From Paludibacteraceae bacterium (GTDB taxonomy: Bacteria > Bacteroidota > Bacteroidia > Bacteroidales > Paludibacteraceae), in the NCBI GenBank assembly GCA_024401555.1, contig JAKSKV010000024.1, positions 1 to 49,836 on the forward strand: a stretch of 49,836 nucleotides of DNA. The letters run 5' to 3'. The position numbers and the translations under genes are program-made. The notes under the pieces are model-generated. The model had not been told where the DNA came from. It saw nothing but the letters and a program-made list of their open reading frames with translations, and ran no database searches. This document shows positions 1 to 49,836 of the stretch, piece after piece; position 1 is the stretch's first letter; every line of letters starts with the position of its first letter.

Positions 1-200
1 CGCCACAAACGCGTGTTGCTTACATTTGCAAACATAGTGGTATATCCGCCAAACGAATAGAAAAATTCGTTCTTTCCATAGTAAAATTGTGTCAAATGAG
101 CTGTTCATATTGCGATTTAGGCGAAAAATCCTTTACTTTGTAGAAGGTAGAAGGGATGGAAAACCCTTTAAGGACCTGATAAGTAATTAAATTTAATATA
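1..200 (+). promoter_or_regulatory. trpB upstream region with probable promoter
   Basis: No gene is visible in these 200 bases. A near-consensus Bacteroidales promoter precedes trpB: TTG at 110-112 and TTACTTTG at 133-140, 20 bp apart, with one mismatch to TAnnTTTG. The leader holds a small hairpin (AAGGG at 151-155 with CCCTT at 164-168). Nearer the edge, TACATTTG (21-28, plus) and TATGTTTG (29-36, minus) face each other, so a divergent promoter for a gene left of the window is possible. No trp leader peptide or T-box was recognised. Confidence 0.45.
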
Positions 201-1568
201 ATGGAAAAACAAAAAAGATTTTTTCTCACAGAGGATGAGATTCCAAGAGAGTGGTATAACATCGTGGCTGATATGAAAAACAAGCCGCTTCCTATGTTGA
301 ACCCACAGACCAAGAAGCCTATCACAGTAGATGAGATGTGCGGACTCTTCAACCGCGCATGTTCAGAGCAGGAGTTGAACACCACCGACGCATGGATCGA
401 GATCCCTGAGGAGGTACGCGACATGTACAAGAGCTACCGTTCCACGCCGCTCGTCAGAGCATACGGCTTGGAGAAGGCATTGGATACGCCTGCCCACATC
501 TACTTCAAGAACGAGAGCGTGAGCCCTGTGGGTTCCCACAAGTTGAACTCCGCTTTGGCGCAAGCATATTATTGCAAGAAAGAGGGCGTCACCAACATCA
601 CCACAGAGACAGGCGCCGGACAATGGGGTGCGGCCCTCTCCTACGCCGCCAAGGCATTCGGCCTTGAGTTGGCTGTTTACATGGTAAAGATTAGCTACAA
701 CCAGAAGCCTTACCGCCGTTCCATCATGCAAACCTACGGTGCGCAAGTGGTGCCTTCACCAAGTATGACCACCCGTGCCGGTAAAGATATTTTGACCAAG
801 AACCCTAATTACCAAGGTAGCTTGGGTACCGCCATCTCCGAGGCTGTGGAGTTGGCGATGCAGACACCTAACTGCAAATATGTGTTGGGTAGCGTGTTGA
901 ACCACGTGACCCTTCACCAGACCATCATCGGTTTGGAGGCCGAAAAACAGATGGCCATGGCGGGTGAATACCCAGACATCGTGATCGGTTGCTTCGGCGG
1001 TGGATCCAACTTCGGAGGAGTCTCCTTCCCATTCATGCGTCACAACCTCTTGGACGGAAAGAAGACTCAATTCTTGGCTGCCGAGCCTGCATCTTGTCCT
1101 AAGTTGACACGTGGTGTCTTCCAATACGATTTCGGCGATGAGGCTGGTTACACCCCAATGTTGCCTATGTACACTTTGGGACACACCTTCGCCCCTGCCC
1201 ACATCCACGCCGGCGGTCTTCGCTACCACGGTGCGGGAACCATCGTGAGCCAATTGATCAAGGACGGCTTGATGAAGGGTGTGGATATCCCACAACTCGA
1301 AACATTCGAGGCAGCCACCTTGTTCGCGAAGGCTGAGGGTATCATCCCTGCGCCAGAATCCTCACACGCAATCGCTACCGCCATCCGCGAGGCGAAGAAG
1401 TGCAAAGAGGAGGGCAAGTCAAAGGTGATCCTCTTCAACTTGTCAGGACACGGTTTGATCGATATGACTGCCTACGACCAATACATCTCCGGCGACTTGA
1501 CCAACTACGAATTGCCTGAGCAAGAGATTACAGATAATATCAGCAAATTGGAGAAAATCATCAAGTAA
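201..1568 (+). CDS. trpB: Tryptophan synthase beta chain, TrpB2 type
   Basis: A PLP enzyme that joins indole and serine to give tryptophan in the cytoplasm. The 455-residue length and the extra N-terminal segment (EIPREWYN, about 14-21) match the TrpB2 branch rather than the roughly 390-residue TrpB1. The PLP lysine is K114 in the GSHKLN motif; the ETGAGQWG segment and the glycine-rich GCFGGGSNFGG phosphate loop are present. The ATG at 201 follows an A/T-rich leader without a Shine-Dalgarno site, as is usual in this phylum. It stands alone rather than in a trp operon. TrpB2 often works without TrpA, as an indole-salvage enzyme or backup; that role is inferred. A strong terminator follows directly. 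Confidence 0.93.
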   Translation: MEKQKRFFLTEDEIPREWYNIVADMKNKPLPMLNPQTKKPITVDEMCGLFNRACSEQELNTTDAWIEIPEEVRDMYKSYRSTPLVRAYGLEKALDTPAHIYFKNESVSPVGSHKLNSALAQAYYCKKEGVTNITTETGAGQWGAALSYAAKAFGLELAVYMVKISYNQKPYRRSIMQTYGAQVVPSPSMTTRAGKDILTKNPNYQGSLGTAISEAVELAMQTPNCKYVLGSVLNHVTLHQTIIGLEAEKQMAMAGEYPDIVIGCFGGGSNFGGVSFPFMRHNLLDGKKTQFLAAEPASCPKLTRGVFQYDFGDEAGYTPMLPMYTLGHTFAPAHIHAGGLRYHGAGTIVSQLIKDGLMKGVDIPQLETFEAATLFAKAEGIIPAPESSHAIATAIREAKKCKEEGKSKVILFNLSGHGLIDMTAYDQYISGDLTNYELPEQEITDNISKLEKIIK

Positions 1569-1590
1569 GAGATTTTCAGATAGTTTTTTC

Positions 1591-1622
1591 AACAGGGCTA
1601 CCCGATGGGTGGCCCTGTTTTG
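1591..1622 (+). terminator. Intrinsic terminator of trpB
   Basis: Long hairpin: ACAGGGC T ACCC, loop GAT, GGGT G GCCCTGT at 1592-1618 (12 pairs including one T-G wobble), followed by TTTT. Its right half is the left copy of a direct repeat that recurs at 2665-2688. Confidence 0.9.
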
Positions 1623-1624
1623 TT
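1601..1624 (+). repeat. Left direct repeat flanking the abi gene
   Basis: Twenty-four bases, 23 of them identical to 2665-2688; the exact 20-base core is ATGGGTGGCCCTGTTTTGTT (1605-1624). It is the loop, right arm and T-tract of the trpB terminator. The stop codon of the abi gene (1626-1628) begins one base beyond it. Confidence 0.85.
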
Positions 1625-1625
1625 A

Positions 1626-2525
1626 CTACTGCCACAAAGGCTCCATCTCCCACCCCGGTGGAAATCCAAGCGCTGCTATATCAATCTCGGGGAAATCTAT
1701 GAATAACCACTGTATTTTTGATCGAAAATCATTAGACGGAGATATAATATTCAAAAAGAATCTAATGATGCAAATGTTAAAATAAACCCTCCTTTTATCC
1801 GTTTCCATAATAATCCAAGGATCCGTCATTCCCTTCATATCATTGGGAATTATTTTATTTACTTTATTCCAAACACGAGAATGGTGGCAACAAGCATTTC
1901 TCGTCAGCGTAAGGACAGACAACCAAGACTCAAAGACAGGTGCATGCAGATGAAAACGTTTCGCCACACACTTCTTAATCGACTTGTCCTTTAAATTCCT
2001 AAAATAGATATTGACATTCCCCATCGGCAACAACTCACCGAGGATCCACGCAGGAGGGAATGGTTCCCAATAAGTACATTTAAAATGCTCTATGAAAAAT
2101 TCTGTTGATTTAGCATATTCCCTCTGCAACAAATTATGGCTATTAAAGAAAATGGATTGGTTATGAAAATGATTCGGATTTGTTAACCAATAAATATCAC
2201 CAGTCTCTTCTGCCACGAGATTCATAATCGCCTCACGAATAGAAATTTCGATCTTTTCAATTTCATTGAATAATAAAACCCGTAGCTTTTTATCAAATCG
2301 ATACAACCTAAGGACATCTTCAAACAAAGTTCCATTTTTAAACTGATGATGGGATTTAGGCTCCTGAAGGAATGGGTACATATAAGCAGAGAGACGATAA
2401 TAGCCTATATTCTGTATATATCGTTCAGCCTGTTGAGCATCAGACACGATTAGACCACGAGACTGCAACAGCGTCACCAAGTCAAGAGCATTCTTATAAC
2501 TTTTTGAAAAGCAGATTTTTGACAT
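1626..2525 (-). CDS. Abi_2 (AbiD/AbiF-like) HEPN abortive-infection protein
   Basis: A probable phage-defence protein of the Abi_2 family. The N-terminal half has the family signature: a helix with LLQSRGL near residues 19-25, then YIQNIGYYRLSAYMYPF at 36-52. R209-N-A-C-C-H214 fits the R-x4-6-H catalytic motif of HEPN ribonucleases, so RNA cleavage during infection is the likely activity (inferred from the family). I start at the ATG at 2523-2525 (MSKICFSK), giving 299 residues. The open frame runs 29 codons further, but that extension covers the leader hairpin and part of the promoter and does not resemble the family. The gene is A/T-rich beside trpB and lies between two 24-bp direct repeats, which suggests recent acquisition as a single-gene cargo. 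Confidence 0.85.
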   Translation of the reverse strand: MSKICFSKSYKNALDLVTLLQSRGLIVSDAQQAERYIQNIGYYRLSAYMYPFLQEPKSHHQFKNGTLFEDVLRLYRFDKKLRVLLFNEIEKIEISIREAIMNLVAEETGDIYWLTNPNHFHNQSIFFNSHNLLQREYAKSTEFFIEHFKCTYWEPFPPAWILGELLPMGNVNIYFRNLKDKSIKKCVAKRFHLHAPVFESWLSVLTLTRNACCHHSRVWNKVNKIIPNDMKGMTDPWIIMETDKRRVYFNICIIRFFLNIISPSNDFRSKIQWLFIDFPEIDIAALGFPPGWEMEPLWQ

Positions 2526-2538
2526 TGCAAACAAATTT

Positions 2539-2582
2539 AAAAAAAAGCCCAGCCTATTTAAGCATTGTGAAGAGGCTCGGCT
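2539..2582 (-). ncRNA. Terminator-like leader RNA of the abi gene
   Basis: Read on the minus strand, AGCCGAGCCT (2582-2573), a 17-base loop and AGGCTGGGCT (2556-2547) pair with one G-G mismatch and run straight into eight T residues (2546-2539). This is a complete intrinsic terminator shape, yet it sits in front of the abi start codon at 2525 and just after the promoter at 2596-2627. It would give a short RNA of roughly 50 bases plus some read-through into abi. Structured RNAs upstream of Abi_2 genes (the abiF RNA motif) are known from comparative genomics. Whether this is a member, a cofactor RNA or a simple attenuator cannot be told from sequence. Confidence 0.6.
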
Positions 2583-2595
2583 GGAACTAACGATG

Positions 2596-2627
2596 CAAAT
2601 ATATGAAAACATATCTTCTCTTGCAAA
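2596..2627 (-). promoter_or_regulatory. Promoter of the abi leader RNA and gene
   Basis: Minus strand: TTTG at 2627-2624, a 20-bp spacer, and TATATTTG at 2603-2596. Both boxes match the Bacteroidales sigma consensus exactly. Expected transcript start is about 2588-2590, right before the hairpin. The promoter lies inside the repeat-bounded segment, so the cargo carries its own control. Confidence 0.75.
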
Positions 2628-2664
2628 TAAATATCATAATAAATGTAATATTTACACATAAATG

Positions 2665-2688
2665 CCCAATGGGTGGCCCTGTTTTGTT
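2665..2688 (+). repeat. Right direct repeat flanking the abi gene
   Basis: Second copy of the 24-base repeat at 1601-1624, differing only at its fourth base (A for G). Here the left arm of the terminator hairpin is missing. The TTTG near its end (2683-2686) serves as the -33 box of the promoter of the next gene, so the repeat has a different job at each end of the insertion. Confidence 0.85.
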
Positions 2689-2713
2689 CAATCAAACCGA
2701 ATGATTACTTTTG
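2683..2713 (+). promoter_or_regulatory. Promoter of the YcxB-like gene
   Basis: TTTG at 2683-2686, a 19-bp spacer, and TACTTTTG at 2706-2713, an exact match to the Bacteroidales consensus. The -33 box lies inside the right direct repeat. Confidence 0.75.
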
Positions 2714-2747
2714 CGGTTGAATTTTATTACCCTATATTTTTTGAATT

Positions 2748-3245
2748 ATGGAAATTAAAAACGAAACGATTCTGACTCATCAGCAGTTGGCTGAGATTGT
2801 GCTTCGAATGAAAAAAGTAAGGATACGCCAGTTTTTTGTAGCAGCAATTTTCCTTCTAAATACCACCTTATTTATTATGGATTGGGTGAAAACTGGGGAA
2901 ATCGACATGGGTTTGGCGTTTTTTTCGATACTAATGCTTCTAATACTCATTCGTATCCCTATTCGACTACGTTCAACATATAAGGACATCACTGGCAACT
3001 CAGACTCCTCTTGGTCATATATCTTCAAGGATACTGAATTGGAATGTGCTAAGAACGATGGAAGGGTAAAAAACGACCAAGCAACTTATCTTTATGAATC
3101 CCTCTCTCGCTTGGAAATAAGGAAAGATTATATTATCCTATACGTTTCAAAAGCAGAGTTTTTACCAATCGATAAAAAGGGCTTCTCCTCCGAAACCGAG
3201 ATGAATGAGGTGATTTCCGTATTAAGAAGCAAACTGAAAAATTAA
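2748..3245 (+). CDS. YcxB-like small membrane protein
   Basis: A 165-residue protein of unknown biochemical function. Two adjacent hydrophobic segments (about 28-46 and 55-70) are followed by a soluble C-terminal domain with the alternating pattern seen in YcxB-like proteins (YIFKDTELEC..., LSRLEIRKDYIILYVS, LPIDKKGF). In this family the domain sits on the cytoplasmic side of a membrane hairpin. The ATG at 2748 lies about 28 bases after the expected transcript start. It is transcribed toward the convergent glycosyltransferase gene with only 31 bases between them and no clear terminator. Confidence 0.65.
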   Translation: MEIKNETILTHQQLAEIVLRMKKVRIRQFFVAAIFLLNTTLFIMDWVKTGEIDMGLAFFSILMLLILIRIPIRLRSTYKDITGNSDSSWSYIFKDTELECAKNDGRVKNDQATYLYESLSRLEIRKDYIILYVSKAEFLPIDKKGFSSETEMNEVISVLRSKLKN

Positions 3246-3276
3246 TTCTTGACTCTCCACAAACGATCTACAAGTA

Positions 3277-4122
3277 TTATTTTTTCTTATCGCTCGTGAT
3301 CACATCGATCTTTCCGCCTCTCATCTTCTCTTTCACCACCTTTCGGAAGTAGAAGCTATATCCTTTGATTTGACGAAGCGTCTGCATGGAGAAGAACTTT
3401 TGGGAGATAGGACGTTGGTAGGAGTGGATAATGGATACATAAGGCAAATAGACCGTCTTGTACCCTACGGTAGAGAGTCGGCGACAGAAATCAGCATCCT
3501 CCGGACCATAGAAAATACGGTCATCCAAGAAACCAACTTTCACCTGCGCTTTACGTCTGATCAACTGGCAAGCACCAATCACAAAATCAACCACCATAGG
3601 CTCATTGCCCGCTACCTGATGGGAGGGATAGAGCGTTTTATCGTAGGAATCCTGAAAGACTTTATAGCCTGATTGCTGCATCATATTATGGATGCCGCTC
3701 TTGATAATTCCCATACGAGTCGGGAAACGTTTGCTGCTGGCTTGCGGAAGACCGTCCTGACCGATCAGTTTGCAACCACAAACTCCCACATCCGGATGAC
3801 TATCCATATAATCCACCATTGCGTGGAATGCCTCTGGGTTCATCACCGTATCGCTGTCCAAAAATAGAACATACTCGCTAAGGGAGTTTACCAAACCCAT
3901 ATTTCTCGCGGCGGCCACACCTCGGTTGGTCGCGCATGTAATCATTTTTATAGATGGATACGAATGAGTCAATGCGGCACGCGTTCCGTCCTTGGAGGCA
4001 TTGTCGATATACAAAATCTCCACATCTGGATCGTTCATCAAAAACTCCAACGAAGCAAAATTCTTTTCCAAATAATGCCAAGAATTATACCCAATCACGA
4101 TAATTGATACCTTAGTTTTCAT
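3277..4122 (-). CDS. GT2 glycosyltransferase, rhamnosyltransferase-like
   Basis: A 281-residue inverting GT-A enzyme that transfers a sugar from a nucleotide donor onto a surface glycan. The N-terminal VSIIVIGYNS strand, the IDNASKDGT segment, the NRGVAAARNMG loop and the metal-binding D89-S-D91 (FLDSDT) are all in place. The later FYGPEDADFCRRL segment with conserved E-D is typical of WbbL-type rhamnosyltransferases, so rhamnose is a fair guess for the donor but not proven. There are no membrane segments. It is monocistronic, with its promoter about 130 bases upstream, and no other glycan genes are adjacent. Confidence 0.85.
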   Translation of the reverse strand: MKTKVSIIVIGYNSWHYLEKNFASLEFLMNDPDVEILYIDNASKDGTRAALTHSYPSIKMITCATNRGVAAARNMGLVNSLSEYVLFLDSDTVMNPEAFHAMVDYMDSHPDVGVCGCKLIGQDGLPQASSKRFPTRMGIIKSGIHNMMQQSGYKVFQDSYDKTLYPSHQVAGNEPMVVDFVIGACQLIRRKAQVKVGFLDDRIFYGPEDADFCRRLSTVGYKTVYLPYVSIIHSYQRPISQKFFSMQTLRQIKGYSFYFRKVVKEKMRGGKIDVITSDKKK

Positions 4123-4394
4123 ATTTTACACGCGCCAATGGCCACTAACAGTCAGGAACATTAAACATGGTTTATCACTTCCCCCATCTCACGCTCAACA
4201 CAATGTTGTCTTCCCCTTCGTTCCTCTTAAAAGGGCGGTTTATAAGCTAATAAGCGCAAATATACGAATTTCTACCAACCACCCTTACGAAAGTAAACAT
4301 TTGCGGTGCATTTCTTACCTAATGTATATAAACATGCGCTATCATCTTTTAACGCAAGGCAATAGACGGTCCAACTATCAATATGTTTCACCTA
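4123..4394 (-). promoter_or_regulatory. Intergenic region with GT2 promoter
   Basis: A 272-base gap. The minus strand has TATATTTG at 4264-4257, an exact -7 box, giving the glycosyltransferase a leader of about 130 bases. No clear -33 box, terminator or short coding frame was seen in the rest. Confidence 0.5.
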
Positions 4395-4931
4395 TCATTT
4401 AGGAGCGTACTGCGAATAGTCGCTCTCCTTAGGCGCATAATCCATTGGATTCTCGGAACCCGGTGTCTTGGCTATTTTCACTACCTCCGCCGTTTCCGCA
4501 GGATCCTTCTCCACCACCGCAACGCTCGTGGTGACCTTTCCTTCCATAGTGGAATCGGTAGCCCTCTCCTGTGTTGGACGGCTCTTCTCCGCATAGGTAT
4601 TGATCAGACTCACCAGCTTATCCGAGTTACAGGAGCGCGCGGCACCTTGGATCATTACCAAGTCGAACAAGTACCATAGCCCAAAACCAGCGAACGTGAA
4701 CAACTTCAGGAGGCCCAACAAGGGCTGCCCTAAATAGAATCTGTCCACACCGCATACTCCGAAGACGGATAGCACCTGTGCTATGCCAGGATGCTTAAAA
4801 CCACTCCCCAATAGGTGTATAGCCATCTCGTCAGGGACCATAGCAAGTCCCTGCGAGATTTTCTTGATATCACGTTCTTCAAAACAGCCTGCATTATGCA
4901 GGAGAAAATTTTCGATGCTTTCCCTTTTCAT
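4395..4931 (-). CDS. TM2-domain membrane protein
   Basis: A 178-residue protein of unknown role. The TM2 domain lies at about 47-95: a first helix (GIAQVLSVFGVCGVDRFYLG), the signature D-R-F-Y-L-G turn and a second helix ending in WYLFDLVMI. The C-terminal 80 residues are hydrophilic and rich in T, E, K and P, probably disordered. It starts 14 bases after the alpha-2-macroglobulin stop, so it is the last gene of that operon and may assist that lipoprotein at the membrane; this is context only. Confidence 0.8.
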   Translation of the reverse strand: MKRESIENFLLHNAGCFEERDIKKISQGLAMVPDEMAIHLLGSGFKHPGIAQVLSVFGVCGVDRFYLGQPLLGLLKLFTFAGFGLWYLFDLVMIQGAARSCNSDKLVSLINTYAEKSRPTQERATDSTMEGKVTTSVAVVEKDPAETAEVVKIAKTPGSENPMDYAPKESDYSQYAPK

Positions 4932-4945
4932 AAATCACTTCATTA

Positions 4946-7900
4946 TCACTTCTTCACGGTTGCCCAGAAACCAGTATTCTTCGCCGCGATTTCGCTGTCG
5001 TACATCGACTCGCAGATGACAGAAGGAGCATAATATTTACCAATGAACGAAGCGTGCAATTTCACCTTGAAAGACTTCTTTTCGCCAGGAGAGAGTGAGA
5101 AGTAGGTCATCACACGGTCGTCGCGGACATCACGATAAGAATAATTTTGTGACTCCTCCTCCATGTTCGACATACGATCGTTTTGGATCTCCCATCCAGA
5201 TGGGAAGACCTGCGTCAAAGCCACCTCCTGATAAGTTTCGACACTCGACGTGTTACGGACAGTCACCTCCGCCATAAAATCCTCTCCTTGGGTAATAGCG
5301 GTTGGATCGAACGATTCCCCACCAAGCGTACTATATTTCACACTCATATCTAATCCATTGGACATCGCACCCACCATATTCTCCTCTGGGATGCCGGAAA
5401 TCGCCATCGTCACATAGAGCGTGTTTTGCCCATTGTTCTTCAACACAGCCTTTTGTGACTTGGCTGCACCTACTTCCAAACTTCTCTTGATAATACCGCA
5501 ATCGCCGGAGAAGGTAACCTTGGCGCCATCTTTCTCGCATACCGCATTCACCTTTCTGTCTGGTTGTCCCTTGGCGAAATTTGCGAACGCCACCAAGACA
5601 TTGGCCAACTCTTGCGTACTATACTGCTTACTCTTGCTCAAATCCTCCGAAATACGCTTCAACAAATGGTAAGCCTCCTTTCGGTCGGCGTCCGTTGTGA
5701 TCATCGCATTCAAAATCAAGGCTTTGTCGCGCAATGCGGAGCCGAAATTATGGGAAGAGGAGTTTCCTGCTTCAGAAGACAAAGAAGCGCACATATTCTT
5801 TGCCACATCCTTCTTACCACACAACGCATAAGCAGATGCCAATTGCCAAGTGGTGGCATTATCCAAACTCATCTCCTTCAAACGGTTCATCGCACCAAGA
5901 TCCGGCTTGCCAGCCAACGCCAATGTGTACAAACGACACGCTTGCTCCAGCTTCTCGTAATCACGGTTTTTCCTGTAACTCCAAGAGGATGCCGTACGTT
6001 TTTGGTAAGCGCAGAATTGAGAGATCACCGAATTCGGTACATCATAACCATGATTCTTGGCCTCTATCAAGAAGTGGCCCACATAATTGGTCACCCACGG
6101 ATAATCATAAGAACCGCCCATCCAATAAGAGAAAGAACCGCTACTCATCTGCATCTGGCTCAACTTAAAGATAGCTGCCTTCACATTCTTGGTACACTCC
6201 GTCTTCTCCGACTCCGTCACCTCGGTAATCTCAGGCAATAGAAGCTGAGGAAAGGCCTTGGATGTGGTCTGCTCCGCACATCCGTGTGGATAACCCACCA
6301 AATACTCCATGCTTTGTGCCAAATTGAGCGGTGGCAACGCACTCATCTCCACCAAGACTTGATTGGTGCCTTCCGAACCGAACAACTCAATCGGACAAGT
6401 AACCGTTCCGCCCGCAGGCACCTCATAGAAGGCGTGTTGAGTGATCCGCTCGTTCGGATTTCTCACATCCAAATTGATTTCACTCTTGACCGTAGTGGTT
6501 CCATCCGTTGCGGAAACTGAGATCTTTTCCTTACCCAATTTACTTCCCGCCTTCATACGGAAGGTCATGATCTTATCATCATTGCCGGTCATTTGTTGAG
6601 AGAGGGTACGCTCACCCAATACACTGATCTTATTGCCCGCCTCAACGGATAACTTCACATTTTTGCTCACACCATCCATGGTGAAGACATTGACAGGCAA
6701 ATTGAACTCCTCTTTTGGGCCGATCACACGAGGTGCGGTCGGAAGAATCATCAACGGTTTGGTCACCTTGACCTCCTTTTCTGCATTACCGTAAGCCATC
6801 TTGTTACCAGCAACCACCATCACGCGTACCGAACCGAAATAAGGAGGTAATTTCACATTGTGAGTCTTCTTCTCCCCCGCCTTCAACTGGATCGGACCGT
6901 AGAACTTCACCACCGGCTCAAAACGACGGTTCAGACCATCTCTGTTCAAAGCCATATCTCCACCGATCGAGAAGAGTTGCTCAATCTTTCCGCCATAGGC
7001 GCCGATCACCATGTTGTACATATCCCAGCTGTTGACGCCAAGCGCCTCACGCTTGAAGAAATCACTATGGGCATTTGGCGTTTTGAAATTGGTCAGATCA
7101 AGCAAACCATTGTCAACAATGGCCAATGTATAGCACATATCCTTTCCGTTGGCCTCCGAAACGGTCACATCAAACGATTTCTCCGACTCTACCTTGTCAT
7201 CCATCTTTATCACTGGATGCAAAACGCTCTCCACGCTCTCCACCATAAAGTTTTTGACGCCATACATACGGATAGGCAAATCGTTAGACGTACGCTCATA
7301 AGGTTGCAACAAGTTCACATAAAGATAGGCGTTCGGCATCATCTCACGCGTCACTTCCATTTCAAATGTCGTCGTGTTGGGTTGGGCATCGATCCACTTG
7401 GAGACGAGCACTTTGGTACGATTCTCCACCGTCACCAAAATACGGCCTTCGGAAGGGGTTGGCAATGTCACCTTCACCTTCTCTCCCACCTGATACTTCT
7501 CCTTATCCAAGTTGAAGGCCAACATCGTAGCGGACTCGCCACCATTTTCCATATTGCGGTCGCTCCAACAATCCCAATCAAAGAAGACAACGCCACCGAC
7601 CTTATGGCCGCTTTGTCCGTTGCTGACAACCAACATATATCTACCCCAATCACTGTTAGGGATATTCACGGTGACACTGGCACGACCATTCACCGCGCGG
7701 ATATTCTTCTTCTCGAAATAAGGCTTCTGATAGGTGTTCTCCGTATAGTAAGCGAAACTATTGTCGTTAGAGGCATCCCACCACCAACGCCACTGCATCT
7801 TATACAACTTAAAGGTGATGCCATCTCCCGTGACAGGATTTCCCTTCGGATCCACCAACAACAAGTCAAATGTTTGGTCGCGGTTAGTGACAATGTATCG

Positions 7901-10534
7901 TCCCTCCTTTTGGTTAGGGTACTTCACGCCGATATAGCGTGAGTAAGGAGAGAAGGGAAGTGTCTCGTAGTTGACACTGAAATCTCCAGTTCCCTCAAAT
8001 ACCTTTGTGGTGAGCACCGCCTGCAACATACCCGGCGCATCAGAGACCTCCGGCATCGCAACCGATTCGCTGGCATCTCCGTTGTCATCGGTAGTGGACT
8101 CCATCACCGTGTTCTCCTCTCCCACAAAATTGGATGCGTCAGGCGATTCGAAAATATAACCCTGATGAGCAGGGAAAGCATTCGGATTGCGCTTGCATCT
8201 TAATGTCACCTCCACCTCTTTGTCCGCGGACTTTCCGCCATGCAACCACTCCGAGTGAACATTCAACTGCTCTCTCGTACCACTTACCAACACCTTGTTG
8301 GCGGCATTCAGCCTCACCTTCAAACGATTGGGTTTAATGGTCTCTATCTTCAACTGTTTGTAGAAATTCGATCCTCCCACATTGAAACTAATGGACCAAT
8401 TACCAGTTTGATCATCCTCCTTGGTAGGGATCCTAAAGCTATAGATGCAGCAGTTCGGATCATATTTCTGTACGCTACGCGCATAAGTTTGTCCACGCGG
8501 AGTCCTTAAATTCATCGTTATCGGGTGATCTTTCGGAAGCGTCTCATCCGCATCCTGAAGCATCAAGGAGATGTTCAATGTATCTCCCGGACGCCACACG
8601 CCACGTTCGCCATAGATATATCCCTTAATACCCTTCGAACAATCCGATCCGCTCACATCGAAAGATGAAAGAGAGAGCGCATTGTTGTCGCGAACACGCA
8701 AATAACCCATCTGGCCATCCTTTTCCACCACCACGAAAGAGGGTGTACGGGAAAGACGCACCGACACGAAGCCATCGCCATCGGTCTCTTCGTTGTCAAT
8801 CTCCTGCATCTGATAATCGTAGAATGTGACACGGACACCCTTCATCGGCGCTGTGGTGAGAAGGTCGGTCACAATGACCTCATAGAAGTTGCTCTTTCCA
8901 CCCTTTGCGATGATACCGAAATTGGAGACGAACACATTGGTCGCGACACCCCTTCCATTGCACAAATAATAGGTGATTTTAGAAGGATCTTCACGATCGT
9001 TCCAATTATAGGCATAATCTCCATTATCGGATGAATTATAACTATAATAATCGTCGTCATAATACTCCTCATCATAATAATATCCATAACTATCCTCGCC
9101 ATGATCCTCCAACTCGCTTACAGGGCTGTAGCTGTGGTCGCTGTCATCAATCGAATCGGTGATCTCGCACGGATAGGTGGAGTAGGCTCTTTTGAACGAG
9201 AAATAGACACGGTACATTGCTCCCGGATCCTCTTTGGACAACTCGGAAAGATCCAAGGAGAAGGTTCTCCAAGCGTAATAATCCATTTGGCTATTCCCTG
9301 GCAAATCGATCTTCTTGTGGAGGATCAGACGGCCCGTGCGCTTCATACTCTCCTTGTTGAACACATTCAAATTGCTCGACTGCAAGTATTGAAGCATATT
9401 GTTGTCGAACACCTTCACGACATCCACATCGACCGACTTCAAATTGACCGCCTCGAAGGGAAGCGTCGCCTTGTCGTTTCGAGGCAAAATCGCTCCCGAA
9501 TTCACCAAACGAACCTGAGGTTTCTCACTTACAAAGGCAAATTGGATGGTCGTATCCCTCTTCAAGGCATCACCGTTCACACCCTTCAAGCCCGCATAGA
9601 CTTTCAGCGTGGATTTGGAATAGCTCACCTTCTCCGGATACACCTTCAACACATTTCCCTCTCGCGTGAACTGGGAACTCTCGTCGTTGATCTTCACATA
9701 AGTACGCCAAGTCTGATCTGGTTTAAGCGGTTGGCTGAAATAGAGTTTCAAATAGGGGTTTTCTCCGCCCACTACATTCAAATCCGTCATCTTAAAACCT
9801 GAAACATAAGGAATTAGCAGCGTCGCCTTTTCTTCGCTGTCACAGTCGATGCGGGTGCCATTCCACAAGATCTCCACCTTTTGGTCCTCTCTCACGCCAC
9901 GTTCGAATCCAGACACGACGAAAGTGAAGCTATTGTGATTGTAGCGGCTTCCCTCCTCATCGCTACCCTCGCGCCATTCCATATCCAGTTGCTTGCGCTT
10001 AGGCGATACGACAGCGGCGGAGAAACATTCCTTTAAGTTCTCCAACTCCTCCCGATCCGCCAAAGAAACCGTTCCCTTCACCTGATAGTCACCCTCATCC
10101 GTCAACTGAGGCGTATCCACCATCACATAAATCTTTTGTCTTACGACTGTAACCGGGAAGATGAATTGTTTCAAATCCTTGTTGGAACCCAAGTTCGCCA
10201 CTTTCCCCAATTCGAAGGTGACCTTATACTCTTTTCCGCGCTCCAGCAACTCCTTGGGATGAAACTCCAACGTATAATTATCCACCCATACGGTCGTTCC
10301 CTCCACGGACGGAGACAAAGAGAAAACCTTCTCGCTCACCTCCTCTCCCGGACGGGCATCGTCACAAGGTTGGGTTAAAACAACTTGAATAGATGAATAA
10401 CGGGAAATGTTTCCCTGCGTATATGCGGAGATGTAATCATAATACAACGTCTCATCCGAAGGCGTCTTTTTCCCGCACCCTATCATCAAAAGAGATAGGA
10501 ACGCGACACACAATAACTTTAAATAACTTCTCAT
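4946..10534 (-). CDS. Alpha-2-macroglobulin family lipoprotein with thioester
   Basis: A giant (1862-residue) envelope protein that traps proteases. The signal peptide ends in a lipobox with the lipidated cysteine at C20 (LMIGC-GKK). The middle holds repeated macroglobulin-type beta domains. The thioester motif is intact: G-C1419-A-E-Q1422, followed by the alpha-helical complement-like domain (LAQSMEYLVGYPHGC and many helical repeats) and a C-terminal receptor-type domain. When a protease cuts the bait, the thioester bonds it covalently; known from bacterial homologues. Residues about 465-515 are a run rich in D, Y and S, likely a flexible loop. Many bacterial homologues are paired with penicillin-binding protein PbpC; none is adjacent here. 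It starts 25 bases after the preceding small exported protein and is followed by the TM2 gene. Confidence 0.93.
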   Translation of the reverse strand: MRSYLKLLCVAFLSLLMIGCGKKTPSDETLYYDYISAYTQGNISRYSSIQVVLTQPCDDARPGEEVSEKVFSLSPSVEGTTVWVDNYTLEFHPKELLERGKEYKVTFELGKVANLGSNKDLKQFIFPVTVVRQKIYVMVDTPQLTDEGDYQVKGTVSLADREELENLKECFSAAVVSPKRKQLDMEWREGSDEEGSRYNHNSFTFVVSGFERGVREDQKVEILWNGTRIDCDSEEKATLLIPYVSGFKMTDLNVVGGENPYLKLYFSQPLKPDQTWRTYVKINDESSQFTREGNVLKVYPEKVSYSKSTLKVYAGLKGVNGDALKRDTTIQFAFVSEKPQVRLVNSGAILPRNDKATLPFEAVNLKSVDVDVVKVFDNNMLQYLQSSNLNVFNKESMKRTGRLILHKKIDLPGNSQMDYYAWRTFSLDLSELSKEDPGAMYRVYFSFKRAYSTYPCEITDSIDDSDHSYSPVSELEDHGEDSYGYYYDEEYYDDDYYSYNSSDNGDYAYNWNDREDPSKITYYLCNGRGVATNVFVSNFGIIAKGGKSNFYEVIVTDLLTTAPMKGVRVTFYDYQMQEIDNEETDGDGFVSVRLSRTPSFVVVEKDGQMGYLRVRDNNALSLSSFDVSGSDCSKGIKGYIYGERGVWRPGDTLNISLMLQDADETLPKDHPITMNLRTPRGQTYARSVQKYDPNCCIYSFRIPTKEDDQTGNWSISFNVGGSNFYKQLKIETIKPNRLKVRLNAANKVLVSGTREQLNVHSEWLHGGKSADKEVEVTLRCKRNPNAFPAHQGYIFESPDASNFVGEENTVMESTTDDNGDASESVAMPEVSDAPGMLQAVLTTKVFEGTGDFSVNYETLPFSPYSRYIGVKYPNQKEGRYIVTNRDQTFDLLLVDPKGNPVTGDGITFKLYKMQWRWWWDASNDNSFAYYTENTYQKPYFEKKNIRAVNGRASVTVNIPNSDWGRYMLVVSNGQSGHKVGGVVFFDWDCWSDRNMENGGESATMLAFNLDKEKYQVGEKVKVTLPTPSEGRILVTVENRTKVLVSKWIDAQPNTTTFEMEVTREMMPNAYLYVNLLQPYERTSNDLPIRMYGVKNFMVESVESVLHPVIKMDDKVESEKSFDVTVSEANGKDMCYTLAIVDNGLLDLTNFKTPNAHSDFFKREALGVNSWDMYNMVIGAYGGKIEQLFSIGGDMALNRDGLNRRFEPVVKFYGPIQLKAGEKKTHNVKLPPYFGSVRVMVVAGNKMAYGNAEKEVKVTKPLMILPTAPRVIGPKEEFNLPVNVFTMDGVSKNVKLSVEAGNKISVLGERTLSQQMTGNDDKIMTFRMKAGSKLGKEKISVSATDGTTTVKSEINLDVRNPNERITQHAFYEVPAGGTVTCPIELFGSEGTNQVLVEMSALPPLNLAQSMEYLVGYPHGCAEQTTSKAFPQLLLPEITEVTESEKTECTKNVKAAIFKLSQMQMSSGSFSYWMGGSYDYPWVTNYVGHFLIEAKNHGYDVPNSVISQFCAYQKRTASSWSYRKNRDYEKLEQACRLYTLALAGKPDLGAMNRLKEMSLDNATTWQLASAYALCGKKDVAKNMCASLSSEAGNSSSHNFGSALRDKALILNAMITTDADRKEAYHLLKRISEDLSKSKQYSTQELANVLVAFANFAKGQPDRKVNAVCEKDGAKVTFSGDCGIIKRSLEVGAAKSQKAVLKNNGQNTLYVTMAISGIPEENMVGAMSNGLDMSVKYSTLGGESFDPTAITQGEDFMAEVTVRNTSSVETYQEVALTQVFPSGWEIQNDRMSNMEEESQNYSYRDVRDDRVMTYFSLSPGEKKSFKVKLHASFIGKYYAPSVICESMYDSEIAAKNTGFWATVKK

Positions 10535-10559
10535 ATTATTTTTTTTTCAAAATTTCTTA

Positions 10560-11228
10560 TCAATGCGCTTCATTATAGTCCTCACGTCGGCCTACCGCCA
10601 CAACGCTGAACTTCCCCTGAACAGGCAACAAAACCAGACAGTTTCCCTTGAAGTATTTCGCATATTGTTTCTTTCGTTCCAGCTCCAAATAGCGTTCCGT
10701 ATCACAATAGATATAGAGGCTATCCGATTTGCCAAACTCACAATGGAGGAAGATCATCTCAAATTGACGGGACAACGAATCAGCCGTCCATCCGTCGGCC
10801 GCAAGGAGCTCCTTATCGTAAAAATCGGAGATGTCCACCTTTGGAATTTCTATTTTTCGATTGCCCAAAGTCTGAAATCGCCACCAACCATCGCACATGG
10901 TTCCACAAACCCATGAACTGAATCCGCAGAGCTGTGTCGTGTCGTCGATCTGCCACCTCTTGACGGAGGCATATCCTTGGTCAGACAACTGGACCAAAGC
11001 GTAATTGTTCTCCTCATAGGACAACAGCCTTGTCGTATCGCCATACAGATTGACGACGACAGCTTGCTTGAAATGCAAACTTCCCATCGACAAGAGCTGC
11101 GCCAACTGATCCTGCTTCAGCTGCGTTGAAGAGGGCATCATACGGGACATATACTGCTCCATAGTTTGCGCCCACCCAAGGCAACAAGAAAAAAGCAAAG
11201 TGAAATATATCGTAATTATACGCTTCAT
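10560..11228 (-). CDS. Small exported protein, DUF3256-like
   Basis: A 222-residue protein with an N-terminal signal peptide (residues 1-20, ending ...LGWAQ). The mature part begins MEQYMSRMMPSSTQLKQ and then alternates beta-rich segments, which resembles the DUF3256 family of Bacteroidetes; I give this name with caution. No catalytic motif was recognised. It opens the operon with the alpha-2-macroglobulin and TM2 genes, so a periplasmic role with the protease trap is plausible. Confidence 0.6.
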   Translation of the reverse strand: MKRIITIYFTLLFSCCLGWAQTMEQYMSRMMPSSTQLKQDQLAQLLSMGSLHFKQAVVVNLYGDTTRLLSYEENNYALVQLSDQGYASVKRWQIDDTTQLCGFSSWVCGTMCDGWWRFQTLGNRKIEIPKVDISDFYDKELLAADGWTADSLSRQFEMIFLHCEFGKSDSLYIYCDTERYLELERKKQYAKYFKGNCLVLLPVQGKFSVVAVGRREDYNEAH

Positions 11229-11259
11229 TTAATTCACGAAATATAATACAACAGTGCTA

Positions 11260-11267
11260 CAAATATA
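11260..11267 (-). promoter_or_regulatory. -7 box of the macroglobulin operon
   Basis: TATATTTG on the minus strand, 32 bases before the ATG at 11228. No matching TTTG was found at the usual distance. Placed as the promoter for the three-gene operon. Confidence 0.5.
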
Positions 11268-11298
11268 ATCTATTTGTTTGACATTTCATAACATCAAC

Positions 11299-11583
11299 CG
11301 TCCGAAGGACGATACCTCAGTAACCATGTACGTCGCAGCGAAGCAAGACGTGCGTGGTATAAAAACCAAACGGGATCACGTTTCGGTCGCATAGAGCTGA
11401 CGCCCTACGCTGAGGATCCGCACACTTCATGCGCATAGGGCTAGCGCCCTACGCTGAGGATCCTACCGTCTGTCTCATACTCCTCGCTACCATCAGACAT
11501 CGCCTCTCACCTCTTTGCATGCCCCCGCACATCTCGCTACGCTCTGATGTACGGGGTTATAGAGATAGCGTCCTACGGACGCT
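11299..11583. repeat. Cluster of palindromic (REP-like) repeats
   Basis: Five hairpin-forming units in 285 bases between the 3' end of the DjlA operon and the macroglobulin promoter. They are CGTCC-GAA-GGACG (11299-11311); ACGTC/GACGT (11330-11351); two 32-base units at 11388-11419 and 11432-11463 that agree at 29 positions, the second forming a hairpin around GGGCTAGCGCCC; an 11-bp stem with one mismatch at 11523-11556; and the perfect 7-bp stem AGCGTCC-TAC-GGACGCT (11567-11583). No coding frame here is convincing. Short imperfect palindromes in arrays are typical of REP-type dispersed repeats. Confidence 0.7.
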
Positions 11584-11593
11584 CCTCGCATCG

Positions 11594-12490
11594 CTACCCC
11601 ATCACCTTCTCATAGGCCAAATTGATCTTCGCCATCATCGCCTCGCACTCCTTCACGCGGCCCGCATTCTTCGGCAAATCCGGGTGGTACTGCATCGCCA
11701 AGGCGTGGTAGGCCCGCTTGATCTCCTCCTCTGTGGCGCCCTCCTGCAATCCTAACTCCGCATAGTATGGTTTGAGATAGGAGAGTGAATGGTTCGACGC
11801 CGATGCTCCACTGCTACGTTGGTACGCATCGAATTCGGTGCGCAAGGACGCATACCGCTTCTTGAAGTATTCGATGTAGTTATTATTAAACCGCAGATCT
11901 ATCATCCATTGAATCAGCATATTCCACTCGTTGTTGCGGATGCCATCCTCCAATACCGAAAATTTGAAAAGGAGCTCGACCAATGACCTACGGTCCAGCA
12001 AATCCTGGTTCAGCCAATATTGTATGGAGGGCTGTAAATCATTGTATTCCGTATCAAAAACACACGAAAATATTTCCTTACTGTATAGTCCCTCCAGAAA
12101 CTGTTCCTGCTCCCTTCTTCCCGCTACATTCAACCGATATAAATGATGTAAAAAAGCGGACAAGTGCTCACCTCCACATCTTTCAAAAGCGTCGAGTTTC
12201 CTTACACACTCCTCCATCTGTTCTTTTGTCATGCCACACCTTCTTTCATACCGACTCCATAGTCGAAACGGTAGTCCTTCCGCAAGATAAGTAAATAGGA
12301 AGATAATGATAGCTGGGAAACACATAATTAAATAGATTGCGGAGTCTTCTAACTCTCCACCGAATAATTTCGCTTGTACCCCTAACACAACGAAAGCTAA
12401 AATAGATCCCAAGATGATGACCGAACATTTTGCGATATCAACTTTCCTCGATGTTTTTCTATATCCTTTCAATAGCTCTTTCCAATCCAT
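11594..12490 (-). CDS. DjlA-like membrane J-domain co-chaperone (copy 1)
   Basis: A 298-residue protein. Two membrane segments lie at about 22-40 and 51-70, a TerB-like helical domain at about 165-215 (LFKFSVLEDGIRNNEWN) and a C-terminal J domain at about 240-298 with the HPD tripeptide at 269-271. J domains stimulate the ATPase of DnaK, and the order membrane anchor, TerB-like, J domain is that of DjlA. The start ATG at 12490 has GGAGGG just upstream, an unusually good ribosome site for this genome. Its second half is nearly identical to the next gene upstream, while the first half is clearly different. It is the last gene of the cstA operon, 51 bases after copy 2. Confidence 0.8.
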   Translation of the reverse strand: MDWKELLKGYRKTSRKVDIAKCSVIILGSILAFVVLGVQAKLFGGELEDSAIYLIMCFPAIIIFLFTYLAEGLPFRLWSRYERRCGMTKEQMEECVRKLDAFERCGGEHLSAFLHHLYRLNVAGRREQEQFLEGLYSKEIFSCVFDTEYNDLQPSIQYWLNQDLLDRRSLVELLFKFSVLEDGIRNNEWNMLIQWMIDLRFNNNYIEYFKKRYASLRTEFDAYQRSSGASASNHSLSYLKPYYAELGLQEGATEEEIKRAYHALAMQYHPDLPKNAGRVKECEAMMAKINLAYEKVMG

Positions 12491-12541
12491 AGATATCCCT
12501 CCGCACTATATATCTTTCATGCCATTTCTTACTCATTATCT

Positions 12542-13504
12542 TCACCCCATCACCTTCTCATACGCCTCGTTTACCCTCGCCATCATCGCCTCACACTCCT
12601 TCACGCGGCCCGCATTCTTCGGCAAATCCGGGTGGTGCTGCAAGGCTAGTTCATGGTAGGCACGCTTGATCTCCTCATCGGTGGCGCCCTCCTGCAAACC
12701 TAAAACCGCGTAGTAGGGTTTGAGATAGGAGACGGAACGGTGCGCCGTCGAACCTCCACTGCTATGTTGGTACGCGTCGAACTCGGTACGCAATGGCGCA
12801 TACCGCTTCTTGAAGTATTCGATGTAGTTATTATTAAACCGCAGATCTATCATCCACTGAATCAGCAGGTTCCATTCGTTGTTGCGGATACCATCCTCCA
12901 ATACCGTGAACTTGAATAGAAGATCGACCATCTTCCTCCGATCCTGCAGCTCCTGCTTCCGCCAATACTGGAACGCTCCATTCATCTCTTCATCCGTATG
13001 CTCCTCCTTGAAGATATAAGGCAGAACCTCTTCGCTATATTTTTCCACCAAGAACGCCTCCTGCTCCTTCCGTCCCCCGACATTCAATTGGGAGAGTCTA
13101 TACAGGAAAGAGGCTAAATAGATCGATCCATCTTGCACAAATCGATTATTCCCCTCCTCTACCATTCTTCTTTTTTCAGCCTCCGCCGCTGCCCGCTCTT
13201 GGTCTTCTTTCACCACAACCATCAGTTCCTCATACGAAACACCCAACCTTTTTACACACCAACGACTTATTAACTTTTCATACAGCTTTTTATAACACAT
13301 GCATAGCAACCAAGGAACTATCGCAGCAATTAGCAGACCATATATACCCAAAAATTCTATACCCAAGAATTTACATAAAAGGAAATCTGTCACCAACCAG
13401 GAGATGAGCAGACTTCCCACCCCAATGGGGAATAATGACAGGCACCAGACCGTCAGCTCTTGCTTATTAATATTATATAATTCTATAATCTCCTTCTTAT
13501 CCAT
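12542..13504 (-). CDS. DjlA-like membrane J-domain co-chaperone (copy 2)
   Basis: Paralogue of the following gene: two N-terminal membrane segments, a charged linker (KEDQERAAAEAEKRR), a TerB-like region and a C-terminal J domain with HPD. I start at the ATG at 13502-13504 (MDKKEIIEL, 320 residues), because a GGGGGA ribosome site lies about 7 bases upstream. The open frame reaches 13552, but that would overlap the preceding gene. From the TerB-like part to the last residues (KVMG) it matches copy 1 almost residue for residue, and the DNA shares exact runs of more than 30 bases. DnaK partnership is inferred from the J domain. Confidence 0.8.
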   Translation of the reverse strand: MDKKEIIELYNINKQELTVWCLSLFPIGVGSLLISWLVTDFLLCKFLGIEFLGIYGLLIAAIVPWLLCMCYKKLYEKLISRWCVKRLGVSYEELMVVVKEDQERAAAEAEKRRMVEEGNNRFVQDGSIYLASFLYRLSQLNVGGRKEQEAFLVEKYSEEVLPYIFKEEHTDEEMNGAFQYWRKQELQDRRKMVDLLFKFTVLEDGIRNNEWNLLIQWMIDLRFNNNYIEYFKKRYAPLRTEFDAYQHSSGGSTAHRSVSYLKPYYAVLGLQEGATDEEIKRAYHELALQHHPDLPKNAGRVKECEAMMARVNEAYEKVMG

Positions 13505-13521
13505 CAATCGTTCCCCCTTTC

Positions 13522-14484
13522 TTATCGTTTTCCCCGACATCTTAAATAACAACGCAGAAGAAATGAGTTCACCCTCTCCACTTTAGGGTAAACCACCCTC
13601 TCCGTCGCAAACTGCTTATAGGAGTGGGCAATCTTCGGATCCATACTTCCCTCGAAATCAAACGATTGTGTTTTGTCTTGCAGAAATTGCAATGTCTTCC
13701 ACACCATCAACGTGGAGGCACCAGAGGCCTTGTAGTCTGGATGAATGGCCGGAATCAGGTAGTAACCATATTGCCCATTCCAAACGAAGAAGAGGGCACA
13801 ATGCAGATTTCCGACAGGATCGTAAACAGAGAGAATTTTCCCTTGCCCTCGCGCGATGGCTTGGCGTATAAGATTCTCTTCCACCTGTCGGCTATTGATA
13901 TTGCTTCTGCCGCGAAGCCTCAACGTCTCGCTATGAAAATCATAAAACTCGGCAGGATCCATATCCCACCTTTCCGTCAACCCCGCCCGTTCCGCTTTGC
14001 GGATATGACGCTGCTTGGAAGAGGTAAAATGACGGAAGACCGTCTCCAAATCCACAATGCTTGGAATCACATAAGTGACACGTTCCGAAACGGTGTAGCC
14101 AGCCTCTTCCCAAAGGGAAGCGTGACGAAACGAAGGATCGAAATATTGGAAGTACCAATCAAGGCGCATGGCCCTAAGTTGCGCCAACACACGTTGGCAA
14201 ACAGAACGTTCAAAAGACTCTATCTCGCTCTGGGCAAGACCTTTCGGATAGATGAAATGGACACCGTTGTTTTGGGAAAAGATCGGTTGGAGAATCAGTT
14301 TGAAAAGGAATTTGCGCACGATTAGGTAGGGCATAGCACCCACAACGGCATCCCCCTCCTCCACCAACAAAACATCCCACTCCTTGCCCACGCAGATGGC
14401 ATCCATCCACCAATATTGCGCGAATAGAGGAATCTCCGGATGATTGTCACAGAGGATTCTATATCTCTCCTTATTATTGCTCAC
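13522..14484 (-). CDS. FemAB/GNAT-fold acyltransferase-like protein
   Basis: A 320-residue cytoplasmic protein of the GNAT_acetyltransf_6 / FemAB-like group: an N-terminal half with FAQYWWMDAICVGKEWDVLLVEEGDAVVGAMPYL and a C-terminal half with SSKQRHIRKAERAG and YYLIPAIHPDYKASGASTLMVWKTLQFL. Members transfer amino acids or acyl groups onto cell-wall or lipid acceptors; the substrate here is unknown. The start is GTG at 14484 and shares its first base with the TAG stop of cstA, so translation is probably coupled. It is 17 bases from the DjlA-like gene and belongs to that operon. Confidence 0.7.
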   Translation of the reverse strand: MSNNKERYRILCDNHPEIPLFAQYWWMDAICVGKEWDVLLVEEGDAVVGAMPYLIVRKFLFKLILQPIFSQNNGVHFIYPKGLAQSEIESFERSVCQRVLAQLRAMRLDWYFQYFDPSFRHASLWEEAGYTVSERVTYVIPSIVDLETVFRHFTSSKQRHIRKAERAGLTERWDMDPAEFYDFHSETLRLRGRSNINSRQVEENLIRQAIARGQGKILSVYDPVGNLHCALFFVWNGQYGYYLIPAIHPDYKASGASTLMVWKTLQFLQDKTQSFDFEGSMDPKIAHSYKQFATERVVYPKVERVNSFLLRCYLRCRGKR

Positions 14485-15938
14485 TACTGATTCTTTGCAG
14501 TTTTACGCCAGTTGGTGTACCAACGAAGGAAGCATCCACAAGCTGCCAACGCTGCCACAATACCACATGAATAGGAGAGCATCGGATTCATATTCAAACA
14601 ATCCTTGGAAATCATCAAGAAGGTGATACTCACACATGTCATAAAGGCGGCTGGGAAGAAGGTGATCCAGAAGAAACGTTTGTTCATCGCCAAATAGACG
14701 GTAATCGCCCATAGGGTGAAGACAGACAAGGTCTGGTTGCTCCATCCAAAATAGTTCCAAATCACATTGAAACCTTGCGGATTGGAGATGTTGAAGCAAA
14801 GCAATCCCATGGTGACAAGAAACATCGGAATACAGATGTAAAGACGCTTACGGATACTTTTCTGCTCTAAGTGGATGAACTCAGCCACAATCAATCGAGC
14901 AGAACGCAAGGCGGTATCGCCACTGGTAATCGGCGCTGCCACCACACCCAAAATCGCCAAGACGCCACCGATCACGCCCAACCAGCCTTCGCTGACTGCC
15001 GTCACAACTTGAGGCGCCTGTAAAGTGGTATCCTTGCCCAACTCGGCGGCCCCGCCACCATAGAAGAAGTACATGGAAATGGTGGCCCAGATAAGGGCGA
15101 CCACACCCTCGGTGATCATACTACCGAAGAAGATCGGACGTCCGTACTTCTCATTGGTCATGCATCTCGCCATCAAAGGACTTTGTGTCGCATGGAAACC
15201 ACTGATCGCGCCACAGGCAATGGTGATGAAGAGGGCTGGGAAGATATCCATCCCATTAAACGACGCGGTATCCACACCCACCTCATACAATTCTGGCAGT
15301 GTAGGCCATTTGATAATCAAATTGACACCCAAAGCGATGGCCATAAAGAGAATGGCGATGGCAAAGATAGGATAGATCTTGCCGATGATCTTATCGATTG
15401 GCAATAACGTGGCGATGAGGTAATATACAAAGATGACCGCACACCACACATATACGGAATTGTCTATGATGTCCTTGGTCATACCACCCAAAATCATGGC
15501 AGGGCTATATACAAAGACCGCACCCACCATCAACATCAAAAAGACGGTGAAACAAAGCATCACCTTCTTAGTAGTTTGTCCCAAATATTTGCCTATCAGT
15601 TCAGGCAGTCCAGCACCTTGGTTGCGGATTGAGAGCATACCACTGAGGTAATCATGCACCGCACCCGCGAAGATGCATCCGAAGATGATCCACAAATAGG
15701 CGGACGGACCAAACTTGGCACCCATGATAGCTCCGAATATCGGTCCGGTTCCAGCGATATTCAGGAACTGGATCATAAAGATCTTCCATGTCGGCATCGG
15801 CATAAAATCCACGCCATCCTGCATGGAGATGGCTGGTGTCACCCTCTCACTATCTGGATTGAATATGTTTTCCACAATTCTACCATAAACGAAATAGCCA
15901 GCCACTAAGGCCAAGACCGCAATTAAAAATGTAAGCAT
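14484..15938 (-). CDS. cstA: CstA-family peptide/pyruvate transporter
   Basis: An integral membrane protein of 484 residues with a dozen or so hydrophobic segments. The N-terminal family signature is clear: NIAGTGPIFGAIMGAKFGPSAYLWIIFGCIFAGAVHDYLSG, then later HATQSPLMARCMTNE and SGDTALRSARLIVAE. CstA proteins take up peptides or pyruvate under carbon limitation. At 484 residues it is the short form found in Bacteroidetes, against about 700 in E. coli. First gene of the operon with the GNAT-like and DjlA-like genes; promoter box at 15964-15971. Confidence 0.92.
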   Translation of the reverse strand: MLTFLIAVLALVAGYFVYGRIVENIFNPDSERVTPAISMQDGVDFMPMPTWKIFMIQFLNIAGTGPIFGAIMGAKFGPSAYLWIIFGCIFAGAVHDYLSGMLSIRNQGAGLPELIGKYLGQTTKKVMLCFTVFLMLMVGAVFVYSPAMILGGMTKDIIDNSVYVWCAVIFVYYLIATLLPIDKIIGKIYPIFAIAILFMAIALGVNLIIKWPTLPELYEVGVDTASFNGMDIFPALFITIACGAISGFHATQSPLMARCMTNEKYGRPIFFGSMITEGVVALIWATISMYFFYGGGAAELGKDTTLQAPQVVTAVSEGWLGVIGGVLAILGVVAAPITSGDTALRSARLIVAEFIHLEQKSIRKRLYICIPMFLVTMGLLCFNISNPQGFNVIWNYFGWSNQTLSVFTLWAITVYLAMNKRFFWITFFPAAFMTCVSITFLMISKDCLNMNPMLSYSCGIVAALAACGCFLRWYTNWRKTAKNQ

Positions 15939-15963
15939 TTCCTCATTATTTTTTCTAATATCG

Positions 15964-15971
15964 CAAAATTA
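15964..15971 (-). promoter_or_regulatory. -7 box of the cstA operon
   Basis: TAATTTTG on the minus strand, 26 bases upstream of the cstA ATG; an exact TAnnTTTG match. No good -33 box seen. Confidence 0.55.
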
Positions 15972-16048
15972 AGAATTATTTTATTTTGTTGTAATGGGGA
16001 AAGGTATTTAGATGCATTAACGTAGGAAATGCATCTTACAAACAACTC

Positions 16049-16306
16049 CTATCCCTTGCTTTTTAGGACTTTTTTCTCCTCCGTCTTCAAGCGCCGTTCC
16101 ACCTTTTTGACATCTTCTACCGCAGGTTGATTTTCAGGCACGATTCCCCGTTCAAGCATGATATCTCGGACGGCGGCATTATTATCCACATGCTCTTTTT
16201 CTATAGGCCGTTGCCCCTTCAAATCTTTGGATTGCACATTCACACTCGTCATTTCCGCAGCGAAATCCTTGGCTTTTATATTAAGTGTGGATAAAAAATC
16301 TGCCAT
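16049..16306 (-). pseudogene. dinD: dinD pseudogene, C-terminal part
   Basis: Encodes about 85 residues matching the C-terminus of DNA-damage-inducible protein D: ADFLSTLNIKAKDFAAEMTSVNVQ, then KEHVDNNAAVRDIMLERGIVPENQPAVEDVKKVERRLKTEEKK. The reading frame joins exactly onto the dinD piece at 18432-18845: ...NAPDNRP from that piece plus MADFLS from this one restores the family sequence. About 2.1 kb of unrelated DNA lies between. The ATG at 16306 is an internal codon of the old gene, not a real start. Confidence 0.8.
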
Positions 16307-16800
16307 TGTTGAAGGAGACTCACAAAATAATGATGAACACTACCCTGGCCTATAAAGTACCAGGTGCAGTGCCAGGAGAATACACAGACATGTGTGCTGG
16401 AGAAACTATATTCGGTGATCATGAAATCCTCATCTCACGAGTTCCGAAACTATTGGAGTCGACACAAAGAGCAATTGACGAAAAGGCTCAACATCCTATG
16501 ATCATTGCAGCCAGATTCCACGGATTCTATGAATATCTGCATCCATTTCGTGATGGAAACGGAAGAATCGGACGATTGTTCTGCAACTATATCCTTCAAA
16601 AAATGGGACATCCAATGATCGTGATTGATTCAAAGGACAGGCTTGAATATTTGGATTCATTGAATGCCATCAGGAAAGAGAACACCGATGAATACTTGAT
16701 CAGATTTTTCTTTAAGACCGCGACTAACAAGATGTTGCAAGATGTGAAAGACCACAAGTCAGCATCAGTCAAGCAGATGATGATGAATTTTGCATTCTGA
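16307..16800 (+). pseudogene. Fic-domain protein, 5'-truncated
   Basis: The 3' part of a Fic AMP-transferase gene, about 164 residues to the stop at 16800. The catalytic motif HPFRDGNGRIGR is intact, and the segment before it (PGEYTDMCAGETIFG) fits the flap region. The N-terminal part, normally another 150 or so residues, is missing: homology stops exactly where dinD begins. An open frame continues back to a GTG at 16285 but only by reading antisense through dinD. A short active protein is possible but unlikely, as no promoter is visible. A strong terminator follows, so the 3' end is original. Confidence 0.75.
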
Positions 16801-16803
16801 TAA

Positions 16804-16837
16804 AAAACTCCTAGAGAAATATTTCTCTTGGAGTTTT
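16804..16837 (+). terminator. Terminator after the fic fragment
   Basis: AAAACTCC T AGAGAAA, loop TA, TTTCTCT T GGAGTTTT: 15 pairs with one T-T mismatch, works in both directions. Confidence 0.85.
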
Positions 16838-16874
16838 CACAAAGTACTCGTCCTCAAATAATTCTAAATTTTTA

Positions 16875-16882
16875 TACTTTTG
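16875..16882 (+). promoter_or_regulatory. -7 box of the YD-repeat lipoprotein gene
   Basis: TACTTTTG, exact consensus, 24 bases before the chosen ATG at 16907. The upstream TTG at 16880, sometimes taken as a start, overlaps this box and is rejected. Confidence 0.55.
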
Positions 16883-16906
16883 TATAAATCAAAGGATCAT
16901 GAAAAT

Positions 16907-17953
16907 ATGGTTAGAAATATTATAAATACCTTGATGTGTATTCTCACAATCTTCCTTTTGTGTCAATGCGAAAGCCGTACACCTACCATGAAAATCAATA
17001 AAATTCATGATATAAAGGATGATTTTTGGGGCAAACTCAACGGGAAAGTTAAGAGCATCAGATGGTATGATGCAGAATACCATGACGGAAAAGTTGAGAA
17101 AGGTGCGTTGATATTCTGCTATATTTTAGATTCCTTGGGTAACTGTACTGACCAATATGGAGTCTCAACAGATGGTATAGAAACAAAACACCTATATCAT
17201 GCAGAATTCTATTCTAATGGATATTTGAAAAGCAAGGAATATCTAGAAGATAACCAATACGCATGTTATAAATATAATTCAAAAGATAATTCTGTCTTGA
17301 TCAGTGAGTATAGGGACGTTAATTCAATTTTTAGAAAACTACTGATATCATTGTCTTTTATTTCTCCATATGATACATTTATTCACAAATATGACACACA
17401 AGGGAATTTGATAGAATCATCAGGTCATGTATTTGGAGATAAAGAATATAAATTCTATGAAAAGTCAATATATGATTCAAAAAACAGATTAGTAAAGTCA
17501 ATATTCAAACGTTCCAATGGATATGGCAGTTATTATGAAGATACAATATCATACAAATACACAGACAATTGCAAGACAGTGTATAATAATAATGGAATCG
17601 AGATAGAACGATATAATGAAAAGGGATTATTGACAATAGGCTATGATGAAGCTTCCAGCACAAAATTAACATATCTTTATGTTTACGACTCAAATGGATT
17701 TGTTACTGAGAAATATGAGTATAAGAAAAATAAAGCAGATCTTATTATTCCTCCTCCACCATCGCCTGGAGTTCATGATTCAAATGACTGTCAAAAAAAA
17801 TTAGAGTCTGCAGATGATCTTCTCCAATCTAAAGTTGTAAAAAAGAATGATGAGAAAGGCAATCCTATCGAAAAGATCCGGTATGAATACAATGATTGCG
17901 AAGAAGTGACGAATGTGTTTGCTTATGTGTTTGAATACGACTATTACAAATAA
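16907..17953 (+). CDS. Putative lipoprotein with YD-like repeats
   Basis: A 348-residue protein of unknown function. The lipoprotein signal is MVRNIINTLMCILTIFLLCQC, with the lipidated cysteine at residue 21. The mature part contains degenerate repeats of the form Y-D-x-x-G/N-x-L/I-x-x (YDTQGNLIES, YDSKNRLVKS, YNEKGLLTIG, YDSNGFVTEK, NDEKGNPIEK), similar to YD/RHS-type or MORN-like beta repeats common in Bacteroidetes surface lipoproteins. The start is the ATG at 16907, behind AAAGGA and 24 bases from the promoter box. It is strikingly A/T-rich compared with its neighbours, and it is the only intact gene in the insertion that splits dinD. It ends at its own terminator. Confidence 0.65.
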   Translation: MVRNIINTLMCILTIFLLCQCESRTPTMKINKIHDIKDDFWGKLNGKVKSIRWYDAEYHDGKVEKGALIFCYILDSLGNCTDQYGVSTDGIETKHLYHAEFYSNGYLKSKEYLEDNQYACYKYNSKDNSVLISEYRDVNSIFRKLLISLSFISPYDTFIHKYDTQGNLIESSGHVFGDKEYKFYEKSIYDSKNRLVKSIFKRSNGYGSYYEDTISYKYTDNCKTVYNNNGIEIERYNEKGLLTIGYDEASSTKLTYLYVYDSNGFVTEKYEYKKNKADLIIPPPPSPGVHDSNDCQKKLESADDLLQSKVVKKNDEKGNPIEKIRYEYNDCEEVTNVFAYVFEYDYYK

Positions 17954-17972
17954 TAGTATTAAAGAGAATACC

Positions 17973-18006
17973 ACAAAGGGCGTATATAAATTGATACGCC
18001 TTTTGT
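17973..18006 (+). terminator. Terminator of the lipoprotein gene
   Basis: GGCGTAT (17979-17985), an 8-base loop and ATACGCC (17994-18000), extended outward by further A-T and G-T pairs and followed by TTTT. It also sits just downstream of the minus-strand fragment that follows. Confidence 0.85.
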
Positions 18007-18015
18007 GTTTATAAG

Positions 18016-18138
18016 CTAAAAACCAACAATATTAGCAAAAGCTCCCCATATAGGATGTTTTTTATATGATTCGACGGAATTGTTAGGAACAGACAAAACA
18101 CATTTCTGTTTATCTACCATTGCAAATGACGAATTTTC
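18016..18138 (-). pseudogene. 3' fragment of an unidentified gene
   Basis: The minus strand reads about 40 residues to a TAG at 18018-18016: ...ENSSFAMVDKQKCVLSVP then NNSVESYKKHPIWGAFANI, ending VGF. The frame is open until the join with the atpH fragment near 18138, where it stops making sense. The family was not recognised. It looks like the cut-off end of a gene, sharing the lipoprotein terminator. Confidence 0.4.
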
Positions 18139-18252
18139 GGTGGATTCATCCTGGAGGTTGAGACATACCAGCTTAACGCCAGCATCAAGTCGCAGCTTGA
18201 CTCTATCAGAGAGAAGTTGAGATATTCGAATTCAGAGAACGTACAGTGTTAG
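18139..18252 (+). pseudogene. atpH: atpH 3' fragment (F1 ATPase delta subunit)
   Basis: Thirty-seven codons and a stop: GGFILEVETYQLNASIKSQL followed by DSIREKLRYSNSENVQC. This matches the C-terminus of the F1 delta subunit (GGFIL-V--YQLDAS---QL). It is followed after 37 bases by the start of atpA, the natural gene order, so this is a piece of a real atp operon. All three Gln codons are CAG. Confidence 0.75.
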
Positions 18253-18289
18253 TCTTCTCGTTATTAGCAATTAAAAAAGAATTTAAATT

Positions 18290-18431
18290 ATGTCTATAAA
18301 AGCAAGCGAAGTTTCTGACGTACTTAAGCAGCAGCTCCAGAACATCGATTCTCATGTAAAATTCGAGGAAGTTGGTAAGGTGCTTCAGGTAAGCGACGGT
18401 GTAGTTCGTATCTACGGATTGCAGAACGCCG
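18290..18431 (+). pseudogene. atpA: atpA 5' fragment (F1 ATPase alpha subunit)
   Basis: Encodes the first 47 residues or so of the F1 alpha subunit: [17 protein letters not shown], then [18 protein letters not shown] and NAE. Homology then ends at the join with dinD (about 18431-18434); a full protein has about 525 residues. The open frame runs on to 18517 only by reading dinD antisense. All five Gln codons are CAG, whereas the well-expressed GH94 gene of this genome uses CAA almost throughout. The fragment therefore probably comes from another Bacteroidales genome and not from a duplication of the resident operon. Confidence 0.8.
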
Positions 18432-18845
18432 AGGACGATTATCTGGGGCATTTAATCTTTGCTTCAACTGCGCAGTGGTCATGTGAAACAATGCTTGATC
18501 GCCCTTGGAACGAATAATGCCAAATCCTTGTTCATTCACCCCACGCTCATACAAAATCCCAGATAGAATTTTCTCAGTCTCCTGCAATTTCGCACGAGCT
18601 TGCACCCTCTCTTGTTCCGCAAGACGTTGCTCCACCAGTTCGGCCTTTCGGGTTTGCACAGCAAAATAGGTTTGCGCAAAAGCTATAGGCGTCTTTCGAG
18701 GGTCTCCATTTTGAGCCACAAGGTAACACGCATAACGAGTAAGGCAGAGGTCATCTATCTCTTTTTCAGCACCTTTTGACATATTAATCGTTTTGCTGAC
18801 GTCAGCAAAATGATAGGATATGTTCTGCCCTGCATTGGCAATTAT
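18432..18845 (-). pseudogene. dinD: dinD pseudogene, middle part
   Basis: Encodes the central part of DNA-damage-inducible protein [62 protein letters not shown] and [17 protein letters not shown]. The frame extends upstream past the apparent ATG at 18782 as far as a TGA at 18848-18846; the first 60-70 residues of the family are missing. It is cut at NRP, and the rest of the gene is at 16049-16306. The SOS-linked DinD family has about 270-280 residues. Two breaks plus a missing 5' end make this a dead gene. Confidence 0.8.
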
Positions 18846-19005
18846 TCAGCAAATATTTTATGTAGATTATACATATCTTATATGACATTCCTCTTCTCAC
18901 CACACATCCCTCATACCAAAAAGAATTCTGCGCCTATAATTCTTAATTTATAAATCTTAATTCTTAACTATATTGTTGTATTTTTGCCCATTATAATTGA
19001 AACAG
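18846..19005 (+). promoter_or_regulatory. mscS upstream region
   Basis: Non-coding and very A/T-rich. TATTTTTG at 18979-18986 is an exact -7 box, 20 bases before the mscS ATG. No -33 box at the usual distance. Confidence 0.5.
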
Positions 19006-21636
19006 ATGAAAAAGATATTTTTTACCATCCTACTGGCAATGATAGCGCTCTCCTCCTTTGCCGTCTTGAAGGAGAAAGATTTGGAGCAGACGCTATTGGT
19101 ACTCCGCACGGAACTAGAAACCTACAAAGAGGAGCAACAAGCAAAAATGGAGAAATATGGAGAGATGAGCAAAACACTCCATCAGAACCTCATCTCGACC
19201 ATGCAGAAGAGCGAACAGACTGCCTTGATGCTCTATTCTCAAAAACAGGACTACACGTTCGACCTCGCCTACGCCTGCCACGAGGCAACCCACCAATACA
19301 ACGAATTCTCCAAGAACATGATTCCTTATCAGAAGATCCAGGAGATGTACAAAGTGGAGGTGAACCGCTACAACAGCATCATCGACATTCTCGAAACACT
19401 TCCACCCCGCGTGAAGCCATTTAACTTCTCCGACACGTCACAAGTGCCAAAAATCAGCCGTGTCAGGATGAATCAAGAGGGTGAATTGGACTCCATCACC
19501 ATCAACTTCGCCATCAAAACCGATATGAAGGCAATGAAAACCATGGCCGACAGTCTTAAAAAGAATGGGAGTGTTTTCTTATTGAGCGAAAAGGGTCAAG
19601 CCAACCGCGACTCCTGCCTCGTATTGGCTAAGATCATCCGCGACGACTTGGTCTTTCTCTACAACGAGGTGTCGAAGGATAGTGAACACTACGATTTCGT
19701 GGCGCAACGTTTGAAGAAGGTGAACGATTACGCATTGGACCGCTACTCGGACATCAAAAACCTTATCTTCGTCAATGGAGACGTCAACTACTTCACCATT
19801 CTCGCGAGATGGTCCTACTATTACAACAATGCGAAGAGCGACATCAACGAGAAGTATATGCAGCCTCAAGACAAGAGCATCCACTCCGAATGGCGTGGCC
19901 CTATTGTACTTGGTCTCACCATCTTCGTGGTATTCTATCTTATCGTGGCCTTCACGCTCAGCAACATCATCATCCGCTTCCTGGTACCCAAAAGATTCAA
20001 GACAAAAGCCTTCAACGACAAGAAGCCTTTCTACATATTGGCCTTCTCATTCGTGGTTTTCGTAGCAGTGGTCACCATCCTACGACTTTTCGCGAAACAT
20101 AATTTCTTCATGATGGCCAGCGGGCTGTTGATTGAGTACGCCTGCCTTGTCTCCGCGGTGCTCCTCTCCCTTCTGCTCCGCACTAAGGCTAAGCAACTCC
20201 GTAGCAGTTTCATCATCTACACCCCAATCCTGCTGATGGGATTCGTCATCATCGTCTTCCGTATCATCTTCATCACCAACAGCGTGGTGAGCCTCATCTT
20301 CCCGCCTACCCTGCTCCTCTTCACCGTCTTGCAGGCGATCTCGCTGAAAAACCATCGTACCAAGGTTCACACCAGCGACGGATTCTACTCTTTGGTGTCG
20401 CTCCTCGTCATGCTGACAAGCTGTACGGCAAGTTGGTTGGGCTACTCGCTCCTGGCGGTGCAAATCTTTATCTGGTGGCTCTTCCAGCTCATGGCGATCC
20501 AAGCCATCACCTGCCTCTATTACCTGATCAAGAAGTACGAGTTCAGGTTCCTCACCTCCCGCATCATCGCCAAAAACGATCCGGGCCTATCACTCCGCAA
20601 GGCACGCCAACTCGCCTACGACATGGTGCATCCGAGCAAGCACAACAGCGGCAACCACATCGGCATCACTTGGCCATACGATCTCTTCATCAAGACCTTG
20701 GTGCCTATCTTCATCATCATCTCCGTACTACTTTGCTTCGTCTTGGCGGCAGGCATATTCGACCTTTCGGAAACGCTCCGTCAACTCTTCTACAAGAACT
20801 TCATCAATGTGGAGGGCGTGTGTCAACTCTCTCTCTTCAAGCTGCTGGTCATCTCAATCAGTTTCTTCTGCTGCAGGTTTATCTGTTACGGAACAAAGTC
20901 CGTTTACAAGTATTACCGCCTCAACCACATCACCATCAACGGAGAGGCCAATATCACACTGGCCAACAACATGATCTCCATTCTTGTTTGGGGCGCATTC
21001 TTCATCTTCGTGCTGGTATTCCTCAAAGTACCTAAATCCGGCATCTCCATCGTGACGGCAGGTTTGGCAACCGGTGTCGGTTTCGCCATGAAGGATGTCA
21101 TCGAGAACTTCATCTACGGACTCTCCCTAATGACAGGACGCGTACGAGTGGGCGACTATGTGGAGTGTGACGGTGTCAGGGGAAAGGTGGATTCCATCAC
21201 TTACCAAAGCACCCAAATGATCACCACGGACGGCTGCGTCATCGCCTTCCTCAACTCCGCCCTTTTCAATAAGAGTTTCAAAAACCTCACCCGCAACCAC
21301 GGCATGGAGTTCATCAAAATCAATGTGGGCGTCAGCTACGGTTCCGACATCAAAGAGGTCAGGAAGATACTAATCCATGCGTTGGACGTCTTGCGCAAAC
21401 CTGACCACGAAGGAGTCACATGGATCGACACCACCAAGGGAATCAACGTTGTCTTAGGCGATTTCGGCGACAATAGTGTGGATCTTTACGTCACCTTCTG
21501 GGGTATGGTCGAGAAGCGTTTCGCCCTCTGCGGAAGAGCCAAAGAGATCATCTACGATACCCTCAACGCACACAACGTGGAGATACCGTTCCCTCAAAGG
21601 ACGATTTATATCAAGGAGATGCCTGGGGAGAAATAG
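19006..21636 (+). CDS. Large MscS-family mechanosensitive channel
   Basis: An 876-residue membrane channel that opens under turgor stress. A signal peptide (MKKIFFTILLAMIALSSFA) leads into a helical, mostly coiled periplasmic domain of about 280 residues, then a series of membrane helices (about 305-620), the pore helix with AGLATGVGFAMKDVIENFIYGL, and the cytoplasmic MscS beta domain (VRVGDYVECDGVRGKVDSI, then TTDGCVIAFLNS). The size and extra helices resemble MscK/YbdG-like long members. I start at the ATG at 19006; a TTG three codons earlier is in frame but less likely. The gene runs alone, between the dinD relic and a convergent hydrolase gene. Confidence 0.9.
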   Translation: MKKIFFTILLAMIALSSFAVLKEKDLEQTLLVLRTELETYKEEQQAKMEKYGEMSKTLHQNLISTMQKSEQTALMLYSQKQDYTFDLAYACHEATHQYNEFSKNMIPYQKIQEMYKVEVNRYNSIIDILETLPPRVKPFNFSDTSQVPKISRVRMNQEGELDSITINFAIKTDMKAMKTMADSLKKNGSVFLLSEKGQANRDSCLVLAKIIRDDLVFLYNEVSKDSEHYDFVAQRLKKVNDYALDRYSDIKNLIFVNGDVNYFTILARWSYYYNNAKSDINEKYMQPQDKSIHSEWRGPIVLGLTIFVVFYLIVAFTLSNIIIRFLVPKRFKTKAFNDKKPFYILAFSFVVFVAVVTILRLFAKHNFFMMASGLLIEYACLVSAVLLSLLLRTKAKQLRSSFIIYTPILLMGFVIIVFRIIFITNSVVSLIFPPTLLLFTVLQAISLKNHRTKVHTSDGFYSLVSLLVMLTSCTASWLGYSLLAVQIFIWWLFQLMAIQAITCLYYLIKKYEFRFLTSRIIAKNDPGLSLRKARQLAYDMVHPSKHNSGNHIGITWPYDLFIKTLVPIFIIISVLLCFVLAAGIFDLSETLRQLFYKNFINVEGVCQLSLFKLLVISISFFCCRFICYGTKSVYKYYRLNHITINGEANITLANNMISILVWGAFFIFVLVFLKVPKSGISIVTAGLATGVGFAMKDVIENFIYGLSLMTGRVRVGDYVECDGVRGKVDSITYQSTQMITTDGCVIAFLNSALFNKSFKNLTRNHGMEFIKINVGVSYGSDIKEVRKILIHALDVLRKPDHEGVTWIDTTKGINVVLGDFGDNSVDLYVTFWGMVEKRFALCGRAKEIIYDTLNAHNVEIPFPQRTIYIKEMPGEK

Positions 21637-21706
21637 AGTCAGTTGCCTTGCGTCTATCTTCGGAAAAAGAATAGACATACGCAAAGCCACGCATTTCTAC
21701 CACAGA

Positions 21707-23230
21707 TCAATCCACAAATGTCAGTTCGTAAGCGCCACGTTTAGCGGTTTCCTTCACCATCAGGCGGAGGGAACCGTTTTCCGTTTGGGAGAAGACAAGG
21801 TCCATACCACTCACCCAGTTGGTGTAGCGGAGGCGAATGGTCAAATCCGACTCTCCACCGTAACATCCCGCCACATAAAAGTCTCGCTTGATGCCGGAGA
21901 AACGGCCAACCGCGCGGATGGTGTATGGTGGACAGACTTCAGTATGGGAGGTTCTCCACTCTCCTCTTCCCAAATCCACTTGGTAGGATTGGTTCTCTGT
22001 GTTTGTAACCGTCAGAGAGAGACCCTTCTTACTTATATTGATCTTGACGGATTTCCAATCCAATCCATTGGCATTCAGTCTCAACTCTTTGCCAACCAAC
22101 GAGTTGATTATCTTAGAGGAACCCTTCCCTGGCACAACAGGCAATTGATAACGCCTCTCCGCCTCCAACAAGGCAGGAAATCCTTTTCCCTCAGGCAATG
22201 CCCGCTCTCTTGCGGTACGCAACAAGTTCCAGACCAACTGACGTTCCGCCACGCCATTGCCAATGTTGGCTTGGGTAATCGCCACCACCATCTGCTCTCT
22301 CGGCGCCACAATGATGTATTGGCCCAATGCGCCATCCGCACGGTAAGCCTCCGGATAGTCGCATCGCCATACTTGATAACCATAGGCATCCGCCATTCCT
22401 GTCACTTGCAAAGCGGAGGTCATCTCGTCCACCCATTTCGCGGAGACCAGTTGGGTATCGCCCCACTTACCTCGGTTCAGAAGTAGCTGACCGAACTTCG
22501 CCATAGAGGCCACCTGCAAATGGAGGCCCCAACCACCGGTATTAATTCCCTCTGGGCTCTCCTCCCAATCTACCTCAGTGATATGCATCGGTTCAAAGAG
22601 GCGAGGCCGCAAATAATCCAACAACTTCATTCCTGTCACTTTCTGCAAAATAGCGGAGAGCAGGTAGGTGGACATAGAGTCATAATCAAAGTGCTCGCCA
22701 GGGTGATACAACACCGTCTTGCGTAAATATCGGCGCACCCAATTGGCACCAGAGGTACGCATCAACCAGTCGGGACGGATGCCGGAAGTCATCGTCAGAA
22801 GATCTCGCACCGTCATATTGGCTAAATCCTCGGAAACCGTATCCGGAAGCATTTCCGGGAAGAAGGTGGCCACACGATCGGTGAGGCGCAAACGATTCTC
22901 ATCCACAGCCAAACCCACCGCAACGGCGACGAATGTCTTGGATGCGGAGTAGAGCGTATGGGAATACTTAGAGGCAAAAGGCGTTGGGAATAGTTCACCC
23001 ACCACCTCGCCGTTGCGAAGCACCATCACACCATGTGGTTCTCCCTGTTTAGCGGCCATCATGCCATCGAAGAAGCTCTTCACATCTTCGGATTTAAGAC
23101 CTTGAGACTCTGGCGAAACACGCCTCAAATCACCTATTTGCCCATAGACAGACATCGTACCGACGAAAGGGAACAAAATCGAAAACACTCGAATTAGATA
23201 TCCGATCAAATGAAAATTAAATCTTTTCAT
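21707..23230 (-). CDS. Exported serine hydrolase, class C beta-lactamase family
   Basis: A 507-residue protein with an N-terminal hydrophobic export segment (to about residue 30). The S-x-x-K motif is S95-A-S-K98 (LYSASKTF), and Y-D-S (FDYDSMSTY) fills the place of the Y-x-N motif, as in other class-C relatives. The catalytic domain reaches about residue 360; the last 130 residues form a separate beta-rich domain. Family members are esterases, D-amino-peptidases or penicillin-binding enzymes; true beta-lactamase action is not implied. Convergent with mscS and divergent from the next gene. Confidence 0.88.
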   Translation of the reverse strand: MKRFNFHLIGYLIRVFSILFPFVGTMSVYGQIGDLRRVSPESQGLKSEDVKSFFDGMMAAKQGEPHGVMVLRNGEVVGELFPTPFASKYSHTLYSASKTFVAVAVGLAVDENRLRLTDRVATFFPEMLPDTVSEDLANMTVRDLLTMTSGIRPDWLMRTSGANWVRRYLRKTVLYHPGEHFDYDSMSTYLLSAILQKVTGMKLLDYLRPRLFEPMHITEVDWEESPEGINTGGWGLHLQVASMAKFGQLLLNRGKWGDTQLVSAKWVDEMTSALQVTGMADAYGYQVWRCDYPEAYRADGALGQYIIVAPREQMVVAITQANIGNGVAERQLVWNLLRTARERALPEGKGFPALLEAERRYQLPVVPGKGSSKIINSLVGKELRLNANGLDWKSVKINISKKGLSLTVTNTENQSYQVDLGRGEWRTSHTEVCPPYTIRAVGRFSGIKRDFYVAGCYGGESDLTIRLRYTNWVSGMDLVFSQTENGSLRLMVKETAKRGAYELTFVD

Positions 23231-23519
23231 ACGTTTAAATTATACAATAAAATAGGAAACATCATTTAAAACAGGTCCAAAAATAGTGATTTTAAACACA
23301 ACTTCCACCTTACTAATTGAATAAATTGTATATTTGCAACATATTCTTTATCAGTGAAGTTTACAATACACGTGTTTGACCAAAGAAAGCACACTTACTA
23401 AAATTTGAAGAATAGTTAAATCCTACTAAGTTCACAATGATAGAATATTTAGTAGCGTTGACGATTTTATTTACAAGTTTTATTTAAAAGGAAAAACAAT
23501 AACCAATTAATTAATAAAC
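23231..23519. promoter_or_regulatory. Divergent promoter region
   Basis: Two exact -7 boxes point outward: TATTTTTG on the minus strand (23285-23278), for the hydrolase, and TATATTTG on the plus strand (23329-23336), for the secreted protein. The latter gives an untranslated leader of about 175 bases that is A/T-rich. No hairpin or known riboswitch was recognised in it. Confidence 0.5.
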
Positions 23520-24932
23520 ATGAAGAAGTTATTTTTACTTTTCACAACGCTCTTCGCATCCGTAGCAGCTACATTCGCAGGGGAGAGCGACAATTATTAC
23601 ATTATCAAGGATGGCCGTCTTACAGACAATGTGCAGATCATGCCTTACGACGAGGACGACTACGACAACTCCAATTTGATGAGAGACACCGTTGTCGACG
23701 GTGAGGAGCTCATCGCTTACGTTCAACGAAGCTCAACCTTCCTTGACGTAAAGATGCAAATGAATAAGACTTTGGATCTCAATGAGAACTATGTGATGGT
23801 TTTGGAATATTACATTCCTAAAAAGACCATGAAGGCTGTCTTTACAGAGAGCAACAAGAAGCCTTTGTTCATCATCGGATTCGAACCAGATTATGCGGCC
23901 ATCGAGAAGAGACCTAACGCGCAAAAGTGTGGCGCCAGCGTGATGATTGACGCGAAATACGAGGAGACGGACGAGTGGCATACCGCAGAAAAATATGTTT
24001 ACGCTCAACCTGACAAGCAAGAGATCAACGGTATGGTATTCTCTTTCGGTAGAGAGGTGACCCGCGACATCAAGGTTTATCCATACATCAGAAACTTCTA
24101 CTTCAAGAAGATGGATGTGAAGCCATTCTATGCGGAGAGTTTCGACGGATACGGATATGGAACTAACAGCGATTTCTACAACGAGAAGATCGAGGTATAC
24201 CTTCCAGAGGCAAAGTTCCTCGGCGGTATCACCCCTACTGTCACTGATAGGGATAGCATCAGAGCTTGGGACGATATCACTGAGCCTATCATCCTCTTCA
24301 GAGACTTCTTGCCAGATAGCTGCAACGGACAAGATGGTTCAGGCTATTATGACTGTGAGCTTCTCCACGCTTTGCAGATGGAGCCAAACCGCGACTCTGT
24401 TGTATTCAAAAACATCCAATTGCCAAAGGATTGCGAGAAGATTTACAGCCAAATGTTGGTGAAGATGCACAAGAACGAGGGTAGATGGAAAATCGCTTCA
24501 GCAGACTCTGCGGAGGCTCTCTCAATCGACATGCCTATCAGAGTGAAGTTCAATAACAGCGACGAGATCTATGACCTTGCTGAGGATACCCTTACAACCA
24601 TCTGGCACTTGTATAATGGCGAGTTGAACGTTCCATCAGGCGCTACCAGCATGGACTTGATCTTCGGCAGCATGAAGGTTGCTTACCTTATAGATGAGAT
24701 CATGTTATCCACCAAGGAGTTTAACGGTGTGAACGACATCTTCAATGCTGAACCTTCCTTCGCGGTTGAAGCATACATCGACGCATACGGCAATGTAGTT
24801 GTTTTGAACGGCGAATTGGTCGCTACCTACAACTTGAACGGACAAAAAGCCTCTATCGATGATAAGGCAATCATCATCGTCGTGAAGAACGAGGAGGGTG
24901 CTATCGCTACTAAGTTGATGGTCAGAAAGTAA
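23520..24932 (+). CDS. Secreted protein of unknown function with T9SS-like C-terminus
   Basis: A 470-residue protein with a signal peptide (MKKLFLLFTTLFASVAATFAG). The central part is beta-rich and acidic, with no family I can name. The last 70 residues (AEPSFAVEAYIDAYGNVVVLNGE, then YNLNGQKA and ATKLMVRK) have the layout of a type IX secretion sorting domain: a short beta sandwich with a conserved N-x-x-G-Q turn and a basic end. That implies export across the outer membrane. It has its own promoter and a strong terminator. Nearby GH5 and GH30 genes carry the same kind of domain, which suggests, but does not show, a role in polysaccharide use. Confidence 0.7.
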   Translation: MKKLFLLFTTLFASVAATFAGESDNYYIIKDGRLTDNVQIMPYDEDDYDNSNLMRDTVVDGEELIAYVQRSSTFLDVKMQMNKTLDLNENYVMVLEYYIPKKTMKAVFTESNKKPLFIIGFEPDYAAIEKRPNAQKCGASVMIDAKYEETDEWHTAEKYVYAQPDKQEINGMVFSFGREVTRDIKVYPYIRNFYFKKMDVKPFYAESFDGYGYGTNSDFYNEKIEVYLPEAKFLGGITPTVTDRDSIRAWDDITEPIILFRDFLPDSCNGQDGSGYYDCELLHALQMEPNRDSVVFKNIQLPKDCEKIYSQMLVKMHKNEGRWKIASADSAEALSIDMPIRVKFNNSDEIYDLAEDTLTTIWHLYNGELNVPSGATSMDLIFGSMKVAYLIDEIMLSTKEFNGVNDIFNAEPSFAVEAYIDAYGNVVVLNGELVATYNLNGQKASIDDKAIIIVVKNEEGAIATKLMVRK

Positions 24933-24953
24933 ACTCGACTGGAACAATACGAC

Positions 24954-24995
24954 AAAAAAAGGTCAGATATGGTTTTGCCCATATCTGACCTTTTT
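24954..24995 (+). terminator. Bidirectional terminator
   Basis: GGTCAGATATGG (24961-24972), loop TTTTGC, CCATATCTGACC (24979-24990): a perfect 12-bp stem with A-run before and T-run after. Confidence 0.93.
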
Positions 24996-25241
24996 ATTTG
25001 GACCCTTTTATTATGACGATCCCCTCCTCTGCGGATGCACCGCAAAATATCCACACACAAAAGACATTCGCCTCATGGATGGATTTATTTCTCCCACCTG
25101 CCCGAACCCAGACTTGATAGGGTCCCATTACCTAAATGGCTATATTTTAGTAACCGACTGCAATAATGAAGGAGAGGGTGGATTGACACGAAGCAGGGGA
25201 ACTGCCATGTTATAAGAACCCCCTCTACTACAATAGCAAAC
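24996..25241. other. Intergenic gap without a recognised feature
   Basis: Between two convergent genes and their terminators. Frames here are short and unconvincing; a small GCGG/CCGC hairpin near 25032 is the only structure seen. Confidence 0.5.
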
Positions 25242-25273
25242 AAAAAAAGCCGATCCCACGAATGAGATCGGCT
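25242..25273 (-). terminator. Terminator of the GH5 gene
   Basis: Minus strand: AGCCGATC (25273-25266), a 10-base loop, GATCGGCT (25255-25248) and seven T residues (25248-25242). Confidence 0.9.
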
Positions 25274-25294
25274 TAATTTATAATGAAGGGGGAA

Positions 25295-27208
25295 TTACTT
25301 CACAATCAACTTCTCAACTGAGATACCCTTCTCGCTCTTAACAGATACAGAGTAAACACCAGCTGCCAAGTTGAGGTTCAATTGTGCAGCCTCGTTAGCA
25401 ACTACGCTACCAGTGTAAACAGTAGTACCGTCCATGCTGTAAATGTTCACCTCAGCATCAGCGTCAGCTGAAATGTTCACAACTCCGTCAACTGATGGAT
25501 TAGGCCATACCTTTACAACAGCTTGCTCAATATCCTCAACACCTGTGCCAAGATCTGGTTGACCCTTGATCTTCAAAGAACCCAAACCTGAAGTGGATGC
25601 CATGAATACAACTGCCAACTTGTGCTCTCCAGGAGTCTTGAAACGGATACGGAACTTCTTGTCCTTTGCCACAGGGCAAACAGGAGTAGTCCAACCCCAG
25701 TCATTGTAACCTGCGTCGATTTGACCAGATCCGCTGGTTTGCAACTCAACCACGCGGTTGATCTCGTTGCCATCTTGGTCAACCATACCATTCTCACCAT
25801 CCACAGCGATAGCCATCGCATTGTAGTCAAGGGCATCTGTAGTATAAGTCTCGAACTCATAGTCACCAGCGTACTTCACATTGACAGTGTATTGTACCCA
25901 CTCTCCTTGAGCGATGTAACCCAAGTTGATGAAGCTGTTCTCCTTATCCTTATCGTTGCAGTATCCCAAATCGACTCTCTCATCTCCACGCTTGTCAATC
26001 TTTCCCTCTTTGTAACCTGCATTACATTGACTTGGATAGCATGGATGCCAGTTCGCATCCTCGTAATCGTAGTAAGCGACGCCATGTCCGCCCTCATCAA
26101 ACTTCTCCAACGCAAGGAAGAAGTCCTCTGTTCCGTTGAATTCTTGCGCCTCACCTTGGTAAGCCTTAGACTTGCCAGAATAGAACTTGTCTCCCTCAGC
26201 CAATTTTGAACAGATATATCTACCTGCCTCTGAGAAACTCATGTTGCTGTAGCCACCACCGGTGAATGTACCGGAAGTCTCGCCCTTATCGGCCCAGCTC
26301 CAGTTTGCCCAACTGATGATCTGACCACCCAAGTTCTTTCCGCTACAAACCTCCAACAAATGGTCTGCACTCTTAGTATCGCAACCAGAGTCTCCTGTGT
26401 GTGAAGATAGACCCCACTCAGAAACGAACAAAGGCAAGAAAGCGGAAGCACCGCTCAAGAAGCCCAAGTAACGCTCTTGGTCAGCCGCATAGTAGTGGAA
26501 AGAGTACATCACTTGCAAACCATACTCATTGATTGGATCCATCATAGGGAATACCAAACCTTGGTCCCATTGAGGTGTTCCGACCAACACGATCGCATCT
26601 GGGTCACCTTGCTTGATGACAGGGAGGACATAAGTCGAATACTCCTTAATCCATGACCAAACGCCTTGGGTTCTCCTGTTGTTGTTTTTCTTATCGTAAC
26701 CAATACCCAATGGGTAAACGTCACCTTCTCCATTGTAGTTAGGCTCGTTACAAATCTCGTAGATTACGTGGTTGTAATTTTTGCTGGATACATAGCTTGT
26801 GATGTTTTTGAAAAACGACACCGCTTGATCCTTCATGTCCATTGGATTACCCTTAGATCCGTCACCTTCTCTATCTCTCAAGACGTGCCAGTCAACGATA
26901 CAGTACAAATTTTGATTTGCACAGAAATCGATACAGCTCTTTACCCAGTTCTCGTTGATTCCCTCACCTTCGTTGATGTACATCGCGATACGGGCCATGT
27001 TAGCGCCCTTCTCCTTTTGCTTTGCGAAATCTTGCTCATCATCGTAGCAACTCTTGAACCAAGAACCGTGGGTACTCCATCCTCTCAATTGGATAGGCTT
27101 TCCATCAGCAGTGCACAATTGGTTTCCAACCAATTTCAAGTCCTGTAGCGCGTTTGCCGAAAAGCAAAAAGACAACGCCATAGCGACTGTTGCGAAAAGT
27201 TTTTTCAT
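25295..27208 (-). CDS. Secreted GH5 endoglucanase with CBM6-like and T9SS domains
   Basis: A 637-residue enzyme that cuts internal beta-1,4-glucan bonds outside the cell. A signal peptide (1-20) precedes the GH5 catalytic domain (about 22-345), with the acid/base E155 in EICNEP and the nucleophile E264 in FVSEWG; the sequence pattern fits subfamily 2. Residues about 360-550 form a carbohydrate-binding, CBM6-like beta-sandwich (GEAQEFNG..., GYIAQGEWVQYTVNV, ...LGSLKIKG). The C-terminus (VWPNPSVDGVVNISADADA, then VYTGSVVANEAAQLNLNLAAG and VEKLIVK) is a type A T9SS sorting domain. Expected product: cellodextrins from cellulose or mixed-linkage glucan. It has its own promoter and terminator; the GH94 gene 1.2 kb away is a fitting next step. 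Confidence 0.92.
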   Translation of the reverse strand: MKKLFATVAMALSFCFSANALQDLKLVGNQLCTADGKPIQLRGWSTHGSWFKSCYDDEQDFAKQKEKGANMARIAMYINEGEGINENWVKSCIDFCANQNLYCIVDWHVLRDREGDGSKGNPMDMKDQAVSFFKNITSYVSSKNYNHVIYEICNEPNYNGEGDVYPLGIGYDKKNNNRRTQGVWSWIKEYSTYVLPVIKQGDPDAIVLVGTPQWDQGLVFPMMDPINEYGLQVMYSFHYYAADQERYLGFLSGASAFLPLFVSEWGLSSHTGDSGCDTKSADHLLEVCSGKNLGGQIISWANWSWADKGETSGTFTGGGYSNMSFSEAGRYICSKLAEGDKFYSGKSKAYQGEAQEFNGTEDFFLALEKFDEGGHGVAYYDYEDANWHPCYPSQCNAGYKEGKIDKRGDERVDLGYCNDKDKENSFINLGYIAQGEWVQYTVNVKYAGDYEFETYTTDALDYNAMAIAVDGENGMVDQDGNEINRVVELQTSGSGQIDAGYNDWGWTTPVCPVAKDKKFRIRFKTPGEHKLAVVFMASTSGLGSLKIKGQPDLGTGVEDIEQAVVKVWPNPSVDGVVNISADADAEVNIYSMDGTTVYTGSVVANEAAQLNLNLAAGVYSVSVKSEKGISVEKLIVK

Positions 27209-27325
27209 GTAAAATAAAATTTAAGTTATTATTTAATGGATATTTAAATATTCATCATACATCTGCAAGGTCCGCGGCTCCTTAACTCAATGACATCAAC
27301 ACCGAAAACGACAAACCTTAACGCA

Positions 27326-27333
27326 CAAAGATA
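27326..27333 (-). promoter_or_regulatory. -7 box of the GH5 gene
   Basis: TATCTTTG on the minus strand, giving a leader of about 110 bases; no clear -33 box. The leader holds no structure I recognise. Confidence 0.55.
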
Positions 27334-27396
27334 GAAAAAATTTCATACTTATTTATAAATTATACCAAAATGAATTTATACATGCAAAAATTTAAA

Positions 27397-27428
27397 GGGC
27401 GGATGAGTAAATTTCGCCCCATCCGCCC
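27397..27428 (-). terminator. Terminator of the tail-type exported protein gene
   Basis: GGGCGGAT (27397-27404) and ATCCGCCC (27421-27428) pair around a 16-base loop, followed on the minus strand by a T-rich stretch. Confidence 0.75.
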
Positions 27429-27452
27429 TCTACTTTATTGAAGTTCAACGCC

Positions 27453-28253
27453 TTACTTCACACTTTGCTGAAGTCTATCGTTTTCCTCCTGCAATTGCTT
27501 GATTTTCTTCTCCATCTCAATCATACGCAACGTGAGTTCCTCCACCTTCTCCAAAAGAAGGTTGCTCATCGCCGACACACTTACGCCATTCTCCGACATC
27601 TCAGCGGCGGAAGGGATGCCCGGTAGATGTTTGTTGCGCTTCACATAGGCCTCCACTTCATTGAGCGGCTTCAAATCATACCCCTCTTCGAAGACATAGT
27701 CGGCAGCATTCTCCATCTTTACTTTAACGTCATCCGCCATAATATCCTTCGTGCGAATCTTATCCGTCTCAATTTCGGCCACCTTTAGTTCTTCTTTGCA
27801 GGTAATGGTACCATTCACGGTCATGTTGCCGCCAGAAAAGGTGAATTGACTTCCTTGAAAATCAATCGGATAACCGACGCTCTTTAGACATAGTCCTATC
27901 TGCGAGACGAGGTCAACATAACTTGTCGTATGGTTACTACTTCCTGAACTACGAGTTTCTATCGAAATTGAGCCTTTCATAGTTCCAGTTGAACTAGGAA
28001 CAGTAAATGTCAACTGCGGAGCTTGTATTTCCAGTGGGTAGGCCTTTCCTCCATATCCTGTGGAAAGAATGGCAAATTTCTCTTGAACCACTCCCAATAA
28101 AAGCCATTTTCCATAACTTCCACCCTCTCTAATATACAACCTCGAATCGGAAATATTTAAATCTTCTTCCAATGTTTCCGCATAGGCTTGGGAACAAAAA
28201 CCGCCCATACAAATGGACGCACCCAATAACACTTGATAAATAAATCGTTTCAT
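27453..28253 (-). CDS. Exported tail-fibre-like protein with C-terminal coiled coil
   Basis: A 266-residue protein with a signal peptide (1-25, ending AYA-E). The first two thirds are beta-rich, with G/S/T-rich stretches. Then comes the motif NAADYVFEEGYDLKPLNEV followed by YVKRNKHLPGIPSA, which is widespread in Bacteroidetes cell-surface and tail-fibre-like proteins. It ends in a heptad coiled coil (LLLEKVEELTLRMIEMEKK...LQEEN), which suggests trimerisation. Function unknown; possibly a surface fibre. Its promoter box TATCTTTG lies at 28302-28295 on the minus strand. Confidence 0.7.
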   Translation of the reverse strand: MKRFIYQVLLGASICMGGFCSQAYAETLEEDLNISDSRLYIREGGSYGKWLLLGVVQEKFAILSTGYGGKAYPLEIQAPQLTFTVPSSTGTMKGSISIETRSSGSSNHTTSYVDLVSQIGLCLKSVGYPIDFQGSQFTFSGGNMTVNGTITCKEELKVAEIETDKIRTKDIMADDVKVKMENAADYVFEEGYDLKPLNEVEAYVKRNKHLPGIPSAAEMSENGVSVSAMSNLLLEKVEELTLRMIEMEKKIKQLQEENDRLQQSVK

Positions 28254-28356
28254 CTCTTTCCCTGAATGTTTGTTTTGACAAATGTTTTATACCGCAAAGA
28301 TACCAATTTTAGCAAAAAAATTATCATCATCTGTTTTCTTGTGTGGGAAGAATCAC

Positions 28357-28364
28357 TATATTTG
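28357..28364 (+). promoter_or_regulatory. -7 box of the GH94 gene
   Basis: TATATTTG, 40 bases before the ATG. The promoter of the divergent exported protein gene lies at 28295-28302. Confidence 0.55.
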
Positions 28365-28404
28365 AAAAAATATCTAATGATAGAATTTTAAATAGATTTA
28401 TTTT

Positions 28405-30801
28405 ATGCAATACGGATTTTTTGACGACGAACACAAAGAGTACGTCGTGACCAAACCAGACACTCCGAAATCTTGGAGTAACTATTTGGGTGATACCCGC
28501 TACGGAGCCATTATCACCAACAACGCCGGAGGATACTCTTTCTTCCGTTCATCAGTACAAGGATGTTTCCTCAGAATCAAGTTCAACACCGTCCCATTGG
28601 ATCAACCAGGTCGCTATATCTACTTGCACGACTGCGAGAGCAAAGACTTTTGGTCAGGTTCATGGCAACCAGTAGGCAAGCCGCTCGACCAATACAAGAG
28701 CGAGTGCCGCCACGGTTCAGCTTATACGAAGATCTCTTCCGAGTATTCCGACATCAAGACTGAAACTCTTTATTTCGTGCCTAAGGGACAAGAGTTTGAG
28801 GTTTGGCACGTGAAGGTGACCAATATGGGCAAGAAGTCACGTAAATTGCGTGCCTTCACCTATGCTGAGTTCGCTTCCAACTGGAATATGAACGACGATA
28901 GCAACAACTTGCAATATACCCAATATATCGTAAAGACCTCTTACAAGAACGGTTTTATCGACCACGGTAACAACCTCTACATGCCAGAGGAGCCAGAGAA
29001 CTTCCAAAACAAAGACCAAGCTCGTCACTCTTTCATCGGAGTCGTAGGTCAAAAGGTGACTGGTTACGATAGCGACCGTGACAAGTTCATCGGTTCTTAC
29101 CATACTTACGCGAATCCTATCTCTGTTGTGAACGGACAATGTGGCAACACAGTGACTGAGGGCGACAACGGTTGCGGTACACTCCAGGTTGATTTGGAGT
29201 TGGCAGCTGGCGAGACCAAGGAGTTCACCGTAGTGTTGGGTATCGGTAAGGCTTGGGTAGAGGGAAAGAAGGCTGCTAAGATGGTGGCTACCCCTGCTAA
29301 GGTAAAGGCTGAGTTCGACAAGGTGGTTAACTACTGGCACGGACGTATCGAAGGTCTTTCAGCGAACACACCAGATGCCGCATTCAACAGCATGATCAAT
29401 ATGTGGAACCCATTCAACAACTTGATCACCTACGCTTGGAGCCGCGCGGCTTCTTTGATCTATCGTGGTGAGCGTGACGGTATGGGTTACCGTGATACCA
29501 TCCAAGATATGTTGGGTGTGATCCACAACATTCCAGAGGAGGTGGTAGAACGCCTTGAGTTGATGTTGACAGGACAAAACTCCAACGGTGGCGCCATGCC
29601 AGTTGTTAAGCCATTCGCCCACAACCCAGGACATGAGGCTCCAACTCCAGAGAACGAGTTCCGTTCAGACGACTGTATGTGGTTGTTCAACACCGTTCCA
29701 ACTTATGTGAAGGAGTTGGGTAACATGGATTACTACAACAAGGTATTGCCTTACTCAGATAAGGGCGAGGGTACTGTACTCGACCACTTGAAACGCGCTA
29801 TCCAATTCAACTTGGACCGTCGCGGTAAGAACAACTTGCCATGCGGTTTGAAGGCAGACTGGAACGACTGCTTGGTACTCGGCGCCAAGGGTGAGACCGT
29901 CTTCGTGGCAATGCAATTGCGCTACGCTTTGACAGTTTACATCGACATCTGTACTCGCCTCAACAAGGCAGACGAGGTGAAGTGGGCTGAGGGTCACTTG
30001 ACTCAATTGACCAAAGACATCGACAAGGCAGCTTGGGATGGTGAGTGGTACGTCCGCGCAATCAAGGAGGACGGCTACATCTTCGGTACAAAGAATGATC
30101 CAAACAACGAGGGTACCATCTGGTTGAACCCTAACTCATGGTCAGTCATCTCTGGTCAAGCTACCGGCGAGCGCGCCGAGACTGTGATGAACAGCATCGA
30201 GAAGCGTTTGGCTATCAAATACGGTTTGGTTCTCTGCGATCCTCCTTACGAGAAGACTGAGGCATCTGTAATCAAGGCTCCTTTGTTCATCAAGGGTATG
30301 AAGGAGAACGCGGCAGTATTCCAACACACACAAGGTTGGGGAATCATGGCGGATTGTATCTTGGGTCACGGTAAGCGTGCCTTCAAGAACTACAAGAACT
30401 ACTTGCCAGCAGCCTACAACGAGCGCGCTGAGGTTCGCCAAATCGAGCCTTACGTATATGCACAAACCACTTGCTCTACCTACAACATGCGCGCAGGTCA
30501 AAGCCGTTGCCCATGGTTGAGTGGAACAGCATCTTGGGCATACTTCACAGCCGCTCAATACATCTTGGGTATCCGTCCTGACTATGATGGATTGTTGATC
30601 GATCCATGTATCCCAGGTTGGAAGGGCTTCACCGCTACCCGTCGCTTCCGTGGCAAGACTGTCAACATCACCGTTAAGAACCCTAAGAAGGTGGAGAAGG
30701 GTGTTGTTTCAGTTACTTTGAACGGCAAGGCCATCGAGGGCAACGTAGTTCCATTCAGCAAGATGAAGAGTGTGAACGAGGTAGTCGTTACAATGGGCTA
30801 A
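28405..30801 (+). CDS. GH94 phosphorylase, cellobiose-phosphorylase-like
   Basis: A 798-residue cytoplasmic enzyme that splits a beta-linked disaccharide with phosphate to give a sugar 1-phosphate and a free sugar. N-terminal beta domain (1-300, opening YGFFDDEHKEYVVTKPDTP), a helical linker, an (alpha/alpha)6 barrel with RDGMGYRDTIQDMLG (357-371), SDDCMWL (421-427) and the catalytic KADWND loop (483-488), and a small C-terminal beta domain. No signal peptide. Cellobiose is the likely substrate given the GH5 neighbour, but chitobiose or other GH94 substrates cannot be excluded. Codon use is strongly biased (CAA for Gln, TTG/CTC for Leu), which suggests high expression. Confidence 0.88.
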   Translation: MQYGFFDDEHKEYVVTKPDTPKSWSNYLGDTRYGAIITNNAGGYSFFRSSVQGCFLRIKFNTVPLDQPGRYIYLHDCESKDFWSGSWQPVGKPLDQYKSECRHGSAYTKISSEYSDIKTETLYFVPKGQEFEVWHVKVTNMGKKSRKLRAFTYAEFASNWNMNDDSNNLQYTQYIVKTSYKNGFIDHGNNLYMPEEPENFQNKDQARHSFIGVVGQKVTGYDSDRDKFIGSYHTYANPISVVNGQCGNTVTEGDNGCGTLQVDLELAAGETKEFTVVLGIGKAWVEGKKAAKMVATPAKVKAEFDKVVNYWHGRIEGLSANTPDAAFNSMINMWNPFNNLITYAWSRAASLIYRGERDGMGYRDTIQDMLGVIHNIPEEVVERLELMLTGQNSNGGAMPVVKPFAHNPGHEAPTPENEFRSDDCMWLFNTVPTYVKELGNMDYYNKVLPYSDKGEGTVLDHLKRAIQFNLDRRGKNNLPCGLKADWNDCLVLGAKGETVFVAMQLRYALTVYIDICTRLNKADEVKWAEGHLTQLTKDIDKAAWDGEWYVRAIKEDGYIFGTKNDPNNEGTIWLNPNSWSVISGQATGERAETVMNSIEKRLAIKYGLVLCDPPYEKTEASVIKAPLFIKGMKENAAVFQHTQGWGIMADCILGHGKRAFKNYKNYLPAAYNERAEVRQIEPYVYAQTTCSTYNMRAGQSRCPWLSGTASWAYFTAAQYILGIRPDYDGLLIDPCIPGWKGFTATRRFRGKTVNITVKNPKKVEKGVVSVTLNGKAIEGNVVPFSKMKSVNEVVVTMG

Positions 30802-30829
30802 TTAATGAAGAATTAACATCTGCTCGTAG

Positions 30830-30848
30830 GGGCGTATTGAATACGCCC
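30830..30848. repeat. Short REP-like palindrome
   Basis: GGGCGTAT-TGA-ATACGCCC, an 8-bp perfect stem 28 bases after the GH94 stop and without a T-tract. It is separate from the true terminator that follows and looks like a dispersed palindromic repeat. Confidence 0.5.
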
Positions 30849-30883
30849 TTGGCGAAGAGGATAATTAATTATTCGATCAAGAT

Positions 30884-30922
30884 AAAGAGAGCAAGGGGCC
30901 TGAGGCTTCTTGCTCTCTTTTT
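30884..30922 (+). terminator. Terminator of the GH94 gene
   Basis: AAAGAGAGCAAG, an inner small hairpin (GCC-TGA-GGC) and CTTGCTCTCTTTTT: a 12-bp stem ending in a T-run. Confidence 0.9.
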
Positions 30923-31008
30923 GTCACGCCCTTACCCACCACCCTATTCCAAAATTCACTACCTTCGCGCCCGAATGAGGAGCAGCCTCCTACCCAAGTA
31001 TAAATGAG

Positions 31009-32172
31009 ATGAACTCGAATAAAATTACCGCCACCAAACAGATGGCTCGACGTGCCTTATTGGCGCAGTATTACATCATGGGATTCATATATGCCTCCCT
31101 GATCACCCGTTATCCAGCCATCCAATCCCACTTCGGAATGAGCATCGGAGAGTTGAGTTTCGTTCCACTCAGCATGGCCATCGGTTCACTCATCACCACC
31201 CCACTCAGTTGTCACCTGATCGCTCGATTCGGCAGTAAAAACTTGACCGCAGTGAGTTACGCTTACATGTTGCTCCTTCCGCTCATCACACTGATGCCGA
31301 ACATCTACTTCCTCTACCCTTTTTGCGCCCTCTACGGCTCTTTAGTGACCATCACGGACGTGGCGATCAACGGCAACTCCATCCTCGTGGAGAGAGCCTA
31401 TAAACGGCCAGTCGTCTCCATGTTCCACGCCCTCTACTACGTCGGCGTATGTTGCGGATCACTCCTGAGCGTCTTTTGCATTACTCAGCAGATCTCCGTC
31501 CTCCACCACCATATCCTTGCGGGCATTATCAGTACCCTTTGCGTCTTTTGCATCAGAAGATACTTTCTGCAGGAGAATGTCTCAGGTGTCATGGAGGTGA
31601 AGCGTATGCCACTGATTGTATTGCCCAAAGGAATCCTGTTGCTTATCGCCATCATTGCCCTGTGTTCGCGGGTGACGGAGGGTAGTTTCACCAACTGGAG
31701 CACCATCTACATGAAGACCATTGTGGAGTTTCCTGAAAACTTGGCGCCACTCGGATTGACCATTTACGCGGCATTCATGTCAATCGGAAGGTTCATCGGC
31801 GACACCATCCGCAAACGTTACAGTGATCCAGTCATCCTCCTCGGAAGTTGCGTCATGACCACCGTCGGTATCTTCACCATTGTAGTGGACACCGACTTCA
31901 TCTTCGCCGCCTTAGGCTTCTTTATCACTGGCTTGGGCATCTCTTGCCTGGTGCCTATCATCTACACTTTGGCAGGGAATCAAAAGGAGGTCTCCCCTGG
32001 CGTGGGCATCGCGATGGTGAATACTGTCAGCAGCACCGCCTTCCTTTTCGGCCCCTTCCTCATCGGTAGGATCGCGGAAGGATATAGCATGCGTATCGCC
32101 TATTGCTATGTTCTCGGACTGACCATCCTCATGACCATCCTCACCCATCAATTGGTCAGACGGAAACGATAA
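31009..32172 (+). CDS. MFS transporter, YbjJ-like
   Basis: A 387-residue inner-membrane transporter with about 12 hydrophobic segments. ITRYPAIQSHFGMSIGELSFVP near the start and HALYYVGVCCGSLL in the middle resemble the YbjJ group, whose substrates are poorly known (sugars have been proposed). Its last 25 bases overlap the end of the convergent glycosyltransferase gene. A weak promoter (TACCTTCG at 30960-30967) lies upstream. Confidence 0.82.
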   Translation: MNSNKITATKQMARRALLAQYYIMGFIYASLITRYPAIQSHFGMSIGELSFVPLSMAIGSLITTPLSCHLIARFGSKNLTAVSYAYMLLLPLITLMPNIYFLYPFCALYGSLVTITDVAINGNSILVERAYKRPVVSMFHALYYVGVCCGSLLSVFCITQQISVLHHHILAGIISTLCVFCIRRYFLQENVSGVMEVKRMPLIVLPKGILLLIAIIALCSRVTEGSFTNWSTIYMKTIVEFPENLAPLGLTIYAAFMSIGRFIGDTIRKRYSDPVILLGSCVMTTVGIFTIVVDTDFIFAALGFFITGLGISCLVPIIYTLAGNQKEVSPGVGIAMVNTVSSTAFLFGPFLIGRIAEGYSMRIAYCYVLGLTILMTILTHQLVRRKR

Positions 32173-32969
32173 GCGACTCCCTTAAAGGTAGCCTTCGCGA
32201 TAGCAAGTAACTTACTTAGTTTGTTGTTGTGATAGCAAACAATATGGAAAGGTTCTCCCAGATAGAACACTTTCAAAAAATGTAACTTATTGAAATACTG
32301 CGGATATTCGGTCCACATCATCCATTGAGACAACACGATATCGTGTAATCTTTTCGCAGAATAGGAGACAATCTTCTTCTCTCCCACTTGAATCGTTTCC
32401 CCAAATTGTTGGTTCAACTTATTACCCCCTAACATCATCGCCTTATACCCCGCACGTTTGGCCTTAAAGCAGAAATCCAAGTCAATTCCATCCACCAGAA
32501 ACTCCTCGCGGTAGCCGCCGATGGAAAGGGCCTTCCGCACATCCACGACTGATCCCGATGTGATGACATACCCCTTCTCCGCCCACTCTCCCTTCGGTGC
32601 GGATTCTCCTGGCGTCTCAGGGGCAAAAGAAATCACTTCCCGAGAAGGGAGTTCCCGCTCAACCCTTCTCAAGAAGTGACTGAAATCTTCGAAACGGCTG
32701 TCTTGGTCCATGGTGAGCAGGTAGTCGTACCCCTCCTCTTGACATCGCCTCAACACCGCATTCAATGCGTGGGAAATTCCCACATTCGTATCTTCTCCGA
32801 TCCACTCAACCCGTTCGCCCAAATCCTCCCACTGGTAGCGGGAACGATCCGCCAACGGCGTGTTTTGCCAAATATAGACCTTCTCCGCTTCGTTCCGGTA
32901 ACACGCCACATTCTCACGAAGCAACGCCTCATCAGGATAGTAGGTGATCACACAAGCGCAGAATCGCAT
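32148..32969 (-). CDS. GT2 glycosyltransferase, rhamnosyltransferase-like
   Basis: A 273-residue GT-A enzyme. The N-terminal strand CACVITYYPDEALL, the EDTNVGISHALN loop and the D88-Q-D90 metal site (LLTMDQDSRF) match rhamnosyltransferases that build O-antigen-like chains. GIDLDFCFKAKRAGYK is the acceptor-side motif. There is no membrane segment. It starts 24 bases after hisIE, so it is probably the third gene of the argD-hisIE transcript, an unusual partner for amino-acid genes. Its 3' end overlaps the convergent MFS gene. Confidence 0.82.
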   Translation of the reverse strand: MRFCACVITYYPDEALLRENVACYRNEAEKVYIWQNTPLADRSRYQWEDLGERVEWIGEDTNVGISHALNAVLRRCQEEGYDYLLTMDQDSRFEDFSHFLRRVERELPSREVISFAPETPGESAPKGEWAEKGYVITSGSVVDVRKALSIGGYREEFLVDGIDLDFCFKAKRAGYKAMMLGGNKLNQQFGETIQVGEKKIVSYSAKRLHDIVLSQWMMWTEYPQYFNKLHFLKVFYLGEPFHIVCYHNNKLSKLLAIAKATFKGVAYRFRLTN

Positions 32970-32993
32970 CTATTCGGGCTTTAGCGGTCGTTC

Positions 32994-33566
32994 TTACTCT
33001 TTGTGTCTAGCCTTCAACTCTCTGGCCAAATCCTCGATGCGGTACCCCTTCTCGGTAAGCAGCACAATCAAGTGGTAGATGAGGTCGGACGATTCATACA
33101 AGAATTGTTCTCCCGTTCCATTGGTAGCCTCAATGACTGTCTCCACAGCCTCTTCGCCCACCTTTTGGGAGATCTTGTTTACTCCCTTGGTAAAGAGCTT
33201 GGTGGTGTATGAACCCTCTGGCATCTCACGCTTACGCTTTTCGATAAAGTCTTGCAAGTAAGAGAGAAACGCAAGGTCAGCGATATTCTTGTCGCCACGG
33301 AAAGTGTCGGCTCCTGTAGTGGATCCCTCTGGCAACGCCTTGATGATCACAGCGCTCTTCTCCGTGTTGTAAACCAATCCATCCATGGCTACCGGTTTGA
33401 AATATTCTCCACCGGTCACCAACTCCAAAGCAGTCTGCTCCGCATTCAACAAATAGACCTCCTTCGTCTCCTCCATCTTGGCGATCGCCTCTTGGTTTAC
33501 ATATCCGATACGAAGAATCTTTTGGGTGCGAACGTCTTGCACCACTGCCTGTAACATATTACCCAT
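32994..33566 (-). CDS. hisIE: HisIE-like protein: intact HisE, degenerate HisI
   Basis: A 190-residue protein with the HisIE fusion layout. The C-terminal phosphoribosyl-ATP pyrophosphohydrolase (HisE) part is complete: EGSYTTKLFTKGVNKI, KVGEEAVETVIEA and SSDLIYHLIVLL. The N-terminal phosphoribosyl-AMP cyclohydrolase (HisI) part still aligns in outline (AVVQDVRTQKILRIGYVN-EA), but its zinc and catalytic residues are gone. The usual DCDND block reads DGLVYNTEKS, the C-H-T-G-x-x-S-C block reads STTGADTF, and the protein contains no cysteine at all. So the cyclohydrolase step is probably not done by this protein. It sits 57 bases after argD. Confidence 0.85.
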   Translation of the reverse strand: MGNMLQAVVQDVRTQKILRIGYVNQEAIAKMEETKEVYLLNAEQTALELVTGGEYFKPVAMDGLVYNTEKSAVIIKALPEGSTTGADTFRGDKNIADLAFLSYLQDFIEKRKREMPEGSYTTKLFTKGVNKISQKVGEEAVETVIEATNGTGEQFLYESSDLIYHLIVLLTEKGYRIEDLARELKARHKE

Positions 33567-33623
33567 GTTAATATATGATTAGGGGGGACTCCAAGGAATC
33601 CCCCTTTTATTTACTATTTTAAT

Positions 33624-34754
33624 TTAAGCCAATGCCTTTTTCAAGCGAACGATGAACTCGTCCACATCCGCCTTGCTCAAACAGAGCGGTGGCAAGAGAC
33701 GAAGCACGTTGGTGCCGCTGCATCCTGTGAAGACGTGTTGCTCGAATACGAGCTTGCTACGCACCTCCTTGTGAGGACAATCAAGTTCCACACCGATCAT
33801 CAATCCCTTGCCGCGGATATCCACCACGTGAGGCAAATTAGCAGCCTTCAACTGCTCCATGATGTAATCACCCACCTTAGCGGCATTCTCCACCAAGTTC
33901 TCCTTCTCCATCACATCCAACACAGCCAAACCTGCCGTGCAAGCCATGTGGTTACCACCGAAGGTCGTACCCAATTGTCCGTATGTAGGAACGAACTTAG
34001 GAGAGATCAAAAGACCTGACATAGGGAAACCGTTTCCGATACCCTTTGCCACAGTGATCAAGTCTGGCTTCACATCCAAATGTTGGTGTGCGAAAAACTT
34101 TCCTGAACGTCCATATCCACATTGAATCTCATCGCAAATCAAGACTGTATTGTGTTCGTCGCAAGCCTTGCGTAGGCCTTGCATAAACTCCTTGGTCGCC
34201 ATGCGGATACCGCCGACTCCTTGAATACACTCCACAATAACAGCGCAGACATCACCCTTCGCGATCTCCTTTTGCCATGCCGCCAAATCATTAAGCGGTA
34301 AGAAGGACACATGGTCATTGTCATTGATTGGCGCCACGATCTTAGGATTATTGGTCACCTCGACCGCCAAAGAGGTACGGCCGTGGAATGCCTTGTCGGA
34401 AGAGAGGACGCGCTTGCGGCCATTGTAGAAAGAGGCCAACTTCAATGCGTTCTCATTGGACTCCGCACCAGAGTTCACCAAGAAGAATTGGTAATCCTCG
34501 TAACCGGAAGCCTTACCGAGGCGCTCCGCCAACTCCACCTGCAACTTGTTGATCACTGAGTTGGAATAGAAACCAAGTGTATTCAACTGCTTGGTCATCA
34601 TCTCAACATAGTGTGGGTGACAGTGTCCAATGCTGATCACTGCGTGTCCGCCATACAAATCTAGGTACTCTTGGCCCTTATCGTCCCATACCTTACAACC
34701 TTTACCCTTTACGATGTTGACATCGAAAAGCGGATAGACATCAAATAGTTTCAT
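33624..34754 (-). CDS. argD: Acetyl(succinyl)ornithine aminotransferase
   Basis: A 376-residue class III PLP aminotransferase in arginine synthesis. The PLP lysine is K237 (ITVAKGIGNGFP), and D208 (LICDEIQCG) binds the PLP nitrogen; NSGAESNENALKLA and TFGGNHMA are also conserved. Bacteroidetes are known to use succinylated rather than acetylated intermediates in this pathway, so succinylornithine may be the real substrate. First gene of the argD-hisIE-GT2 operon, with an excellent promoter; argC lies about 4.4 kb away. Confidence 0.92.
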   Translation of the reverse strand: MKLFDVYPLFDVNIVKGKGCKVWDDKGQEYLDLYGGHAVISIGHCHPHYVEMMTKQLNTLGFYSNSVINKLQVELAERLGKASGYEDYQFFLVNSGAESNENALKLASFYNGRKRVLSSDKAFHGRTSLAVEVTNNPKIVAPINDNDHVSFLPLNDLAAWQKEIAKGDVCAVIVECIQGVGGIRMATKEFMQGLRKACDEHNTVLICDEIQCGYGRSGKFFAHQHLDVKPDLITVAKGIGNGFPMSGLLISPKFVPTYGQLGTTFGGNHMACTAGLAVLDVMEKENLVENAAKVGDYIMEQLKAANLPHVVDIRGKGLMIGVELDCPHKEVRSKLVFEQHVFTGCSGTNVLRLLPPLCLSKADVDEFIVRLKKALA

Positions 34755-34820
34755 ATAGAATCTATGTTATTGTTATTCAAATTCATGCAGTGCGGCCATT
34801 ACACGCCGCGAATTAAGATA

Positions 34821-34852
34821 CAAAGATAGGAAAAATATCGTTTCTCCTCAAA
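34821..34852 (-). promoter_or_regulatory. Promoter of the argD operon
   Basis: Minus strand TTTG at 34852-34849, a 20-bp spacer and TATCTTTG at 34828-34821; both exact. The leader is about 60 bases. Confidence 0.75.
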
Positions 34853-34980
34853 CCCACCCCTTTTTACGCTTAAAAATAATGGGGTGAATCAAAAAAAGGC
34901 CTCAATCATTGAATATTTGTCTTTTTTTGTCCAAATTCGCGAAGAAACTAGAAACCATTATTACTTTTTTATTTACTGTT

Positions 34981-37269
34981 ATGAAACACATTTCATTTAA
35001 ATTGTTCACCTTGGGCGCTACCGCCCTTCTCGCGGCACAAAGTTTCGCCGCGGATGTGACCATCAACGTCTCTCCCACAGAGACACATCAGTCCGTCATC
35101 GGTATTGGTGGAGGTATGGTTTATTATCAAAACTGGGTGACCGCCCACAAAAACAAGAGCGCCATTTACGACACCGTTTTCAACGGCTTGGGCCTTTCCG
35201 GCTTACGCATGGGTAACTGGGCGCAAGAGGATAACGCAGACCTCAGCAACGACGCGGAGATTGTCAAAGAGGGAAAGAAGCGATTGGGATCCAATTTCTT
35301 TATTGAGATGTCTTCCTGGTCGGCGCCACCTTCATTGAAAAACAACAATGACATAAATGGTTCCAACGGCGGTCCGAAAGCCTCTTTGAAGAAAGAAAAC
35401 GGCCAATTCGTTTACGATAAGTTCGGCGCTTGGTGGAAGAACTCGCTCCAACGCTACATTGAGGCGGGCATCATCCCCGACTACATCAGCATCCAAAACG
35501 AGCCAGATATGGATGCCCAATATGAGGCGACCATCTTCGACGAGAAGGAGAATGGCGACGTGGCCTCCTACGCAAAAGCCTTAGAGGCTGTCCACAAGGC
35601 GATGAGCGGAATGGAGCACTGCCCCAAATTTTTAGGTCCTGAACCGCTCGGTATCGGATGGAACAACACCCAAAAGTACATCAACGCTTTGGATAAGAAC
35701 CTGCTCGATGGCTACTGTTTCCACTACTACCACAGCGGCGACCAATCACACGACAATGATAAATACTCCTACCCGGACGATTACCTACCAGCCATGAAGG
35801 CGTTGGCGGCCGATTATCCCGACAAGCCTCAATTCATGACAGAGAATTGCTCCATGCGAGAGCAAAGGAAAAACGATGCGCTCCATACCGCTTGGTTCTT
35901 GGCTAACGCCTTCAACGCCAACCGTGTCGGCGCCTACCTCCACTGGAATTTGATCTGGGGCGGAAGCGATGGTTGTGTCACCGTAGAGAACCCTTGGGAG
36001 ACAGGTAATTGGAAATCATCCAATGGCTTTATCGTGCAATCCGAGTACCACGGTTTAAGACACTTCTCCAAGTTCGTCCGTCCAGGATGGTTCCACATCG
36101 GATCAGCCTCAACCAACGGCGACATCATCAGTTGCGCATTCAAAAGCCCTGAGAACGACGCCTACACCGTGGTATTGATCAACAAGGGTTATTCAAGCCA
36201 CAACGCTTCACTCTCCTTCCCTATCGCCACCCCTGACGAGGGACAAATCATCCAGACCGTCCCTTCCTCCGAGACTTGGAGCAAGGTGTTGGGTCAATAC
36301 AAAGAGGGAGAGAAGATTACCCTTCCCGCCAATAGCGTAACCACCATATCGCTCAAAAACAACGTGGCGATGCCAAAATTCACTTGGGAGTATCCGATCC
36401 AAGCCGATACCTACTGGGAACGAGGCACCACACAGACCGTTCGATGCAGCGTGGATATGGACCTCGACTACGAGGTTTCCCTTTATTGGAACCCATCCGC
36501 ACAAGTAAAGGACATCGACGCATCCTCCATCTGGATGAACGACGAGGGCACCTTCGGCTGGGAGGCTAAAAACGCTTTGGTCGAGGGCGACGAAGGCAGA
36601 TGGGGCGCCGCTGGCGTGGAGAACGAGTGGTTGGAACTCACCTTGGAGGAGGAGAGCGAAATCGCCGGCGCCATCATCGACGAGACCTCAGGTATCGGTT
36701 GCAACATCAAGTCATACGAACTGCAATACGACAACGCAGGCGAGTGGACCACCTTGGAGAAGGGTTCATCCATCGGAGAGAACTACACAGCCACTTTCCA
36801 ACCTGTTGTGGCAAGCAAGTTCAGACTCTTCATCAAAGAATCTGGTTGCATCAACATCAACTATTTCAATGTCATCCCTAACAAGAGGGAACTTTTCCGC
36901 ACGAAGAGCTCCATCAACTACGCTTGGGAGCTTCCCCAAGAGCCTTGCAATGGTTTCTTCACCATCGAAAAGGATGGAATGGTCTTGAGCCGATCCGAAA
37001 AGGTAAGTATAACTGAGATGCCTACTGCTCTCAAAGATTCGTACCAACAACCGCAAGCCCTTCTTTTCATCCAAAAGGGTATGATGAATATCTACACGCA
37101 ATCGGCACGCCAGGCCACTTTCCAAATCTGGAACGCGCAAGGCATTCTCATCCAACAGGGCAACGTCAGCCTCGAAAGCGGTTGGAACAGCCTTCCTGTC
37201 GTCGAGAAAGCCCAAGGACTCCTTTTTGTACAAATCGGAGAGAACCGATTCAAGGTGATAGCTGACTAA
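34981..37269 (+). CDS. Secreted GH30 glycosidase with F5/8-type and T9SS-like domains
   Basis: A 762-residue extracellular enzyme. A signal peptide (1-23) leads into the GH30 barrel and its beta-sandwich (about 25-395), with the acid/base E174 in QNEPD and the nucleophile E288 in MTENCSM. The architecture fits the xylanase-like part of GH30, so xylan is a likely target, though beta-1,6-glucan cannot be excluded. A linker and beta domain (about 400-470) precede an F5/8-type C (CBM32-like) region (about 480-620), and the last 70 residues resemble a T9SS sorting domain (FQIWNAQGILIQQGNVSLESG). The ATG at 34981 is chosen over one 24 codons upstream because the signal peptide begins there. Confidence 0.85.
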   Translation: MKHISFKLFTLGATALLAAQSFAADVTINVSPTETHQSVIGIGGGMVYYQNWVTAHKNKSAIYDTVFNGLGLSGLRMGNWAQEDNADLSNDAEIVKEGKKRLGSNFFIEMSSWSAPPSLKNNNDINGSNGGPKASLKKENGQFVYDKFGAWWKNSLQRYIEAGIIPDYISIQNEPDMDAQYEATIFDEKENGDVASYAKALEAVHKAMSGMEHCPKFLGPEPLGIGWNNTQKYINALDKNLLDGYCFHYYHSGDQSHDNDKYSYPDDYLPAMKALAADYPDKPQFMTENCSMREQRKNDALHTAWFLANAFNANRVGAYLHWNLIWGGSDGCVTVENPWETGNWKSSNGFIVQSEYHGLRHFSKFVRPGWFHIGSASTNGDIISCAFKSPENDAYTVVLINKGYSSHNASLSFPIATPDEGQIIQTVPSSETWSKVLGQYKEGEKITLPANSVTTISLKNNVAMPKFTWEYPIQADTYWERGTTQTVRCSVDMDLDYEVSLYWNPSAQVKDIDASSIWMNDEGTFGWEAKNALVEGDEGRWGAAGVENEWLELTLEEESEIAGAIIDETSGIGCNIKSYELQYDNAGEWTTLEKGSSIGENYTATFQPVVASKFRLFIKESGCININYFNVIPNKRELFRTKSSINYAWELPQEPCNGFFTIEKDGMVLSRSEKVSITEMPTALKDSYQQPQALLFIQKGMMNIYTQSARQATFQIWNAQGILIQQGNVSLESGWNSLPVVEKAQGLLFVQIGENRFKVIAD

Positions 37270-37287
37270 TGCGATAATAACCAAAAC

Positions 37288-37323
37288 GAAGGGAGGAGGC
37301 CTCTATTGAAGCCTCCTCCCTTC
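37288..37323. terminator. Bidirectional terminator
   Basis: GAAGGGAGGAGGC (37288-37300), loop of ten, GCCTCCTCCCTTC (37311-37323): a perfect 13-bp stem between convergent genes. Confidence 0.9.
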
Positions 37324-37347
37324 CTGTTTTCTTTCGGACTATAAATC

Positions 37348-39078
37348 CTACCTTTTCATCCGATCCAACCGACTGAACTCAAACAACACCGGTTCGCGGT
37401 TACCATTCATAATATAGGTCGATTCCATGCTCTTTATCCCCTCCTGACAAACCGAAAGGGAATCCGCCAACACAGACGAACGGATATCAGCCATATCCAA
37501 AAGGGAGTGGAACAGCACCTCCGAATTGAGGTTCTTCTCTCTATTCGCCACTATTTGGCTCACCTTTTCAGGATATCTCTCCCTGTAACGCTCCGAATAG
37601 GAGACGATGAAAGGAATCCTGGCCTCATAATCAGATACCAGCAAAGAGCCATGCACGATCAACTCCTGCTCATCATCAAAAATATTCTCGCCATGGTCGG
37701 AAAGATAAACCATCGCCCATCGTCCACTACCACCTATGCGTTCGTCCAAAAGATCCATCACATGGGCAAGGAAGTAGTCGGTATAAAGAATCGTATTGTC
37801 ATAAGTATTCACCAATAGACTCTTATTGCTTACATTGACTGCCAAGTGGTCCATACTGTTGTCGATGCAAGGCTTGAAAGTTTCAAACTCCGCCGGATAG
37901 CGCTGGTTGTACCGGAAATGGCTTCCTTGCGTATGGAGTACGATAAACTTCTTCTTACCATCACATCGGGTGAGGATTGAATCGAGCGGCGTCAGCAGAT
38001 CCATATCCCAAAGGTATCCTCCCGTAAAACTATTGTCTTGCACAACCGCATCGTCGCAATTCCGCATGATCCGCTCTTGGAAAGGACTCACATCCTGGTT
38101 GGTGATCCAAGAGGTGCGGAACCCCGCCTCCGCAAACGCCTCACTGACGGATCGCTCACTGTCCGCAATCTCGGCATTGGAGACATTGGCGCGTGTCAGC
38201 ATCAAAGGAATGGAGTTGTTAGTCAAATTGGCTTGGGTGACAAATCGGTCATAAGCCACAAGATTTTTCTTCTGAGACAAAAGCGGCGTGGTGTTCCGTT
38301 CATATCCATAGAGTCCGAAATTGCCCCATCGGGCCGTCTCTCCGATCACCAAAACATAGACCTCTTCCTCGTCATCCTCTTTGGGTTGAATGCCAAAACG
38401 GAATGTTTTCACACGTTCCGAACGCTCCTTTACTTCCCGACGGTACTGAATGACATCATCAGCGGCAAAATAGACGGAAAAGGGGAATATCTTATGAATC
38501 TTCAACACCATCATATCCTTCATATCAATCAGATTGTCTGTGATGGTTGTCGCCTCACTGGTTTGCAACTTACGGGCAAGCGTAAAGAAATAGAGGCATC
38601 CGATCAAGAGCAAAGAGGCGCCTACCCCCAAGAAGATATTCCGCAACTTTTTCGGAAAGAAGGTCTCGTTCTTCACAAATTTGAACGTCAAGAAGAAATA
38701 ACCCACCCAAACCGACACTACCAGTAGGACCAACGGCCAAAAAGAGGATAGCAGCTCAAACGCCTCTTGGGGATTGGTATTGAAGATGGTGTCCATCATC
38801 ATAAAGGGGGTCGGAGTACGACTGAGGTAGATACTGGCGATCTCAATAGGGGCCAACAGCAGACTGAAAATACCCATTGTCCCAAAATAGAACTTCTTCT
38901 TTAAGAAGAGCGCCGGAATCAATAGACAAACTGCCGAGACAGCTAAATAGGCCATTTTCTTCACATAAAACCCCTCCAACTCTTCTCCGTGGACAGCCAC
39001 TACAAGATTGGGTATCAACAAGATAACTAATAGGATAATGGTCAACATCCATTGTCCCTTTGCACTATTGAAAGACAT
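37348..39078 (-). CDS. Phosphoethanolamine transferase, EptA-like
   Basis: A 576-residue inner-membrane enzyme that transfers phosphoethanolamine to lipid A or another envelope glycan. Five N-terminal membrane helices (to about residue 165) are followed by a periplasmic alkaline-phosphatase-fold domain. E247 (VIGETARWGNFGLYGYERNTTP) and SDHGEN (near 470) are zinc ligands, and T286 (TNNSIP) lines up with the nucleophilic threonine of EptA. Such genes lower surface charge and can give polymyxin resistance, and this may apply here. It runs alone, facing the GH30 gene across a shared terminator. Confidence 0.88.
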   Translation of the reverse strand: MSFNSAKGQWMLTIILLVILLIPNLVVAVHGEELEGFYVKKMAYLAVSAVCLLIPALFLKKKFYFGTMGIFSLLLAPIEIASIYLSRTPTPFMMMDTIFNTNPQEAFELLSSFWPLVLLVVSVWVGYFFLTFKFVKNETFFPKKLRNIFLGVGASLLLIGCLYFFTLARKLQTSEATTITDNLIDMKDMMVLKIHKIFPFSVYFAADDVIQYRREVKERSERVKTFRFGIQPKEDDEEEVYVLVIGETARWGNFGLYGYERNTTPLLSQKKNLVAYDRFVTQANLTNNSIPLMLTRANVSNAEIADSERSVSEAFAEAGFRTSWITNQDVSPFQERIMRNCDDAVVQDNSFTGGYLWDMDLLTPLDSILTRCDGKKKFIVLHTQGSHFRYNQRYPAEFETFKPCIDNSMDHLAVNVSNKSLLVNTYDNTILYTDYFLAHVMDLLDERIGGSGRWAMVYLSDHGENIFDDEQELIVHGSLLVSDYEARIPFIVSYSERYRERYPEKVSQIVANREKNLNSEVLFHSLLDMADIRSSVLADSLSVCQEGIKSMESTYIMNGNREPVLFEFSRLDRMKR

Positions 39079-39128
39079 AAGTCATATTATTTATTTCGAC
39101 AAAAATACAAAATAGAGTGTAACGGGAC

Positions 39129-39162
39129 AAAAAAAGAGCCTCCACCCGTAGGCGAAGGCTCT
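39129..39162 (-). terminator. Terminator of argC
   Basis: Minus strand AGAGCCT (39162-39156), an inner partly paired loop and AGGCTCT (39141-39135), then seven T residues. Confidence 0.88.
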
Positions 39163-39184
39163 GCTCTATCTTTCTGACGGAAAT

Positions 39185-40147
39185 TTAGAATCCGCTTGGT
39201 TTCAACTTCAATCCGCAAGTCTCCTCCAGTCCAAACATCAAATTGAAGTTCTGAACGGCTTGACCGGAAGCACCCTTCAATAGGTTATCGATCATAGAGA
39301 TGATCAACACCTTGTTGCCATGCTTCTCGACATGGACAATACCCTTGTTGGTGTTCACCACCTGCTTCAAGTCTGGGTTGGCGTCCATCACATAAGTGAA
39401 GGCAGCATCCTTGTAGAAATCCTTGTAGATCTTTTGGATCTCCTCGATCTCCAAATCACACTCGGTATATTGCGAAACGAAGATTCCTCTTGGGAAATCG
39501 CCACGCACTGGCAAGAAGTTGATGTCGTAGTTGAATCCAGCCTGGAGTTGACGCATGGTCTGGGTAATCTCCAACAAGTGTTGGTGCTTGAAGGCCTTGT
39601 AGATGGAGATGTTATTGTTTCTCCAGCTGAAATGAGAGGTAGCGCCTGGCTTCACGCCCGCACCAGTGGAACCTGTGATGCCATTGGTATGAACCTCGCC
39701 CTTAATCAAACCTTTGGCAGCCAAAGGAAGCAATCCGATCTGAATAGCGGTAGCGAAACAGCCAGGGTTGGCCAATTTGGTAGCCTTCTTGATACGCTCA
39801 CGGTTCACCTCAGGCAAACCGTAAACAAATCCCTCGCTCTCGTCACGGTAGTCTTGAGAGAGGTCGATGATCTTCACGTTGGCTGGCACTTCGTGAGATT
39901 CAAGGAACTTCTTGCTATCGCCATGTCCGGAACAGATGAACATCGCATCGATCTTATCCAAAGGAAGCTCATCGGTGAAGGTCATCTCGGTCTCACCGAA
40001 TAGACCTTCGTGGACATCGTACAATTTGTTGCCAGCGTTACTGCTACTGTTTACAAAAACAATCTCTACCTGTGGGTGGTTCAAAAGGATGCGAAGCATC
40101 TCACCTGCCGTATAACCGGCACCACCTATAATACCAACTTTAATCAT
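39185..40147 (-). CDS. argC: N-acetyl-gamma-glutamyl-phosphate reductase
   Basis: A 320-residue NADPH enzyme of arginine synthesis. Rossmann start VGIIGGAGYTAGEMLRIL, DLSQDYRD, and the catalytic C130 in LANPGCFATA; GSTGAGVKP is also conserved. Monocistronic, with -7 box TACCTTTG at 40180-40173 (minus) and its own terminator. argD is present 4.4 kb away but not in the same transcript, an uncommon layout where arg genes are usually clustered. Confidence 0.93.
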   Translation of the reverse strand: MIKVGIIGGAGYTAGEMLRILLNHPQVEIVFVNSSSNAGNKLYDVHEGLFGETEMTFTDELPLDKIDAMFICSGHGDSKKFLESHEVPANVKIIDLSQDYRDESEGFVYGLPEVNRERIKKATKLANPGCFATAIQIGLLPLAAKGLIKGEVHTNGITGSTGAGVKPGATSHFSWRNNNISIYKAFKHQHLLEITQTMRQLQAGFNYDINFLPVRGDFPRGIFVSQYTECDLEIEEIQKIYKDFYKDAAFTYVMDANPDLKQVVNTNKGIVHVEKHGNKVLIISMIDNLLKGASGQAVQNFNLMFGLEETCGLKLKPSGF

Positions 40148-40172
40148 AATCGTTTTATAAATTAATACCTTA

Positions 40173-40180
40173 CAAAGGTA
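40173..40180 (-). promoter_or_regulatory. -7 box of argC
   Basis: TACCTTTG on the minus strand, 25 bases before the argC ATG; no clear -33 box. Confidence 0.5.
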
Positions 40181-40282
40181 GGCATAATATTTGAGTGGCT
40201 ATATACTTGAATATATAAAAAAGACGATGACGAATCATTAGACCCGTCATCGCACAAAATTTCTTACCTAAGAGGGAAGAAT

Positions 40283-40987
40283 TTAATCCTCCTGCTCCTC
40301 CGGAATCACAATCTTATATCCCTTTCCGTGCACATTGATGATCTCCACTTGAGGATCCGCCTTCAAGAGTTTACGAAGTTTTGTGATGTAAACATCCATG
40401 CTTCGAGCATTGAAATAATTGTCATCCACCCAAATGGTCTTCAACGCGCGGTTACGCTCCAAGATATCGTTCTTGTGTTCGCAAAGCAAGGCGAGCAACT
40501 CAGACTCCTTGGTGGTCAACTTGGTTGATTCTCCGTCGATGGTGAGCAACTGCTTTTGAGAGTTAAAGGTGAACTTGCCCAACTTCTGAACAGGATCGGC
40601 CGCCCCCTTCTTGCCATTGACACGGCGAAGGATCGCCTCGATACGGAGCAACAACTCCTCCATGCTGAAAGGTTTGGTGATGTAATCATCCGCACCAATT
40701 CTGAATCCCTCCACAATATCCTCCTTCAAGGTCTTTGCGGTCAAGAAAAGAATAGGCACCTTCTCATTCACTTGTCTGATCTCTTGCGCCAAGGTGAATC
40801 CATCCTTCTTAGGCATCATCACATCAAAGACGCACACATCGTATTTACCGGCGAAAAAGGCATTACCGCCCTCTTCTCCATCCAATTTCAAATCTACATC
40901 GTAGCCTTTGGCGTGTAAGTACTCCTTCAACAACATGCCGAGGTTCTCATCGTCCTCACACAAAAGCACTTTTACTTTCTCATCCAT
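40283..40987 (-). CDS. rprY: OmpR-type response regulator RprY
   Basis: A 234-residue DNA-binding regulator. Receiver domain (1-118) with the phospho-acceptor D55 (VFDVMMPK), D12/D13, T83 (FLTAKT) and K105; winged-helix output domain (about 132-230) ending in NVHGKGYKI. The sequence is very close to RprY as known from Bacteroides (CVFDVMMPKKDGFTLAQE, then DDNYFNARSMDVYITKLRK). It lies 19 bases downstream of its kinase gene. Confidence 0.9.
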   Translation of the reverse strand: MDEKVKVLLCEDDENLGMLLKEYLHAKGYDVDLKLDGEEGGNAFFAGKYDVCVFDVMMPKKDGFTLAQEIRQVNEKVPILFLTAKTLKEDIVEGFRIGADDYITKPFSMEELLLRIEAILRRVNGKKGAADPVQKLGKFTFNSQKQLLTIDGESTKLTTKESELLALLCEHKNDILERNRALKTIWVDDNYFNARSMDVYITKLRKLLKADPQVEIINVHGKGYKIVIPEEQED

Positions 40988-41006
40988 ATCTAAATCTCCT
41001 TCCTAA

Positions 41007-42539
41007 TTAATCATTTTTCTGTTTTTTAATCGGAATCTCTATAATGAATTTCGTTCCCTTTCCATACTCACTCTCCGCACGGATGGTTCCTTTGTGGTCG
41101 GTCACCACCTTCTTCACATAGGCCAATCCCAAACCGAAGCCTTTCACATTATGGGCGTTTCCGGTCGGCACGCGGTAGAACTTGTCGAAAATACGTTTCA
41201 AGTTTGCCTTCTTGATACCGATACCGTTGTCCTCTATCGAAATGCAGAGCCTATTCTTCTCGTTCCATGTCCGGAGACGTAAAATCAACGGCCCCTGACT
41301 ATACTTCACCGCATTGTCCATCAAATTGTAGATGATATTCGTGAAGTGAATCTCATCGACCAGCGTTTCGGCATCCTCCGCCTCCAACTCCGTCTGGATC
41401 TCGCCTCCCGTCTTCTGAACCTTAATGTCAAAATTGCCGGCGATGGTCAATATCAAGTCGTCGATATCCATCAACTCCAACTTGAGCGCAGAGCTTTCCT
41501 TCTCGAAGATAGACATCTGAAGCACCTTGTCGATCTGTCGACTCAAACGCTTGGTCTCGTCGTTAATGGTCTTAGAGATCTGCTTCGTCATCGCCTCCGA
41601 CTTGGCGAAAGAGCCGTCGTTCAACATCTGAGCCGCCAAAGAGATGGTCGAAACCGGCGTCTTCAACTCATGCGTCATATTGTTCATAAAGTCGGTACGC
41701 ATCTCCGACAACTGCTTCTGACGCGAGATGACCACCACGGAGAAGACATAAGTGAAGAGCAATATAATGGTGAAAATCACCGAAATCAACAGCAAAGAGC
41801 CTGAACCGAAATATTTCGCCTTGGCAGGGAAATAGACCTTCAGCAGATTGGAGGTCTGCGCAGGATCGTTTGGAAAAAGCAACTGCGAATAGCAGATCCA
41901 ATCTTTGGGATCAAACGCCTCGTCGGGTTCCCCACTTCGGTAAATCTCACTACCCTCCTTGTTCACCACACAGAAGAAATGATCCAACTCACCCACGCCA
42001 TTATTATCCAACTCGCGGTCCAAGATCTCGTTCAACTTTTGGAAATCTATACGCTCTTCGATCGGTTTCACATAGGTCTCACTCAGAAGACGTACCAAGA
42101 TGTCATCCAACAACGCACGGTTCTGGAGATAACGCTCTTTCAACTTGTTCTGAATAATGCGGGACGACTCCTCGATGGTGTTCATACCGTGTTTCATGGA
42201 GATGAATACCGTCGGCTGGGTCCTGACGCAAGAGTTGAAGGAGGTGTCCACCAACTGTCCTGGGGCGGCTGGGTTCCCACCATGGAACGATGCGGGAATC
42301 GTCATGGTCGTGATCTTTGTCTTGGCGGAAGGAACGGTCAAATTTTTATTCAAGTAATGAAGCGTCTCCTCCTCTTCCAACAGACGCGCCACCTCATACA
42401 GACTTCGCTTCACCGCTTCGCCGAACTGCTCGGCGCGCATATCGGCAGTCGTACGCATATAGTACGATTGCAGGAAGATCAGTCCCAAAAAGGAGATGGA
42501 CATCACCACACCCAATAATATGATGGTTATTTTCTTCAT
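41007..42539 (-). CDS. rprX: Sensor histidine kinase RprX
   Basis: A 510-residue membrane kinase. One N-terminal helix (about 4-26), a periplasmic sensor of about 220 residues, a second helix (about 248-270), then the dimerisation domain with phospho-acceptor H290 (MTHELKTPVSTI) and the ATPase domain with N (YNLMDNAVKYS), DNGIGI and GFGLGLAYVKK boxes. I start at the ATG at 42537-42539; a TTG three codons earlier is in frame. The -7 box is so close that the mRNA may be leaderless. Confidence 0.88.
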   Translation of the reverse strand: MKKITIILLGVVMSISFLGLIFLQSYYMRTTADMRAEQFGEAVKRSLYEVARLLEEEETLHYLNKNLTVPSAKTKITTMTIPASFHGGNPAAPGQLVDTSFNSCVRTQPTVFISMKHGMNTIEESSRIIQNKLKERYLQNRALLDDILVRLLSETYVKPIEERIDFQKLNEILDRELDNNGVGELDHFFCVVNKEGSEIYRSGEPDEAFDPKDWICYSQLLFPNDPAQTSNLLKVYFPAKAKYFGSGSLLLISVIFTIILLFTYVFSVVVISRQKQLSEMRTDFMNNMTHELKTPVSTISLAAQMLNDGSFAKSEAMTKQISKTINDETKRLSRQIDKVLQMSIFEKESSALKLELMDIDDLILTIAGNFDIKVQKTGGEIQTELEAEDAETLVDEIHFTNIIYNLMDNAVKYSQGPLILRLRTWNEKNRLCISIEDNGIGIKKANLKRIFDKFYRVPTGNAHNVKGFGLGLAYVKKVVTDHKGTIRAESEYGKGTKFIIEIPIKKQKND

Positions 42540-42545
42540 TTGACG

Positions 42546-42553
42546 CAAATATA
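42546..42553 (-). promoter_or_regulatory. -7 box of rprXY, almost touching the start codon
   Basis: TATATTTG on the minus strand ends 6 bases before the chosen ATG at 42539, so transcription would begin at or next to the start codon. No good -33 box. Confidence 0.45.
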
Positions 42554-42637
42554 AAAAAACGATTTTAACATTTCGACAAGCTTAACTTTATTTAATAAAT
42601 AGGGGCATTGATATGCTTACAAATGTGAAAAAATGCC

Positions 42638-42645
42638 TATTTTTG
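42638..42645 (+). promoter_or_regulatory. -7 box of the Kef-type gene
   Basis: TATTTTTG, 19 bases before the ATG at 42665; diverges from rprXY. Confidence 0.55.
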
Positions 42646-42664
42646 CATAAGAAGTTGGAATAAT

Positions 42665-44980
42665 ATGGAGAACATCCCACCACTATTGTCGGACTTAGCG
42701 TTGATACTCATCTCAGGAGGTATCATGACAATCATTTTCAAATGGTTGAAACAACCCGTCGTGCTCGGCTACATCGTGGCTGGATGTCTCGTCAGTTCCC
42801 AAATTTCGCTGACACCAACCGTCTCAGGCACCTCCGACATCGGAACATGGTCGGACATCGGCGTCATCTTCCTGTTGTTCAGTTTGGGATTGGATTTCAG
42901 TTTCAAGAAATTGATCAAGGTAGGCCAAACCGCCGCCATCACCGCCGTCACCATTATCCTCTTTATGATTCTGCTGGGATTCTTGGTCGGCATGTCGCTG
43001 GGATGGGGCATCACCAACAGCATCCTATTGGGAGGTATGATCTCCATGTCCTCCACGGCGATCATCATCAAGGCCTTCGACGATATGGGGCTTCGCAACC
43101 AATCCTATTCCCGTATTGTATTCGGCATTCTGATCATCGAGGATTTGATAGCCATCGTGCTAATGGTGCTCATCTCTACCCTCGCCGTCAGCAAATCGTT
43201 CGAAGGGGAGAATCTCATCATGGGAATCCTGAAACTGATGTTCTTCCTGGTCGTATGGCTGATAGCGGGTATCTATTTCATTCCGATCATCCTACAAAAG
43301 GCTAAAAAAGTATTGAACGACGAGACCATTTTGGTATTCTCCTTAGGTATGTGTTTCGGTATGGTGCTCTTCGCCATGGAGGTGGGATTCTCCTCCGCAC
43401 TGGGTGCTTTCGTCATGGGATCCGTGTTGGCGGAGACGCTGGAAGCGGAGCGAATCGAGCGGTTGATAAGACCTCTGAAAGACCTTTTCGGCGCGATTTT
43501 CTTCGTCTCCGTGGGTATGATGGTGGACTTCTCCGTCATCAGCGAATACATCACACCTATCGTCATCATCACCCTGACCATCATTTTCGGACAGATTACC
43601 TTCGGCACATGCGGACTGCTCTTGGCGGGACAACCGATCAAGACCGCCCTCCAGTCGGGATTCTGTTTGACGCAGATCGGTGAGTTCGCCTTCATCATCG
43701 CCCTCTTGGGTATCAATCTTGGCATCATCGACAAATTCATCTACCCCGTCATCGTAGCAGTGTCGGTAATCACCATCTTCCTGACGCCTTACATTATGCG
43801 GCTTTCGACGCCGGCATGCAATTTCGTGGAGAAACATCTTCCCACTACTTGGGTCAGCGCCATCGAACGACGCTCCCTCTCAGGCAAATCCACCCAAGCG
43901 CAGAATGTATGGTATAGCCTATTGGTGCAAATCACACGCATCGTTTTCGTCTATTCAATCCTCGCCATCGCCATCGAATTGCTCTCCATCAAATACTTCA
44001 TTCCGTTTGTAATGAGCAAGATCAGCGGCATTTGGGGTGCGGTCATTAGCGCAGGTGTCACCATCCTCATCATTTCGCCAATGCTCCGCGCGATCGTCGC
44101 AAAAAAGAACCACTCTTTGGAATACAAGTACTTATGGAAGAGTAGCAAGAGCAACCATATTCCACTGGTAACCACTATTCTGCTGAGATTCTTAATCGCA
44201 GCGGCCTTTGTCTACTTCATCCTCTTGAATACCGCAAAACTAATGAACGACAATGTGGGTATCCTCTTCATATTGGTCTTTGTGGTGAGTGCAGCGGTTC
44301 TCATCGTTTTGATGTTACGATCCAGACGCATCAAACTCTACTCCATCACCTTGGAGCGAAAATTCATGCAGAACCTCAACTCAAGGGAGAACGAGGCGGA
44401 CAAACGACAACGCGAAAAGGAGGTCTTCGGCAAACGGCAACTGGCACAAAGACTCTCCACGCACGATCTCCACTTGGTGGATTTCGAGGTGCCGCAATAC
44501 TCCAAATTCATCGGTAGCACCCTACGGAAAACCAATTTTCACCAGAAGTTCGGCGTCTATGTAGTCTCCATCATGAGGGGCAAACAACGTATCAACATCC
44601 CTTCCGCCAGCGAAATCATCTTCCCGTTGGACAAACTGTTGGTTTTGGGATCGGACGAACAGATGAAGGCATTCAACGACGCCCTCAACACCGACAATGA
44701 GGAGTGGATGGTGGATACCCAAAACAAGGGAGTCGTCATCGAGCAGTTCCAGATATCCGCCAACTCCACCTTGGCAGGAAAAAATATCAGCCAATCCGGC
44801 ATCAAAGAGTACTCCAAGTGTATGGTAGTGGGCATCGAACACGAGGGCACGACCGTTATGAACCCATCACCCAACACAGAAATCCGCGTGGGAGATTACA
44901 TCTGGATCGTAGGAGAAATCGAAAAGATAGAACAGTTGATGAAAAACTGTGAATCGATCTCCATCTCCGACGAACACTAA
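42665..44980 (+). CDS. Kef-type CPA2 cation/proton antiporter with TrkA_C domains
   Basis: A 771-residue membrane antiporter for K+ or Na+ against H+. The first 380 residues are the exchanger with about 12 helices (LKQPVVLGYIVAG, FLLFSLGLDFSFK, SMSSTAIIIKA, GAFVMGSVLAET, FVSVGMMVDFS, LTQIGEFAFIIALLG). Four more hydrophobic segments follow (about 415-560), and then two TrkA_C/RCK-C domains (about 595-690 and 695-765), which sense ligands and gate the exchanger. The RCK-N nucleotide domain of KefB/C is absent. Divergent from rprXY. Confidence 0.9.
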   Translation: MENIPPLLSDLALILISGGIMTIIFKWLKQPVVLGYIVAGCLVSSQISLTPTVSGTSDIGTWSDIGVIFLLFSLGLDFSFKKLIKVGQTAAITAVTIILFMILLGFLVGMSLGWGITNSILLGGMISMSSTAIIIKAFDDMGLRNQSYSRIVFGILIIEDLIAIVLMVLISTLAVSKSFEGENLIMGILKLMFFLVVWLIAGIYFIPIILQKAKKVLNDETILVFSLGMCFGMVLFAMEVGFSSALGAFVMGSVLAETLEAERIERLIRPLKDLFGAIFFVSVGMMVDFSVISEYITPIVIITLTIIFGQITFGTCGLLLAGQPIKTALQSGFCLTQIGEFAFIIALLGINLGIIDKFIYPVIVAVSVITIFLTPYIMRLSTPACNFVEKHLPTTWVSAIERRSLSGKSTQAQNVWYSLLVQITRIVFVYSILAIAIELLSIKYFIPFVMSKISGIWGAVISAGVTILIISPMLRAIVAKKNHSLEYKYLWKSSKSNHIPLVTTILLRFLIAAAFVYFILLNTAKLMNDNVGILFILVFVVSAAVLIVLMLRSRRIKLYSITLERKFMQNLNSRENEADKRQREKEVFGKRQLAQRLSTHDLHLVDFEVPQYSKFIGSTLRKTNFHQKFGVYVVSIMRGKQRINIPSASEIIFPLDKLLVLGSDEQMKAFNDALNTDNEEWMVDTQNKGVVIEQFQISANSTLAGKNISQSGIKEYSKCMVVGIEHEGTTVMNPSPNTEIRVGDYIWIVGEIEKIEQLMKNCESISISDEH

Positions 44981-45193
44981 CGATTACCTCCCGCTTCCCT
45001 CCCATAGAGAACACACTCTCCCCAATTCCACACCTTCCCATTTGGGGGTCGAAAGCATTTCCTTAAATTCTTTTAAGCTCATTTTCAATGGTTTAGACAT
45101 TGATTTTTAACAAAAATTAAATCTACAACTTATCGGTTGGCAATCTCGTTTTTTATGACTAATTTCGCGATTATTTATACGTCATAAATTAAT
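44981..45193 (+). promoter_or_regulatory. Upstream region of the activase gene
   Basis: Non-coding. A probable promoter is GTTG at 45136-45139, 20 bp, then TAATTTCG at 45160-45167 (one mismatch), 26 bases before the ATG. No terminator for the Kef-type gene was recognised. Confidence 0.4.
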
Positions 45194-48100
45194 ATGTTCA
45201 AAATAGGTCTTGACATTGGCTCCACAACCGCTAAGATTGTGGTACTCGATGAAACTGGGAAAGTAGTATATTCATCATACAAGCGACACTTGGCGAATGT
45301 CAAGGGTGCCATCGCCGCATTCCTTGACGAACTGAAATCAACCCTCACCACAGAGAAATTCACACTATCCATCACTGGATCTGTGGGCTTAGGTGTCTCC
45401 GAGAGATACAATATTCCTTTTGTCCAAGAGGTAATCGCCGCTACGGAGTTCACCAAACAGGTGCATCCGGAAATCTCCACCATCATCGATATCGGTGGTG
45501 AGGACGCCAAGATTGTTTACTTGAAGGATGGACAAGTATCAGACCTCCGTATGAACGGTAACTGCGCCGGCGGTACAGGTGCCTTCATCGACCAAATGGC
45601 ACTCTGCCTTGGTGTAGAGGTGACTGACCTCGACGGACTTGCGAAAAATGCGGGACACGTTTACCCTATCGCATCCCGTTGTGGCGTGTTCTCCAAGACA
45701 GATATTCAAAACCTCATCGCCCGCAACGCCTCCAAGGAGGATATCGCGGCTTCCATCTTCCGCGCCGTGGCGGTACAGACTGCCAGTGCGCTCTCCCATG
45801 GATGTGAGGTGCGCTCGAAGGTGCTCTTTTGCGGTGGACCGCTCACCTTCATCGAGTCGCTCAGAAAAGCGATCGCCGACTACTTCAAGTTGGACATCAA
45901 CAAAGATTGCGTAGTCCTCGACAATGCGAATATCATCCCTGCATGGGGTACCGCCCTATTCAAGAACGAAATGACTCCTTTGGACGTCAATGAACTGACG
46001 GAGATTTTGAGCCGTGAGCCAGAAATCAAGAAGGAGGCCGATCCAAACAAGAACAAAACGAATGTCACCTTACCTCCTATCTTCGTCGATGAGGAGGAGT
46101 ACATGGCTTGGAAGGCCGAAAAGGAGAAATCACACATCCCTGTCGTCAATTTGAACGAATGCAAGGGAAAGACCTACTTGGGTATCGACTCCGGATCCAC
46201 CACCACCAAGATTGTCTTGATCAACGAGACAGGCGACATCCTCTACAAATATTATAGCCACAACGGAGGTAATCCAATCGGCGCCGTTCGACGCGGTTTG
46301 GAGAAATTGAAAGCCCGTTGCATCGAAGAGAAGTTGGATCTTGAGATCACAGCAGGCTGCTCCACCGGTTACGGTGAGGACTTGATCAAGGCCGCCTACT
46401 CACTTGACTTCGGTATGATCGAGACCATGGCCCACTATGTGGCCGCCAAGAATATGTGTCCGGATGTATCCTTTATCCTCGACATCGGAGGACAGGATAT
46501 GAAGGCCATCTACGTGGAGAATGGCGCATTGACCCGTATGGAGATCAACGAGGCCTGCTCATCAGGTTGCGGATCCTTCATCGAGACATTCGCCCAAACA
46601 TTGGGTTGCGAAATCACAGACTTCGTTTACCAAGCATGCCAAAGCCAAAACCCATGCGATCTGGGTACACGATGCACCGTCTTCATGAACTCCAAGGTGA
46701 AACAAGTGCTTCGCGAGGGCTATGCGGTGAGCGATATCGCCGCTGGTTTGGCCTATTCAGTTGTAAAGAACTGCCTGTTCAAGGTATTGAAAATCAAGAA
46801 TTACGAAGAGTTGGGCAAAAACATTGTACTGCAAGGTGGTACGATGAAGAACGACTCCATCGTGAAGGCATTCGAGAACCTCACCGGCACCAACGTATAT
46901 TGCAATAACGTGCCAGAATTGATGGGTGCCTACGGTTGCGCTCTCTACGCCAAGAAGATGCACGACCAATTGAAGAAGCCGACTCCGCTCGACAACTTCC
47001 TCAATGCCGCAGAATACGAGTCTAAATTATTATCCTGCAAAGGATGCGAAAATAATTGCCAGATCACCAAATACGCCTTCAAGAACGGTGGCGTCTATTA
47101 CTCTGGCAACAAGTGTGAGAAAGTGTTCAACAACGGAAGTTCGGCCGCTAAGCCGGGCATCGATATGAGCGCAAGAAAGTATCACGAACTTTTCGACCGC
47201 GCCGAACAACCATCCAAGTTGCTCACACCACTCTTCACCATGGGTATCCCTCGCGCCCTCAACATGTACGAGGAGTTCCCATTCTGGCACACCTTCTTCA
47301 CGGAGTGTAACATTGAGGTCGCATTGTCCTCAACCTCTACCTACCGCAACTACGAGAAAGGTGTCCATTCCGTGATGTCGGATAACATCTGCTTCCCTGC
47401 GAAGTTGGTACATAGCCACATATACGAACTCCAAGACAAGGGTGTGGACCGAATCTTCTTCCCACGCGTCGTTTACGAGTGTGTGGAGGATAATGCGGCA
47501 CACAACAGTTTCAACTGTCCGATCATCATCGGTTATCCGGATGTGGTGAACAGCGCCATCGACTCTGAAATTCCGATCGACTCCCCTGTCATCTCTTTCA
47601 AGGATGAGAAGCTTCTTTTGAAGCAGTTGATCCGCTACATGAAGGGATTGGGCATTCCGGAGAAGACCGTCAAAAAGGCTCATGAAAAGGCCGTGGCCGC
47701 ATACAGCCAGTTCGGTTTGAACCTCCGAAAATTGAATGAAGAGGCCTACGAAAACGCAAAGAAAGAAAACCGTTTGGTAATCGTTCTCGCCGGCCGTCCT
47801 TACCATACAGACCCGCTCATTCAGCACAAAGTTTCTGAGATGATTTCCCAGATGGGTGTGGATGTGATCACCGAAGAGGTGTCCAGAAAGAACAATGTGG
47901 ATGAGAAGGAAGCCTTTATCATCAAACAATGGTCTTTCGTCAACCGTATCCTCAACTCCGCTCAATGGGCGGCGCGTCAAGGCAGAAACGTCCACTACGT
48001 GGAGACCACTTCCTTCGGCTGTGGTCCAGACGCCTTCTTTGTCGATGAGGTTCGCAGCTTGCTCAATCGTTATGGTAAATCATTGACACTGTTGAAGATC

Positions 48101-49429
48101 GACGATATCAACAACGTGGGTTCCATGAAGTTGCGCGTCAGATCGCTTATCGAGAGTTTGAAATTTGAGGCCAAAGAGGCCACTGAGGTGAAGCCATTCG
48201 TGAAACCAAGCCGCTTCGAGGTGGGAGACAACGAGAAGCGAACCATCCTCGCGCCATTCTTCACCGAATACCTCTCCCCTCTCTTCCCTGCCGCATTCAA
48301 ATGGGCGGGTTATAACTTAGAGTCGTTGCCACTCAGCAACGCCGAGTCAAACGACATAGGTCTGAAATACTCCAACAATGAGGTTTGTTACCCTGCCACT
48401 TTGATCGTAGGAGACTTGATCAAGGCTTTGCAATCGGGTAAATATGACCTCGATAAGGTAGCCGTGGCTGTTACCCAATTGGGCCAGTGCCGCGCCGCCA
48501 ACTACCCGCCACTCATCCGTAAGGCCATCGTGGATGCGGGATTCGAGAAGGTACCGGTAATCGGTATCGGAGGAACCGACAACATCGAGGATCAACCAGG
48601 ATTCAAATTGAATCTTATCAAAGCGGCTCCGCTAGTCATTTACGCGACCATGTATGGTGACTGGTTGTCCATCTTCTACCACGCCATCGCCGTGAGAGAG
48701 AAGAACAAGGGAGAATCGCGCAAACTCCGCGACCTCTACTTGGAGAAGGCCAAACCATTGGTCGAAAAGAACGATACAAAGGGATTGCTGAAACTCATCG
48801 GAGAGGCTGCCAGAGCCTTCAACGAGGTGCCAATTTACGAGGATCGTGTCTATCCAAAGGCGGGTATCACAGGAGAGATCTTCTTGAAATTCAATCCATA
48901 CGCACACCGTTATGTGCCAGATTGGTTGATGGAACACGGTGTCGAGGTGATTCCTTCCGCGGTACACAACTTCTTCTTCCGCGCCTTCGTCAACTACAAA
49001 TTCAACAAAGAGAACTTCGTAAAGAGATTCAAGGTGCCGCCATTGGTGATCGATATGGCTTACAGCTATATCCGCAAGGTAATGAAGAAGATGGAGGCGG
49101 AGTGTTCCGTATTCCGTTACTACAAACCTGAACAGGATATCAAGACCATCAGCGAATACGCCAAGGATGTCATCTCGCTTTCCGCACAATTCGGAGAGGG
49201 CTGGTTGTTGCCAGCCGAGGTAATCGCCTTTATCAAGGATGGTTGCAACAATGTCGTCAGCATGCAACCTTTCGGATGCATCGCCAACCACATCGTGGCA
49301 CGCGGTATCGAGAAGAAAATGAAGCAACAATATCCACAATTGAACATGCTTTCCCTCGACTTCGACGGAGGTGTCAGCGAGGCGAACATCGCCAATCGTC
49401 TATTGCTTTTCACAAGCAACATGAAGTAA
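45194..49429 (+). CDS. Large acyl-CoA dehydratase activase-like protein (BcrA/BadF + DUF2229)
   Basis: A 1411-residue cytoplasmic protein of the 2-hydroxyglutaryl-CoA dehydratase activator group. Two tandem BadF/BcrA-type ASKHA ATPase domains: about 1-270 (GLDIGSTTAKI, IDIGGEDAKI, NCAGGTGAFID, RCGVFSKTD) and 325-595 (GIDSGSTTTKI, LDIGGQDMKA, ACSSGCGSFIE, RCTVFMNSK). In this family the C-x-G-T/C-G and R-C-x-V-F cysteines can hold a [4Fe-4S] cluster; both are kept in both domains. A cysteine-rich segment (LLSCKGCENNCQ, near 615-625) follows, then the DUF2229/CoA-activase region and a C-terminal part (HgdB-like) of about 700 residues. Related giant fusions are common in anaerobes, but their substrate is unknown. 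The ORF is unbroken. Confidence 0.85.
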   Translation: MFKIGLDIGSTTAKIVVLDETGKVVYSSYKRHLANVKGAIAAFLDELKSTLTTEKFTLSITGSVGLGVSERYNIPFVQEVIAATEFTKQVHPEISTIIDIGGEDAKIVYLKDGQVSDLRMNGNCAGGTGAFIDQMALCLGVEVTDLDGLAKNAGHVYPIASRCGVFSKTDIQNLIARNASKEDIAASIFRAVAVQTASALSHGCEVRSKVLFCGGPLTFIESLRKAIADYFKLDINKDCVVLDNANIIPAWGTALFKNEMTPLDVNELTEILSREPEIKKEADPNKNKTNVTLPPIFVDEEEYMAWKAEKEKSHIPVVNLNECKGKTYLGIDSGSTTTKIVLINETGDILYKYYSHNGGNPIGAVRRGLEKLKARCIEEKLDLEITAGCSTGYGEDLIKAAYSLDFGMIETMAHYVAAKNMCPDVSFILDIGGQDMKAIYVENGALTRMEINEACSSGCGSFIETFAQTLGCEITDFVYQACQSQNPCDLGTRCTVFMNSKVKQVLREGYAVSDIAAGLAYSVVKNCLFKVLKIKNYEELGKNIVLQGGTMKNDSIVKAFENLTGTNVYCNNVPELMGAYGCALYAKKMHDQLKKPTPLDNFLNAAEYESKLLSCKGCENNCQITKYAFKNGGVYYSGNKCEKVFNNGSSAAKPGIDMSARKYHELFDRAEQPSKLLTPLFTMGIPRALNMYEEFPFWHTFFTECNIEVALSSTSTYRNYEKGVHSVMSDNICFPAKLVHSHIYELQDKGVDRIFFPRVVYECVEDNAAHNSFNCPIIIGYPDVVNSAIDSEIPIDSPVISFKDEKLLLKQLIRYMKGLGIPEKTVKKAHEKAVAAYSQFGLNLRKLNEEAYENAKKENRLVIVLAGRPYHTDPLIQHKVSEMISQMGVDVITEEVSRKNNVDEKEAFIIKQWSFVNRILNSAQWAARQGRNVHYVETTSFGCGPDAFFVDEVRSLLNRYGKSLTLLKIDDINNVGSMKLRVRSLIESLKFEAKEATEVKPFVKPSRFEVGDNEKRTILAPFFTEYLSPLFPAAFKWAGYNLESLPLSNAESNDIGLKYSNNEVCYPATLIVGDLIKALQSGKYDLDKVAVAVTQLGQCRAANYPPLIRKAIVDAGFEKVPVIGIGGTDNIEDQPGFKLNLIKAAPLVIYATMYGDWLSIFYHAIAVREKNKGESRKLRDLYLEKAKPLVEKNDTKGLLKLIGEAARAFNEVPIYEDRVYPKAGITGEIFLKFNPYAHRYVPDWLMEHGVEVIPSAVHNFFFRAFVNYKFNKENFVKRFKVPPLVIDMAYSYIRKVMKKMEAECSVFRYYKPEQDIKTISEYAKDVISLSAQFGEGWLLPAEVIAFIKDGCNNVVSMQPFGCIANHIVARGIEKKMKQQYPQLNMLSLDFDGGVSEANIANRLLLFTSNMK

Positions 49430-49431
49430 TT

Positions 49432-49461
49432 TTTGATTTTTAGGTATTTTTTTTATCTTTG
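49432..49461 (+). promoter_or_regulatory. Promoter of the Lrp-type gene
   Basis: TTTG (49432-49435), 18 bp, TATCTTTG (49454-49461); 38 bases before the ATG. Confidence 0.6.
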
Positions 49462-49499
49462 TATATCAGTTAACGTCAACTGAATTAACACATTAGCCT

Positions 49500-49836
49500 A
49501 TGAGCGAACCTATTATTGACGAACTTGACAGAAAGATCATCCAGATGATCGCGCAAGATGCCAGAATCCCCTTTTTGGAAGTAGCCAGAGCCTGTAACGT
49601 AAGTGGCGCCGCCATCCATCAACGCATCCAACGGATGCAGAAATTGGGCGTCATCCGAGGTACCCAATTCATCTTTGATCCAAGAGCCTTAGGCTATCAA
49701 GCTTGCGCCTTCGTAGGCATATCACTTTCCGATCCTACCCGTTACGCAAAAGCGGAGGAGATTCTCAAGAATATCCCAGAAGTGGTGGAGTGTCACTACA
49801 CAACAGGAGAATACGACATAATGGTTAAGATCTACG
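49500..49836 (+). CDS. Lrp/AsnC family regulator (partial, cut by window end)
   Basis: The first 112 codons of a transcription regulator. Residues 5-50 carry the winged HTH (IIDELDRKIIQMIAQDARIP, then EVARACNVSGAAIHQRIQRM and KLGVIRGTQFI). The effector-binding RAM domain begins at about 65 (ACAFVGISLSD) and runs out of the window (VVECHYTTGEYDIMVKIY). Full members have about 150 residues. Its effector, usually an amino acid, cannot be told. It follows the activase gene with its own promoter. Confidence 0.9.
   Translation, partial: MSEPIIDELDRKIIQMIAQDARIPFLEVARACNVSGAAIHQRIQRMQKLGVIRGTQFIFDPRALGYQACAFVGISLSDPTRYAKAEEILKNIPEVVECHYTTGEYDIMVKIY

What the first reader, a model, noticed from the sequence alone, without database searches (positions are those of the whole stretch)
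1601..2688. Single-gene defence cassette inserted into a terminator, with 24-bp direct repeats
The Abi_2 gene with its promoter lies between two 24-base copies (23 identical) of the right half of the trpB terminator. The abi stop codon is one base from the left copy. The left copy completes the trpB terminator; the right copy supplies the TTTG -33 box (2683-2686) of the next gene, spaced 19 bp from TACTTTTG. So before insertion the terminator T-tract probably doubled as that -33 box, and the insertion kept both functions. The unit is about 1.06 kb with no transposase, which suggests a recombinase acting in trans or short-repeat recombination.
Basis: partly seen in the sequence, partly recalled or inferred. 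Interest (0 to 1): 0.82.

Follow-up and report, generated by a model that had tools for sequence, protein, structure and literature searches.

The report
Defence gene bracketed by duplicated terminator
A small bacterial self-defence unit (a toxin gene with its likely RNA antidote) sits between two copies of its neighbour's transcription stop signal, and a similar layout brackets several other single defence-type genes in this genome, which hints at how such lone genes are gained and lost.

Summary
The repeats are real: 1601-1624 and 2665-2688, 23 of 24 identical, 1,064 bp apart, specific to this locus. The unit is not a single gene: an AbiF-type HEPN toxin (PDB 8vz6, full length, E 7.8e-109) is preceded by an abiF RNA (Rfam RF03085, 47.5 bits), together a type III-like toxin-antitoxin pair. 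Insertion at trpB is plausible but unproven, as no empty trpB-YcxB site was found. Indirect support: in 1.46 Mb of this genome, duplicated terminators also bracket two Rpn genes and a Fic gene, and a duplicated hairpin a DUF4143 ATPase. One Rpn insertion is polarised: all 10 relatives with both flanks on one piece (of 12 examined) lack it. Direct repeats flank 15 of 67 family abi loci against 3 of 118 control ORFs and 13 of 500 own-genome ORFs. Most likely: accessory cassettes gained with a copy of the local terminator and exchanged at those repeats; enzyme unknown.

The parts
201..1568 (+). TrpB-like gene, host gene whose terminator is duplicated
   Evidence: Pfam PF00291 2.4e-43; NCBIfam NF009057 2e-211
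1591..1619 (+). left terminator hairpin (complete), between convergent trpB and abi
   Evidence: RNAfold -23.9 kcal/mol
1601..1624 (+). left 24-bp repeat copy (right half of hairpin plus T-tract)
1626..2525 (-). abiF/abiD-type toxin gene, 299 aa, HEPN motif RNACCH at residues 209-214
   Evidence: Pfam Abi_2 3.4e-51 (on the 328-aa ORF); PADLOC AbiD 2.5e-60; PDB 8vz6 7.8e-109; motif. NCBIfam gave no family at E 0.001
2548..2584 (-). abiF RNA (RF03085), putative RNA antitoxin, followed by its own T-run (about 2540-2547)
   Evidence: cmscan 47.5 bits, gathering 37
2596..2627 (-). predicted promoter of abiF RNA and abi: -7 TATATTTG 2603-2596, -33 TTTG 2627-2624, spacing 20
   Evidence: sequence; Bacteroidota promoter consensus recalled, not from a call
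2542..2659 (.). 118-bp block identical between this genome and G008 (RNA, promoter, upstream palindrome)
2644..2656 (.). palindrome TGTAATATTTACA, also found upstream of several Rpn genes
2665..2688 (+). right 24-bp repeat copy, hairpin left arm mostly lost
2683..2713 (+). predicted YcxB promoter: -33 TTTG 2683-2686 inside the repeat, -7 TACTTTTG 2706-2713
   Evidence: consensus recalled
2748..3245 (+). YcxB-like gene
   Evidence: Pfam PF14317 4.3e-08

Best explanation
The unit is an AbiF-type toxin-antitoxin cassette: an abiF RNA with its own promoter and terminator, then a HEPN RNase toxin made by readthrough and restrained by the RNA (mechanism by homology to AbiFCd/RCd22 and PbAbiF). It was gained between trpB and the YcxB-like gene with duplication of the local terminator, so trpB kept a terminator and YcxB kept its -33 box. 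A similar mode built other loci of this genome: accessory genes bracketed by two copies of a neighbouring gene's terminator. Cassettes are then gained, lost or exchanged between those repeats. Shown: repeats, toxin family, RNA, recurrence, one polarised Rpn insertion, different unit content or order at the rng array and at the YcxB site of G008. Inferred: that the copy at trpB arose at insertion, and that recombination at terminator repeats rather than a dedicated integrase does it.
For: abiF RNA 47.5 bits; Abi_2; PDB 8vz6 full length; RNxxxH kept. Repeat pair specific to this locus and present in two species. In 1,458,908 of 3,520,802 bases, 13 of 500 tested ORFs have flanking repeats of score 20 or more; terminator or hairpin repeats found at only 2-3 places in the sample bracket Rpn (C1, 37 bp), Rpn (C138, 43), Fic (C73, 39; three places), a DUF4143 ATPase (C116, 52) and abi (24). 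At the C1 Rpn site 12 relatives were examined and 10 had both flanks on one piece: all 10 lack rpn, best repeat score in the gap 7-17 against 37 here; G008 shows one terminator there. The rng array carries the rng terminator repeat in both species with different unit order. Repeats flank 15 of 67 family abi loci (the window included) versus 3 of 118 control ORFs.
Against: No empty trpB-YcxB site found. G008 has both copies without the toxin. The copies are more alike within each genome than between genomes (two informative sites), which needs conversion or independent insertions. Repeats at other abi loci are heterogeneous, so one mechanism is not required. Of 18 Rpn loci evaluated (one without usable flank) 5 had repeats of score 20 or more: one a terminator (C1), one a tandem duplication (C95), the rest other or hairpin-like repeats. 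Of four locally duplicated terminator clusters found, the one on C94 brackets no ORF of 110 aa or more. Not all bracketed units match: C149 and C116:40230 have repeats that include a gene start.
Confidence: 0.56

Rival explanations
1. Independent insertions: the cassette entered the same terminator separately in this species and in G008, each time copying the local sequence.
For: Within-genome copies share two states that differ between genomes. The 118-bp RNA/promoter block is 100% identical while the stretch from the RNA through YcxB is 85% and trpB 87% identical. For E. coli rpnC two independent insertions into one locus have been suggested (PMC5350276, section 31 read).
Against: The junction beside the right copy is shared (TTTACACAT, then AAA), and this genome's right copy looks like a shortened form of G008's complete one, a 1-base and a 4-base gap in the alignment. 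Constraint on RNA and promoter could also give the identity.
Confidence: 0.25
2. Site-specific integration by a recombinase in trans: the repeats are attL and attR at a gene's 3' end and the cassette is a cargo-only element.
For: Repeats of 24-53 bp, exact at four of the five loci, at host gene ends that keep the host signals; no recombinase ORF inside the unit.
Against: Each locus copies its own terminator, repeat lengths vary, and I saw no common core. Recombinase genes were not searched for.
Confidence: 0.12
3. The second terminator copy is an unrelated local duplication or gene conversion, and abi arrived by ordinary homologous replacement of flanks.
For: Tandem or partial duplications around Rpn and abi genes exist (C95, G252, G253); one locally duplicated terminator pair (C94) brackets no sizeable gene.
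Against: Three of four locally duplicated terminator clusters bracket accessory genes (C73, C1, C95), and C138 and C116 add two more.
Confidence: 0.2
4. Generic terminator motif or chance repeat.
For: None found.
Against: Core 16-mer exact only at these two places in the genome; genus-wide only here and at the matching locus of G008.
Confidence: 0.01

Closest known systems
AbiF/AbiD (Abi_2) with abiF RNA: AbiFCd-RCd22 of C. difficile (PMC12373285) and PbAbiF (probably PDB 8vz6)
   Same: Abi_2/HEPN toxin with RNxxxH; abiF RNA upstream with predicted promoter and terminator; 8vz6 aligns over the full length
   Different: One RNA motif instead of the two in RCd22; chromosomal, between repeats of a host terminator; function not tested
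Rpn single-gene units (PMC10327210, PMC5350276); two Rpn genes here pass the NCBIfam Rpn cut-off (TIGR01784)
   Same: Lone defence-type genes gained or lost as single units without a conventional transposase
   Different: PMC10327210 reports no target-site duplications and variable ends; here two Rpn genes are bracketed by exact terminator copies
Integron gene cassettes (recalled)
   Same: Units punctuated by hairpin repeats, as in the rng array
   Different: The repeat is the host gene's own terminator and differs between loci; an integrase was not searched for
Insertion sequences with target-site duplication (recalled)
   Same: Insertion with direct repeat of the target
   Different: No inverted ends, no transposase ORF; repeat lengths vary

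Membership tests
AbiF type III-like toxin-antitoxin | Abi_2 domain protein | tested here: met
   PF07751 3.4e-51, residues 65-249 of the 328-aa ORF
AbiF type III-like toxin-antitoxin | HEPN RNase motif RNxxxH at the solved position | tested here: met
   RNACCH 209-214, aligned with RNSCCH of 8vz6
AbiF type III-like toxin-antitoxin | abiF RNA directly upstream on the same strand | tested here: met
   RF03085 47.5 bits at 2584-2548, 22 bases before the ATG
AbiF type III-like toxin-antitoxin | toxin restrained by RNA binding | not testable with these tools
   needs expression or binding assay
Insertion sequence or transposon | transposase ORF in the unit | tested here: not met
   among ORFs of at least 60 aa only abi and a 72-aa overlapping ORF lie between the repeats
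Insertion sequence or transposon | terminal inverted repeats | tested here: not met
   0 inverted pairs in 1500-2800 at the tool's defaults
Integron cassette array | cassette-borne attC-type site common to cassettes | tested here: not met
   no attC model was run; each locus duplicates its own terminator
Integron cassette array | integron integrase | not tested
   no search for IntI was made
Terminator-bracketed cassette (pattern proposed here) | empty site with a single terminator copy | tested here: inconclusive
   shown for the C1 Rpn unit; not found for trpB

The most novel reading that the evidence does not exclude
An undescribed route inserts single toxin-antitoxin and defence genes at the 3' terminators of host genes and copies the terminator each time, so host transcription is unharmed; the repeats then act as junctions where units are swapped, giving terminator-punctuated arrays as at rng. 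AbiF, Rpn, Fic and DUF4143 ATPases are cargo, and a palindrome shared by this AbiF and several Rpn units marks or regulates them.
Probability: 0.2. Interest if true: 0.85.

Novelty: new variant of a known kind. Interest (0 to 1): 0.6.

Why it matters
How lone defence genes without a transposase move is an open question. For Rpn genes a preprint states that no identifiable target-site duplications are found (PMC10327210, section 4 read). Terminator copies as footprints, with one insertion polarised against ten relatives, would make that question testable in this genus. G008 and other abiF RNA loci also show the toxin gene missing while the RNA sequence remains.

Tried and rejected
Rejected: generic terminator motif; chance; insertion sequence. 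The DUF262/GmrSD unit at C1:119.8k looked like another case, but its repeat is a dispersed element (8 places in the sampled part; more), as are those of C136 (15) and C71 (11); none is counted as terminator duplication. I first took the rng locus of G008 for a clean empty site (note); fuller sequence showed an array with other content, so it is not used as one. A note of mine calls the copy at C73:29412 a fourth terminator; it is a copy of the 3' end of the GmrSD/HNH gene (41 of 43 bases). I first guessed that the conserved 2.6 kb beside the orphan RNAs was rRNA; its last 700 bases hold no rRNA match and it carries a 798-aa ORF (that this is a cellobiose phosphorylase is recalled).

Selection on orphan abiF RNAs is not claimed: at the shared genus site the flanks are mostly 95-98% identical (89-94% for G004), so 37-nt identity is not surprising, and several promoters look changed. 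Led nowhere: YcxB protein and leader pattern in viral contigs. Abi protein: one viral contig at 60%; 419 plasmid and 55 phage records, best listed 46% and 30% identity, one record in each in the 60-80% band that was not among the rows shown. Paper searches for terminator-targeted insertion (listings only) showed nothing to the point; subscription journals are mostly not held.

Sampling bias: the 1.46 Mb of own genome is not random. The first 1.057 Mb came from contigs whose lengths earlier hits had shown, plus some contigs picked by number; C126, C95, C93, C136 and C138 were fetched because searches had hit Rpn, Fic or repeats there, C116, C85, C111, C103, C68 and C75 because a dispersed repeat had. 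ORFs are mechanical; whether cargo is accessory was judged by eye and by Pfam for those named. Of 71 abi loci, 4 were dropped before the count (3 duplicates, 1 short flank). Of the 3 control hits, two are neighbouring genes in L159 that look like paralogues and one is the G005 gene described in the report; the 13 own-genome hits include abi and Rpn themselves.

Full report
What is there. The two repeats are at 1601-1624 and 2665-2688, 23 of 24 bases identical, 1,064 bp apart. The left copy is the right half of a strong hairpin behind the TrpB-like gene (RNAfold -23.9 kcal/mol); the right copy has lost most of its left arm (-5.1). The core GGGTGGCCCTNTTTTG occurs without mismatch only at these two places in the 3.52-Mb genome; 14 further places have two mismatches, and the backward control gives 2. 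In 16 genus genomes a longer pattern has 0-1 mismatch only here and twice at the matching locus of G008; the other listed places have 3. So the pair is specific to this locus.

The cargo. The protein has an Abi_2 domain (3.4e-51), matches PADLOC AbiD (2.5e-60), has no NCBIfam match at E 0.001 and aligns over its full length with PDB 8vz6 (7.8e-109). Its RNACCH motif aligns with R210 and H215 of 8vz6. PMC12373285 (Discussion part 1 read) says that the R210A+H215A variant of PbAbiF is inactive; that 8vz6 is PbAbiF is my inference from this numbering. Upstream on the same strand is an abiF RNA (RF03085, 47.5 bits, gathering 37). The 328-aa ORF begins between the predicted -33 and -7 boxes, so the likely start is the ATG at 2525, giving 299 aa. 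In C. difficile the corresponding RNA mostly ends at a terminator before the toxin gene and neutralises the toxin by binding (same paper; abstract, Results part 1 and Discussion part 1 read). By homology this unit is a type III-like toxin-antitoxin pair; nothing was tested functionally here.

The nearest relative. G008 contig C94 has the same length and match position as the public MAG contig JAKSKY010000035.1, Paludibacteraceae bacterium Horse_feces85. It has the YcxB-like gene (78% aa identity), the abiF RNA and two terminator copies, but no abi gene between RNA and left copy; the genome (88% complete) gave only a 30-residue match, in the RNA region, to the abi ORF. A block of 118 bp with RNA and promoter is identical to the window, while trpB is 87% and the stretch from RNA through YcxB 85% identical. 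G008's right copy is a complete hairpin (-21.8); the window's right copy lacks five bases of it in the alignment, GGGC among them. The contig starts 53 bases before the left core and G008's trpB lies, cut off, on another contig, so adjacency to trpB is inferred. The copies are more alike within each genome than across (two informative sites): gene conversion or independent insertions would explain this.

Search for an empty site. Of 16 genus genomes 9 have a YcxB match, but only this genome and G008 are above 75% identity; the others are at 25-29%. A genome-contig scan found 10 loci, one close, which is G008 itself. So insertion at trpB cannot be proven from these data.

Is the architecture recurrent? 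I scanned 1,458,908 of 3,520,802 bases of the same genome (not a random sample, see Tried and rejected). Of 500 tested ORFs (200-460 aa), 13 have flanking direct repeats of score 20 or more. Terminator or hairpin repeats found at only two or three places in the sample bracket: an Rpn gene on C1 (37 bp, exact), an Rpn gene on C138 (43, exact), a Fic gene on C73 (39, exact, three places), a DUF4143 ATPase on C116 (52, exact; strong hairpin, weak T-run) and abi (24, one mismatch) (families). Three others carry dispersed repeats and are not counted. The rest are two tandem Rpn ORFs (C95), a RhuM gene (C116) and a YhcG nuclease gene (C149) whose repeats include a gene start, and an unknown 208-aa gene (C69). 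Among 878 terminator predictions in 1.13 Mb (both strands counted), four local clusters of duplicates were found: C73, C1, C95 and C94; the C94 pair brackets no ORF of 110 aa or more. That scan misses the window pair, whose right hairpin is broken.

Polarity. At the C1 Rpn site the flanking genes (GH43 and BD-FAE) are kept in relatives. Of 12 genus relatives examined, 10 had both flanks on one piece; all 10 lack rpn, the spacing is 943-1,128 bp shorter, and the best repeat score in the gap is 7-17. G008 has a single terminator there. This is an insertion in the lineage of the window genome, with a terminator copy.

The rng array. In this genome: rng (Rne/Rng family) - T - ATPase, EcoRI-type methylase, GmrSD/HNH gene - T - Fic - T - ATPase, then a 43-base copy (41 identical) of the 3' end of the GmrSD/HNH gene. 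The first two T copies share 53 bp, the last two 39. In G008, on two contigs whose adjacency I infer, the same terminator repeat (one near-exact and two diverged copies) punctuates an array with the ATPases in the other order; no Fic gene was seen in the stretches held, and the rng-region query gave no Fic match in G008. This fits exchange of units between terminator repeats.

Abi loci in general. In the family 68 of 358 genomes have an Abi match. Of 67 loci tested (71 fetched, 4 dropped), 15 have flanking repeats of score 20 or more, against 3 of 118 control ORFs (Fisher p 2.3e-5) and 7 of 357, later 13 of 500, own-genome ORFs (p 1.6e-8 and 3.0e-8). The repeats differ in kind (my reading): duplicated promoter and abiF RNA (G252, G253), promoter with an RNA-like hairpin that is not an Rfam hit (G003, G002), promoter only, terminators, other intergenic repeats, coding-like. 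Some loci are orthologous, so they are not independent. Of 28 abiF RNA loci above cut-off examined (of 42 above cut-off), 7 had no Abi segment in the flanks held, up to 1.5 kb on each side, for G008 only 351 bases on the toxin side. In G005 a 366-aa gene without Pfam or PADLOC match stands after such an RNA between two copies of the RNA's 3' end and T-tract.

How it likely works. Shown: locus-specific terminator copies around the unit, recurrence around other accessory genes, one polarised insertion, different unit content between two species. Inferred: the copy at trpB arose when the AbiF cassette was gained, and recombination at the repeats adds, removes or swaps cassettes. Which enzyme acts is unknown. 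A preprint on Rpn genes reports single-gene gain and loss without target-site duplications (PMC10327210, outline and section 4 read); the exact terminator copies around two Rpn genes here differ from that.

A further link. The palindrome TGTAANNNTTACA occurs 6 times in 1.46 Mb (one shuffled control: 1), 5 of them near Rpn or abi starts. At 1 mismatch or fewer it precedes 10 of 1,036 own ORFs but 10 of 22 Rpn loci of this and related genomes (rows printed before an error). Other abiF RNA loci lack it: 0 of 22 besides the window and G008. It may be an operator or a cassette-end element.

Noticed in passing
window 2644-2656; G000 C105:27541, C89:9623, C95 (L333 local 3352), C138:76787: Palindrome TGTAANNNTTACA upstream of Rpn genes and of this abi; possible shared operator or cassette-end element.
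   Followed up: partly
L129, L130, L131, L137, L139, L144, L149: abiF RNAs above the Rfam cut-off without an Abi segment in the flanks held; G005 and G010 gave no Abi match at E 0.001 in the whole genome.
   Followed up: partly
L155:5019-6360: 366-aa gene without Pfam or PADLOC match between two copies of the 3' end of an abiF RNA plus T-tract in G005.
   Followed up: partly
L204 (G252:C71) and L203 (G250:C33): Promoter and abiF RNA duplicated on both sides of abi in G252, while G250 has one such RNA and no abi; may be filled and empty forms of one site, but flanking synteny is patchy.
   Followed up: partly
L257 1100-9500 (G000 C73) and L382, L383 (G008): Terminator-punctuated array of ATPase, EcoRI-type methylase, GmrSD/HNH and Fic genes behind rng, with different order in the two species.
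   Followed up: partly
G000 C13 about 20411-21070 (L247): Array of about 47-bp direct repeats with about 77 bp period, looks like a CRISPR array.
   Followed up: no
G000 C1:119788 and C1:121072, C136, C85, C116, C149; window 11523-11582: Dispersed, palindrome-rich repeat of about 60 bp with many copies in this genome, one in the window.
   Followed up: no
literature: cyanophage S-CREM1, position 10531-10567: A paper reports an abiF RNA in a lytic cyanophage (PMC9964418, passages seen); could be a decoy antitoxin.
   Followed up: no
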